A DNA stretch of 64,000 nucleotides from Rhizophagus irregularis. Its lineage: Eukaryota; Glomeromycota; Glomeromycetes; Glomerales; Glomeraceae. The DNA lies in assembly GCF_026210795.1 (NCBI RefSeq), contig NC_089429.1, forward strand, positions 7,535,001 through 7,599,000, read 5' to 3'. Below, one piece after another: positions 1-64,000 of this stretch. The notes under the pieces were generated by a model that was given only the letters and a program-made list of their open reading frames with translations, did no database searches and was not told where the DNA came from. Position numbers and translations under genes: made by a program. Position 1 is the stretch's first letter, and each line of letters opens with the position of its first letter.

Positions 1-569
1 TCTGTAATGAGAGATACAGTTATAGCAGTTTCTTTTAAATATTTTTTAAATTTTCATAATTATATTAATAGCTTTTAATTATTATTGTTTTAATTTTTTG
101 TTCATCAGGTACTACAAATGAAGGATTAAATTGGGCCATTTTTTCTTTATATACTGGATTTGTAATGATAGCAAAAGGTTGATTGGTAAGCAACATCCAC
201 TTAAGAACAGATTCTTTTCGTTGTTTTTGATATAACTATAATACTATTTTTATATGATTTTAATGCATTGTGTTAACCATTAAAACCATGTTATCTAGGC
301 TTATAATTTCATATCAAAATAATGTCAAAAAATTACAATGGTTTTGTAATTAGTTTGTAATAGTTTTACAATTTTTTTTAATGAATTTATAATACAATTG
401 TAATTTATTTCAAAATACATTTATATAATTTTATAATGGATATTTGTAATAGTTTTTTAATTAATTATACAATTGTTACATTATTATATTATATATTCAG
501 TATAATAAAATATTATAGTTAATAGATTATTTCTTATAAAAAAAACAAGTTTTAAAGTAGAATTAGTAA
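1..569. other. AT-rich DNA without recognisable gene
   Basis: The stretch is almost pure A/T with poly-A and poly-T runs and short near-repeats built on 'gtaatagttttacaat'. No open frame of useful length, RNA motif or repeat boundary is visible. Confidence 0.6.
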
Positions 570-2640
570 TTTTGAAACTTGCCTTTTAATGACTATACTA
601 TTTACCACTCCAAAACATGAAACCTACAAATATTAAAGAAATAATCAGTAAACTGTTCCTTTGATTAAAAAAGTTACAGATTTTGAAGTTAAACTTCGAA
701 ACTTACCATCACTTATCTGTTAGAACTTTTGTTGAAATGCATAAATTAAGAAATCTGAATGAAACTTACGCGTCCAAAAATATCTAAAGATATTTAAAAA
801 ATCCGAAGAGCTACTTTACTAAAAATAGCCAATTTTTTGAAATATTTTTATAGACCTAGATACAATGGCTTTTAAAACAATTGTGCAATTATTTTGTAAA
901 ATTTTTAAAATATATCAAGATATATTTGAGGTATTTTTGAGATTAAAATATTAAAATAATATCAAAGTTAATTATATTATAATAATAAAATAATAACAAA
1001 AATATTAAAAAATTATTGTGAAGAATATTTGTGATTATTATGTAGTCCAAATATATTCTAATAAAATGGTACATGATTCAACATTTAAAAAAAAAAAAAA
1101 TTATTGTGAGTTATTTTTATAGACTTAGATACAATATAATTACAAAATAATAACAAAAATATAATAAAAACATTTTGATGTATTAAATGTATTTTTGTAG
1201 TATTTTAAAATTATTACAAAATCATTTCAATTGGCCATTTTTAGTAAAGTAACAACCTAAAAAAAAATAAAAAAATAAACTATTAGTTACAGTCCATTAA
1301 AATAAATAAATAAATGAAATAAATAAATGAAAGAAAAAAATGAATACTAAAATTTACACGTCTGAAGACCTGGCTGAGCTTTTTTATAGTAAATTTCTTG
1401 TTTGTCAGTAAAAAATTGAAAATCCTGCAAATACTACATACCAAAGACTCAAAGATCTGGAATGGTTCTACTAGCATTATTCTGATATTCCCATTGATTC
1501 AAATTAGTATTATAAAGTAAATATCGTCTGAATTTTTGAATTTCTGAATTTTCAGGAACTAAACCTACAAAAAAAAAGAGAAACGTTCAGTTAAAATGTT
1601 TCTTAAAGAAAAAAAACAAAAAAATGGAAGTTTTATAACAAAACATACAAAACTTACCATTTTAGGACCCATATATATTCAATACCAAATATTTCTGAAC
1701 TTACAAAAGAAAGGAAATACTATTAAAGTTAGCGTTTCTAATTAAATAAGATTATAAAAAAAATGCTTCATAAAACTTACCTTTTATCTTTCCTAATCAA
1801 CCAAAAGACTGAAACTCTACAAAAATAATATATAAAATATTAATAAACATTTCTAATTAAATTATTAAAAACTTGAAGTTTTGCTACATCTGTTATGAAA
1901 CTTACTATTTCCTATACTCCACATGTTATATGTCCTGAAGTTTACAAAAGAGAATAAATGAAATGTTAGTGATCATTTTGTTAAAGAATTAATGAAAGTA
2001 AACCTCCCCTTTACCAAGTTTTCCATGCATCACATTTGAGGACCAGAGCCTACAAAAAGAAGAAAACCAAAATGTTAGAAGTTTTGTTGAAAAAAATTAT
2101 TTATAAAAATTAAAAACTCCTCTCACTGAAATTCCATGCATCCAAATACTTTAAAGAACTGATTATCTATAAAAGAAAAAATGAAATGTTAGTAGCCATT
2201 TCATTAAAATAAAAATATTTTTAAAAAAAATGTCTTACTAACGTCTGACCTGAAAGACCAAAAAAAGAAAAAGAAACAAACTTTTAGTAAGGTTCATTAA
2301 AAATAAAAAAAATTAATAAAAAAAATTATCTTACTGAAATCCTGAGCCAAAAAGCTGAAGAAACTCCCTGTTCAAAGAAATCCAGAAAACTATCCAAAAA
2401 AAAGAAAACTCGGAACGTTAATAAAATAAACATTTCATTAATAAAATATGAAAAAATACACTCTCCTGGCCTCCCCTTTCCTATCTAATTTCAATGCAAT
2501 CCTGCCATCTAGAAAAAGAAAAAATGAATTTTTAAAAAATTGTTTTTAAAATAAAAAAATGAAACAAAAAAATTAATTACTTACCAAAATGTCGCATCCA
2601 GGAAAACCAGTAGAACTATCTAGAAAAAAGATCAATTTGT
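570..2640 (-). repeat. Array of exon-like modules with splice-like borders
   Basis: Modules of roughly 110-150 bases recur irregularly. Read on the minus strand, each has a T-rich run ending in TAG (TTTTTGTAG, CTTTTTCTAG), then 30-60 less AT-rich bases, then a GTAAGTTT-like donor, then an AT-rich spacer. On the plus strand they appear as 'aaacttacc ... cctacaaaaa' blocks near 600, 690, 1650, 1780, 1905, 2010, 2120, 2240, 2340, 2470 and 2590, often followed by 'aaatgttagtaaccatttc'-like sequence. No continuous protein emerges on joining blocks by eye. This may be a decayed many-exon repeat gene or a satellite that mimics splice sites. A separate inverted-repeat element interrupts it at 814-1249. 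Confidence 0.45.
814..1249. mobile_element. 436-bp miniature inverted-repeat element, TA target
   Basis: The ends are inverted copies: CTTTACTAAAAATAGCC on the left and GGCCATTTTTAGTAAAG on the right. Each is bordered by TA (812-813 and 1250-1251). The interior is non-coding and AT-rich. Terminal repeats with a TA duplication fit a non-autonomous Tc1/mariner/pogo-type element; the superfamily is an inference. A related right end without a partner lies at 2935-2948. Confidence 0.7.
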
Positions 2641-2649
2641 TTTAACAGA

Positions 2650-2800
2650 ATGTACAGAAAGAAGGGAAAGGAAGGGAAAGAGAACAAAGGAAGGGAAAGA
2701 GAGAACAAAGGAAAGGGAGAGGGAAAGAACGAGAGAAAAGGAAATAGGGAAATGGGAAAGGATGAGAAGTGTGGGAAAGAAAGAAAAAAAGTTAAAAAAA
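2650..2800 (+). repeat. Purine-only tract, GGGAAA-type
   Basis: About 150 bases are almost only A and G on the plus strand, with variants of gggaaag and ggaaagag. The motif lacks stop codons, so both strands stay open by chance (61-67 codons, K/E/G-rich or F/S/P-rich). A similar tract lies at 15,773-16,016. Confidence 0.75.
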
Positions 2801-2859
2801 GCTTAACTGCGGCTCGCAACCACAGTTATTTGTAATTAATTGCAAAATACATAAAAACA

Positions 2860-2948
2860 ATTTCAACCATTACAAAATAATGTCAGTATTACAAAAGTAT
2901 AATGAGAATATTATAAAAGTATTTCAAAAAAATAGCCATTTTTAGTAA
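2860..2948. mobile_element. Truncated end of the 814-1249 element family
   Basis: 'tagccatttttagtaaag' at 2931-2948 matches the right terminus of the element at 814-1249. The AT-rich sequence before it, with 'attacaaaataatgtc', resembles that element's interior. No matching left terminus is seen. Confidence 0.45.
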
Positions 2949-2949
2949 A

Positions 2950-3445
2950 GAAAAGTGAGTTGCGATATTGAGTGGGATTCACTTTTTTATATTGATTTTA
3001 TATAATAAAAGTGAGTTGCGATAATGGGATTCACTTTTTTATATTGATTTTATATAATAAAAGTGAGTTGCGATATTGGGATTCACTTTTTTATATTGAT
3101 TTTATATAATAAAAGTGAATCGCGGTATCAGAATTCACTTTTTTATATTAATTCTATATATAAAAAGTGAATCGCGGTATCAGAATTCACTTTTTATATT
3201 AATTCTATATATAAAAAGTGAATTGCGGCATCAGAATTCACTTTTTTATATTAATTCTATATATAAAAAGTGAATTGCGGTATCGGAATTCACTTTTATT
3301 ATATAAAATCAATATAAAAAGTGAATCCCAATATCGCAACTCACTTTTATTATATAAAATCAATATAAAAAAAGTTAGTTGCGGTATTGCGATTCACCTT
3401 TTTATATGATTTTAATATAAAAAGTGAATCGCAATATTTCGAAAA
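2950..3445. repeat. ~55-bp tandem repeat array with internal orientation switch
   Basis: About nine units of 50-58 bases follow the pattern 'aaaagtga(g/a)t(t/c)gcg' ... 'ttcacttttt', then an AT-rich linker 'atattgattttatataat'. Each unit is itself a dyad (AAAAGTGA ... TCACTTTT). From about 3290 the linker appears in reverse orientation ('ttatataaaatcaatata'), so the array flips. The 63-codon open frame at 3218-3409 is only the translated repeat. Confidence 0.85.
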
Positions 3446-3497
3446 AAAATGGTTTGCACCATTTTTTTTTTGATAATTTAATAAAAATCCTGAAAAT

Positions 3498-3612
3498 TTT
3501 CAGGTTTCAGTTCAGGTCAGGTCAAACAGATAATCTGATATAACCTGACCTGACCTGACCTGAAAAAAAATTTCAGGTCAGGTTTATCAATTAACCTGGC
3601 CTGACCTGACCA
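3498..3612. repeat. CAGGT/ACCTG motif cluster (AGGTC-type simple element)
   Basis: CAGGTCAGGT and its reverse complement ACCTGACCTG occur densely in both orientations ('caggtcaggtcaaac', 'taacctgacctgacctgacc'), allowing strong hairpins. It is one of several short motif-rich islands in this window. Confidence 0.75.
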
Positions 3613-3624
3613 ATTCGAAACTCT

Positions 3625-4690
3625 AGCATTTTACATATAAATACGACTGTTTCACAATTAATGTTATACTAGTATTCTTAACATTGGTATACTCATACTA
3701 TTAAATTTTATAATTTAAAATATATTAGAAGGAATAGAAGGAATGTGAAAAGTTTTACCATCTCTGATACTAATGTGGCTTTAATATGACTTTGCCATGA
3801 CTTTGCCAAGTTTTTTTTTTCTTATGACACAGCCTTCTGTAACAAAGCATTTTACAACTGTTTCACAATTAATGTTGTACTAGCATTCTTAACATCAGTG
3901 TACTCATACTATTAAATTTAAAAATTTAAAATATATTAGAAGAAATAGAAGGAATGTAAAAAATTTTACCATCTCTAATACTAATGTGGCTTTAATATGA
4001 CTTTGCCATAACTTTGCCAAGTTTTTTTTTCTTATGACACAGCCTTCTGTAACAAAGCATTTACATATAAATATAACTGTTTCACAATTAATGTTGTACT
4101 AGTATTCTTAATATTGTTGTACTCATACTGCTAAAATTTAAAATATATTAAAAAGATTAGAAGGGATGTGAAAAGTTTTACCATCTTTGATGCTAATGTG
4201 ACTTTAATATGGCTTTGCCATGACTTTGCCAAGTTTTTTTTCTTATGACACAGCCTTCTATAACAAAGCATTTTACATATAAATACAACTGTTTCACAAT
4301 TAATGTTGTAATAGCATTCTTAATATTGGTGTACTCATACTATTTTTTAAAATTTAAAATATATTAGAAGGAATAGAAGGAATGTGAAAAGTTTTACCAT
4401 CTTTGACGCTAATGTGACTTTAATATGGCTTTGCCATGACTTTGCCAAGTTTTTTTTCTTATGACACAGCCTTCTATAACAAAGCATTTTACATATAAAT
4501 ACAACTGTTTCACAATTAATGTTGTAATAGCATTCTTAATAATATTGGTGTACTCATACTATTTTTTAAAATTTTAAATATATTAGAAGGAATAGAAGGA
4601 ATGTGAAAAGTTTTACCATCTGATGCTAATGTGGCTTTAATGTGACTTTGCCATGACTTTGCCAAGTTTTTCACAGCCTTCTGTAACAAG
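3625..4690. repeat. Five-copy satellite, unit ~214 bp
   Basis: Units begin near 3633, 3850, 4063, 4275 and 4491, giving a period of 212-216 bases. Each holds in order 'aactgtttcacaattaatg', 'gtactcatact', 'agaaggaatgtgaaaag', 'ttttaccatct', 'gactttgccatgactttgcc' and 'cttatgacacagccttct'. Copies differ by point changes and small indels. A 65-codon antisense frame at 4516-4713 is a by-product. Confidence 0.9.
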
Positions 4691-4830
4691 CATTTTAAAG
4701 GGTAAATAAACAAATTTAAAGGGATAAATTTAAAGGGTAAATAAACAAATTTAAAGGAATAAATTTAAAGGAATAAATAAACAAATTTAAAGGGTGAATA
4801 AACAAAGCATTTTAAAAGATAGATAAAGAA
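4690..4830. repeat. Short-period repeat of AAATTTAAAGG
   Basis: 'aaatttaaaggg' and 'taaataaac' alternate about six times directly after the satellite, as a degenerate ~20-30 base repeat. Confidence 0.7.
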
Positions 4831-5939
4831 TTTCTTTTAAATGCAATGTCAACATGGACTTTGTTTTTTATTACATATAACTGTTTTACAACTTATTTCT
4901 CTTTCCTTATTTTTCCCTTCCTTTAATGTTTTATAACTTAGACAAAAAGTTACAAAATTACTGGAAAAATCAAAATTGCCAACTAATATAATATGACTAT
5001 ATTACAAATAGTTAAAAGATAGTTAAAAGTTTAGTATCCCACTGCATTTTTATATGAATGAAACAGCTTATAATAAATATAGAAATTTTATTAAAAAAAA
5101 TATTTTAATACATATAGGACTGACCCAATTCGCGTTATTTTTTTCTTTTTTTTTGAAAAAAATGGACAAGAAAAAGAAAGTAGACACAACAGACATAAAT
5201 TTATTAATACAAGAGATTAAAGAAATACATAATATTTCTTTAAACACTTTCAACAACTTAAATAATACAACATATAGTACTATAAACCGCATTTATTTAC
5301 TGTACAAGGTCAACATTGTTCAATGGTGATTCCATGATAGTGATAGATGACTGGAAAGTTATAGCACTAGGGGTTTTTCATTTCATTATTAAAATTAGAA
5401 AATAAATTATATTATTGAATATCAGCAGTTCTGATAGTATTTACAATATTAACAATACTAATTATACCAACACAGTTTATTCCACTAAAGATCCACATAT
5501 TATTAATGTTGATATGGAGAACATAACTTCTATTGACTAATACATAAAGATTAATACACCTTGAATGTTACTCATAATAAGTGGCAACAGTCAAAAACAA
5601 TTTTATCTACATTGCTCAAATTGTATAATGTTTGAAATATTTAAAAAAGATTAGATAAATTGAGGATTTTCGTCTTGCAAAATAATTTATCATATCATTA
5701 CACATAATAACACAATTATATTTATAATAATACTTTAGACTTTTAATTTAGTATGCAAGTTATTCAACAAATTATTATAATAATTTGCTAAATAGTTAGA
5801 TATCTATACAGGATACATTAGCAACTATCACAGTTATTATAGTTGTTATTACATATATAGATATATTATATATTATTAAAAATCAAATAAGTTTTCTACA
5901 ACAACTGCATTTAGTATAGTTCTCTAAAATATATTATAG
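4831..5939. other. AT-rich DNA; one low-complexity open frame
   Basis: A 91-codon plus-strand frame at 5054-5329 is rich in N, K, I and L, has no recognisable domain and is matched by a 74-codon antisense frame. It is not called as a gene. The rest is AT-rich with no structure noticed. Confidence 0.4.
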
Positions 5940-7015
5940 GATAATACTACATTGAGCTTTTGGAATAGTTGGATTGAATAAGCTATTTTGAAAAACACTA
6001 AATATTATATATTTATAGACTTCAATACAACAATTAACAATGTATTGACTATAGTAAATTTATATAAATGGGCAAATTCTACCACAATATTAAATAATCA
6101 GGGCTAAACTTGGTAGTTATAGTCAGATATAAAGCAATTCTAAAACAGAGATCATGGAGCAGATAAAAACAAGCAGCCAATATACTAGTAGTAAATTGAG
6201 ATTGGAATTTGGAGACTACCACTCTATAGTTTGCTCAATTTCCTTGATGTCCTACAAGGCTACACTATGAGATAGTTGGATTGAATAAGCTATCTATAAT
6301 ATAGTCACTAGATATTATATTGACTATAGTAAATTTATATAGATGTGGCAAATTCTGCCACAATATTAAATAATCAAGACTGCTTGTTTTTTATTTTGTA
6401 AATTAAACTTGGCAGTTATGGTCAGATATAAAATAGAGATCATGGGCAGATGAAACAGTTCAGATGAATATATATGGATGTACTTTTTTCAACAAAATAT
6501 ACTTTAAGCTATTGATTAATCATTCGTGTGTAATTGATATTTGTAGATATTAAATAAGTCCAAGATCATTCACTATGGATTATTTTATTTCTAATCAAAA
6601 ATTGAAATAGCTGGTAAATTGAGATTGGGTTTTGGAGACTACTACTCGAAAGCTCACTCAATATCCTTCAGTTGATGTCCTACAAAACTATACTTATACA
6701 TATATATAATGTATCATTCCTAAGAGGAGGTGCAGATATCCCTACAATACCTTCTCTGGTCTACCAAACCACTAAAAAATTAAATAATATAGCAGTTAAA
6801 TCATGTACTGCAACTTATAATGCCAAAGGATATGTATGTATTATGGCATTAAATAATACAGTTAGGAATAAGAAGAAGAATAAATCACAGACTAGGCAGT
6901 TATAGCAGATATAGAAGCTTTCAAAAATAGAGATATTAATTAATAATTGAAATAGTGGTAAATTGAGATTGGGTTTTGGAGACTACTACTCAAAAGCTCA
7001 CTCAATACCTCCGAT
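5940..7015. repeat. Dispersed direct duplications (three partial copies)
   Basis: Blocks recur in the same orientation. 'gatagttggattgaataagctat' occurs near 5966 and 6272. 'atattgactatagtaaattt' and 'ggcaaattct(a/g)ccacaat' occur near 6045 and 6325. 'gtaaattgagattgg' with 'ggagactacta' and 'ctcactcaata' recurs near 6190, 6612 and 6957. The copies are 300-400 bases apart and diverged. The 77-codon frame at 6672-6905 lies between copies and is not recognised. Confidence 0.7.
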
Positions 7016-7497
7016 ATTCGACAAAATGAAATCTTTATAAGTAGAAATTGGTGAGAAACGGCCATTATTATTGGAGTATGCCAATTCATTGTCCCATTAT
7101 CAGAATCATTACCAAATTTGCTGATAAATCAATAAAATCAGCAATTTCTAAATTACTATTATTTATTACCACAAGAATATAGTTTTATCATCCAGTATAT
7201 AATTCTCAAAATTAAAATTATTATTAATACATTCTTTGAATTTAAATTAAGTATTATTAAGTATTTATATTATTATTTGAATATTATTTATCAATAGAGT
7301 ATATAAAAATTAATGGTAAAAATCATGAATACAAAAAACTGTAATTAAAAATGTACATTACACATTGTAATATCTAGTCATTTAACACATTGTATATATT
7401 TAAAATATTAATGCTTCAATAAATTTGAATAAATTTGAAAAATATATGTAAAAATACTTGTAAAAATACTAGGGAAACGGTAAATTAAACCGTTATG
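7016..7497. other. AT-rich DNA, nothing recognised
   Basis: No gene or repeat boundary was seen apart from the short direct repeats 'aataaatttgaa' and 'aaaatacttgt' near 7420-7465. Confidence 0.5.
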
Positions 7498-7668
7498 TAG
7501 TCCGGAGCTTATCAGTATATAGGTAGATAACCACATGCTCAATTAACCGATCGAGATAATTTCGTGTAATATAAGAACCAATTAAACGTCGACTCAAAGA
7601 ACAAGCGGACGGATATTTTGTACCACCACGGCTAGAACATATAGAGTCCTTCGCTACGCTCCGGACTA
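7498..7668. mobile_element. 171-bp inverted-repeat element, TAGTCCGGAGC ends
   Basis: The ends are perfect inverted repeats: TAGTCCGGAGC (7498-7508) and GCTCCGGACTA (7658-7668). If the outer TA is the target duplication the element proper is GTCCGGAGC...GCTCCGGAC. The interior is less AT-rich than its surroundings. The right end holds an AGTCC TTCGC ... GGACT palindrome that matches the left end of the larger element at 20,755 almost base for base. Confidence 0.65.
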
Positions 7669-9136
7669 AAAAATATTGATATGGATTTGATATGGATTTG
7701 AGATATGGGATTTAGGTGAGTGGGATTGGGATTTTATCTCCGTCAATCACGCTTTTTGTGAAGTTAGATTAACATCTAATCTCAATTATAATCTCAATCA
7801 TGCATTTTCACTATAATTTAGACTATATTATAATATCACAAAATATTTTATAATAAAGTGCTTATGATCCTTAATAAAACATAATATAGTTTATTATCAT
7901 ATGCATAAGAAATAAAATGAGCAAATTAAATAAAATTATTCAAGATAAAGTTTACAATACAGCCAATAAGTTCATTTATGGGCTTTATTTCGTCTGTATT
8001 AATCAATCAAATTTAATTTACTCGTTAGTGCTATGTTAAATTTAAGTATGTAATGAAAATCAGCCAATATTATAAGAGAACATCATTGACTGAGTTCGTA
8101 AAAATTAAATTTCAAGGGTTGAATGGGTGCATAATAAAATAATTTTCTTTAATTCAAATACAAATATTTGATCAATAAATTTAATATCTGTTACTAATAT
8201 AAAATATAGTAGACACGTGATGTATTTTATGAGTCTGCCAAATTTCTTATACTTGTGGGAATACCGTCAGATATTGCAGTACAATTGAGATTTTTATAAG
8301 GTAAATAGTAGATTGTATATAGATTAATTTGGATCATATTATTAAACAATTAGTTTGATAATTCAATTAACCGAAAATAAACATCTCAAAACTAATGTAT
8401 GTACTATAACATCTTCAAAGAAAATCATATTTAAAAGCCAAAATTTATCTAACCTTAATTGAGTTTTCATAAAGATTCTTCGCATTATATTCGCATTATA
8501 GAATTTTAATTTACACTATAGAAAAAATATTTCTACTAAAATATTATGCCAAATTGGCAATTCAAGCTGTTATAATTTTAATAATTTGTAATAGAATTTA
8601 AAACTCGCTATGCTAATATAGATTTCCAGCAATTTTATGCTGAAAAATTCAATAGTACTATGAGCATGAATTACTTTTATTATTTATGTTCTCTCCATAT
8701 CAATATCATATCTAAATAGCGTAAAGTTTTCTTAAACTGAAGAACAAAATAAAAACATTTCTGTATGTTGTAAATATATAGTGTAATATGAAATTTTTAT
8801 ACATTTTAAGTAATATTCACTAATTGCGAATTTTACTGTCTCTTCCCGCTGCGCAACAAAAATATTTGGCTGAGAATTGACATTTTTACAATTGTAAAGT
8901 TAATATTAATTTATCCTTTATTGAGAATAAAATTATTAAAAAAAACACATATATACAGTATAAACAAGTTGTTAATTTTTTTATAATTTAAACTTGTATT
9001 TGCATTTTTTATTGTTCGTAATTAGCTTTTCGTAACTTTCTATTCTTTAAACAATTATCGCAAAAGCATTGTATATGGTTATATGTCCGACCTAACTCGT
9101 TTCTTTCGTGCATTATCATCAATATCATTCAATCAT
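7669..9136. other. Gene-free AT-rich stretch
   Basis: No open frame, splice pattern, RNA gene or repeat array is convincing here. A small hairpin (GTTAGATTAACATCTAATC) occurs near 7763. Confidence 0.5.
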
Positions 9137-9232
9137 TTTTCTTCAGTTACCAGTCATTTTCCGGGAATGGATCCATTTTTACAGAGTTTTACAGAAATAA
9201 CGGACAAAATTTTTTATAGAGTTGGTTATTAA
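9137..9232 (+). other. Possible exon relic, unrecognised
   Basis: A short frame reads FSSVTSHFPGMDPFLQSF and continues TEITDKIFYRVGY before a TAA. Its amino-acid composition looks more protein-like than the surrounding DNA. It starts right after a T-rich run ending in CAG, which could be a splice acceptor. No partner exon was found and no family is recognised. Confidence 0.2.
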
Positions 9233-10949
9233 GAATTATATTTTCTTATCTCAGGCTCAACCCCATTCTGATAAAAAGGCAAAACCAAGACATACGATAT
9301 TTAAAGATAATATTACATTCTGATTGATCATAATTGTTTTTTAATTTCTTTAAAAAATTGATTACAGATGCTTATTATTTCTGGTTTAGAAATTTGGTAA
9401 TAAAAATTTAATAATTAAGTGTAGATTGAATTCACTTAAAATTCTAAAATTCTCAAATATTATCAAGATTAATGTAAAAAAAAAGAAGAAAATTAAAAAT
9501 TTATTTTTTTGCAGTTTAAAGTAATTTATGATAAAAAAAAAATGAATTTTAATTCTGAAAATTGTAATATTGGTTCAGGTATATATGATTATGTAGTTTT
9601 ATGAGCTCATTATTAAAAATAATATAAAATTAAATCTTCTATCAATAAAAAAAAGAGCTGGTTCGACAGCTTTCAGATAAAAAAAAAAATCACGTGACAA
9701 GTAATGATCATCACACCAATTTAATCATTCCCGGTTTCCCGGTACGCATTTTCACATTTTGTTTCAAAAAAAAGAAAATAATTTATATTTATTTGTAAAA
9801 AAGAATGGATATTAAATGTTGTGTAATGAAAAGAATGAAAGTAGTGTAACTCAAGTTAATATATATTTCAATATGTTTGTGATATAGAGTTTTGTGTTGC
9901 AGCCTGCAGGCTTCAGAAGGCTGTGCTGTGTACATGTGGCTTTTCATTATAATAACAAAACAAAAGCCAAAGATTAAAAAAATTCCGCAATGGCGAGCAT
10001 TAGTGATTATTAGCATTACGCCATTACTTAATATAGATATAATTCTACCCAAAACTGCAGAATTTTTTCTCGTGTCTTACTGGGCTTATTTGCTATTACA
10101 ATTCTCGGCTTGGTTATAAATAAAAACAAGCCACACGCATGTAGGACATAACACAGCTTTCAACAGTCTGTATCAATATTTGTAATACCATATTATAATT
10201 ATTATATGAACTTGATTGTAATCAAGATTTTGCAGCAAAGAGTTTAGACATATTGAATGAAATTTGTTTTCTATCTTTCTTTCAAATCAAATCATTCTTG
10301 ATTTAAGGACCGTTTTATATACATGATACAGTCAGTTAGACCTAAGTAAAGATGGGAAGCGATATATTTCAGTAGTTACTATAACAGAAAAAACAGCGCG
10401 AGCGATAGCTATAGAAAAATTTTATAAATTAGATTTATACTTTTATTTTAAAATGTATCTGTTAAATAGATTCAATTTTACTATATATACTATATATTTC
10501 AACCAATGCTCATCTTATAACCATTGGTGCTCTTTTATTTATTTATTTATTTTTTTTAACACCATTATGTAAAATTCATCATTTAAAGTAAAATTACTAT
10601 ACTATTTTCAGTTAAGATTGTAAACATTGTGCCGAACAATGTTAACAATGGTTTAAAATATATTTGGACAAGTCTGTGACAAATTTTATCAAAAATTTGA
10701 GATCTACAATCTAAACTTTGACAATTAAAGAATCTAATACTTTTAAAAATATCAATATAAGAAAATTCTTTTAAAGAATAGCATTATATGTTATGTAATT
10801 GATTTTATTACTCAGTGTAGATATCATAATTTCTGTAAAATTATTTATTACTAGCCGAATAATAAAATCTTATGAACTATATGAGAATCATAGTCCTATC
10901 AATATTCATTGCAATATTATTGGCCTTTCTTATAACAACAAAATAAATA
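9233..10949. other. AT-rich DNA with overlapping chance frames
   Basis: Opposing frames at 9789-10052 (minus, 87 codons) and 9892-10119 (plus, 75 codons) overlap. Neither has a recognisable domain. The less AT-rich patch 9895-10130 could be a decayed gene or structured RNA, but nothing specific supports either. Confidence 0.4.
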
Positions 10950-11660
10950 AATTATAAATTTTCTACCATCGTCAACTTGTTACTAATAACTTGTCCACTT
11001 TGTGAAAGAATAGTCAAATTTTTATTAATCAAATAATCCAACTCTTTTACTACAGTACTTTCAGATCCTTTCCTTGCCATGATACTCTAAAACTCTTGAA
11101 CAAATTCTATTAATACTTTAAGGCTGCCAATCTTTTCAATTTTAACTCGTCGAAATAATCAATTGCAGCAAGTTGCATTGGCGGTTGAATGCAACTCTTC
11201 GGTTACAAATTCTTATATTTCACTCATAGATGGTTGTCGATTATTATCGTAATTGATCAAAAAAAGTTCATTTAACGAATTCTTCTATTATATAAATTAA
11301 TTTAATTCATAGAACCTATTAACAAATATAAAATGTTACATATATTTATTAACACACCCTTTTCTTTGATTTTTAAAATTTCTAACAAGTAATGAATAAC
11401 TTCGTTAAATTTGTTTCTATTGTCAATGAATGATTTGCGCATTTGTTTGAGGATTCCTTGGTGTATACATGATCTCCAGCTATCATTGCGATAAGTTCAT
11501 CACAACTGAAACTTAATAGTTTTCAACTGATAAGTTCCGAAATTAATCTTAAACGTTACAGAATTTCATGACACTTTTGAGTATCAAATTATAAATGTAT
11601 CAACAATCTTTACAGAAACATCACCACGGATCTACTCATTCTACTCATTCTAGTTCCAAA
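10950..11660 (-). pseudogene. Decayed coding relic, unknown family
   Basis: Minus-strand frames read like protein between stops and shifts. Examples are NSLNELFLINYDNNRQPSMS, then VKIEKIGSLKVLIEFVQEF, then ESTVVKELDYLINKNLTIL and SQSGQVISNKLTMVEN. Upstream on the same strand (11,360-11,480) a frame reads MRKSFIDNRNKFNEVIHYLL. No start, domain or family is identifiable. The composition suggests a former protein, possibly from a repeated or transposon-associated family, inactivated by several frameshifts and stops. Confidence 0.35.
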
Positions 11661-13149
11661 CCTTTATTTGATTGTTGTAAAAATATAACGTAAAAAAAAA
11701 TAAAATTTTTTAAACAATCTTATATCTAAATAGATTTGCATTTAAAGAATTGAAAATGAAAGATTATTCCAGTATGCTAAGTACTTTTTATCATAATCTA
11801 AATCTATCTATATTTAAATATATGTCGTGAAAATTTTTTATCGCAGTACTATAATCAATTCATTTATTTTTCGACGCAGTGTGTTTTTCAAGTAATTATT
11901 TTTTTCGTTTTAAATTAAATTTCACTTGAATTTCTTGAATTTTTATTCTGCTGTGATCAAGTAGGCAGCTTAGCGTTAGCGACGTGATTTCATAATTTGG
12001 GCCAAAACTATGTCTCCGAATTTCCTTTTTCGGTTTGCAACAGGACGTAATAAAGATGTCTGTAAATTTGTTCTTGGCTTGTAAAAAAAACTTACCTTAC
12101 GAAAAGAACAGTAGGATCGTCGAATGCAAATTGAATGCAACTTATTATGGATAGTAAAATTTGATAAAAGTAATAAATTAATAAGAATCAAATAAAAAAG
12201 CAAATATGTTATGCATTTTAATAATTTAAATAAAACTAAATTTAAATGCATAAACATGTGTGAAGTATGACAATCTCATGATTTACAAAATTTACAATGA
12301 AATATTGTACAAAAAAAGTAATAAGTACGTTGGTTTACTTTCCCAAACGACTATTTATTAATAATTCAAGTGAAAATGTTACTTTATCGGAAATTCAAAT
12401 GCATATCGGCGTTTCAGAATTGGGAAATATTCCGTTTTTTATTTTCATATATATATATACACACATATTTCCTTTTTATTAAAATAAAAAAATCAAACTA
12501 AATTAAGGATGGTATCTTTTTCAAAGAAAATAATCTAATATGAACAAATTGAGATATATCTTCTTAAAAAAAAAACAGGTGAGGGGATTGATACTTTTTT
12601 AAAATAAAAAAAATTTTTTTGGAGATTTAATTTATATTATTACGAAATTTTGAAATTTGTTTTTTTTCTTTTACTTTTACTAACGTAAAGCTTTGAGTGA
12701 TCGGCCAGAATTATGTGTGGCGTAGTGCGTGTTACGTCATCAAGTAATGTAGTATAGAAAAACAGGTTCATTGGTCGATCCGAAGAAAGCGTCTAAAAGA
12801 TTTCTATTCAAAATTCTAGCTAGATTAATCAATCTACTTGGGTGGCTATGTTGCGAATATTGATCGGCCGTGTAACCACAAAATTTGATAAGTTATGTAA
12901 CTTAATTTATATTAGCATTTATAAACTTTTTCTAATTTCTGCGAAAATACTTTCTAACAAGACTGACTTACTTGTGATTTTATAAATTATTTAGAGGAAA
13001 AAACAAGACTTTTTTCAGGTTTTTTATAAAATTTTCGTGCATTAGATTATAAATATCAAAAAAAAAAAAAAAAATTACTAATTCTTTCTTTTTTGATAAC
13101 GTACAAATTTTTTTTTTATTTTTTTTATCAAATTAAATTTTTAAAAGCA
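11661..13149. other. AT-rich intergenic DNA upstream of the Myb-like gene
   Basis: A minus-strand frame at 11,976-12,257 ends in a basic stretch (ANRKRKFGDIVLAQIMKSRR), and a plus-strand frame lies at 12,297-12,482. Neither is recognised. A ~55-base segment near 12,110-12,165 ('taggatcgtc', 'atgcaacttat') resembles 18,410-18,465, so part of this is a dispersed repeat. The last ~100 bases before 13,150 are T-rich, as expected just upstream of a gene here. Confidence 0.4.
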
Positions 13150-13868
13150 ATGGTTTGGAGTCAACAAGAAATCCATACTTTAATTAAACTAAGACAAAAC
13201 ACAAATCAAGTAAATATTTTTTATTCTAATTTACTAATAAATAATAATAGAATAATAATAATGAACAAATATAATTATTATTTTTATATAGTTATACTGG
13301 AATATACTTGAACGTTTGAGACGTGCATATTGGAATAATATTGCAAACCGACTGAATAATATTTGTAATTCTAATTACGTGGGAAACCAATGTAAACGTA
13401 AATTTAATAATTTAGTTACTGTATATAAAGTAAGTTTATATATAAAACATTTAATTATTATATTATCGAATTATTATTAATGATAGATTTTTAATATTTC
13501 AGAATATAGACCGTTATGAAGCTAATGATCAAAGGAGAAAGAGAATTCAAGCATATAGAATATTTTTTAATGAACTTAAAACACGTTTCTGGGAAGGACC
13601 TCGTAAGAATGTAGAATTTTTTATTGAATAATAAATATATATAGTATTTTAATATCGTATTATTACTTTAGCTGATCAACATGATGTTGCAATGGATACG
13701 CCCACCATTACACAAAGAAGAAGAAACGTAAGAGCACGAAGTAAGTAAATTTTCTTAAAAAAAAAAAAAATTAATAATAATATTTATTTCTTAAAAATAA
13801 TTAAATTTTTTTCTTTTTTATTAGGAAGAAGAAAAGAAAGAAGAGGAAACAGTGAAAATAATAGATAG
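13150..13868 (+). CDS. Myb/SANT-like (trihelix-type) DNA-binding protein, 136 aa
   Basis: Five exons join in frame with canonical GT-AG introns: 13,150-13,209; 13,292-13,429; 13,503-13,602; 13,672-13,740; 13,825-13,868 (TAG stop). Donors are GTAAAT, GTAAGT, GTAAGA, GTAAGT; acceptors ATAG, TCAG, TTAG, TTAG. The protein starts MVWSQQEIHTLIKLRQ and continues LERLRRAYWNNIANRLN, then GNQCKRKFNNLVTVYK. This is the W...L..LR / W..IA..L / Q...KF..L..YK pattern of a trihelix Myb/SANT-like domain at about residues 3-70. The basic second half (RRKRIQAY, TQRRRN, RRKERRG) probably binds DNA or carries nuclear targeting. The start is the first ATG before the conserved Trp. The likely role is a nuclear DNA-binding factor; such domains also occur in transposon-derived proteins, so a domesticated or transposon origin is possible. 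No damage is seen. Confidence 0.8.
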
Positions 13869-14774
13869 TAATATGTCTATAAATCAAAGTATGGCGCTGT
13901 TTTTTTTTTAGAATTTTTAATTGTTTATATATAATATTGTATATTTGGCACTAAATTTTCTGATAATAAACAGGATATTTTTTAATTCTTATTATACCAC
14001 ATATGAAATAAATCATAAATATATATCATAGATCCAGAAATATATATATATATAAGGGTAAAGTGGCGAAAAATTTTTTAATTATGAGCTGTACGCAGTA
14101 CGCATAATTGATACTTGGATATTGAAAATCCTGCAAAAATATGCAAATAAAATTTCAGACATTAAGTTATAAATTATTTTATCATGACTTCTATATTATT
14201 TATAAAACCAAATACTAATGTGAAAAAAATAGAATTTATTCTAATTTACCATTTTTTTTTCAATAATATTTTTCTAAAATTTCACTTTTTAACCCTTAGA
14301 AATTTCTTTCGGTTAACGTATAATAAATATATTATATATATATATATATATAATTTTTTACATATAAAAATTTTGATAAAAAAATGATGACCTAACTATG
14401 GATGAAAAATTCTTAAATTGTACGCAAATCAAAACTTTACTCCGTCTAATTCCAATATGATGGCGTCATGGCGACACAATCCGACGCATCTGTTTACCCT
14501 ACCCCTGTAATTATATTTCTGGGTATCATTTAATTCTTCCTTATGGTTAAGTGATATACAATACTACTGACGATATTCCTTCGAAATTTATTTTACATAA
14601 AATTAAAAATAAAAATAAAATAAATTCCTTCAAAATTTATAGTTTCTACCATCCAATATATTAATCTAACAAGTGAATATGAATAGACCTTTTTTTCTAA
14701 AAAAAAAATAACCTTTATTAATAATATTAGACGTTGCTAGAACATCCGTTAAATAAAGTATTATGAATAAACCT
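13869..14774. other. AT-rich DNA; possible GGGTAAA-ended element
   Basis: The 67-codon frame at 14,184-14,387 is low complexity. 'agggtaaagtggcg' near 14,055 and 'ctgtttaccctacccc' near 14,492-14,507 are roughly inverted and could be the ends of a ~450-bp miniature element. The match is short and no target duplication is clear. Confidence 0.3.
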
Positions 14775-15480
14775 TTAATTGCATATAAAGTATATAAAGT
14801 ATAAAGTTTTAATTATATTATTTATTTCAAATTAGAATTTAATGTTATAATTTGTAGATGTACAATTTTAATTACAAGTACTATTTATTTTTTTAATTGT
14901 ATATAAAGTATAAAGTTTTAATTATATTATTTACTTCACCTCACCAGGAGTATATGTTATGCTTTCATTTTCCTAATATGATTCGGGGGATTTGCGGATT
15001 AACGATTATTGGAGCAGCGATTATTTTATATTTCCACCATAATGATAAAGGTGATCAACATCTTTAAATTGAACATCGGATCAACTGAATCTCATAATCC
15101 TTAACATTCATATGAAGTATGATCCGATGAAAATGAAATTGATTTCGTTGCAGTACTGTGGTGTACATTTTTAATAACAAGTACTATTTATTTTTTTAAT
15201 TGCATATAAAGTATAAAGTTTTAATTATATTACTATTTATTTCAAAATATCATATGTGCTATTCTATTTACGTATATGTTAGGCCTGATGCCTTCATTCT
15301 CCGAATATGATTCGGGGAAAGGATTTCCACCATAATCTTAGATGGGACTAAGCCACTAAGGGAGAATGTTCAATAGACAAAGGTGATCAACACCTTTAAA
15401 TTGAACATCGGATTATTCATATGAAGTAAGATCACATTCATATGAAGTATGATCCGATGAAAATGAGACAGATTCCATTG
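14775..15480. repeat. Tandem segmental duplication (~300 bp, two copies)
   Basis: The series 'attgcatataaagtata', 'aagttttaattatatta', 'tatatgtta', 'atatgattcgggg', 'tttccaccataat', 'aaaggtgatcaaca', 'ctttaaattgaacatcgga', 'catatgaagtatgatccgat' occurs twice, about 14,880-15,155 and 15,195-15,465. A third partial start lies at 14,777. The second copy carries extra sequence. No protein is evident. Confidence 0.75.
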
Positions 15481-15642
15481 CGTTTGCCCTTCGAGCCGGG
15501 AATGATAATGTTGAGTAGGAATTGTCTTCCCATGAAATGGATTTTCCCATAAAATGAGACAGATTCCATTGCGGTTGCCCTTCGAGTCGAGCATGATAAT
15601 GTTGAGTAGGAATTGTCTTCCCATGAAATGGATTTTCCCATA
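15461..15642. repeat. 91-bp direct tandem duplication
   Basis: Two near-identical units (15,461-15,551 and 15,552-15,642) run from 'aaatgagacagattccattg' to 'tggattttcccat', differing at a few bases. They lie directly after the larger duplication and share its first bases. Confidence 0.85.
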
Positions 15643-15772
15643 AAAATGGAAGACGAATTATATTCCATTTATTCGTCTCAGTCAAAGCCAATCTGAAGGC
15701 GCTGCACATATCGTACAATGACAGCCAAATCACTTTGGGAATTGCTCCAGAGATTCCGTAACAAATGGACGA

Positions 15773-16016
15773 AGGAAAAGGGAAAAGATGAAAATGAAAG
15801 GGAAAGAGGAAAGCAAAGGGGAAAGGGGAAAGAGAAGGGAAAAGGGGGAAAGCGAAGGAAAAGGAGAAGCGAAGGGGAAAGGGGAAAACGAAGGGGAAAG
15901 GGGAAAACGAAGAGGAAAGACGAAAAAAGCGAAAGGGAAAGGGGAAAACGAAGGGGAAAGAGGAAAATGAAAGGGAAAAGGGGAAGCGAAAAGGAAAGGG
16001 AAAACAAAAAAGCGAA
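15773..16016 (+). repeat. Long polypurine GGGAAA/GCGAAA tract
   Basis: About 240 bases are almost entirely purine on the plus strand, made of gggaaa, gcgaagg and ggaaaacgaa units. All frames on both strands are open here (up to 212 codons on the minus strand) because the motif has no stops. The encoded K/G/E/R or F/P/S/L runs are not evidence of a gene. Such a mirror-like purine tract could adopt triplex (H-DNA) structure; that is inference. Confidence 0.8.
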
Positions 16017-16869
16017 AGATAGTCGGGTACTGAACTCTCTGCAACGGACAATGTCAGGTCGAACCCCGAAGCGTTGTATATTTATCGGTGTATAAGAAAA
16101 TAACAAAATTTTGTTTTAATAATTCTTTGTTATTAAGAACATAAATTTTTGATACGTAAATAATTATAGTATTTAGTAAATATAAGAATTTGACGAAAAA
16201 AGTTTGTAGAAGTAATAAAAAAATTTTTTTTTTATATTAATAAAAATTTTATCAGAAGAGAAAAGAAATATTGGCACATATTTATTAAATAATATTACAA
16301 TTAATTACTAAATTTGGGAACAAAAAACTTTTTGATTAATGATCCAAATAAAAACCTGATCTACCTGCATGAAACAACAAAGAATTTTTTTTTTTTTAAT
16401 GGGTCAACGATTATGCAACTAATTAAGCCATTTGCCCATAAATAGAAATGAGCTACGGATAAAATTTTCTGATCGTGCTAAATATGGTTCGTTTCAACAA
16501 CAGTGATTTTTATTTTAAGCCTAGTGGCGTAGTAATAATAAATATTGTTTTTTTAAATAAAACATAATAAATATTATTATATAAAAAGTTCATTTATTAC
16601 TTAAAAAAGAATGAAAAACAGGGATGTATCCGGATTTTCAAATCCGAGTGTTACCAGGTTAAAATTTAATTTTAATTTATCAAATTATTATTATTTTGAA
16701 AAAAAAAAATTAGTCATACATAATACATTTGCTTTTTGTCAATTTTTTATTTTTGGAAAATTAATTCCACTTTTGTAGTTAATTCCACTTTTGTAGGAAT
16801 TTCAAAAGTTAATCGTTCCCAATTTTAAACGAAGAATTCGACGAAAGAAAATTAAAATAAATTTTAATG
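16017..16869. other. AT-rich DNA, no gene seen
   Basis: No convincing open frame, intron pattern or RNA motif. Poly-T and poly-A runs are frequent. Confidence 0.5.
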
Positions 16870-16945
16870 TTACAAATTATAATAACAATAATAACAAATT
16901 TACAATAACAATAATAACAAATTTATAATAACAATAATAACAAAG
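16870..16945. repeat. AATAACAAT minisatellite
   Basis: Units of 'caataataacaaatttata' repeat about three times. Confidence 0.75.
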
Positions 16946-17019
16946 ACAATCGCAAACCTTTCTTTCAAAAAATTACATATTATGTACGCGAGTTTTCTCC
17001 CAAAAAATCACAAGGGGAC

Positions 17020-17215
17020 CCTTACACTTGAGACAATTACAGACGATTACGCACAATCATAAAAGGAGGTAATCATTAGACGATTATGCACAATTACGAA
17101 AGGACGTAATGATAGAATTTTCTTTCTTTCAAAGAATTACGTCAGACGATTACGTACAATCACAAAAGGACGTAATGACAGAACTTTCTTTCTTTCAAAG
17201 AATTACGTAATATTA
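17020..17215. repeat. Upstream tandem repeat: ACGATTACG...AAGGACGTAATGA units
   Basis: Two to three units hold 'gacgattacg(c/t)acaatcac', 'aaaggacgtaatgacaga' and 'ctttctttcaaagaattacg', period about 75 bases. They sit just upstream of a TATA-like box at 17,267, as enhancer repeats do in promoters or LTR U3 regions. Confidence 0.7.
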
Positions 17216-17263
17216 TATATGTAACACGCGTAAATATTTTTATTTTACGAACGCGCGAGTGTT

Positions 17264-17275
17264 TTCTTATAAAAA
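17264..17275 (+). promoter_or_regulatory. TATA-box-like element
   Basis: 'CTTATAAAAAGGCTC' follows a G+C-richer 'acgcgcgagtg' patch and the upstream repeat array. It is a good match to an RNA polymerase II TATA box. The transcript would start around 17,295-17,305 and run into 17,409-17,800. Confidence 0.5.
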
Positions 17276-17299
17276 GGCTCTGAAATTTCAAGCAAAAAC

Positions 17300-17800
17300 C
17301 AAAAAATGCAAAAAATCAAGAAAAACAAAAATTTAGAAAACTCAATTATATTACAAAAATCTCAAAATTATATTCACTTATATTATAAAAATTTCAAATT
17401 ATATACTCATGTCCTATTTACTACACTTATTATTATTACACTCATTTAAACATCACCACAAAATCTCCTTTTCCTCCTTTTACAACATTAATCTCGCCAC
17501 TCTTTTATTGTTGCTTTCTTTAAAATCTCGAAATATTTTAATTTTTGAAAAGAAATTCACTGAAATATTTTCAAAAAATTTTTCAGAGTTGATTTCTCCA
17601 CTCTCCAATAATATCGGGGGAAACCAATTTCTAATGATTGATGATAGCCTATTGAAAATGTAGACATTTAAAGATTATTCTGGGCTTTGAAGAGCGCAGA
17701 ATAATTAGATTATACAGAGGCTCAAAACCGATTTACAAAAGTGCTTCCACAAAGTCCTTCTTGTGGAAGAGGCCGACTAAAAAGTGCAATAAATAAAAAG
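17300..17800 (+). other. Possible transcription unit or solo LTR with paired hairpins
   Basis: After the TATA-like box comes a C/A-rich leader and an 84-codon frame (17,409-17,663) rich in L, S and H. Its tail is SPLSNNIGGNQFLMIDDSLL. It has no known domain. It is followed by two perfect 9-bp hairpins: ATTATTCTG...CAGAATAAT (17,673-17,703) and CTTCCACAA...TTGTGGAAG (17,744-17,769, approximately). An AATAAA lies near 17,790. Enhancer repeats, TATA box, short transcript and AATAAA are the parts of an LTR. It could equally be a small structured RNA gene or an isolated small gene. Confidence 0.35.
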
Positions 17801-19438
17801 TTTAAAAAATTCCAATTGTTTAAATACTTTAAGAATTATTATATTTATAATTTAGATAAAATTCTTCATATTTAATTAATATTAATTGCTCTTATCGCTT
17901 CGAATGAGCTGGAACTTAATTATTAATTAATTATTGTTCATTCATTCATGACTTATTATATATTGATAGTTTAGAATATATATTGTTATTACTTAAAAGT
18001 AATTTAAATTTTGTTTATTCATTCATGACTTAAAATTTAATAATAAAATTATTATTTTTTTTTTTGATAAATACTTTTTCGTTTTAATGATAATTTTGTC
18101 TCATTATCACCAGTAAATAAAATCTCATTATATAATACGTCCAATATAAATAATATATTGTAAAATTTTGCCCCCCAAAAATTAGAGTAAATTGCATATA
18201 TTGATAAAATAAAATATGAAGATCATCCCTTTTTTTTTTAATTCTGGGCAAGATTATTAATAATGATGCAGATCAAAAAAAATCTTAATGCAGCCCGGAT
18301 TGTTAAATTTTCTATTACCTTTTTGGGTTTTTAACGACGAAAGGTAAAGAGATTCCATATGTTTATTATAGGCTTCTAAAAAGGAATTATACAAACCATA
18401 AAAAGAAAACAAGAGGATCGTCATAATCGTATGATATGCAACTTATAGAATAATGAAATTCTACAAAAAGACAAAGAATAAGGGTCAAAAAACCCATTTT
18501 TGTGTCGTTATTATAAAAATATATGAAATTTTTTTTTAAATCAATTTATAGAATCAGAAATAAACAATTATGTCATTTAAACTTAAACATGCCAAGAAAT
18601 CTATTTTATAGTTTTACAAAATTTTTTTTTTTCACTCAAAAGAAAGTTGTTGTCATGGGAACTTTTTAAAAAATCTTTTATTTTTATCGATTTTAGCTAG
18701 TTCGAAATTACAATCTATTGATAATTTTTTTCTTAAAGTGATTGTTAAAATCGAAAATTTCAATGAATGCATATTGGCGTTTTTCGGATTTAGTCATCCG
18801 TCATTCATCTTTTGTTGTTTAAATAAATATTTTTTTTTTTTTGTTAAAAAAAAAAATATTAGCCCAAATGAATCATATGACAAAAATGTATCATTTTTTT
18901 CTCTTTTTCTCAAAAGAAAAAATATTGCTGATTTTTTAAAAAAAAAAGAATTTCAGAAGTTGTATCGCGGAATTCCGGAATTTTTTTAATTTTTTTCAAT
19001 AAAAATTTTACGTATACTTTTGTATGTCATAAAAGATCCACATATGCAAATGTCACTGGCCAACTAAATATCGATCGTACTCCAATAAATCCCAAAATAG
19101 TATACATCATTATTTTTTAATACGTCTTTCAAAATAAAAGGCTATCAACGTTTTCTATTCTAAGAAGATAAAAAGAAAAAATCACATGCATTACATGAAT
19201 AATACGAATAATTACAATAAGTTCGCAGTATAATTCTGGTATTTTAAAAAAGAAATATATATAATTTTTATATTTTTAATATATTCATTGTATTAACTCG
19301 GAATTGCATTCATATCCCCTATTTCACATTTTGGTTTGTTTGAGCATTATAAGATAATTTATATTTTTTACACACATCTTTTCTTATACGCTATTCACTC
19401 AGATATACATATTGGACTTATCTAATATTTATGGAACA
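17801..19438. other. AT-rich DNA; short dispersed repeat, no gene called
   Basis: Near 18,410-18,465 is the 'aggatcgtcataatc...atgcaactta' segment related to 12,110-12,165. The 83-codon frame at 18,738-18,989 is K/F-rich and unrecognised. Confidence 0.45.
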
Positions 19439-20545
19439 TGTCCAAACTGTGATAAAAAAAAAAGGATTTCGTATTCGTGGTGATGCATATTTGGTAGAAA
19501 ATTTTAAAAATTGGTCTGGCGGAAGGATAATCTGATCAAGAATACGCAACAATCCGCTAAAGAATGCATGCGCTATCTTGAGTGGATTTCTCTCAATTTG
19601 ATCTTATAAGGCATGCCGTAAGAATTGTTCAATGTTCATTTTCTACGATTTACTCGGCTATTTGGATGGAAGGTTCACCCTGGAAATTAGGATGATGGTA
19701 TTGAGATAGATATGGAATTATGGATACGTGGTAGTCATTTAAACAATTGGATAATTCATGGGATCTCAGTGATCACTTTATTAATCAAGTAGGTGTTTAA
19801 ATCTTTGCTATTAGCTTACTTTTAAAATAATTAATTATTTATTAAATTTAAATTTAATATTAAATAAATAGTTAATGTCTGGATAGCAAGGATTGCTTCA
19901 GTATAATAGTAATCGTCTTCAGGAATTATATCAGAGGATATATATCCTTTCTCGAAACACATGATAATTATTTTGGTCTGAGAGAAATTGTCAATCTCCT
20001 GTGGTTAATTTCGTCAGGATTATATAAAATTCATGAGTTAGGACTCGTTAATGGAAATTTACATGGAGGTAAACATTTTAGTTGAACATGATGGCCTAGT
20101 TTTCATTCCGAAGAAACTCAGACACGTGATCATTTTTCTGAAAAATTTTTATAGGGTGGATGTTGGATGCGAGATCCACTGACAAAGTTTACATGAACTA
20201 TTTAATTTAACACATATTCAGAAGAAATTTTGGGTTATACCATTGTTGTTCCTGAAAGGAAAGAAGTAAACAAACTCAAGCTTCCGATATTTACAGTTTT
20301 GGTATGATAATGTGTTCGTCCTTATTATGATACTAGAATCGTTCGTTCGTTAATTAATGATGTGGTTTTCGGATCAAGACCAAACCCGCTGGGTAAGACA
20401 CCACCTATTTATGTTCAATTGATGGGAAAATGTTTAGGTAAAGATCCATTTGAATGACCATTAACATCCGCTTTATTGGAAAAATAGGTTGCTGCCATCT
20501 GTGATGATCCTGAGCCATCGGATGTTTAGATAAAGCAGAAATCGC
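19439..20545 (+). pseudogene. Decayed tyrosine-kinase-like protein kinase of the Glomeromycotina type
   Basis: Pieces in family order occur in shifting frames: CPNCD (19,439), VENFKNWSGG (about 19,492), DNLIKNTQQSAKECMRYLEW (from 19,525), FSTIYSAIWMEG, the nucleotide-loop region (19,639-19,674), WLISSGLYKIHELGL then VNGNLHGG (19,963-20,070), VVPER at the APE position (about 20,245), YSFGMIM (about 20,293) and RPNPLGKTPPIYVQLMGKCL then GKDPFE (about 20,380-20,456), like the usual end of kinase subdomain XI. The catalytic HRD loop has become VNGN, so the catalytic Asp is lost. Several frameshifts and in-frame stops interrupt the chain, for example after DPFE. The CPxC plus NFKNW/YLEW leader is known from expanded kinase families in Rhizophagus-type fungi. 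It is an old, inactive copy. No active kinase was seen in this window. Confidence 0.85.
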
Positions 20546-20754
20546 AAAGTTTAATGAGGATATATGTATCATCAATAATATATTTATTACATAGTAATTC
20601 CATTTACTATAGTAGAAACTTAAATTCTATATAACTAATTAATCAAGGTTCGGAAATATTTATTTTGCTTCTAAAAACGATTTTCTAAGATTATGTTTTA
20701 TTTTTAAGTAGATTTTTTTTTTTACTCGAATAAAATAAATTTGTTAAGTCAACG

Positions 20755-21893
20755 AGTCCGGAGCGAAGCGAAGGACTATATACTATTCGTATCGGTTTCG
20801 TGAGTCGGTGCATACAATACATATGTTATGTGCTGGTAAGCAAATGTATCATGTTCATTATATAGATTGACTGCAAATGTCACGTCACATTATAATCAAA
20901 ACAAATAAGTCGTACAAAGAAAAAAAGCTTCTCACTTTCCTTTTCCTTCGATCTCTCTCTTCCCTTCCCCCCCTTCTCTCTTACTTTCCGTTGAAAAATT
21001 ATTTAACAAAACATTCGATTTTTTTGTCCTTTTAGTCTTCCCGGACGTGACATTTCAGTAATCTTTTATTTTTTTTTCTTAATTTTTTTTTATCTTAATG
21101 AAAGGTTTTTAACGTTCTTTTTTTTTCTTTCTTTAGATGGTTGCTTTTTAGCTCTTTTGACACAGAATCTTGGTGAGGAAATCTAGAAATATATTTTTTT
21201 TTCGTATTTATTCTAACGAAACTTTCAATTATTCCCTTTTTTAGATGGTTGATGACGTTTAAATCCAAACAGAGACTGAAAGAACCTCTTAGTTACCAGC
21301 AGTGCTAATGAAAAAAAGGTCTTTTACGCGTAGAATTTGTGCGGACTTTACCTTTTTTAGACTTTTTTCGTTTTCCTTTTAACGAACTGTTTCTAACAGT
21401 TTGTTGTCTTTTTTTTAGACGATACGTAGAATTTCGATGGCTAACCACACGATCTGATGTAATATTATTAGTTTTGTTTTTTTTTTATTTTAATGAACTT
21501 TGCTATAATACACTAGTTCTTTTTTATTTTGTAGGCGGTCGGTTTTTGACTCTTCGGCTTTTAATTCATCTTTTTTAACGAAATGGTTATTAAAGATGAC
21601 AATCACATGACACAAATAATTATCAAACAACTAACCAACTTCTCTCTTATTTACATTTCGTTATTTTCTTTCTTTTTTTTAAGCGGTTGGTTCCTCAGGT
21701 GTTATCGGGTTTTTTTTTAAAAAAAAAAATTTTAACAAAATGATCATTAATGCTTCGTTATTTTTTTCTTTATTTTAGGTGACCAGTTTCTCGAATCTCC
21801 TTGGTGGATTTCGGTAAAGATGGGAGTGTTAATATACACATATCTTTATTATGTGTTATTTGATCACGTGCCTTATCGCTCCGGAGTCCGGAC
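20755..21893. mobile_element. T-rich ~1.14-kb element with GTCCGGAGCG-type ends
   Basis: The left end is AGTCCGGAGCGAAGCG (from 20,755). The right end reads TCGCTCCGGAGTCCGGACT (21,875-21,893), an inverted match with a short duplicated GTCC-GGA. The left end also matches the right end of the 171-bp element at 7,498-7,668. The interior is an irregular array of T-runs ending in TTTTTAG followed by '(g/a)cggt' or 'atggtt', with TTAACGAAA-type boxes between. This resembles repeated splice acceptors. The 79-codon frame at 21,339-21,578 is translated repeat. The element appears non-autonomous. Confidence 0.6.
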
Positions 21894-21954
21894 TTAACAA
21901 AGGTTGCCGTTCTCTAGTTGTACTTTAAATTAGACTATACCATGGGACGCATTT

Positions 21955-22070
21955 GACTCACCGACAATTAATTCACCAACAATCTTTTCGCCGATAACCA
22001 CTTCACCGACAATCAAATGTTTCGCCGACATGATCATCTCACCAACAGGTCATCTCGTCAACACATATAA
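21955..22070. repeat. CACCGACAA / TTCGCCGA motif island
   Basis: 'ttcaccgacaat', 'ttcaccaacaat', 'tcgccgataac', 'ttcgccgacatga', 'ctcaccaacagg' recur at ~18-20-base spacing, like a degenerate short satellite. It sits just outside the right end of the preceding element. A related but distinct motif family is at 34,878-35,249. Confidence 0.7.
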
Positions 22071-24382
22071 TAATTTTAAAATATATTATTATATCTTTCT
22101 TATGAAAAAAAAAAAATTTTTTTTTTTTAATATTTTTCAATTTAGTAATTATAAGTATTTACATAGCCTGTCATGAGCAAAAAATCATTTAATTCAAAAT
22201 GAACTGTTTGGTGAAATGATTGTTGGAGAAATGATGTCGTAATAGATAGTATTATTATATTAAATAATGTATCAAAAAATATTGAAAATAAACTAATAAA
22301 GAAAAAATAACAAAATAAAAAACATATCGTATATTCCTTGACAATTTTTTTGTCATGCATTTTCTGCCAACCAGTATTTCGTTCCAATTTAAAGTTTATA
22401 ATAAAAATTTAAAATATGTTATAGGTATTTAATAAAAAAATTCAAAAGATTCTTTTCATAAAATTAAAGTTAATCAATCAACTTACTAAAAAAAAAAAAT
22501 CTTCCGAGTTAACACCATTAACGAACGACACAAAGATTTCACAAACTATGTGGATACAGTATATTCTAGTAAAATATATATCATGACAAATTAAATTATA
22601 AACTGTCAAAATTATTGATGAACATAAAATTTTAGGATGGGTACCTTTACCCGCCTTGCTATATATTCGATGAGTTTAGAAGAAAGCAATTAATCATAAA
22701 TTGATGCTGCATGAAACGCTCTGTACTAAAATTTTTTTCCTTTATTATAAAAAGCAAACCTGTGATTCCTTTAACGCCAGTTATTTAGAATCATAAAAAA
22801 TGCATTGCGACACGAGAATGCATTGCGACACAAGTATAAACTCAATGCACGCACGATCAACTAATATATATATATATACTGTATCTTCTAGGGAATGTAG
22901 GGATGGATCGCTAAGAATTAAAAATAGGAACCTCAAGTTATATTGTTAAGTAGAACATACGGGCTGATTCGGAGTCCGTTTTAAAATTGGTTAAATGAGA
23001 CAAGCTCAGGAAATACTAAATTTGGAATTGGCTCAGCGTTGACACCAATACCATCCCTAAAGTAAAGTGCACAATTATACAATCCGATTAACTTTGCATA
23101 TGTTCCTTTTTTTAAAACCTGGACTTTCAGACGTGAGTATTTCTTTGTAATAATTTTATGTGCATAAAAAAGAATGGAAAGTCGTATTTCATAATGTTCC
23201 GCACTTCCGCATCTCCTTCAAAAATTTGTAACAGACTTAGCATTATATGATATATATTGGAATCTGTATTACAAATTAATTTACTTATCATATTATTGGT
23301 TATTGTTTATTAATTCTAAAGTTATTTAATATTTTAGCGGGTAGGTAATAAACTTTACCAAATGCAAAAAGATCGAATATTTAAAAATTACATAATTATA
23401 AACTGTAATGATAAAAGATTATAAAACTATGATTATGGATTTACCAAAATGCCTAGTTAACTCTTAACCAAAAGAAGTACGAAACCAGACCATACCAAAA
23501 GAAAAAAAAATGATCTAGTACAACCTAATTGGAAATACTATGAAATGCACACGAGACGTTCACGTACGTAAGATATATTATTATCCTGGTTCGTAACCTA
23601 AGTTACTCACTATATTTATGTTGGAAGTGAAACTGACCGTTGATTTATTTCACAAGTACACGGGCAATCCAATAAACCGAGACCGGATCTTCGATAAATC
23701 GAAACCTTTGATATACTGGAGTTGGTTCTGAACCGATTTTTACAGTGCAATAGTAAAATTATTTTCGGTACGTCAGATTTCTTGATACATCGGATTTTCT
23801 GATGAGTTCGGCTTATCGAGACTGGCTGCGTACTCCATTAACTTCCAGAGATTTATTAATTTTAATGTCATACGCATGTATTTCGCGTATTTCAGTCGTT
23901 CTAATCATATTTTTACATATTCGATTTCTTCTTTGGAATTTAGGTACTTAAATTCTTGATCATTCCAATTTTTAGTATGTCTTTGGTAGATTCATGGTTG
24001 TGTCTTCGAATTTGGAATTGAATTTTTTTACTTTCTTAGCATTCCGTCATGAAACTCCGGTAACATTGCGTGTCGATTCCATTTCCTTCTGTGTCTCTGA
24101 AACCTGTGTAATTTCTTGCATTTAGCCCCCATTATTACTCTTATTGCTTTTAGCAATTCACACGTTCTCTCTATTGCCGTATTTGATATCTCTAATGTAT
24201 GTATCGTAATTTAAGGGTTCTTGAGGATTAACATACATATTGTTTAAGTATTTTCTACGCGTTTTCATTGTCAGAATCATAAGTTTTGGGCGTAAATGAA
24301 AAAAAAAACGGAAATTGGCTCTGTTAATATACGTGCAAATATAGTTTTATTAACCTGTTTTTGTTACGCATTTGTAAATCCA
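22071..24382. other. Gene-poor DNA; possible old relic at 23.6-24.3 kb
   Basis: 22,071-23,600 is AT-rich with a (TA)n run near 22,865 and no gene. From 23,630 to 24,290 the base composition is more even. Motifs such as 'ggcttatcgagactg', 'ttcgataaatcgaaac' and 'aataaaccgagacc' recall the 'clear the row of TATCGA' ends of pogo/Tigger elements. Minus-strand fragments there look weakly protein-like but are broken by many stops. No function is assigned. Confidence 0.35.
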
Positions 24383-24727
24383 ACTGCTCCACACGAGCCG
24401 TCGACTCAAGCCAGCTCGCGATTCGCGAACCGGGTATGCCGAGCCAAGCCGAGTCACGGCTCGCAATTAGTTGAGCTCGGCTCATTCGAGCCAAGTTTCA
24501 ATGCAGCTCGTTCAAGCTGCCTCACGAGCTATGAGCCGGCTCGCGAGCTCTGGGACTAAGCAAAAATGATATTTGCGCAGGTGATCAGGTGATCATCAGC
24601 TGATCACTTCGCATTTAAAATCTATTAAATCGTCCGGCCCGACTCGAGCCAAGCTACCTTAAGGCTTGGCTGGGCTTGGCTTGGGGTTGGCTCGAATTTT
24701 GGCTCAGCTCGGCTCGAGCCGCTCATG
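24383..24727. repeat. GAGCC/GGCTC palindromic island, locally GC-rich
   Basis: Within DNA of very low G+C, ~345 bases are dense in GAGCC, GAGCTCG, GCTCG and their complements in both orientations, with long potential hairpins ('gagctcggctcattcgagcc'). Two halves flank a central GATCAGGTGATCATCAGC-type stretch at about 24,585-24,606. Frames at 24,296-24,559 and 24,676-24,912 cross it and are not considered genes. Confidence 0.75.
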
Positions 24728-26692
24728 CGGAGCTTTATTTTAAATTACAATTAGATAATTTTTATATTAGTTATTGCAAAACTTTATTAGATCGATTATT
24801 GGAATTATTTTTTTCTCTAATTATTAAAATTTTTATAGTACATCATACTTCGTTACAAAATGCATTTCATTTTATTGATTTCCAATTTTCAACAAAAATT
24901 CGTTTTTTTTAAATCGAAATAACGGTAAAATAAGGTCAAAGATAAAATTATCTAGAAGCAGGATTATATTAAAACATAATGACACAGATATTATAGTTTT
25001 GTTGTTTTTTTTCTATTATCTGCAGACTCTTTTGATTCTTTCTTTCTTATAGATGCGACATTGCGACATGCAGTATCGACTATAGTAAAGTAGATAATTA
25101 TAGATAATTGATTGCCGTGAATAATCGAAATAATTATACCGAATTTTAATTTAACATAGCATCATATAGTGGACACTATTTACTTCATTTTACCTAATTT
25201 AAATATACCAGGAACATTTAATTTATTACTATAATTGAATCATATTAGGGATTTTAAATACATGCACGAATTATGTTTGCTTTAAGTTGGCATTAGCCGC
25301 TATTAGGTCATTTCCACCAGAAAAAATTCGTTCACTTGTATCTACTAAAACTATTTTATGCAATAAAATAGCGATTACTCATTATTATGTAACAAAAAAA
25401 TATTATTGTTATTTTTTGTCTTTAAACACTTTTTTTATTAGGCAAATTATTCTTTAATCAAAAAAACCAAAAGTCAATTGATGTGTAATATACTCAATAA
25501 TTTATTGTATACGGTTGGACTAATTTACTTTCATTGTCATTGTTATTATTCTAATATATTTTTATTCAACATTTATAAAGAAAATCAAATTCAATAAAAT
25601 TTTAAAGATGAGCATAAACTGTATATATATGAAGAATCTTTTTCAAAAAAAAATTGTCAAACCGAATGATTTTTCCAATTGACATCTCAAATTTCGACGC
25701 ACTCATATTTTGCTTAATGAAAACTGAAGCAGAGGCTGCAGAGCCAATAGAGAATCAAAATAGAACAAAATGAGCTATTTCTATCCCTAGGCCAAGTTGG
25801 TAAATTATAGATATTTAATTGAACTTTATTAAAAAACATCAATGCTGTTAGAATTGAGTATAGAGGATATAACAATCCCATTACATGATATTTAACCAAT
25901 CAAATACACAAACAAAATTCTTAAATTTTTTAATAAAGAAACTTTAAACACATATGCTCAATTATGTCAGTCTTTACATAAACATTTCATTGTGGCTTTA
26001 TGTAAACATTTCATATGGCTCAAATATTACAAAATATGTAAACATTTCATGTGGCTTTACTTATTGACCAATTACATTTAACGTTATAATATAAGCCATG
26101 CATAATAATGAGGCAAAGTAACCAATTAAGTAAACATTGCATAATAAACTAATAAACAGTACAGTAATATAAATCATAGGCTGTGCACTGGCTGTGCATC
26201 CTTTGAATTTCAATATAAATTCATAACTAAAAGGTTGTTTTCCAAAATTTCCTTTTTAATTTTCTAAATTAATTTTATCTTTTGATAATAAATATACCTC
26301 TCTGAATCATATTATTGAGGTTGCGTAATGGTGAATCCACAAGCGATTTGCTTGATGCCTTATGAAAAATTATTGGAAAAAAGCTCCGATAATTGATCAT
26401 TTTCTAGTTTTTATTAAAAAGACTCTCTAAAAAATATTTTATATAGATGCATGAATTGTATTACTTATTGAATTCACAGATGTTATACCCTTATTTCTTT
26501 ATTTTATACAAGGCAATTGTTAAAAAATATTAAATATTTATAAAACTATTGGTGATTATAAAAAAATTGCTTTAGTTTAATTACAAGTATTTAAAAAAAT
26601 AATGTATACAAAAAATATAATATTAATTTGTTATACATTAAACCTTATAAACTTTAATAGAACATAACTAATTGTACATATAATAATATTAG
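24728..26692. other. AT-rich DNA without recognised gene
   Basis: The only structure noticed is a three-fold short repeat 'gtaaacatttcat(a/g)tggct' at about 25,975-26,060. The 61-codon minus frame at 25,714-25,899 is not recognised. Confidence 0.5.
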
Positions 26693-26988
26693 TTGTTCAC
26701 CTATAAGGAGATTATAGTTATAAGATGTGATATTACTCTAAAAGATATTAGTCTCAAAGTTCTGGTGAAAAATAATATTTCTATGGTTTCATTTCACGGA
26801 TTGCCAACATATAAAACAGTATATCCAGATATAGAAGAAGCAAGATTTTCTCAAAAATGGTTGATGGTTTTATGTCTCGTCATAATTTAGTTAATAGGAG
26901 AAAGACATCAGTTGCTCAACGGCTTCCAGAAAATTATATTAGCAACAAGAAAAGAATAAAGATTATCAAAAAAGAAGAAAAAAGATGA
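26693..26988 (+). pseudogene. Fragment of pogo/Tigger-like transposase DNA-binding region
   Basis: One frame (from 26,693) includes TYKTVYPDIEEARFSQKW. After a frame change it continues FMSRHNLVNRRKTSVAQRLP then ENYISNKKR and stops at 26,986. The YPDIEE...W...FMSRHN-L-NRRKTSVAQRLP order is that of the second helix-turn-helix (CENP-B-type) of Tigger/pogo transposases. The segment that should lie between the two parts is deleted. The DDE catalytic region expected downstream is not recognisable. This is a dead fragment, and a possible historical source of transposase for the small TA-flanked elements seen elsewhere; that link is inference. Confidence 0.65.
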
Positions 26989-27699
26989 TATATCTATTCA
27001 AAGGCTATATTACAATGTGACACCTGAAAGGTTTATTGGCAGTAATCCACTACTTCAATGGCTAAAAGTAGCTACTATCGCTAATTATAATTAAACAACA
27101 ATATATATAAAGGTAGAATCTTTAGATGGAATTTTTAAGATTAGGATAATATAACTACTACATAATAAATATCAAAATATCAAAACGTAAAATAGTTACG
27201 GAAGACATAAGATTCCTTTTAATATATTAAAATCATTATACTAAAATTTTGATAAATTTATATTATCACTTGCAAATCTTCCGTATTCAACATATAGTGG
27301 AAGAGCTTACTTCTGTGAGAGTATTCAGTCCGAGGAGCTCCACTCTTCTAAAGTATAAATTTATATGAATTAATATATAAAATTTATATTAATTAAATTC
27401 ATTTGAATAATTTTTTTAAATTTAAGATAAAGATTGTTATTTGAAATAGATAAATATAGATAGCATCAGCAATACAGCAATTGTATTTATATTAATATTG
27501 GATTATATTTCATACTTTTCTAATAATATTATTATTATTTCTGCGTTTAGAAATAATTTCATTAATTTAGCATAACATATTGGTGTATCTTCTGTAATTA
27601 TTATTCACCCAATTTCATAATTTTTATTACTTTATTAACAAATGATAATTTTATTTTACTAAAAATCTTCATTTTACATACCTATATATATTATTTAAT
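26989..27699. other. AT-rich DNA, nothing assigned
   Basis: No open frame of note. The patch 27,285-27,350 is less AT-rich ('gagctccactcttct') but has no recognisable identity. Confidence 0.45.
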
Positions 27700-29460
27700 G
27701 GAATATTTAAACCATAGAAAATTAGAATTTTATATACCATTTTTTTATGAAATATTAATTTATTAGATTCACTAAATTCATTAGATTCATAGAACAAATG
27801 ATATTAGAACTTTATTCCATTAAGACAATGCATTAAACAAGCATTTACAAAACTGGTTCTTTGAAAACTCTTCATGCTATAGGTGTTCTATAAATCCTTG
27901 GAAAGGCTTAAATTAAAAACAAAAATAATTATTAAATTAGGAATTGAAGAAGTAGTAGCAAGATTCTTTCTCCCGTTTCCAAGTGGACTGAAAATGCTGT
28001 TAAAACTTTGAAACCTGAGAAAAGATATTTATGTGAGGCGAAAGGAGGTCTAATTATACAATAGAACCACATATTGCTTCTGCCACAGAACAAACTCTTC
28101 ATTCTTCTTATGCTCCTTAAGACAACAGAGAGAACAGCCATTCTCCTCCTCCTAATATTAATAAACACACAACACTATGGATACAGACGAACTATAGTAA
28201 TTCAATGGCTGAAGCAAGTATCCTCCCCAACAGTCACTTCATCGTCAACAGTTGCCTCATCATCAACAGACTTGCTTGTGACACATTCAATTAATTATTA
28301 TTGGAAAATGGGAAGACAATGCATATGGAAGTGTTTACAAAATCTGGATTTTTCGTGTTATTATGATGACATACAGTTTCTATAATAGAATATCCGCATC
28401 TATAAAAAAAATTCTAGAAAAAATCTTGATAAATGATTATTTTACAAGAAATTTCTGAAAAATTATTTATAGGGTTCATAATTTTAGTTATCCCAATATT
28501 CTTTCATATATATGAAAAAAAAGAAAGAAAAAAAGAAATTAAAAGGAATATTTAGTAAGAATATCATCACGGTTAGTTAATTTGGGTGTTCTATAAATCC
28601 TTAGAAAGGCTTATTAGCTAATAAGGTATTAAAAAAAGGAGTATTTAAGGAAAAGCATGTATCCCCTCTATTTGTGATACATTCAATTAATTATTCATGT
28701 CTTCCTTGTAAATAATGGACAAATTTTTATACCATTGTGGCTTTAAGGTGCATGCTCATGATGTACAACATAACAGTATTTATAAAATCTGGATCTTTAA
28801 TGTCATCACAACGAAATCAATACACGAACACGAACAGTGTATCAGAACCTACTACTCCTAAACGCCAAGTGTAATCCCGTATTCCCATTAGAATAACAAA
28901 TAAAGTTAGAAGTTCTCTAGTTGATGATTCCCTAACAAATAAGGCATTAAAGGAAGCATTTAAGCATCTGCATGTTAAAAGCAAGTGTCCTCTCTATTCC
29001 TTCCACTTGTGACACATTTAATCAATTATTCATATCTTCCCATCTACCTACTAAAAAGTTCACACTGAAGCATATTTGGAATCTGCTTAATGATGATGAC
29101 AGTGATACAAATACGTATATATAATCCTTGGAAAGACTTAACTAATAAGGCATTAAAGAAAGCATTTAAGTAATGTGTGTCCTCCTTTCCTCTCTCTATC
29201 TCCTCCATTCATGACATTTTTTTAATTATTGTAATATCAGTCAAAGATAGAAGATTCATAATAATAGAGATATCATAAAATTTCTTGCTATTATTACTTC
29301 AGATATAATATTAAGTTTCTTTAAAACTTTTAAAATGGATTTTATATTTATATACAACTGCTTCTTTAAAACATTTTTAGAATTAACTCTATATATAGAT
29401 TTGATTTTATAATGAAAGTATACTTTAATCATATTTTATATAACATATTACTATATATTG
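27700..29460. repeat. Degenerate direct repeats around an 'AATCCTTGGAAAG' unit
   Basis: The string 'aatcctt(g/a)gaaag(g/a)ctta' followed by 'aataaggcattaaagaaagc' and 'atttaag' recurs at about 27,890, 28,592, 28,925 and 29,126. 'gtgacacattcaattaatta' with 'cttcc' recurs at 28,275, 28,675 and 29,005. Spacing is about 200-350 bases. One unit reads NPWKDLTNKALKKAFK, but the copies are out of frame with each other. The 103-codon frame at 28,074-28,385 overlaps a 78-codon antisense frame and shows no domain. It is probably a decayed multi-copy repeat, perhaps once coding. Confidence 0.55.
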
Positions 29461-30188
29461 CTGACCACAATCCCTCCATATATAGTACCCCCTCATTTTT
29501 CTGAAAAATCTCCAATTTCTTTTGATTTTACTATTTGAACAATCTAATTTTACACAGGCGATACATGTAAAAGTGTTGATTGACCCCCTAAAATTTGCAA
29601 GATACCTGGGTACTGTGGTCCAATAAAGAAAAAATTTAAAAAATTTTACTTATTAAATAGATATGAAATTTCAGTAACAACTCATGGCGGTACTAATGAA
29701 TTTGGAATCGACATGATCATCTCTTTTCAAAATTGTTGACAACTCAGAGATTGTATGTAATTTTATAGCAATTTTTTTTACCCATTAAATTAGAAACTTA
29801 ATTTTATCTTTTTACTACTATACCTTTTGATAATCTTTATAAGTAGAATAAGATTAATATACCATACTTTTTAAAAAAGTTAATTAAATATAAAGACAAA
29901 AAATTGCAATTTATTGTTATATGCATATAGCATATAATTGCATTTATATAACATTAGCTTATATTTCATACTTTTCTTATATTATTATTCAAATATTTAA
30001 TTACAATTTAACAGTTTTATTACTTTAACAAATGATATACCATATATCATAGACCATAATACCCAGGTAGACACTATACATAATGGGGTACAGGATTTTT
30101 GGGTATATTTTTGTGTATAATACTCAAATACTTGATATTGTATTCAGAAAGTAAAGATCTTTCCATACGATTGCAGGACCTCAAGACC
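29461..30188. other. Intergenic DNA with repeat pieces
   Basis: 29,890-30,030 resembles 27,460-27,660 ('atatttcatacttttct', 'acagttttattacttt'), so it is part of a dispersed duplication. A patch with 'tagtaccccctcattttt' (29,480) looks like a transposon end, but no partner was found. Confidence 0.4.
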
Positions 30189-30698
30189 AACTGTCGCCAT
30201 CTTTGGCAGAGAATGCAGCTATCATGAGCTGGTTTTGAGCATTGTAATGGTTCCAGATTCAGTGACAGACATGAATGAAAACTTGTGAAAACCCGAATGG
30301 AAGAATTGAATCCATCAAACCGTTTAATTCGCACTAACAATGTGTGGAATTTAGCAATCATTGACAATATCGATTTTAAAGAGAAGAGTTTCAAGTTCGG
30401 TATTTCCTTTTCCTGGAGGCGTCCACAATCCTCATGGGCAATTTTATACAAACTTTCCCATGAATCAAATCCAAATCTAACCAAATTTGATTCAAAAATC
30501 ATGTGGGTTCAGCTATCATGGTCATGTGGCACAGATATTCACCAAATAATTTTTATGAATACATCTGTAAAACTGAAAAAGATAAATTCACTACAAAATA
30601 TGAGAATGTACATAGAGCTGGCAAATCCATCAATTACTATAATATTATACTACCAAACAATGAGAAGTATAATAAATAAGATACTTTACCCTCTATAG
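30189..30698 (+). pseudogene. Fragment of an unnamed multicopy fungal gene family
   Basis: The plus-strand frame 30,285-30,698 reads RMEELNPSNRLIRTNNVWNL then AIIDNIDFKEKSFKFG, after which it degenerates. The first ~45 residues look like genuine protein. I associate NNVWNLAIIDNIDFKEK with a repeated Rhizophagus protein family of unknown function; this is from memory and not verified. An equally long minus frame (30,074-30,502) contains CSKPAHDSCILCQRWRQLVL and cannot be excluded as the real strand. Neither has a clear start, and both end abruptly, so it is a truncated copy. No function can be given. Confidence 0.45.
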
Positions 30699-31084
30699 AA
30701 AAATATATAATGAAAAAGAAAAGAGTGAAATATTCTGAAGTAGTAGCATGCGGACAATAATCAGAATAATTTTGATACCTGTCTTATAGACTATTTTGCA
30801 ACTGCTGCTTAAAAAAACCAATATCTTACTATAGCAATCATGATAATGGAGTCATAATCAATCATGTGATAATTTTTAATAAAACTGTTAATACATGCGG
30901 TTCAAAATTTGTCATTGATGAAATCACATTACACAATATAACTCTTTTAATAGCTAGAAGAAAAAGTCACAGTCTCTATGATTAATTTACCTTAAATATT
31001 ATATTCAGATACTATACTGCAGCATCATTAGTGGTTATAATCCATTTAGTTGGAGTTCTGGATTTCTACAATTTCAAGAAATCA
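30699..31084. other. AT-rich DNA, nothing recognised
   Basis: No frame or repeat boundary was identified. Confidence 0.5.
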
Positions 31085-31790
31085 AGAACAGAATATTTAA
31101 ACTATATAAAATTTATAAAATTAGAATTTATATATTTATTAGTTTCATATTAGTTTCATAAAATATAAATTCTTAAAACTATTAAAATAAATTTCATATT
31201 TCATATTTATATAACTACTTCTATCTTTAAAATATTTTTGAGAATTAACCTTAATTAACCTTATACATCAATTATTTTATGAAAAGTATACTTTAATCAA
31301 CATATTATATATATAAATAAAGAGAATATAATTTAATATTTTCTTTTCTTTTACATTCCTTTTAATAAAAAATAATATACCCCGGATATTTTAAAAAATT
31401 CTAAGAAGGGTATTTATTATACATGGGAGGTACTAGATATACGGTAATTTTAATTTATTAAAAATTTTTATTCATTTTACTTACTATATATTATTTAATA
31501 GAATATTTAAACTATTATAAAAATTTAAAATTAGAATTTATATTTATTAGTTTCATATTAGTTTCATAAAATATAACATTCTTAAAACTATTAAAATGAA
31601 TTTCATATTTATATAACTATTCTATATTTAAAAATATTTTTGAGAATTAGTCTTATACATCAATAATTTTATGAAAGTATACTTTAATCATATTTTATGC
31701 AACATATTAATATTCACAAAGAGAATATAATTTAATCACCTTTCAATGTCTTCTTTTCTTTTACATTCCTTTTGTAAAAAATAAATAAAT
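31085..31790. repeat. Direct duplication, ~285 bp, copies ~415 bp apart
   Basis: The series 'atatttaaactat', 'tattagtttcatattagttt', 'cataaaatata', 'cttaaaactattaaaat', 'atttttgagaatta', 'atgaaa(a)gtatactttaatc', 'agagaatataatttaat', 'cttttctt' occurs at 31,085-31,370 and again at 31,500-31,790. A third, more diverged copy lies near 29,320-29,460. Confidence 0.8.
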
Positions 31791-32430
31791 GTAAAACAAG
31801 TATATTTTTTAAAATTAATATAAAATAACAAAAATAAATTAGGTTAATTATAATTATATTATTTGCAAGTGTAAATTTAAATATATTAAACTATGTTAAT
31901 TAAGATTAAAAAATTTGTTATTATATTACATTTTTCATCTTATTTTTACTGCTTATACTGAAAACAATTTTTTATTAATAAGTATTATGGATTTATATAT
32001 TTATAATAAAACTTCATACTAAGTAATAATAAATAACTAAAAAATAGAAATTATCAAAAATTATAGTAAAAAAATTATATACAAACCATACAATATTAAA
32101 TTAAAGATATAATATTACTTTATTTTAAAAATTCTAGAATTCTATCCTTTAAATCTTATTTAGATTAATCTGATTTGATTCAAATCGGTAATTTAGAATA
32201 TCCAGGTAGTATCCAGAAATTATCTGGATATCCAGATTGAACAGATACTACAAGTAAATTAGAAATCCAAATGAACAGATATACACTCTACTTGGGTATA
32301 AACCTCATACTGGATCATAGTATTCTTCATGATTGAATACTAATTCCAATCCAAGAATTGAGTACTGTAATGGTATGTTGCATATCTTCTACCAAAATTA
32401 ACCAGGAGTGATATCACTTGCAGACACATC
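31791..32430. other. AT-rich DNA without gene
   Basis: Nothing beyond base-composition runs was seen. The minor repeat 'tatctggatatccaga' lies near 32,220. Confidence 0.5.
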
Positions 32431-32510
32431 TGGAATAATATAAATTATTTGAATCTTTCATTTTCATTTTTATTGTTTTTATCAATAACTCTCCTATTCT
32501 TTTCATAATT
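32431..32510. repeat. Isolated relic of the bromodomain-gene promoter
   Basis: The ~75 bases starting 'tctggaataatataaatt' and running through 'gaatctttcattttcat' to 'aactctcct' closely match 59,431-59,505, just upstream of the right-arm bromodomain gene (inverse at 46,270-46,345). The coding part is absent here. Confidence 0.65.
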
Positions 32511-32571
32511 CGCCGCTTTTATACAGTCAACCTCCTTTATAGTCACACCCCTCAGGACTGAAAAAAAGGGT

Positions 32572-34180
32572 GTGATCTAAACATGGGGCCTGAAACCTCT
32601 GAGAGGATTTCCGAAAGTTTCGGGTTTCGGAATATACGAATCGAAACCTCACCCGAAACCCTAAACAAGTTCCGAAACCCTAAATAAATCCTGAAACCGA
32701 AACTAATTTCAGTTATCTCGAAACTAATCCCGATATCCAGAAACTCGTTGATTGGATACAATTTAAATAATTAATAGATCGATATTCAATATATCGTGTT
32801 TGATAACCATCTTTACTTTTTACATTCAAGCCTTTGGCTGTCTCACATTAATTCACCTGATATAGTTTTTCTTTTAATTTTATTAATTTTCATTCTTCTT
32901 TTAATATAGATATCACTTCCCTAGTATAGTTTCTACCCCTTACTATGTTATGGACTAGCAGGCCATGCCTTCTCGTCTTGGGAATAACTGAAAAGGTGGG
33001 CGGCTTCTCAAGTGGGAGTTTCATACAATTATATATTTTGATTAGTATTCATATTTTATTATGTAATGTCTTAATTGCTAATTCGGTTAAGATCGGCAGT
33101 GTCTTACTATGTAAAATCGGGGCAAAAAAAGAAAATAATTATCTCTTGATCCAATGATCCAATTTCAATGAACTTTTTTTTGTTTTATAGATCTTGATTT
33201 CCTCAATAAAATAAAAAATTTATTGAAATTGAAATACTAAATTATAAGAAAATCGTGAAAAAGTATTTCATATTATTATTATGACTAAATTTTAGTAAAT
33301 CATAAAAAAAGAATTGATTCCTAATTCAGTGATCCAATTTCAATAATTTTTTTTTGTCTTTTAGGTCTTAACCTCCTCTTCACAATAAAAAAAAGTTTGT
33401 CAATATTGGACTGCTAGATCGGAAGATAATCACAAAGATATATTTTGCCATATCATGAATCTAAAAATCGTCTGGCAAAATATGTTTTCGCAATTATCTC
33501 ACGATCTAGAGGCCCAATTTTGACAAAATTTTTTTATTATGTAGAGATTATTGAGATCTAAATAACAAAAAAAAGTTTATCGAAATTGGATCACTAAATC
33601 AGGAGATAATTGTCTGCTTTGTTATTAATGGAATCTGATTGTTGTCAGTAAAATATGTTTTTGTGATTATCTCACAACCTAATGGTCCAATTTCAATGAA
33701 ATTATTTTTATTTTATAAAGGTAATCCAGACTTACAGAACAAAAAAAAGTTCATCAAAATTGGATTATTAGATCATATGATAATTATTTTTATTATTTGC
33801 ACCAATTTCCCCAATTTTACATAGTAGGACACTGCTGATCTTAACCGAATTAGCAATTAAATCTCTTGTATGACAGTCTATCTATAACATAAAAATAAAA
33901 AATAAAAATAAAAATGTTTGGACTTAATTGAGAAGTCTTTTTAATAAAATGTCAGATAGTAATTCAATATTGTTATAATTTTAGTTATTTTAATAAAAAT
34001 TAATTAAGTAAATTAATAGGTTTCGGTTATATTTCGGTATATAAAAGTTTCGGGAATTTCGGGTCAGTTTCGGGTTTCGAGTTTCGGGAAAAAAACACCC
34101 ATCCCGAAACTAAGTTTCGGTATATACCGAAACCTAAAGGGTTTCGGGAGGTTTCGGTTTCGGGCCCCATGTTTAGTCAC
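32572..34180. mobile_element. ~1.6-kb inverted-repeat element with GTTTCGGG clusters
   Basis: The outer ends are inverted: GTGATCTAAACATGGGGCC (32,572-32,590) and GGCCCCATGTTTAGTCAC (34,163-34,180). Inside each end is a cluster of CCGAAACC (left, to about 32,760) or GTTTCGGG (right, 34,018-34,160) repeats, so the element folds into a long hairpin. It translates as FRVSG-like repeats (minus frame 32,552-32,761), not a real gene. Just outside, 'cacaccc...gggtgtg' makes a further stem and TA-CAGTCAACCTCC at 32,521 looks like a pogo/Tigger terminus. A second inverted-repeat element is nested within (33,071-33,860). Confidence 0.7.
33071..33860. mobile_element. Nested ~790-bp element with 52-bp inverted ends
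   Basis: 33,071-33,122 and 33,809-33,860 are near-perfect inverted repeats (TTAATTGCTAATTCGGTTAA... on the left, ...TTAACCGAATTAGCAATTAA on the right). The interior holds four or more diverged ~150-base units, some inverted, each with 'gatccaatttcaatgaa' or its complement 'aaaattggatcactaaatc', and 'gataatt' nearby. No intact coding frame: the 70- and 61-codon frames at 32,945-33,157 and 33,639-33,824 are translated repeat. It is a foldback-type element inside a foldback-type element. Confidence 0.7.
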
Positions 34181-34860
34181 GTGATTAGTACAGTTGCGGT
34201 GTCTATTTTAAGGACACTCTTTTTTAAATTGTGAGTAACTGAATTCGAATATACGATTCCAATGATACATGACTGAAAATGGTCATAAAGATCTTGACCG
34301 GCTGATTTTATTGATTGTTAAAATTGGATTTGAAAAAATTGTGTTACATTTGGAAAAAATCATATTCTTGAATTAAGAAGCTTTTCTGATGACCCATGTA
34401 AACATTCAAGGTTCTAAACATTCTGTAATTTTATAATTCTACGTTTATAATTAGCCACACAACTCAGTACCCATTTTCAATTTGAAATTTACTAAGATTC
34501 GAAATTCGAATACGCGTACTTTGAATACTTATTTAAATGTATATTTTTGGTATTTCCTTCCATTACTCCTTTATTCCAAAAGAGTATTGATTGATAAAAG
34601 CTTAACCTAAATTTAATTAAGCGTTTTGGGGATGAAAAATGAAACTTTTTTAATTTAAACTAGTTCATTTTAATGTTACCCATTTTTAATTAAGTGAATC
34701 ATAGACAACTTTATCAATTAGTATAATAATACATTGGGAGCTTTCCAAACAAATCTTATAAATCTTATTTGTGGACGTTAAATCCTTTATAAATTATCCT
34801 GTAATGTTAAATCATTTCATTTCCTAATTATAACATATTGTAAGAATTCGTGGTTATGGA
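34181..34860. other. AT-rich DNA, nothing recognised
   Basis: No gene-like frame, array or inverted repeat was seen. Confidence 0.5.
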
Positions 34861-34877
34861 AGTTCATTTCGCCGGTG

Positions 34878-35249
34878 GACTTTTCGCCGAAGCCATTTCA
34901 TCGAAAGGGTATTTCGCAGAAGAGAAATTTAGTCGAATGGAATTTTCGCTGAATAGACATTTGCCGAATCCTTTTCTCTGAATCATCCATTTCACCGAAG
35001 TCAACTTCATCGAATAGGACATTCCGCCGAAATGTTAGCGATTGATTAAAATTTCAATCTAATACCCGAACTATAAATCTTTTTAGTAACAAAATTTTGT
35101 AAATATCATACGAATATTTTGGAAAATATGATTTAAATATCTGTTCGATGAAATATAATATTCGATGAATTATCTCTTCGGCGAAATGTCCCTTCGGCGA
35201 AATGGCTTCGGCGAAATGTGTTCGGTGAAATAAACTTCGGCGAAAAGTC
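34878..35249. repeat. TTCGCCGAA/TTCGGCGAA foldback island
   Basis: The ends are a perfect 15-base inverted pair: GACTTTTCGCCGAAG (34,878-34,892) and CTTCGGCGAAAAGTC (35,235-35,249). Left half: TTCGCCGAA, TTCATCGAA, TTCACCGAAG at ~20-base spacing. Right half: the complement, TTCGGCGAAATG. The centre is AT-rich. The right edge runs into element A copy 1, and copy 2 at 42,303 retains the last bases (CGGCGAAAAGTCA), so this island was joined to element A before it was copied. Confidence 0.75.
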
Positions 35250-37985
35250 AAGATTCCATTTATTATAATGTAATTGAAAGAATTTTAAGCAAGTTTTTTT
35301 TTCAAAATAACAAATTCAAAATTTACAGATACTTAGCCGAACGCATAAGCATAATGATCTTGGCAAAAAATCACCTGGAACAATTTCCTTTACGCAGATG
35401 GAAAAGTTCTAGGCGTCTAAATAATGAATTGCGCAGCACATATTTTATAATATTAAATAATGAATAATTATTTTTAAATCAATAAACGTTTTGCATGACT
35501 TAAAAATATCCTACAATGAAGTTTATACATAAAAAAACTTAATTCAAAATTCTTAATAGGTATTGACTTGAACTCGACTTGAGTCGGTTCTTGAAAATCG
35601 GTTTGAAGTCAGCTTCGATTTTTATTATGGTTAAAATAGTTCTAAACCAAGGAGACTCAGAATCTTCTGAATTTAGATCGGTTCAAGAATTGGCTCGATG
35701 CAAATCATCACGTGAAAATGTGATTACTCTCAAGAAACATTCAAGTTTGCAATTTCCAAATTAGAGTTTTTCGTTCAGCGGGTGATTAAACATTTCGGAT
35801 TCGTTTCGCCTACTCATAAAGCCACACTTTTGATTTACGGAAAATAACTAAAAGGCAACTTGGATAATTTTCATGTTTTGAGTAGAGGCTGGATCCGTTA
35901 TCCGTTTGAATTTTCAGTGGTCATAAATTTATTTCGATTTTATATATAGCAATAGAACAAATTACACTGTTATCCGGATATCCGTCGGATATTAAATTAC
36001 TACAACATTCAGTTACGAAAATAAAATTTTAAACTTTGTCATTATAGATGATCATTGGCTTAATGACTACCTGCTAAATCATTTAAATCTGTGGGTCACT
36101 ATCTAGTATAAATCTGAACGATCTTCAATAATAACCGTCCAAACAACGGATCCATCTCTAGTTTTGAGGCTTTAAATTCCGTGAACATATGGAATAAAGA
36201 AAAACACGGAATAAATTTTTATAGGGATTAAATAATGTATAAATAAAATAAACTGGAATACGCAAAATAAGGCTGTTGTTTTATGGCTTATACAGTAGTG
36301 CCGAGTGCGGTAGACGGGTAGGGTATCAACAAGATAAAATAATCACGAAATCGCATCGGGTCGATCAATTGATCAATCACACTTTCACACTTGCATTGCC
36401 ACCTAATAAGCCATATTTCCGTATGATAAATTTCTTTTATTAGAAAATTTATGGCTTTTTATTAATAATTTTTATTACAAAAGATAAAAAAAAAATCCGT
36501 TTTCTTTTAAATATGGCTACTTTTGAGTTTCAAAATTTTTCCAAAAAAAAAAATAAAAAAAATACATTTAAAATACAATATGTCCAAATAAATGTCTCAG
36601 TTACCTGTAACTGCTATGACACACAATCATATATTAAAATTTAATATTTAAAAAATAAATTTATTCTATATTTACCCTATCAAATCCGTTCAGGACCTTT
36701 CTTGCGTTCTTTGAAGGTTCTGCATCTACTTGTTCACCCGTAACTTATACCATGACAAGTAAGTAATGGAAACCTTTGGGTTCGATTGGCATTTACCATA
36801 AAAATTTTTTACCTTCTTTATTATGTAAGTATCTTATTATAATATTATCAATTTCATCTTTAAGATTCCTTAATAATTTTATTGATATTGCAGTTTAACT
36901 CCATGCCTACCTCAACCAAACTCAAGGAATCCTAGCGTAAAAGACAAAATAATCATGGTACTTATGGGTTGGAGCGGGTATTGAGGTATTAATATGGAGA
37001 AATTATCCAGCATTTCAAAATAATTATATTTAGTATAGCATATATGGACATTTTTGATACCCCTATTATATAGGACGGGATATTTGGGTATTAGACCATG
37101 CTTCCAAGACATTTCCAATACAACATCCGATCTAACTAAATCATAACATGTGTTTAAACACGCTGTAAAGCACTCTTTGTTTCCAATTTGTACAAAATAT
37201 TCCAAAAGTTCTTCTGCTACTTCGGTGGAACGTTAATATCATGAAAGGTGATGTCCATTTTAAAGATGACGGGAAAATTGGGTTATGGACGGGATAATTA
37301 TATTTAGTATAGCATATATTGAACATTTTTGATAATTCCCTAGGATATGTTAGTAATATAAGGCAAGATTTCTTTTCAAAATATCGAACTACAACACAAA
37401 TTAATCAATAAATTTACTAATAAAAAAAAGTTTTTCCCAAATAACTCGAATAAAAAAATTGTGTTATAATAATTTCGATTTATCATAATGTAAAAATTCC
37501 ACCGTGGAACATTCTCTTTCCTTAGAAACGATCGGAAATCACGATCAAATACCCAACGGCACCCAGAAAAACAAATAGGATTTCCTTCATATAAAAAGTA
37601 AACAGTGAAACGTGAGGGTGTAACACATGATAAATAAAAAAAAATAGATCACGTGATCGAGGAATTAAGTTCACTCGAATACATCTTCCACCCGTGTTTC
37701 TAGCGACAAAAATTTTATCTTCATAGATTTAATTCATCAATGTATTTATTTAGGACATGATGATATGATACAACTTCAATTAAGGAGGATTTTAAATGTT
37801 AATAACACGCATTTTTTTATTAATTGTTTAAAGTTAGTAGTACTTTTAAAACAAACATTAGAAATACATAGAAAAAACAATTGTTTTAAAACTACCTGCT
37901 AACACAATACGTTATTACTAGTATTGTCAAAATAAACTATATACTATTTCCATTGATGTTAGCTAAAAGTTCTTTATACGTATTG
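35226..37985 (+). repeat. Element A, copy 1 (~2.76 kb)
   Basis: This is the longest copy of a four-copy repeat in this window. Landmarks in order: 'attccatttattataatg' (35,254), 'tacttagccgaacgcataag' (35,331), 'cgacttgagtcggttctt' (35,576), 'cggattcgtttcgcctactc' (35,796), 'gaggctggatccgtta' (35,886), 'gtagacgggtagggtatcaa' (36,310), 'cacctaataagccata' (36,399), 'atcaaatccgttcaggacct' (36,679), 'tttgggttcgattggcattt' (36,775), a tandem ~100-base unit with 'tagtatagcatatatggac' (37,030 and 37,307), 'attccaccgtggaacattct' (37,495) and 'aacacatgataaataaa' (37,622). No intact gene: frames of 61-97 codons are not conserved between copies. Confidence 0.85.
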
Positions 37986-38039
37986 CTCCAAATGTTATAA
38001 TGAAATCTGTTTATCAAAATGCTGTTTCTACTATTTTAT

Positions 38040-39551
38040 TTTCTAAAATGGCATGTGTAATGTTTTTTATTTTATCATCCATTGTTGTTTTTCACAAATT
38101 TTCTAATCCGTCACTATCAATCCCATAATTCTTATGTCCATCAACATTAGAAACCATTTTTCTCTTTTTCAATCTCGACTACTTTATCCCAGATGGATTT
38201 CCAAATGTCCTCTACTACTTCCCCACTTCTTTAGATTTTGCCATCTTTCCAAATTCCCTAGTATTAGATAAAACTCTGGTAATTTCGTGTACCTTAGTGT
38301 AGATACTACTAGTGTGGCGTTCCATTAAAATACTATATGTAGGTAAATCTTTTAATAGATTTTTAACTTCATAAGCTCTTTCGCGCGTATCTTCTTCAGT
38401 TGACTTGTTACATTTTATGAACTTTTATTACAATTACTAATGAACCAAAGTTTTGGGCCAACTTCTAGCAAATAATGTATATCTTCTAACTTGCTACACA
38501 ATGCATATCTGTTTTATATCTAATATTTGATTTTCTTTTGATCCAATTTCTATAATTTCCATAGACTATTTATTTTTCCATCGCAAGGAGCATCTTTTAA
38601 GATTATGATTTATCGCTAAGCTGATTTCTTTAACTTTACTAAACTTTTATTCTTTAATTGATGCATTCAAACTTTCTAACGTTTTTTCCCATTTATTATG
38701 AGCTGCTGAACCGTCTTGCATACTTAATAACCGCAATGTATAAATATGTTACCCAATTATTAAGAAATTTAGTTCAATTACATCATACTACTAGCTACTA
38801 TCTAACCTCTTTCTTATACTAAGACTGAAATTCTGTATCACTTTGGCTATGTTTTCTGTTGTTAATAAAATTAATTATAATTCCATGTAAAATTACCCTA
38901 TCGATATTTATTGCATTCATCGGGTCCTTTCGATCATCATCCTTCTATTATCTAGAACATTGAAATGCATTCTGAAGAATAGGATAATTATTCTTATAAT
39001 TTCGTACATATTTTGCATTACGTACTATCACTATTCCTCATCACTATCATGATTAAATTTTTTATATCGTCAATTTTCTCAGCATCCTCACTTATACCGT
39101 AATCAATCGCATCAATTTTCATATTAAATTCTTCATCTTTGTTACATTTTTTGACATAATTCATTTTGATTTTCGTGTGCTCGTATGTGCGACTAATCAC
39201 GTAAGTTCCAAGTTCCATCTATAGGTCGGACACGATTCTCTCTTGATGACGGGCGATAATGAATTGTTGGAGTGGGAAGAACTCTTGCATCCATCTGTTC
39301 GCGTTATTGAAGATAAAATTATAATCAAAATATGATTTATAGATTCTATATCGCAATAATACATATTTTAAACCTACCAGGGCCATTTCATTAGATACTC
39401 TCATAACTTCTTCTTTTCTATAATTGATAATTCTTTTGCCCCTATTTTTGGCGGTCCATTTCCTTATATTTAAAGAACAACTTTCACACATTACTATCAA
39501 GTTAGGTGAATTATCAACACGATCTTCTTCTGATGGTATTAAATCATGCAA
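38040..39551 (-). pseudogene. Decayed gene of an unnamed multicopy family
   Basis: From 39,551 downward one frame runs 110 codons (HDLIPSEEDRVDNSPNLIVM, then CESCSLNIRKWTAKNRGKRI, then MALVGLKYVLLRYRIYKSYF). A single in-frame TAG at 39,219-39,221 follows, and then the same frame continues 66 codons (MELGTYVISRTYEHTKIKMN ... DAEKIDDIKNLIMIVMRNSD) to a stop at 39,018. Further frames downstream stay protein-like through stops and shifts: KDDDRKDPMNAINIDRVILH near 38,900, TREFGKMAKSKEVGK near 38,235 and DIWKSIWDKVVEIEKEKNGF near 38,170. The CxxC with charged neighbours may be half a metal site. 'TTATAG' just before the first frame could be a splice acceptor from a lost upstream exon. The function is unknown. 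Similar proteins exist in Rhizophagus as I recall them, not verified. Confidence 0.65.
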
Positions 39552-41759
39552 ACCTATAATTGAATAATTGAAGCATGAAATTTATAAATTAATCTTAAGA
39601 GATTTTATCATTAGATTAAATATTATTATAGGTTAAATTACTATATGATTAGGCCAAATTAAACAGAGATTGCTTTAATGATTGATTACCTTCAAATTAA
39701 ACTCTTAATAAATTATTTGTAAATCCACTATTTTGTCCCAATACCATTTTTAATAGATAATATTCCTACTTCACGTTTTAACGCCAATCAGCATCTTGTT
39801 CTCGTCCATTTTTCAATTTGGTATATGTACAGTAGCATCCGAAGAAATAGACCAAACGTGCATACATGATTGTTAAAAGTTAGAAGCTGCTGCTATCAGT
39901 CCATTACCGATACATTACCATAGTAGCAATCAAGGTCCTCTTATTATTACTTATTTACTACATTTTATTTTAGTCATTGATTTTAAAAAAAAAAATTCGC
40001 GTGAATTTTTTCATATTGATTTCTTTCGCATTGTGGTAATAGTTTTAGCTCAATTTAATCTATTTAAATTATTCAAATAAACATTAAATAATATTTAATT
40101 CTTAAATGTATTTAATTATTAATTAAATTATTCAAAATAAATAAAAAGTCTTTTCAATACCTGAGCTGCATTACTTCATTATGTTTAAATGTCGCAAAAT
40201 GTTTATATGCGCAACAACATAACATTCCATATTTAAATCTTGGCGGTTGATAGTTAAGGAAAACTAGACGAAGCCCGGCCACAGCCTCACAGGCACTTCT
40301 TACTGTCTTTACTGTCTTCCTAGGATTTTATGTATTGATAATTGATGGATGATGTCAGATCAAATTCTATGATAACCATTTAGTCGGTGACACACACTCG
40401 GCAAATCAAACAAATCAAATTGATAGAGTACACGTGCTAATCTGATAACTAATGGTTTTTCTCCGCTCCGTATCTTTTTGTTTTCCACCTTTAAAGTAAG
40501 TAGGAGGTTTAGAACTTATACGTGTTGTTTCTCCGCGCTTTTTTGTTTTCCACCTTTAAAATAGGATATATTCGTATTTTATCTAATTAGTAAAAGGGGG
40601 ATTTTTATATGTAATTATTTTTCGTGCCGTAAATTCTAGTTAATGCTTTTTGTTCAAGCTAGTCAGTTGCTTTAGCAGATGCGAAAACACTATTATGATG
40701 TTTCTCATGTATGGAAAGAACGTTTTCAGATCGCAAAAAGCAACTTAATCTAAAATCTGATGATTCAAGGAAATGATTTAAGTTATAAATAAACAAACGT
40801 TTCCTGAAACTTTTCATAATTATGAATCAACACAATAGAAATTCATAATTCTAATAATAATTCCAATTTAAAAAAGAACTTGGTGAATGCCTGAATGGTG
40901 ATCGATCACAAGGTCTCCAAAACTAAGAAAACTCTGCTTCAAATTCTATTAACTACTACATGTTCAATAAACACGGTTTAATTAAAGTTGAAGACAAACC
41001 AATATTAATTAACAACCAAGAAAGATCGCAAGCGCTCTGTTACAAAATTTGATGTAAATAAGGATGATGATTCTATCCGATGGGAATTGATGATTAAACA
41101 TCATCTCGAAGAAATTCCGAGTGTTTACCAAGCAATAACTAAAAAAGTTCAAACCGGAGATTAATGACGACAACGATTTTAAATCAGTCACTTTCGTCTT
41201 TCAAGAAAATGAAACGTGAGCAAAAAGTTATTAAAATCCGCGATCAATTACTCCAGAATTAAAATAATATCTTCTGTTCATCTTATTACTAATACTCAAG
41301 GGCACAAATGGGTGAGCTTAATGCTAGTGATACTAAAGCAACAAAATAATTGGAGTCCATTATCAAAGTAGCAACAAAAATAAGTTGATTACTGTTTTTT
41401 TCCAACGGATAAGACTTCAAGTAAAGAGTATGCAAATGAGTTACAAGAAAGAAGCTTGCCTTGATGGTTGCTATGATCTGTTATGATAAGAGTGGTATCG
41501 GACTGGCAGTTTATGTCAATGCAGAATAATACTTATTGGATGAGTAGTTCGTACTTGGGTTAGATAGGTCGAAGTTGAACGTGATGAATAAGTTGGATGT
41601 TTAAGTACTCGTTTGATTATTATTCATGAGTAATTGCATTCATAGGTACGTGTTGGTATTAAATTCTTTTAATAATTGTGAAATCATATTTAGGATTAAT
41701 ATCTTGTACCTCCTCGCAAATCTTAAAGATCTTACCGATTCCGTCCTGTGTAATTGATA
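39552..41759. other. Mostly gene-free; weak coding relic near 40.7-41.3 kb
   Basis: A two-copy direct repeat 'tttttgttttccaccttta' lies at 40,477 and 40,541. From about 40,670 to 41,270 broken plus-strand frames look weakly coding (VNKDDDSIRWELMIKHHLEE then IPSVYQAITKKVQTGD near 41,052-41,160), ending in two adjacent stops. No family is recognised. 41,270-41,759 shows nothing. Confidence 0.35.
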
Positions 41760-42298
41760 ATATAGTTAATTGAGTATGGTATACAGTATACCTCCGATGT
41801 TGTATACTGTATACTGTAGTATGGTGTAAAAAAACTATACTGTATAGATAAAATGCTAACTATATAAATAAAAAACTATGACTGTATAGATTTTTGTCAA
41901 CTATACAACATCAAATATCATACCCAATATCGTTTAACCGCTATATTTTGAACTTTTTAACAGTGGATATATTCCCATTTGAGATTGATAAATTTTATCG
42001 ATCACTTTTTTAAGCCGGTGGAAAAGAAAAGGTGAAAAAATAATAATTTTTTTTATTTTTATTTTTATTTTTATTTTTTTTTATTAAAAAAACGACTTTT
42101 TTCCAAAGACTAGGGACAAATATGATCGGAATAAGAACGCCACTTTGAAACCAAAATCCCAATTAGGTAAGAGTTGAGCGTGGAGAACAAGATTTAAGGA
42201 ACATTAGTATAATTTTACTAATGTTCCTTTTATTTTGTAGGTAGTACCTACCGGACGCTTAACTTGAGATCAGTTTCAATGGAAGGTTGGAATTAGGG
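41760..42298 (+). pseudogene. Diverged relic of the small 99-aa gene with intronic hairpin
   Basis: Two stretches match parts of the bromodomain module in the left arm. 'tatacaac...atcatac' with 'aatatcgtttaaccg' (41,900-41,945) matches 47,110-47,142. 'tccttttattttgtaggtag' with 'ggaaggttggaattaggga' (42,224-42,298) resembles the intron end and start of exon 2 of the small gene at 46,660-46,752. Between them is a perfect 14-bp stem, AAGGAACATTAGTA / TACTAATGTTCCTT (42,196-42,229). The open frame is lost. This is an older, decayed copy lying directly against element A copy 2, in the same order as the intact copy. Confidence 0.5.
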
Positions 42299-42302
42299 AG
42301 TA

Positions 42303-44400
42303 CGGCGAAAAGTCAGGATTCCATTTATTATAATGTAATTGAAAGAATTTTAAGCAAGTTTCTTTTTCAAAATAACAAATTCAAAATTTACAGATACTTA
42401 GCCGAACGCATAAGCATAATGATCTTGACAAAAAATCACTTGAAACAATTCCTTTACGCGTCTAAATAATGAATTGCGCAGCATAACAATATGATCATCG
42501 AGGGCGTATTTTTTTGTTAGTTGTAATAGTGATCTAATTTCATATAATAAACACATATTTCGTAATATTAAATAATGAATAATTTTTTATCAATAAACGT
42601 TTTACATGACTTAAAAATATCCTACTGTATAATGAAGTTTATACATAAAAAACTTAATTCAAAATTCTTAATAGGTATTGACTGATGACTCGACTTGAGT
42701 CAATTCTTGAAAATCGGTTTGAAGTCAGCTTCGATTTTTATTATGGTTAAAATAGTTCCAAACCCAGGAGACTCAGAATCTTTTGAATTTAGATCGGTTC
42801 AACGATGCAAATCATCACGTGAAAATGTGAAATTACTCTCAAGAAACATTCAAGTTTGCAATTTCCAAATTAGAGTTTTTCGTTCAGCGAGTGATGAAAC
42901 ATTTCGGATTCGTTTCGCCTACTCATAAAGCTAATTCATTGATTTACGGAAAATAAATTGGATAATTTTCATGGTTTTAGTAGAGGCTGGATCCGTTATT
43001 CGTTTGAATTTTCAGTGGTCATAAAATTTATTTCGATTTTATATATAGCAATAGATTCGCTATATATATATTCAATTACTACAACATTACGAAAATAAAT
43101 TTTTAAAACTTTGTCATTATAGATGATCAAATTCCGTGAACATATGAATAAAAAAAAACACGGAATAAATTCTTTATAGGGATTAAATAATGAATAAATA
43201 AAATAAACTAAAATACGCAAAATAAGGCTGTTGTTTTTATGGCTTATACAGTAGTGCGGTAGACGGGTAGGGTATCAACAAGATAAAAAATCACGAAATC
43301 GCATCGGGTCGATCAATTGATCAATCATACTGCACATACTGCATTGCTACCTAATAAGCCATAATTCCGTATGATAAATTTCTTTTATTAGAAAATTTAT
43401 GGCTATTTATTAATAATTTTTATTACATAAGATAAAAAAAAAATTCGCGTCAATATTTTTCTTTTAAATAAATTTTTCCAAAAAAAAAAAAAAAAAAAAA
43501 AATACATTTAAAAATATGTCCAAAATAAATGTTTAATATTTAAAAAAAAATAATATGTCCAAAATAAATGTTTACCGGTATATCATATTAAAATTTTATT
43601 AAAAAATAAATTTATTCTATAATTACCCTATCAAATCCGTTCAGGACCTTTCTGCGTTCTTTAAGGGTTCTGCATCTACTTGTTTAACCGTAACTTATAC
43701 CATTACAAGCAAGTAATAGAAACCTTTGGGTTCGATTGGCATTTATCATAAAAAATTTTTTACTTTTTTTATTATGTAAGTATCTTATTATAATATTATC
43801 AATTTCATCTTTAAGATTACTTAATAATTTTTATTGATATTGCAGTTTAACTCCATGCCTACCTCAACCAAACTCAAGGAATCCTAGCGTAAAAGACAAA
43901 ATAATCATGGTACTTATGAGTTGGAGCGGGGTATTGGGGTATTAATATGAAGAAATTATCCCGCATTTCAAATAAATTATATTTAGTATAGCATATATGG
44001 ACATTTTTGATACTCCTATTATATAGGACGAGATATTGGGGTAGGAATGATCCCGCATTTCAAATAATATTATATTTAGTATAACATATATTGACATTTT
44101 TGATAATATGTTAGTAATATAAGGCAAAATTTCTTTTCAAAATATCGAACTAAACACAATAAATTTATTAAATAAAAAAAAAGTTTTTCCCAATAACTCT
44201 AATAAAAAACAATTTTTCGATTTAACATAATGTAAAAATTCCACCGTGGAACATTCTCTTTTCTTAAAAATGATCGGAACTCACGATCAAATTTTACGCA
44301 ACGGCACCCAGAAAAACAAATAGGATTACCTTAATAAACAGTGAAACGTGAGAGGTGTAACACATGATAAATAAAAAAAAGATCACGTGTTAAGTTCAAT
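42303..44400 (+). repeat. Element A, copy 2; outer part of the left palindrome arm
   Basis: It follows copy 1 landmark by landmark from 'aaaagtcaggattccattta' (42,309) to 'aacacatgataaataaa' (44,359), with many small indels. It lacks a ~100-base piece of copy 1 near 36,060-36,160 and the distal ~300 bases (37,700-37,985). At the point where copy 1 continues, this copy passes into the bromodomain module (about 44,400). The palindrome with copy 4 starts at 43,043, so 42,303-43,042 is single-copy relative to the right arm. Confidence 0.85.
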
Positions 44401-44733
44401 CACCAAAAAACTATGTTCGGTAACGGGTTTTTATTGGTCAGATAACATTATCTTAGAAAAATTTTTGCAGCTTTTTTCAAGAAAAAAAAATAGAAAGGGA
44501 ACATTTATCTTAAAAATACTTGTAGTTTTTATAAAAAAAAAATATAAAGAAACGTTTAACTTAATCATTTCTTATCACTATAGTCCATTTCGCTTTATAA
44601 AATTTATTGAAATAAATAAAAATAAAAATAAAATTTATTGAAAATAAATAAATAAAAAAAATAAATAAAAATTTAATTTAATTTAATTTATATGAAAATA
44701 AATAAAAAAAAAAAGATCACGCGATAATTTCAA

Positions 44734-46213
44734 TCAACGTGACTTAGGTAGTAGATTCAAAGATTTCAAAAAATTTTTATTGTCACGCCGTTGTTCATAT
44801 TCCGAAACCTTGAAAGGTTCTCGTAAGTATTCTTTAAAGAATTTTGGCCCAACTTTAAGATCGAGTGCCTTTTTATCAAGTAAGGCAACTCGGGTCCAAT
44901 ATCGTGCATCTGATAATTCGAACGTGTCGAGATCACGTAGCTCGCCAAATGGTTTTGAAGTGATCACATTACATCGCAATCGATTCTCACTGGCTTCATA
45001 AGAAACATCCTTCACAATTACGAGAATTGCATTGCGTTCATCTCTACATTTTTTAATATTCTTTGAACCCTTGGTGATGTATAGACGCGCAAAGTTGCAA
45101 TGCGTTTCTGTTGGTTGAAATTTAACCGGAGGGAGACTTTCACGTTCGAATGTGTCAAAAAGAGAACTTGACATCGGATCTAAACGTTCAGCGGCAGCAT
45201 AGGGAAGTTTTGCAACGTTACTACCACTCCTTGTAACTTGGAGGAACGAATACAAAGGTACTATGTATATTTTACTAATTTACGCACGAAAAAAAAAAAA
45301 CATTAACAAAAGAAACCGTTAAAAAAGGAAAACAAAAAAAACATGAATACCTCTTAATATTAATATTTGGTACTACTTTACAAACATCACCAAATTCTTC
45401 ATGAGGGAGTTTAGCACCAATCTGAGCAAGTGCGAAGTTCAATTTATTTATATCATGTGGTGGTTTCGAAAATTTCGTTGTTAAATTGACAAAACACGTA
45501 AGCATCGAATCTGCTTCTTTGAATATTACGGAATCTTTTTCATGGAATTTGAATGCATTATAAATAATCTGTGCTAAATCAGCATAGAATTTTGAAACTG
45601 CACAATCGTATTCTCCTGCCCAAAGTTTATGTTCAACTGTTATTAAATCCATCGGACGTGCGATGCGAAGGTGATAATTCCGAGCCGATTCGGGTACAGG
45701 ATTAATAAAAGGGCGACACCATCCTTGAGAAACAAAACAATCTAACATATACGTCCCGAGACGAAGCAATAGCTCACGACTTAATACTTGTTCGTTTAAA
45801 CAAAGCGATTCCAAATATTTTCGCAGCGCTATCGTCTGTTTTGGCTCTGGTTCAGGTACACCAGGAACTGGACGTACGTAACTTTCTTGTTTGTACTTAC
45901 TGGACGTCTTTAGAATCGACTTTATACGTATTATTTTCTTTTTTAATTGATTGCTAACGAAGGGCAGGCAAAATACACCATCGCTAGCAAAGCGCACGCG
46001 GAAGCCGCAGCTGTGTCCACTTACGCCCTGGCTTACGCGGTCTGGAATTACAGCTGGTTGTCCCGTAGAAACAATAACGTTCGTAACGACTACATTTTTA
46101 TTCTCTTTAGTACGAGAATAGCATATTCCGCTTCTCAATAATATTTGTTTTCTATTGTTTCTTCGTCCATTTACGCCTCGTGGAATTATGTTTTTTGCAG
46201 TAACTTTGGTCAT
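44734..46213 (-). CDS. Bromodomain protein, 452 aa, two exons (left-arm copy)
   Basis: Exon 1 is 46,213-45,382, exon 2 is 45,260-44,734. The intron (45,381-45,261) starts GTAAAG, ends ATAG and keeps the frame (...GDV-LPLYSFLQ...). Without splicing the first frame would run on into a low-complexity tail. Residues 1-115 are basic and of unknown fold. Residues ~148-245 form a bromodomain: WCRPFINPVPESARNYHLRI, RPMDLITVEHKLWAGEYD, then IIYNAFKFHEKDSVIFKEAD. PMDL of the ZA loop is present, but the Asn that normally contacts acetyl-lysine (the YN before the BC loop) aligns with His224. Residues ~278-452 are an unrecognised, probably folded region (NFARLYITKG, YWTRVALLDKKALDLKVG). The expected role is chromatin or protein binding in the nucleus; partner unknown. 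It is divergently paired with the gene at 46,498. It is nearly identical to the 59,561 copy. A strong GTAAGTAC donor in codons ~104-106 leaves an alternative splice possible. Confidence 0.8.
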
Positions 46214-46497
46214 AGCGAAAAAAACGGCGAAAATAATGTATAAAGTGAAGAAGAAAAAATGGGCTTATGATAAAGGAAAGAGAGTTATTGGCAAAAAAAA
46301 TGAAAATGAAAATGAAAGATTCAAATAATTTATATTTTTCCAGATGCGCGTATCACCCTAATTTTTTTAGGGGTAACCCCATTAAATTGGCACCACTTTG
46401 ATTGGTTAATATGAAATATCTTGTAATACACTAAAATTTGATCTATTTCGTGACGTAAATAAATTTACGCGCACTTCTTCTACTTAGCTAGTTTAAA
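46214..46497. promoter_or_regulatory. Bidirectional promoter between bromodomain gene and 99-aa gene
   Basis: The 284 bases between two divergent ATGs are conserved in both arms. They hold a dyad CGTAAAT-AA-ATTTACG (46,454-46,469) within TGACGTAAAT, which resembles a CRE/ATF-type bZIP site on each side. They also hold a hairpin CCCTAATTTTTTTAGGG (46,363-46,379) and a CCAAT box (ATTGG at about 46,402). No clear TATA box is seen. Site functions are inferred from the motifs only. Confidence 0.55.
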
Positions 46498-46843
46498 ATG
46501 TCTACTTACCCTGCATCTAACATTATTTTATTTGATCAAAATGGTACTCAATATACTTATACAATTATTAAAGAAGGATATTATCCTCAAATTGATATAC
46601 TTTGTTACACTTCTTCTTTAAGTGATTTAGGGAATGTTAATAAACTTTATTAGCATTTCTTTTGTCCTTTTTCTTTTGTAGGTACCTACTTCAAAGATTT
46701 TCGGTCTTAGATTCTTGAATGAAAGGCGTTGGGAATTGGAGTTAGGGGACTTTAGTAGAACCTTTACTAACGTTTCTTCATTTTTTTTAACCGTAAACCT
46801 TCTACCTGAACACTTTGAAAGATTTGATTTGGATTTTACTTAA
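46498..46843 (+). CDS. Small protein of unknown function, 99 aa, two exons
   Basis: Exon 1 is 46,498-46,635 (MSTYPASNIILFDQNGTQYT ... SSLSDLGN), exon 2 is 46,682-46,843 (VPTSKIFGLRFLNERRWELE ... LLPEHFERFDLDFT, TAA). The 46-base intron (GTTAAT ... TTTTGTAG) is phase 0. Its 5' end lies in an imperfect stem-loop (GAATGTTAATAAA / TTTATTAGCATTTC). It is short and the donor is not the commonest type; without splicing the frame stops soon after LGNVNKLY. The sequence is rich in aromatic and acidic residues, has no signal peptide or membrane segment, and no family is recognised. It shares a promoter with the bromodomain gene, so co-expression is plausible. The right-arm copy is frameshifted and a more diverged relic exists at 42.2 kb. 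Confidence 0.55.
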
Positions 46844-47875
46844 ACATTTTAACGTTTCATTTTTTAAGCTGAAATTGTTATTTTATTATATAGATTATTT
46901 TTGAATTTTGATATTTTTTTTTACTTAAAAATGCATAAATAAATATAATAAATGTGATTAGGAAATTTTTTTTTTTAATTTTAAAAACTTTTTTTTATTG
47001 AACATCAAAGTCTATGATCAAGTTATCTAATGGCAACTTTCATAAGCTCATATGTAAAGTATAGCAGTATATATAGAATTAAAAGTTTCTATAGATTTTC
47101 ACTATATTATACAACCTATCATACTTAATATCGTTTAACCGAAAATTATAAAAATTATAGCGATTCTATCATGTATAATATATTTTATTTAATCCAATTT
47201 TCCCATTTATCGTATAAATAAAATTTTATGAAATTTTAGTTATATTTTAACATATGTATCTTAAAAAGTTTCACGCGATGCATTAATAATTGAAGTCTAA
47301 AATTATTATCAAAAAATAGCGGATCACGATCTTTTCATATTTTTGACGATTTGATCTAGCCGTATAATAATTTGATTTATAAATTATGATGGTCTTGACA
47401 TTCTTCATAATTAAATAATTGAAAATATAATATTAAGTGAAAGATCGTTTCCGATCTTTGTTCCAATGCGACCAACATCTCGTCATAAAAGTTGTCTTTA
47501 ATATAAATTATGATAAATCTAATTAATTTGTTCCATCAATTCCCATCTAGTCATTTTTTTTATTTTAAATATTAAAATAAAAAGGGTTTTTTCGTAAATA
47601 TAACTCAACATGTATTCGCGTACAAGGATACTCTATTAAATAAACAAATATAAGATTATTTTTAAAATACTTAAGAATACATGTTCATATATAAATATAT
47701 TACCTTACGAGAGGATCATTCTTTTGTATCTAGTGGACACGGAACGGAACATCATTTTTCTATAGATTCAATTTGATGCCATCATTGTAACTAAACTCCC
47801 TAAATATATTGTAAGATATTCTTTACATAATAAACATCCTCCAAAACATACTTAATTTTGACAATCAACCACTTC
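46844..47875. other. AT-rich DNA inside the left arm, no gene
   Basis: This is matched in reverse at 57,894-58,926. The 80-codon frame of the right arm (58,293-58,535) has no intact equivalent here, so it is not a conserved gene. 'aatatcgtttaaccg' at 47,128 is shared with the relic at 41.9 kb. Confidence 0.5.
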
Positions 47876-48190
47876 TTATTGACTTCGGTTCGTAGTACAT
47901 ACAATCCTATAACAAGGATTTCCATTTTTTGTAAAGCTAAAAATTAATTATTAAATTTAATTTATTAAAAAATAAATATTATTATTATTCTTACTTATTT
48001 CAAACGTTTTACGCTAGTCTTTCTTGTTCATCGTTATTTTCATCCTCAGTTTCAAGCTCCGCAATTGCATCGATTTTGAGACACGTTAAGAACAGCCTTC
48101 ATAATATCATCTGTATAAGTTTAGTTGCAAAAGTTAATGCAAGTATTCTGCACCCTCTCATTCCATCTATCATCACTCCTATTTCCCGTC
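47876..48190 (-). pseudogene. 3' end of an unknown gene (left-arm copy)
   Basis: A short acidic frame KIDAIAELETEDENNDEQER then LA is followed at 48,012 by GTAAAACG. A TTTTTAG acceptor at 47,937 would splice it to FTKNGNPCYRIVCTTNRSQ and a stop at 47,876-47,878. Upstream (to about 48,190) a different frame reads DDIMKAVLNVS, so a shift separates the two parts. The same arrangement is present in the right arm, with K for E in one place. It is probably the decayed terminal exons of a gene; no start or family is seen. Confidence 0.35.
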
Positions 48191-48239
48191 TCTAATTTTT
48201 AAATTCTCATAAAAATATTCGATTTCGTTTGATAAATCT

Positions 48240-48730
48240 TAAAAAAAAAACCCTTCCTGAGGAAAATTTAATATCTATTATAAAAAAAAAATCAATTCCA
48301 CCGACATAAATTTAGATTAAAAGAAATCCCTTCTCCGTCTCTCATTAAAATTATGAGAGGAAAATTTAATATTTATTGTAAAAAAAAAACCAATTCCACT
48401 GACATAAATTTATATTAAAAGAAAACCCTCCTCTATCTCTATTTCCTCTCATTAAAATTATGAGAAGAAAATTTAATTTAATATATATTATATATATTAT
48501 ATAATAAAAAACCAATTCCACCGACATAAAGATTAAAAAAAAACCTTCCTTTCCGTCCCTACTAATCTAAAATAACATAAAAAAATATTCGATTTAATTT
48601 AATAAATTTTAAAGAGAAACCCTTCCTTCGTCTCTATTTCCTTATGAGAGAAAATTTAATATCTATTGTAAAAAAAACTAATGCACCCGACTTAATAAAT
48701 ATTAAAGAAATCTTTTTTTTTCCGTCTCTA
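48240..48730. repeat. Degenerate ~110-bp tandem array (left arm)
   Basis: Three to four units hold '(c)caattccac(c/t)gacataaa', 'aaaagaaa(a)ccct', 'tctctatttcc', 'cattaaaattatgagag' and 'aaaatttaatat(c)tatt'. The right arm carries the same array inverted at 57,030-57,560. Confidence 0.75.
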
Positions 48731-49015
48731 ATCTTTTAAATTATCATAATAAAAAATATTAATAAATGAAAAATTTTCACATTATCTAAAGAAATTTTAA
48801 TTCTTTTAACGTCCTAAATAACATCGCACCAACATTCTTTTCGTTGGGTAAGATGAATTTTCGAACAAGTACCAAGCTTCGAATGCTCAATCTGCTTCTC
48901 AATACTTTCTCTTTTATTATATTATTAAAAATAATAAAAGTATCAAATTAGATAATATCAACTTTTAATAAAAATTCGAAAATTGGTACAAGTAAAGGCG
49001 ACAATAGTTGATATA

Positions 49016-49984
49016 TATTCTCAGAAAGTCGCAAATTGACAATAGGACATGGCTATTGTTGTGACAAAAATGTCTTCAAGAGGAAAGGAGTCGAAGCCAT
49101 GTTAGCCGTCTCTTCCTGGAATACTAATTATTTTTCACGTATAAATCTTTGTTCTTTCAAAATCTGTTTCCTTGATGTGTCCTTTACGTCCACGTGTGAT
49201 GAAAAACCTTTCTATATTATATGAGATATCTACATTCTTATAACGGCTATAAGATTCATTCCCATCATGATTAACAATCTCCAAATGTTGTAGATTTATT
49301 AAATTTAAAAATGAACCAGGATCGATAAGTGGTGTTGTCATAAATATTTTTAATCATGTCGTTTCTGGAACGTAGTCTACCAAGATTAAAAATAGTATTT
49401 GTTTCACAGATCCAAAATTCCAATAATATGAATACAAGTGAAATAGATATGATTACAAATGAACAAATTAATTAAAACATTTCATCTGAAAAAATTTTTC
49501 CATGTCCGACTGTAAGTTTTCCACCTTTATCACGGGGATGCTCTTCTGCCTTGAAAGGCAATTTACAAACTAAGCAAATAAAAGGTTATTTTAATGATTT
49601 TTTTTTTTATCAATTTAGATATAATTATAATTTACTTACGTTAAAGGTCCACCAACTAAATTTTGTAGTTATTGAAATTATTGAAATTGAGAATAACACA
49701 TAAATAAAAATCTTTTAGTTATAATTGATCATTATTTTATAAATAAATAAAATAAAATAAAATAAATTTAGATACCTTTCTACTAGTTTTCAATCCAACC
49801 TTTTTTCCTGTGGCCACCCTATTGCTAAATGTTTTAAACCTAATTTCTTTCATATTTTTTTGAAGTCAGTGTCAAATTTTTAGATATATGCAATAACTTT
49901 GCCCTTTTCTCTCGCTCCCTTTCCTTCATTCTCTCTTCCATATTTCTTTAATTGCATTTTTTCATCATCTCAATATAATAATAA
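49016..49984. other. Rearranged edge of the palindrome spacer
   Basis: This is a mosaic. 49,372-49,500 ('accaagattaaaaatagtat', 'gtttcacagatccaaaattc', 'catctgaaaaaa') matches 54,738-54,865 in direct orientation. 49,535-49,650 ('agaagagcatcc' and 'cttttatttgcttagtttgt' on the minus strand) matches 54,570-54,700 in inverted orientation. So a small inversion split one relic. The opposing frames at 49,036-49,224 and 49,135-49,341 are unrecognised. Confidence 0.5.
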
Positions 49985-50905
49985 TTTTTAGGATATTTTA
50001 ATGAAAATGGATTTTCCCATGACAATGGAATTGTCATAACGACACCATAATCTATTAACGAGTGTAATCACTCGTACTTTCCGTTGAAAAATTTCTTCAA
50101 CGAAATGATTTAGGTAGCTCTTTCGGTCTTCTTGGACGACGCTTTCAGATACCATAGATATAAAATATTTCCGGTTAATATTAACCTAAATATTTAAAAA
50201 AAATTGGGTAAAAAAAAATTTTATTTATAAGGAACGGGCTTAAAAATTTGATCGACTTCGCATGATCAGATCCCATAGATTTTACACGGGTGCGGGATTA
50301 CTGCTCATAATTTCATAATTTTGAAAACTACAATAAATTAAAATTATTTTTTTTTTAAACTTACTGCTGGCATATTTGCTTGGGATTGTGGGGAATTCTT
50401 TTATAAACGGACTCCTATTTTTTTTCTCGCTCTTTACCCAATTTTTCATACATTTTGTTATTGTTTCCTCGCTCTAAAAAATGATTATAAAGAGAAATTA
50501 ATAACTGAATTGTTTAATATAAATTACTTTAACATACATACATCTTTATTAAAACTTTGTCTTGGAATGTTATTAGGGAAATAATGCATTGTCATTGCAT
50601 GTTATTAGGAAAATATACCTTGTCTTGGCATGTTATTCTATTTATATTGATATCAGATAACAATCAAACAAATGAAACAATCATGTTGTTACACCATAAA
50701 ATAACTATACATAGATGATTGCACATGATAGAAATCAAATCAGTTATAGATGTTCAAAAGACCTTTTTTTAATTCTATCCTTGTGTATGTGAAAATTTTT
50801 TGTGGATGGAGATTGTATACATATATTCTTCATTTTTTGATATAATTTTCCGGAATGATCCATTAATTGATAATAATTTGACATAAAAGGATCAGTTTTT
50901 CAATG
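49985..50905. repeat. Inner inverted repeat, left side
   Basis: This matches 53,700-54,590 in reverse complement through 'tggaattgtcataacgacac' (50,026), 'ttaaacttactgctggcata' (50,357), 'attgtttcctcgctctaaaa' (50,459), 'acataca(t)acatcttt' (50,532) and 'gatataattttccggaatga' (50,839). Divergence is clearly higher than in the outer arms, with many indels. Confidence 0.7.
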
Positions 50906-50939
50906 CAGTTGATCAATTGAATTATATTTATTAGAACAT

Positions 50940-53600
50940 AACGATATAAAGAACTTTTAGCTAGTACCAATGGAAATATATTAGATTATTTTGACAATAC
51001 TAATAATTTATTGTTGTTTTATTTCTAATGTATATTTGTTTTAAAAGTACCAACTTTAAAAAAATGCGTGTTGTTAACAGAAAATCCTCCTTAATTGAAA
51101 GTTGTATCAGATGAATTAAACCGATGAAGATAAAATTTTCGAAATAATATATCTGTCACGTGCAATCGAAGCTAATTTTTTATTTTTTATTTCACGGGAT
51201 TGAAGAATTTTCTAGCCTCCGTGATCTATTTTATTTATCACATGCGTTACACTGACCCTATCCCGTTTCACTGTTTGATGTCCTTGGAAACAAATGCTTG
51301 ACTTTTTTCATTAAAAAATTATTAAATAAAGTTTTACAAATTTGGGATTCAACAAGATTCATTTTGACGAAATTTACATAATATTTACTTTACATCATTT
51401 ACATCAGAAGAAAGAAGGCTATTATTTTAGGTTAGAAACTTAATTTGTTATAGAGGAAATTTTATTAGATTTATTGATTATGCACGGTATAACGTTTGAA
51501 AATACAGAATTTCAAAAAAAAAACGAGTTAAATTAAAAATATTGTAAAATTTTCAGAAATACCAAAGAACCCTAAATGTTGTTCATCTTTACTAAGATCT
51601 TTAAAAGAATGCATTTATTTTGATCAATTGATAGAAAAACTAAGTATCCGTCGGTCCGTTCCCCCAGCCCTCCTTTTTTGTATATAATTTATTTATTGAT
51701 AAAGATGTCCGTTGTTTTATACGGGACGTAAAACCAGTTATTTCACGGATCAGCCTCATTATCGTGATTATCGATGATATATTTACGGCACAAATACCGA
51801 CGTCTCCGATCAAATAATAAATATTGGTAAAAATTAATCCCTAGTTGTTATTTGATATTTTTAAAATTATTATATTAATTATACATGTTTTTACTTTATA
51901 GTTTATATTACAGTATTTGGTGTTTTTCTATTCCGTCCATTCCTTCATACATGTTATGTAATATTGAAAGTTTCCTTAGCTCCTGCATGTCTGTATGTTG
52001 AACATTTTAGTACTATATTTAATTTTTATATATTACAAATGAGCACGTATTTCGGATCTGATCGTTTCTAGGTAAAAAGAATGTTCACTGGTGAAATTTT
52101 TACACTGATAAAATCGAAATTATTGTAATGCAATTTTAATTTTTTTATTAAGTTATTTTAATAATACACTGAATTTTACCAATAACAGTAATGTACTAGT
52201 ATATAATATGAGTCCATAAAAGTACTATTAAAAAATGTTAATATATATGCTATATATCCTATACTAAATATAATTCCATAAACCAATTTTCCCGTCATCC
52301 TCCATATTAGTGCCTCGTCCAATTTAAGGATGACGGGAAAATTGGATTATGGACATCGAATGTTAATATATATATATAAGCTATACTAAATATAAATTTA
52401 TTTAAAATCCGGGATAATTTCTACTTCAATACCCCGCTCCAACCCATAAATACCATGATTATTTTGTTTTTTACGCTAAGGTTCCTTGAGGTTATACTTG
52501 AGGCACGGAGTTAAACTTCAATATCAATAAAAATTATTAATAAGTAAATGTAAGTACTAAGTAAAGGAATCTTAAAATTGAAATTGATAATAATGATAAA
52601 ATTATAATAAGGTACTTACTTACATAATAAAAAAAAAATAAAAAAATTATTTTTTAAATATTGAGTTTTAATATATGAGTAAACATTTGTTTTTGACATT
52701 TTATTATTTTTAGACAATGCATTTATTTATTTATTTGTTTGTTTTTTTTTTGGAAAATTTTGAGATTCAAAAGTAAGTCATATTTAAAAGGAAAATATTG
52801 ACGCGAATTATATTTTTTTTTGGTTCTTTTACAAAGCCATAAATTTTCTAATAAAGAAATCTATTATACGGAAATATGGCTTATTAGGTGGCAATGCAAG
52901 TGTGGTGATTTTTTGTCTTGTTGATACTCTACCCGTTAAAGAAATATGGCTTATTAGGTGGCAATGCAAGTGTGGTGATTTTTTATCTTGTCGATACTCT
53001 ACCCGTCAAAGAAACTGAATCTATCATACGGAAATATGGCTTATTAGGTGGCAATGCATGCGCGGTGATTTTTTATCTTGTTGATACTCTACCCGTCTAC
53101 CGCACTACTAGCCACTGTATAAGCCATAAAAATAATAGTAGCCTTATTTTGCGTATTTATTATTATTATTATTTTATTTATTCATTATTTAATCTTTTTT
53201 TTTATTCTATATGTTCGCGGAATTTAAAGCCTCAAAACTAGAGGTGGCGTCCAGATTTTATAGATAGTGACCCACATATTTAAATGATTTAGCAGTCATT
53301 AAGCCAATGATTATCTATAATGAAAAAGTTTTAAAAATTTATTTTCGTAATGTTGTAGTAATTGATTAGAATTTAATATCCATCCAATTTGTGTATAGCG
53401 AATCTATTTTGCTATATATAAAATCGAAATAAATTTATGACTAAAACATCAATTCCGCAAAAGAATATTTATTCCACTGAAAATTCACGGATCCAGCCTC
53501 TACTCAAAACATGAAAATTATCCAAGTTGCCTTTTAGTTATTTTTCCGAAGTGGCTTTACTATTTTTTCAGAATCCGAAATGTTTCATCGCCCTCTAAAC
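50940..53600 (-). repeat. Element A, copy 3, inverted, at the palindrome centre
   Basis: Reverse complement of copy 1 from its distal end: 'aaagaacttttagct' (50,949), 'aggaggatttt'-complement (51,085), 'attaaaccgatgaagataaa' (51,115), 'gtttcactgttt' (51,265), then an unrelated ~900-base stretch (51,330-52,250). After that come the ~100-base tandem units (52,260-52,440), 'accatgattattttgt' (52,451), 'gcttattaggtggcaatgca' (52,879) and 'ggatccagcctctactcaaa' (53,490). It lacks the ~170-base 'ttcaggacct' segment present in copies 1, 2 and 4. No intact gene is present. Confidence 0.75.
52868..53100. repeat. Local triplication of a ~70-bp piece of element A
   Basis: 'gaaatatggcttattaggtg' to 'gatactctacccgt' occurs three times, at 52,868, 52,940 and 53,029, the third preceded by a 20-base insert. 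The other copies of element A have it once. The 107-codon frame 52,918-53,241 is created by this triplication. Confidence 0.85.
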
Positions 53601-53699
53601 TGATTGATGTACTGATTCGGTGCACATTGAAAAAAATTCTTCATTAGAAATAGTAACATGAAATTTTAGAATATTTTTCGGTTAAAGTAGTTATAAACA

Positions 53700-54590
53700 A
53701 GTTATAGATAACCCTTTTATGTCAATTAACGGATCTTCAGAAAATTATATCAAAAAATAAAACAATTCTAAATTTCGAATATTTACGAATGATAACATTG
53801 AACTTATTGTTTCATGAAGTAAGCCCATCCACAAAAAATTTTCACATACACAAGGATAGAATTAAAAAAGTATCTTTTAACATCTATAGCTGAATTGATT
53901 TCTATCATCTGTGTACAGTATTTTATGGTGTAACGACATTATGCAGGTACTATGATTGTTTGATTGTTATCTAATATCAATATAAATTAAAACTCTTTTA
54001 ATTAAAAATAAAATATTAATATATTCCCCTAATAACATGCAAAGATAACGCATTATTTCTCTAATAAAATTCCAAAACAAAGTTTTAATAGATGTATGTA
54101 TGTTAAAGTAATTTATATTAAACAATTCAGTTATTAATTTTTTCTTTATAATCATTTTTTTAGAGCGAGGAAACAATAATAAAATATATGACGTCCGTTT
54201 GCAGAGTTAAGTAGAAAAATTCCCCACAATCTCAAGCAAATATGCCAGCAGTAAGTTTAAAAAAAAAATAATTTTAGTTTATTGTGGTTTTCAAAATTAT
54301 GAGCAAGTAATCCCGCACCCGTGTAAAGTCTAATAAAATGGTTTATTAATAGGTTTATTTAAGTTCGCGTTAATCGCATTCTTGCTTTGAGGAGACACTA
54401 AAAATAGTAATCTATTTTTATCACGGGTATGGGTCATCTGATGATCATACGATGTTGATTCAACATCGATTTTATTTAAAAACCCTATTTAGAAGCGATA
54501 TCGTTAATAGATTATGGTGTCGTATGACAATTCCATTATTATGAGGAAATCCATTTTCATTTAAATTTCCTAAAAATTAATGTAAGTAAA
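53700..54590. repeat. Inner inverted repeat, right side
   Basis: Counterpart of 49,985-50,905. Landmarks include 'agagcgaggaaacaataa' (54,162), 'tatgccagcagtaagtttaa' (54,241), 'taatcccgcacccgtgtaaa' (54,308) and 'atagattatggtgtcgta' (54,508). A ~75-base insert (about 54,350-54,430) is absent from the left side. Confidence 0.7.
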
Positions 54591-54963
54591 TTATAATTAT
54601 ATTTTTAAATTCTTTTTTGATAAAAAGAAAAAAATTATTAAAATAACCTTTTATTTGCTTAGTTTGTAAATCATTAAATGGGTAGAAGAGCATCCTCGAT
54701 AAAGGAAAAATCTCGGGGAAAAACTTACTGGTCTTGGACCAAGATTAAAATATTATTTGTTTCACAGTTCCAAAATTCCAATGAATTTTGGAACTGTGAA
54801 AGAGATTTGATGATTGCAAAAGAACAAATCATCAAATCATCAATAAAAATATTCCATCTGAAAAAAAGAATTAACAGATGAAATTATACAGTATTTTAAA
54901 AAGATTTTCAACATTGTACTCCTTTAAAAAATATTAATTCAATTCTAGCTACAACTTCACAAA

Positions 54964-56075
54964 TCATTCATTCTGTAAATATTGGGGATTTTGAATTGGG
55001 TCTGGAAGAGAATGAATAGCTTGTATATTAGGAAGATTCTGAATTTCTGCATTAGGATTAGATTGCGTAGAATTTAGATGTATATTTTGTAAATTGTTGT
55101 TCAAGTAATTAATATTTTGGTCAAAAGAATTATTGGGATTAGAAGGCATACTAAAAGAATGTTGTGATTCATTAAAAACAGAAGTATTTGAATTTGAGTT
55201 GTAAATATATTAGATGGCAATACATGCTGAACTCCACCTCTACCACGACCCTTAGTATTATTATTATTAGATTTTTTCATATTTGCTATTTTATTATGTC
55301 CAATATTTTTTGCTCTTCTGCCCTTTGCAACTCGTTTTTCGCGTTTTAAAATGTCTTGTTGTAATATAACATTAAGACGCTCTTCTCCTATTGAATAACA
55401 ATTAAATAATCTGGTCCATCCTTCAGATGTATATTCTGCGGTCATATTAGATAATCCCGAAATATCTTTAAAAAGAGAATTATCCATTGGATTATCAAAT
55501 GCTATAACAAGTTGATTTTTACATCCCAAGTAATTTCTTTACGAGATTTTACTGCCCGATCACCTTGATGTGCAACATTATCATCTAAAAATTCAGATAA
55601 AAACAGATTAATTCGATCCCTTTCACTTTGAACAGCTTTAATCTGATTTTTAAGTTGGTCGATATTAATAGGATTTCCAGATATATTTTGTTTTATGTAT
55701 TTAACCCCAGTGTTTCTAAAGCCTCGTCAAATGCAAAAAAAATGTTTTTCTCGACTAATATTAATTGAACAAGCATGTTTTAATAATTCTTTTAATTCAG
55801 GATTTTTTGCTAAATATGCTAGATAAAAGGCAACTGATGAGGCATAATAAGTTTACCGGCTACTGGAAAGAGTGGTGCAAATGCAGAGAGTGATTCATGC
55901 TGCATTTCAAAATTTCCCATCCGAATTCCAATTCGATGCGCTTTCCACAATCCAGCCCATTTAAAATAAAAATACCAAGTCTTTATTAAATTATTGTCTT
56001 CATTCATTATTTGTTCAATTATTATTTGTAGAAAAATATTGTGAAAATACTTAGGTTCAAAATACTCGATATAAC
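54964..56075 (-). pseudogene. Decayed transposon-type gene, unnamed family
   Basis: At least four frame segments follow one another on the minus strand. (1) 56,075-55,822: EPKYFHNIF ... KWAGLWKAHRIGIRMGNFEM, then ESLSAFAPLFPVAGK. (2) about 55,830-55,740: SSVAFYLAYLAKNPELKELL. (3) about 55,720-55,530: VKYIKQNISGNPINIDQLKN, then QSERDRINLFLSEFLDDNVA and HQGDRAVKSRKEITW. (4) 55,529-55,150: EGWTRLFNCYSIGEERLNVI, then KREKRVAKGRRAKNIGHNKI, passing by another shift into an N/Q/P-rich tail that ends at 54,964. The order suggests one protein of ~350 aa or more, 5'-truncated. I recall comparable multicopy proteins from Rhizophagus with no assigned function; not verified. No catalytic motif is visible. 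The stops and shifts make it inactive. Confidence 0.65.
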
Positions 56076-56288
56076 TATTGTATAATGTATATATATGTTA
56101 AGGAACTTATTTTTATCATAAATAAAATCAACTGTTCAACAACTAAAGCTATAAATTGTCTAATGTTACTTATAATTGATATATTATCGTATTGTAATTA
56201 CACTGTGTATAGTAATATCTTATATAAATTTTCCTTTCTTATTAACCAAGGCTACTTATAAATTTGCTTCGCTTAGAAAATACCAGTT
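56076..56288. other. AT-rich DNA
   Basis: Nothing was recognised. Confidence 0.5.
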
Positions 56289-56477
56289 AGTGTTCCGAAG
56301 GGGTCGAGTCGACCCAATTATGTTCTGACTCGGTTCAGTTGTATTTAATATAAAAAATATAAAAAATTTTAAATTTTTAGTTAAAAATATAATAAAAAGA
56401 TTGAGTCAAAGTAAAGGTATAACGGGTTACGGGTCGGGTCAATAACCCAGGTTTTGACCCGATCCTTTCGGAACACT
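56289..56477. mobile_element. ~190-bp foldback element with GGGTC/GACCC motif
   Basis: The ends are inverted: AGTGTTCCGAAGG (56,289-56,301) and CTTTCGGAACACT (56,465-56,477), one mismatch, with TA at each outer edge. Just inside lie GGGTCGAGTCGACCC on the left and GGGTTACGGGTCGGGTC...GACCCGATCC on the right. Confidence 0.65.
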
Positions 56478-56766
56478 AAATAAAAATGAAGGGTAATTAA
56501 TTAACCGATCATTAAAGGCTAACAAAAAATGTATATCGAATACCCACCCATATTTTAGTAATTACACAATCTTGAGTTAGTATATGATTAATAACCACAT
56601 AAACCAACCCTCTACTTTAATTGAACTTTGGGTACATACTACATAGGTTAAAGTACGTAAAATAGGTTTAATTGCCTAACATTGAACTAGCAATAGCCAG
56701 AAATTTACAAAGGAGATAAGTTTTGGAAGATTCTTACTAGTTTATGGTATGTTTCATCTATTTAGT
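56478..56766. other. Unique DNA between foldback element and right arm
   Basis: No gene or repeat was recognised. Confidence 0.45.
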
Positions 56767-57029
56767 TATATATCAACTATTGTCGCCTTTACTTGTACCG
56801 ATTTTCGAATTTTTTATTAAAAGTTGATATTGTCTAATTTGATACTTTTATTATTTTTTAATAATATAATAAAAGAGAAAGTATTGAGAAGCAGATTGAG
56901 CATTCGAAGCTTGGTACTTGTTCGAAAATTCATCTTTCCAAACGAAAAGAATGTTGGTGCGATGTTATTTAGGACGTTAAAAGAATTAAAATTTCTTTAG
57001 ATAATGTGAAAATTTTTCATTTATTAATA

Positions 57030-57560
57030 TTTTTTATTATGATAATTTAAAAGATTAGAGACGGAAAAAAAAGATTTCTTTAATATTTATTAACGGTTGC
57101 ATTAGTTTTTTTTACAATAGATATTAAATTTTCTCTCATAAGGAAATAGAGACGAAGGAAGGGTTTCTCTTTAAAATTTATTAAATTAAATCGAATATTT
57201 TTTTATGTTATTTTAGATTAGTAGGGACGGAAAGGAAGGTTTTTTTTTAATATTTATGTCGGTGGAATTGGTTTTTTATTATATAATATATATAATATAT
57301 ATTAAATTAAATTTTCTTCTCATAATTTTAATGAGAGGAAATAGAGATAGAGGAGGGTTTTCTTTTAATATAAATTTATGTCAGTGGAATTGGTTTTTTT
57401 TTACAATAAATATTAAATTTTCCTCTCATAATTTTAATGAGAGACGGAGAAGGGATTTCTTTTAATCTTAATTTATGTCGGTGGAATTTTTTTTTTTATA
57501 ATAGATATTAAATTTTCCTCAGGAAGGGTTTTTTTTTTAAGATTTATCAAACGAAATCGA
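57030..57560. repeat. Degenerate ~110-bp tandem array (right arm)
   Basis: Inverted counterpart of 48,240-48,730, with 'tttatgtc(g/a)gtggaattgg', 'ctcataattttaatgagag' and 'gaagggttt' in each unit. The 69-codon frame 57,256-57,465 is translated repeat. Confidence 0.75.
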
Positions 57561-57589
57561 ATATTTTTATGAGAATTTAACGGGAAATA

Positions 57590-57893
57590 GGAGTGATGAT
57601 AGATGGAATGAGAGGGTGCAGAATACTTGCATTAACTTTTGCAACTAAACTTATACAGATGATATTATGAAGGCTGTTCTTAACGTGTCTCAAAATCGCT
57701 GCAATTGCGAAGCTTGAAACTGAGGATGAAAATAACGATGAACAAGAAAGACTAGCGTAAAACGTTTGAAATAAGTAAGAATAATAATAATATTTATTTT
57801 TTAATAAATTAAATTTAATAATTAATTTTTAGCTTTACAAAAAATGGAAATCCTTGTTATAGGATTGTATGTACTACGAACCGAAGTCAATAA
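57590..57893 (+). pseudogene. 3' end of an unknown gene (right-arm copy)
   Basis: Mirror copy of the relic at 47,876-48,190. The acidic segment KIAAIAKLETEDENNDEQER then LA ends at GTAAAACG (57,757). The TTTTTAG acceptor ends at 57,832 and would give FTKNGNPCYRIVCTTNRSQ, stop 57,891-57,893. An in-frame TGA lies 30 bases upstream of the acidic segment. Conservation of both splice signals in the two arms reflects recent duplication and does not prove function. Confidence 0.35.
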
Positions 57894-58926
57894 GAAGTGG
57901 TTGATTGTCAAAATTAAGTATGTTTTGGAGGATGTTTATTATGTAAAGAATATCTTACAATATATTTAGGGAGTTTAGTTACAATGATGGCATCAAATTG
58001 AATCTATAGAAAAATGATGTTCCGTTCCGTGTCCACTAGATACAAAAGAATGATCCTCTCGTAAGGTAATATATTTATATATGAACATGTATTCAAGTAT
58101 TTTAAAAATAATCTTATATTTGTTTATTTAATAGAGTATCCTTGTACGCGAATACATGTTGAGTTATATTTACGAAAAAACCCTTTTTATTTTAATATTT
58201 CATTAAAATAAAAAAAATGACTAGATGGGAATTGATGGAACAAATTAATTAGATTTATCATAATTTATATTAAAGACAACCTTTATGACGAGATGTTGGT
58301 CGCATTGGAACAAAGATCGGAAAAGATCTTTCACTTAATATTATATTTCAATTATTTAATTATGAAGAATGTCAAGACCATCATAATTTATAAATCAAAT
58401 TATTATACGGCTAGATCAAATCGTCAAAAATATGAAAAGATCGTGATCCGCTATTTTTTGATAATAATTTTTAGACTTCAATTATTAATGCATCGCGTGA
58501 AACTTTTTAAGATACATATGTTAAAATATAACTAAAATTTCATAAAATTTTATTTATACGATAAATGGGAAAATTGGATTAAATAAAATATATTATATAT
58601 GATAGAATCGCTATAATTTTTATAATTTTCGGTTAAACGATATTAAGTATGATAGGTTGTATAATATAGTGAAAATCTATAGAAACTTTTAATTCTATAT
58701 ATACTGCTATACTTTACATATGAGCTTATGAAAGTTGCCATTAGATAACTTGATCATAGACTTTGATGTTCAATAAAAAAAAGTTTTTAAAATTAAAAAA
58801 AAAAATTTCCTAATCACATTTATTACATTTATTTATGCATTTTTAAGTAAAAAAAATATCAAAATTCAAAAATAATCTATATAATAAAATAACAATTTCA
58901 GATTAAAAAATGAAACGTTAAAATGT

Positions 58927-59274
58927 TTAAGTAAAATCCCAATCAAATCTTTCAAAGTGTTCAGGTAGAAGGTTTACGGTTAAAAAAAATGAAGAAACGT
59001 TAGTAAAGGTTCTACTAACGTCCCCTAACTCCAATTCCCAACGCCTTTCATTCAAGAATCTAAGACTGAAAATCTTTGAAGTAGGTACCTACAAAAGAAA
59101 AAGGACAAAAGAAATGCTAATAAAGTTTATTAACATTCCCTAAATCACTAAAAGAAGAAGTGTAACAAAGTATATCAATTTGAGGATAATATCCTTCTTT
59201 AATAATTGTATAAGTATATTGAGTACCATTTTTTGATCAAAAACAATAATGTTAGAGGCAGGGTAAGTAGACAT
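58927..59274 (-). pseudogene. Frameshifted copy of the 99-aa gene (right arm)
   Basis: Mirror of 46,498-46,843, 348 bases against 346. The start ATG (59,274-59,272) and first ~14 codons are kept (MSTYPASNIIVFDQ). An A-run after GATC has six As where the left copy has four, shifting the frame by two bases within codons 14-16. The intron and exon 2 are otherwise preserved. Either this copy is dead or the run is a sequencing or assembly error. Confidence 0.6.
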
Positions 59275-59560
59275 TTTAAACTAGCTAAGTAGAAGAAGTG
59301 CGCGTAAATTTATTTACGTCACGAAATAGATCAAATTTTAGTGTATTACAAGATATTTCATATTAACCAATCAAAAGAGGTGCCAATTTAGTGGGGTTAC
59401 CCCCTAAAAAAATTAGGGTGATACGCGCATCTGGAAAAATATAAATTATTTGAATCTTTCATTTTCATTTTCATTTTTTTTGTCACTAACTCTCCTTCCT
59501 TTTTTATAAGCCCATTTTTTCTTCTCTACTTTATATATTATTTTCGTCGTTTTTTTCGCT
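59275..59560. promoter_or_regulatory. Bidirectional promoter, right-arm copy
   Basis: It keeps CGTAAAT-TT-ATTTACG (59,303-59,318), the CCCTAAAAAAATTAGGG hairpin (59,402-59,418) and the ATTGG/CCAAT box. It differs from the left copy by scattered changes in T-rich runs. The last ~130 bases also occur as a lone relic at 32,431-32,510. Confidence 0.55.
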
Positions 59561-61038
59561 ATGACCAAAGTTACTGCAAAAAACATAATTCCACGAGGCG
59601 TAAATGGACGCAGAAACAATAGAAAACAAATATTATTGAGAAGCGGAATATGCTATTCTCGTACTAAAGAGAATAAAAATGTAGTCGTTACGAACGTTAT
59701 TGTTTCTACGGGACAACCAGCTGTAATTCCAGACCGCGTAAGCCAGGGCGTAAGTGGACACAGCTGCGGCTTCCGCGTGCGCTTTGCTAGCGATGGTGTA
59801 TTTTGCCTGCCCTTCGTTAGCAATCAATTAAAAAAGAAAATAATACGTATAAAGTCGATTCTAAAGACGTCCAGTAAGTACAAACAAGAAAGTTACGTAC
59901 GTCCAGTTCCTGGTGTACCTGAACCAGAGCTAAAACAGACGATAGCGCTGCGAAAATATCTGGAATCGCTTTGTTTAAACGAACAAGTATTAAGTCGTGA
60001 GCTATTGCTTCGTCTCGGGACGTATATACTGGATTGTTTTGTTTCTCAAGGATGGTGTCGCCCTTTTATTAATCCTGTACCCGAATCGGCTCGGAATTAT
60101 CATCTTCGCATCGCACGTCCGATGGATTTAATAACAGTTGAACATAAACTTTGGGCAGGAGAATACGATTGTGCAGTTTCAAAATTCTATGATGATTTAG
60201 CACAGATTATTTATAATGCATTCAAATTCCATGAAAAAGATTCCGTAATATTCAAAGAAGCAGATTCGATGCTTACGTGTTTTGTCAATTTAACAACGAA
60301 ATTTTCGAAACCACCACATGATATAAATAAATTGAACTTCGCACTTGCTCAGATTGGTGCTAAACTCCCTCATGAAGAATTTGGTGATGTTTGTAAAGTA
60401 GTACCAAATATTAATATTAAGAGGTATTCATGTTTTTTTTGTTTTCCTTTTTTAACGGTTTCTTTTGTTAATATATTTTTTTTTTTCGTGCGTAAATTAG
60501 TAAAATATACATAGTACCTTTGTATTCGTTCCTCCAAGTTACAAGGAGTGGTAGTAACGTTGCAAAACTTCCCTATGCTGCCGCTGAACGTTTAGATCCG
60601 ATGTCAAGTTCTCTTTTTGACACATTCGAACGTGAAAGTCTCCCTCCGGTTAAATTTCAACCAACAGAAACGCATTGCAACTTTGCACGTCTATACATCA
60701 CCAAGGGTTCAAAGAATATTAAAAAATGTAGAGATGAACGCAATGCAATTCTCGTAATTGTGAAGGATGTTTCTTATGAAGCCAGTGAGAATCGATTGCG
60801 ATGTAATGTGATCACTTCAAAACCATTTGGCGAGCTACGTGATCTCGACACGTTCGAATTATCAGATGCACGATATTGGACCCGAGTTGCCTTACTTGAT
60901 AAAAAGGCACTCGATCTTAAAGTTGGGCCAAAATTCTTTAAAGAATACTTACGAGAACCTTTCAAGGTTTCGGAATATGAACAACAGCGTGACAATAAAA
61001 ATTTTTTGAAATCTTTGAATCTATCTAAGTCACGTTGA
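59561..61038 (+). CDS. Bromodomain protein, 451 aa, two exons (right-arm copy)
   Basis: Exon 1 is 59,561-60,392, exon 2 is 60,515-61,038 (TGA). The intron 60,393-60,514 (GTAAAG ... ATAG, 122 bases) is phase 1 and gives GDV-LPLYSFLQVTRSG. The start is the ATG opening the frame after a T-rich leader, the same as in the other copy. Domain layout is the same: basic N-terminus, bromodomain ~148-245 with PMDL present and His in place of the acetyl-lysine-contact Asn, and an unrecognised C-terminal region of ~175 aa. Differences from the left copy by eye: Pro/Leu near 124, Met/Ile near 156, Ala/Asp at 211, Arg/Gln near the C-terminus, and one codon fewer in the tail (NLSKSR against NLLPKSR). Both copies keep an open frame through two exons, which suggests recent duplication or continued function. 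Antisense frames of 64 and 73 codons are shadows. Confidence 0.8.
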
Positions 61039-61429
61039 TTGAAATTATCGCGTGATCTTTTTTTTTATTTATTTTCATATAAATTAAATTAAATTAATTG
61101 AATTTTTATTTATTTTATTTATTTATTTTCATATAAATTAAATTTTTATTTATTTTTTTTATTTATTTTCAATAAATTTTAGTAAATTTTATTTTTTTTA
61201 TTTATTTATTTTCAATAAATTTTATTTATTTTTATTTATTTTCAATAAATTTACGTTTCTTTATATTTTTTTTTATAAAAACTACAAGTATTTTTAAGAT
61301 AAATGTTCCCTTTCTATTTTTTTTTCTTGAAAAAAGCTGCAAAAATTTTTCTAAGATAATGTTATCTGACCAATAAAACTCGTCAAGTCACGTTACCGAA
61401 CATTTTTTGGGGGTGTGTTCTTGGTTCGT
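61039..61429. other. AT-rich 3' flank of the bromodomain gene
   Basis: Runs of 'tttatttattttcaataaat' and 'attaaattaaatt' form a simple-sequence region, mirrored at 44,400-44,733 with different unit numbers. The AATAAA-like strings could serve as polyadenylation signals. Confidence 0.5.
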
Positions 61430-61734
61430 TGATTGAACCTAACACGTGATCTTTTTTTTTTATTTATCATGTGTTACACCTCTCCCGTTTCACTGTTTAG
61501 TTATTAAGGTAATCCTATTTGTTTTTCTGGGTACCGTTGCGTAAAATTTGATCGAGAGTTCCGATCATTTTTAAGGAAAGAGAATGTTCCACGGTGGAAT
61601 TTTTACATTATGTTAAATCGAAATTGTTTTTTATTCGAGTTATTGGGAAAAACTTTTTTTTATTAATAAATTAATTGTGTTTAGTTCGATATTTTGAAAG
61701 AAATCTTGCCTTATATTACTAACATATTATCAAA

Positions 61735-62990
61735 AATGTCAATATATGCTATACTAAATATAATATTATTTGAATGCGGGATCATTCCTTCATACTAATA
61801 CCCCAATATCCCGTCCTATATTGACACTATGCATTTTTTCTTTGGTTTTTACGGGTAAATAAAAGAGTAGTTGGGAATTACAAAAAGTACAAGAAATGAA
61901 AGACTAGAAATAAAATTTGCAAATTTGTCATTATAATACAGTGCGGTACCTCTATAATAGGTACCCCCTATATCTTGTGATCTAATGGTCAGAATTTTAT
62001 AAAATTTTAAAATTAGATAGCTTTTAAAAAGATAAATACATTAAGCAAATAAAAAAATTTTCTCAATTTTTTTTGCTGACATAATACAAAATCACATGAC
62101 TTAAAATAAATTTGATTGGCTGATGCAATACCTAATGTTAATTAGAATTATGCATAATTTTTTATATATAATTTATTATTTATTATAATTATTTAAAGTA
62201 ATTTGATTAAGTATATTATCAGGAACTTTTCTATGGGATTTATATTTTTTTTAGCAAGTTTTCCCAAGATTCCTTTTTGAGAAATAGATATAATATAATT
62301 TGTAATAAATAAAAACTACCAAAATTTTTTTTGAATTTTTTTTCAAAATTTTTTTAACAAAGCATGGGTAAGTTTATAAGCTAAAATGATTTATTTGAAT
62401 AAGCACTATCAAATGATTATTTTTTTTTTATGTTACACAAAAATCACTTATTCTCAAATTTTTCCCATCATAATAAATTACCCGAACTTCAAACTTATGT
62501 AGCACTAGCAAAATTTATTATTTTTTAATCTAACCCGATAAGTTTAAAAGCTCTTGATATGCTTTATTAAAATTATCGGTTAGAATTTTAAAATATTATT
62601 TTTTGCTAATGTGACATCTTTTTGAAAATGTCACATTATGACTATAAAATTGGGTTGGTTATAGAGGTACCGCACTGTAGGAGTATCAAAAATGTCCATA
62701 TATGCTATACTAAATATAATTTATTTGAAATGCTGGATAATTTCTTCATACTAATACCCCAATATCCCGTCCTATATAATAGGGATATAAAAAATGTCCA
62801 TATATGCTATACTAAATATAATTTATTTGAAATGCGGGATCATTCCTTCATACTAATACCATAATATCCCGTCCTATATAATAGGAGTATAAAAAATGTC
62901 CATATATACTATACAAAATATAATTTATTTGAAATGCTGGATAATTTCTTCATGCTAATACCCCAATACCCCGCTCCAACTCATAAGTAC
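61735..62990. repeat. ~102-bp tandem unit of element A, expanded in right arm
   Basis: Units with 'aatgtccatatatgctatac', 'tttgaaatgc(g/t)gg', 'ttc(a/t)tactaatacc' and 'atatcccgtcctatataata' start near 61,735, 62,691, 62,793 and 62,895. The left arm has two, and copies 1 and 3 have about two each. The first unit is separated from the rest by the inserted miniature element. Confidence 0.85.
61939..62677. mobile_element. 739-bp miniature element, CAGTGCGGTACC ends, TA target
   Basis: The left end is CAGTGCGGTACCTCTATAA (61,939-61,957); the right end is the inverted TTATAGAGGTACCGCACTG (62,659-62,677). TA lies at 61,937-61,938 and 62,678-62,679. The interior is AT-rich and non-coding. The ends and TA duplication fit the Tc1/mariner/pogo superfamily. 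It is absent from the corresponding place in the left arm (about 44,020). Confidence 0.85.
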
Positions 62991-63921
62991 TACCATGATT
63001 ATTTTGTCTTTTACGCTAGGATTCCTTGAGTTTGGTTGAGGTAGGCATGGAGTTAAACTGCAATATCAATAAAAATTATTAAGGAATCTTAAAGATGAAA
63101 TTGATAATATTATAATAAGATACTTACATAATAAAAAAAGTGAAAAATTTTTTATGATAAATGCCAATCGAACCCAAAGGTTTCTATTACTTGCTTGTAA
63201 TGGTATAAGTTACGGTTAAACAAGTAGATGCAGAACCTTTAAAGAACGCAGAAAGGTCTTGAACGGATTTGATAGGGTAATTATAGAATAAATTTATTTT
63301 TTAATAAAATTTTAATATGATATACCGGTAAACATTTATTTTGGACATTATTTTTTTTTAAATATTAAACATTTATTTTGGACATATTTTTAAATGTATT
63401 TTTTTTTTTTTTGGAAAAATTTTGAGACTCAAAGTAGCCATATTTAAAAGAAAAATATTGACGCGAATTTTTTTTTTTATCTTTTGTAATAAAAATTATT
63501 AATAAAAAGCCATAAATTTTCTAATAAAAGAAATTTATCATACGTAATTATGGCTTATTAGGTGGCAATGCAGTATGTGCAGTATGATTGATCAATTGAT
63601 CGACCCGTGATTTTTTATCTTGTTGATACCTCTACCCGTCTACCGCACTACTGTATAAGCCATAAAAACAACAGCCTTATCTTGCGTATTTTAGTTTATT
63701 TTGTTTATTCATTATTTAATCCCTATAAAAATTTATTCCGTGTTTTTTTTATTCATATGTTCACGGAATTTAAAGCCTCAAAACTAGGAGATGGATCCGT
63801 TGTTTGAACGGATGTTATTTAGCAGGTAGTCATTAAGCCAATGATCATCTATAATGACAAAATTTTATTTTCGTAATGTTGTAGTAATTGAATATATATA
63901 TGGCGAATCTATTGCTATATA

Positions 63922-64000
63922 CTACTGAAGTAACTGAAAAATACATTTTACAATATAATTCTATCAATATTAAAGCTAGAAATGTGACTTTACTACTATT
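63922..64000. other. Sequence beyond the right arm
   Basis: 79 bases do not match the left side of the palindrome or element A. No feature is seen before the window ends. Confidence 0.5.

Follow-up and report, generated by a model that had tools for sequence, protein, structure and literature searches.

Thirteen of 61 human bromodomains lack the asparagine that anchors acetyl-lysine and carry tyrosine, threonine or aspartate instead, and histidine is not listed for any human bromodomain in the available part of that survey (PMC5977933). For BRD4(1), the accessible part of a surface plasmon resonance study gives the peptide binding left as 0.2% in N140A, 10.8% in W81A and 27.8% in Y139F (PMC3979416). 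In the arbuscular mycorrhizal fungus Rhizophagus irregularis, two gene copies were singled out by an earlier note, made from the DNA letters, as encoding a bromodomain protein with histidine at the position of this asparagine. The genome searched here comprises 146.7 Mb in 32 contigs, and C1, the longest one seen, is called chromosome 1 in keeping with the size-based numbering of PMC10234402.

The window, that is, the whole stretch of 64,000 nucleotides that was analysed, corresponds to C1:7535001-7599000 in genome numbering. Its features relevant to the gene pair are as follows (window positions):

44734-46213, minus strand: copy 1 gene, open, with one intron
45351-46213, minus strand: copy 1 exon 1, an open frame for residues 1-287 plus part of residue 288, holding the N-terminus and the bromodomain
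45275-45350, minus strand: copy 1 intron as revised here, 76 bases, GTATTC...AAATTAG; copy-to-copy indels confined to it, next 45 bases in frame in six copies
44734-45274, minus strand: copy 1 exon 2, up to and including the stop, encoding the unplaced C-terminal region
45509-45748, minus strand: copy 1 bromodomain (PF00439), residues 156-235
45542-45544, minus strand: codon of copy 1 His224, acetyl-lysine Asn position by alignment to solved bromodomains
59561-61038, plus strand: copy 2 gene, open, with one intron
59561-60423, plus strand: copy 2 exon 1, open frame
60424-60500, plus strand: copy 2 intron, 77 bases, from copy comparison
60501-61038, plus strand: copy 2 exon 2 including the stop, from copy comparison
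60026-60265, plus strand: copy 2 bromodomain (PF00439), His at the equivalent site
44021-49017, no strand assigned: inverted duplication arm 1, 95.9% identity over 5088 columns to 61821-56767
56767-61821, no strand assigned: inverted duplication arm 2, 95.9% identity to arm 1

The exon boundaries given above depart from those of the earlier note, which had proposed an intron of 121-122 bases and a 452-aa protein. In copy 1, this 121-base intron was conserved above the level of synonymous sites. Among six aligned copies (four on chromosome 1, one on contig C27 and one on C18), all intron indels fall inside its first 76 bases, whereas the final 45 bases have no gaps and continue the open reading frame; the odd conservation is therefore explained by 45 coding bases lying inside the supposed intron. 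The revised intron ends in AAATTAG after a T-rich run. Judged by this comparison of copies, an intron of 76 bases (77 in copy 2) fits better and the longer one is less likely, so that the predicted proteins comprise 467 aa for copy 1, 466 aa for copy 2 and 463 aa for the first copy of a tandem pair at C1:7642000-7649500 (locus L002). The C-terminal region had been described as not placeable in any family, and it is still without a Pfam or PDB relative: neither database gave a match at E 10, and NCBIfam gave none for the whole copy 1 protein at E 1.

The bromodomain itself is no accidental match. The PF00439 profile scored 58.8 bits (E 5.3e-16, cut-off 21.7, residues 156-235) against the 452-aa model and 58.7 bits (E 5.6e-16, same cut-off) against the corrected 467-aa one; both scores are significant. 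With phmmer, 224 distinct solved sequences matched the copy 1 protein at E up to 1, and a five-row profile of the family matched 263 at E up to 0.01; of each set, the best 60 were listed. In both kinds of alignment, NAFKFH of the query is paired with NCRKYN of CECR2 and NAEKYY of ASH1L, and His224 is aligned to the Asn with which CECR2 anchors its ligand, and to a Tyr both in ASH1L and in the first PBRM1 domain. Matching of residues by the published helix-B pattern (available part of PMC3326523) agrees with this, as D212, N219, F223 and H224 are equivalent to D128, N135, Y139 and N140 of BRD4(1), respectively, and the helix pattern is kept residue by residue. Since Asn219 corresponds to N135, the other conserved asparagine of helix B, it cannot be the missing anchoring residue. 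By these alignments, His224 sits exactly at the acetyl-lysine Asn position, as had been claimed for both window copies. Another motif that was said to be kept, PMDL, is indeed present in the chromosome 1 copies, whereas C27 and C18 have LMDL.

In the whole genome, PF00439 matched 65 times, and 60 of these matches cover the anchoring site: 52 carry Asn, 6 His and 1 Lys, the latter at the edge of its match, and 1 is ambiguous (two calls of the script were changed by eye, one to Asn and one to not covered). All six histidines belong to the family described here. A seventh copy, on C7 and outside the 65 matches, reads NAFKFH as well, and an eighth, on C6, is out of frame at the site. With His found in 7 of 7 family copies readable at the site, the residue is older than the window duplication and is a property of the family, not of one damaged copy. 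As for the remaining bromodomains, about 45 of the 65 matches belong to a single BDF-like family (44 assigned by a motif script and 1 by eye), with loci at C3:5190768, C5:5197462, C16:2817839, C15:1744293 and others (L063-L066). The four of these loci that were opened all have a frame of 491-550 aa in which an Asn-type bromodomain is followed by a GYSDIF...LELKY region. Pfam calls only the bromodomain above cut-off in these frames; the GYSDIF...LELKY pattern may be a PD-(D/E)XK nuclease signature.

The family gave 34 matches in a protein search of the genome and 36 in a DNA search, many of them decayed fragments. Four copies on chromosome 1 are nearly full-length. Copies 1 and 2 of the window share 99% DNA identity. 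The tandem pair in L002 (C1:7643453 and 7646680; 96% DNA identity) lies about 47 and 51 kb past copy 2 in a tandem 2.4-kb duplication that holds the third and fourth gene copies, the fourth having a single-base frameshift after the His. More distant are the copy on C27, with 86% DNA identity, and the one on C18, with an in-frame stop; further fragments were found on C28, C6, C7, C9 and elsewhere.

The longest relative is the one on C27. Its bromodomain lies within a 968-aa open frame with Asn-rich and basic stretches and a TEPPSI repeat, and the predicted gene (L001:1827-6669) has six exons and five GT-AG introns that would encode 1471 aa: an Asn-rich basic N-terminus, the His-bromodomain, the unplaced region and a protein kinase, so that the C-terminal region of the short proteins stands between bromodomain and kinase here. 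The kinase (PF00069) has the HRD and DFG motifs and a score of 56.7 bits (cut-off 31.7); its glycine-loop end scores poorly, the N-lobe is poorly aligned, and the ATP-binding Lys of strand beta-3 was not identified. Elsewhere in the genome, the kinase exon had nothing above 36% identity (150 scored of 639 candidates). By eye, KRGRP in the C27 protein resembles an AT-hook motif; Pfam called none there, and this reading was dropped. At the DNA level, copy 1 resembles C27 only in the bromodomain and the region that follows it, plus 76 bases farther upstream, and the chromosome 1 genes have neither the long N-terminus nor the kinase. Because the fragments on C28 and C18 also match C27 only up to a point before the kinase, the latter would have been either lost in the other copies or gained by C27.

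From these results, we favour, with a probability of roughly 0.55, the following reading. Both short genes of the window are intact and stem from a recent duplication; they belong to a small R. irregularis family that has the His-bromodomain as its hallmark, and its longest member, C27, has an Asn-rich, basic N-terminus and a kinase in addition. The short chromosome 1 genes, with only the bromodomain and the following region, would be fast-evolving "reader-only" paralogues that became numerous through segmental duplication in a rapidly changing stretch of chromosome 1. The bromodomain would have given up canonical acetyl-lysine reading and would serve as a protein-interaction module; it may place the kinase in the C27 protein, and the short copies may act as its kinase-less partner or competitor.

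The most serious rival, though an unlikely one in our estimate, is that duplication left mere gene pieces on chromosome 1, which are heading for decay, are open only because they are young and have no function of their own. The many degraded fragments of the family agree with this, as does the frameshift in one of the four chromosome 1 copies. Copies 1 and 2 moreover differ at 11 of 1401 coding positions and at 17 of 2356 positions of the adjoining noncoding stretch 46641-49017; with noncoding DNA diverging equally, purifying selection could not be claimed from this pair. Between copy 1 and C27, 45 synonymous and 107 other changes were counted (omega 0.64, dN 0.14; 75 transitions and 81 transversions), a near-neutral ratio that does not differ significantly from neutrality if the synonymous fraction is set at 0.26 (p 0.18), so selection inferred from these substitutions was likewise rejected, being not significant with a realistic transition rate.

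Against decay speak the lengths of indels and the absence of stops. When copy 1, copy 2, the first L002 copy and C27 are compared, all six indels inside exons have lengths divisible by three; of the noncoding indels between the two arms of the window, this holds for 2 of 29 (Fisher p 1.7e-5, for two sets drawn from different pairs). Along the longer path from copy 1 to C27, about 152 substitutions produced no stop, where 5 to 7 were expected (chance 0.0005-0.005). Within chromosome 1, there is also an excess of synonymous changes (19.5 versus 21.5 others; p 0.0005-0.014, depending on the neutral fraction assumed). Indel lengths, missing stops and this excess show that coding was maintained in the past, and not necessarily that there is a present function; the substitution ratios show little constraint. 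We read the genes as probably kept coding until recently and now evolving fast, and the rapid evolution proposed for the family is borne out by dN 0.14 against C27 and by its many decayed fragments.

The other questionable point is what the domain would bind. Three binding positions of BRD4(1) are changed in the family sequence: Asn to His, Tyr to Phe, and Trp to Arg, so that the WPF shelf reads RPF, with Pro and Phe kept. The hallmarks of a canonical acetyl-lysine reader are thus incomplete, the anchoring Asn being absent from all seven readable copies and the WPF shelf not intact. With neither the Asn nor the Trp of the WPF shelf in place, canonical acetyl-lysine reading by the His-bromodomain appears doubtful. 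One could still suppose that the imidazole supplies the hydrogen bond of the Asn and that the proteins are chromatin readers binding acyl-lysine. Equivalents of Y97 (Y180) and of the gatekeeper Ile (I230) are both kept, human bromodomains with Tyr or Thr at the site exist, and other hydrogen-bond donors have been proposed as substitutes in the available parts of PMC3326523 and PMC5977933. However, the Trp is lost to Arg in addition, N140A and W81A lower the peptide binding of BRD4(1) to the values quoted above (accessible part of PMC3979416), and in the open-licence literature we recognised no paper on an Asn-to-His replacement or on this Rhizophagus bromodomain family; the one paper with the wording "replaced by histidine" concerns another residue position. 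We regard this supposition as improbable.

Somewhat less probable still is a bolder version of the partner-or-competitor idea, according to which the short chromosome 1 proteins would be natural decoys: a His-bromodomain with the adjoining region and no kinase, competing with the C27 bromodomain-kinase for a nuclear target. The number of gene copies would then set the access of the kinase in a lineage-specific switch, and the ligand of the His pocket would be something else than acetyl-lysine.

As to how the copies arose, the window pair is a 5-kb inverted segmental duplication with arms of 95.9% identity, in line with the duplicated pair noted before. The suggestion that a selfish element spreads with these genes, as its cargo or its core, is very improbable: several copies exist and the 5' flank is partly matched on C6, C24, C13 and C5, but the length of shared flank differs from copy to copy (5 kb for the window pair, about 2 kb for L002 and about 1.1 kb for C27), the intron has been retained, and among the listed open frames no long one beside the pair looks transposition-like. 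The earlier interpretation is supported for the unusual bromodomain, the unplaced C-terminus, the duplicated pair and the fast evolution, and finds no support for the selfish locus, the pair being a segmental duplication.

Fragments of the gene and of the adjoining noncoding arm are concentrated in two spans, C1 6.07-7.89 Mb and C6 4.0-5.4 Mb. Counting the query, 20 of 36 gene matches fall within C1 7.25-7.82 Mb or C6 4.12-5.38 Mb, and the noncoding arm has 32 of its 66 matches within C1 6.07-7.89 Mb or C6 4.01-4.88 Mb; the matches are not independent of one another. The idea that window DNA as such is linked to C6 was considered and dropped, as the matches of a control stretch (window 20000-22000) were scattered: of 43, only the query and one at C6 4.51 Mb fell within the spans. 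The available text of PMC10234402 describes two loci, about 2 Mb in size, in which genes are youngest and small-RNA loci most numerous; these might be the C1 and C6 spans. Elsewhere in the window, at 15416-16115, overlapping open frames on both strands come from a low-complexity charged repeat.

If the protein is made and folded, the family would offer a natural test of what a bromodomain does once His has replaced its anchoring Asn. In this obligate plant symbiont, the family also shows genes being duplicated, fused or truncated, and decaying at the same time. On C27, the predicted fusion of a bromodomain to a kinase would be one for which we recognised no counterpart in fungi or kinomes in the open-licence literature.

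Compared with known systems, the domain resembles the PF00439 family in its significant score, helix-B pattern, Tyr97 equivalent and, in the chromosome 1 copies, PMDL, and differs from it in the His and in the Arg that replaces the WPF Trp. The best single solved domain among the matches listed was CECR2, with TAF1, PBRM1, RSC4 and BPTF also present; the ZA loop is one residue shorter than that of CECR2, and family-profile and hhalign comparisons yielded no clear subfamily. Like the atypical human bromodomains PHIP(2) (Thr), ASH1L and the first domain of PBRM1 (Tyr) and MLL (Asp), it has lost the anchoring Asn; unlike them, it carries His, and this residue marks a whole fungal gene family. With BET/BDF proteins it shares the bromodomain (hhalign probability 93.6 against an R. 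irregularis BDF-like domain on C14), whereas the 467-aa protein has one PF00439 match, no second, and no Pfam match to the BET extra-terminal domain. The C27 kinase is like other protein kinases in its HRD, DFG and score above cut-off, and unlike the usual ones in being fused, in the predicted gene model, to a bromodomain. The family is accordingly an unusual, fast-changing member of the well-known bromodomain family and not a new system.
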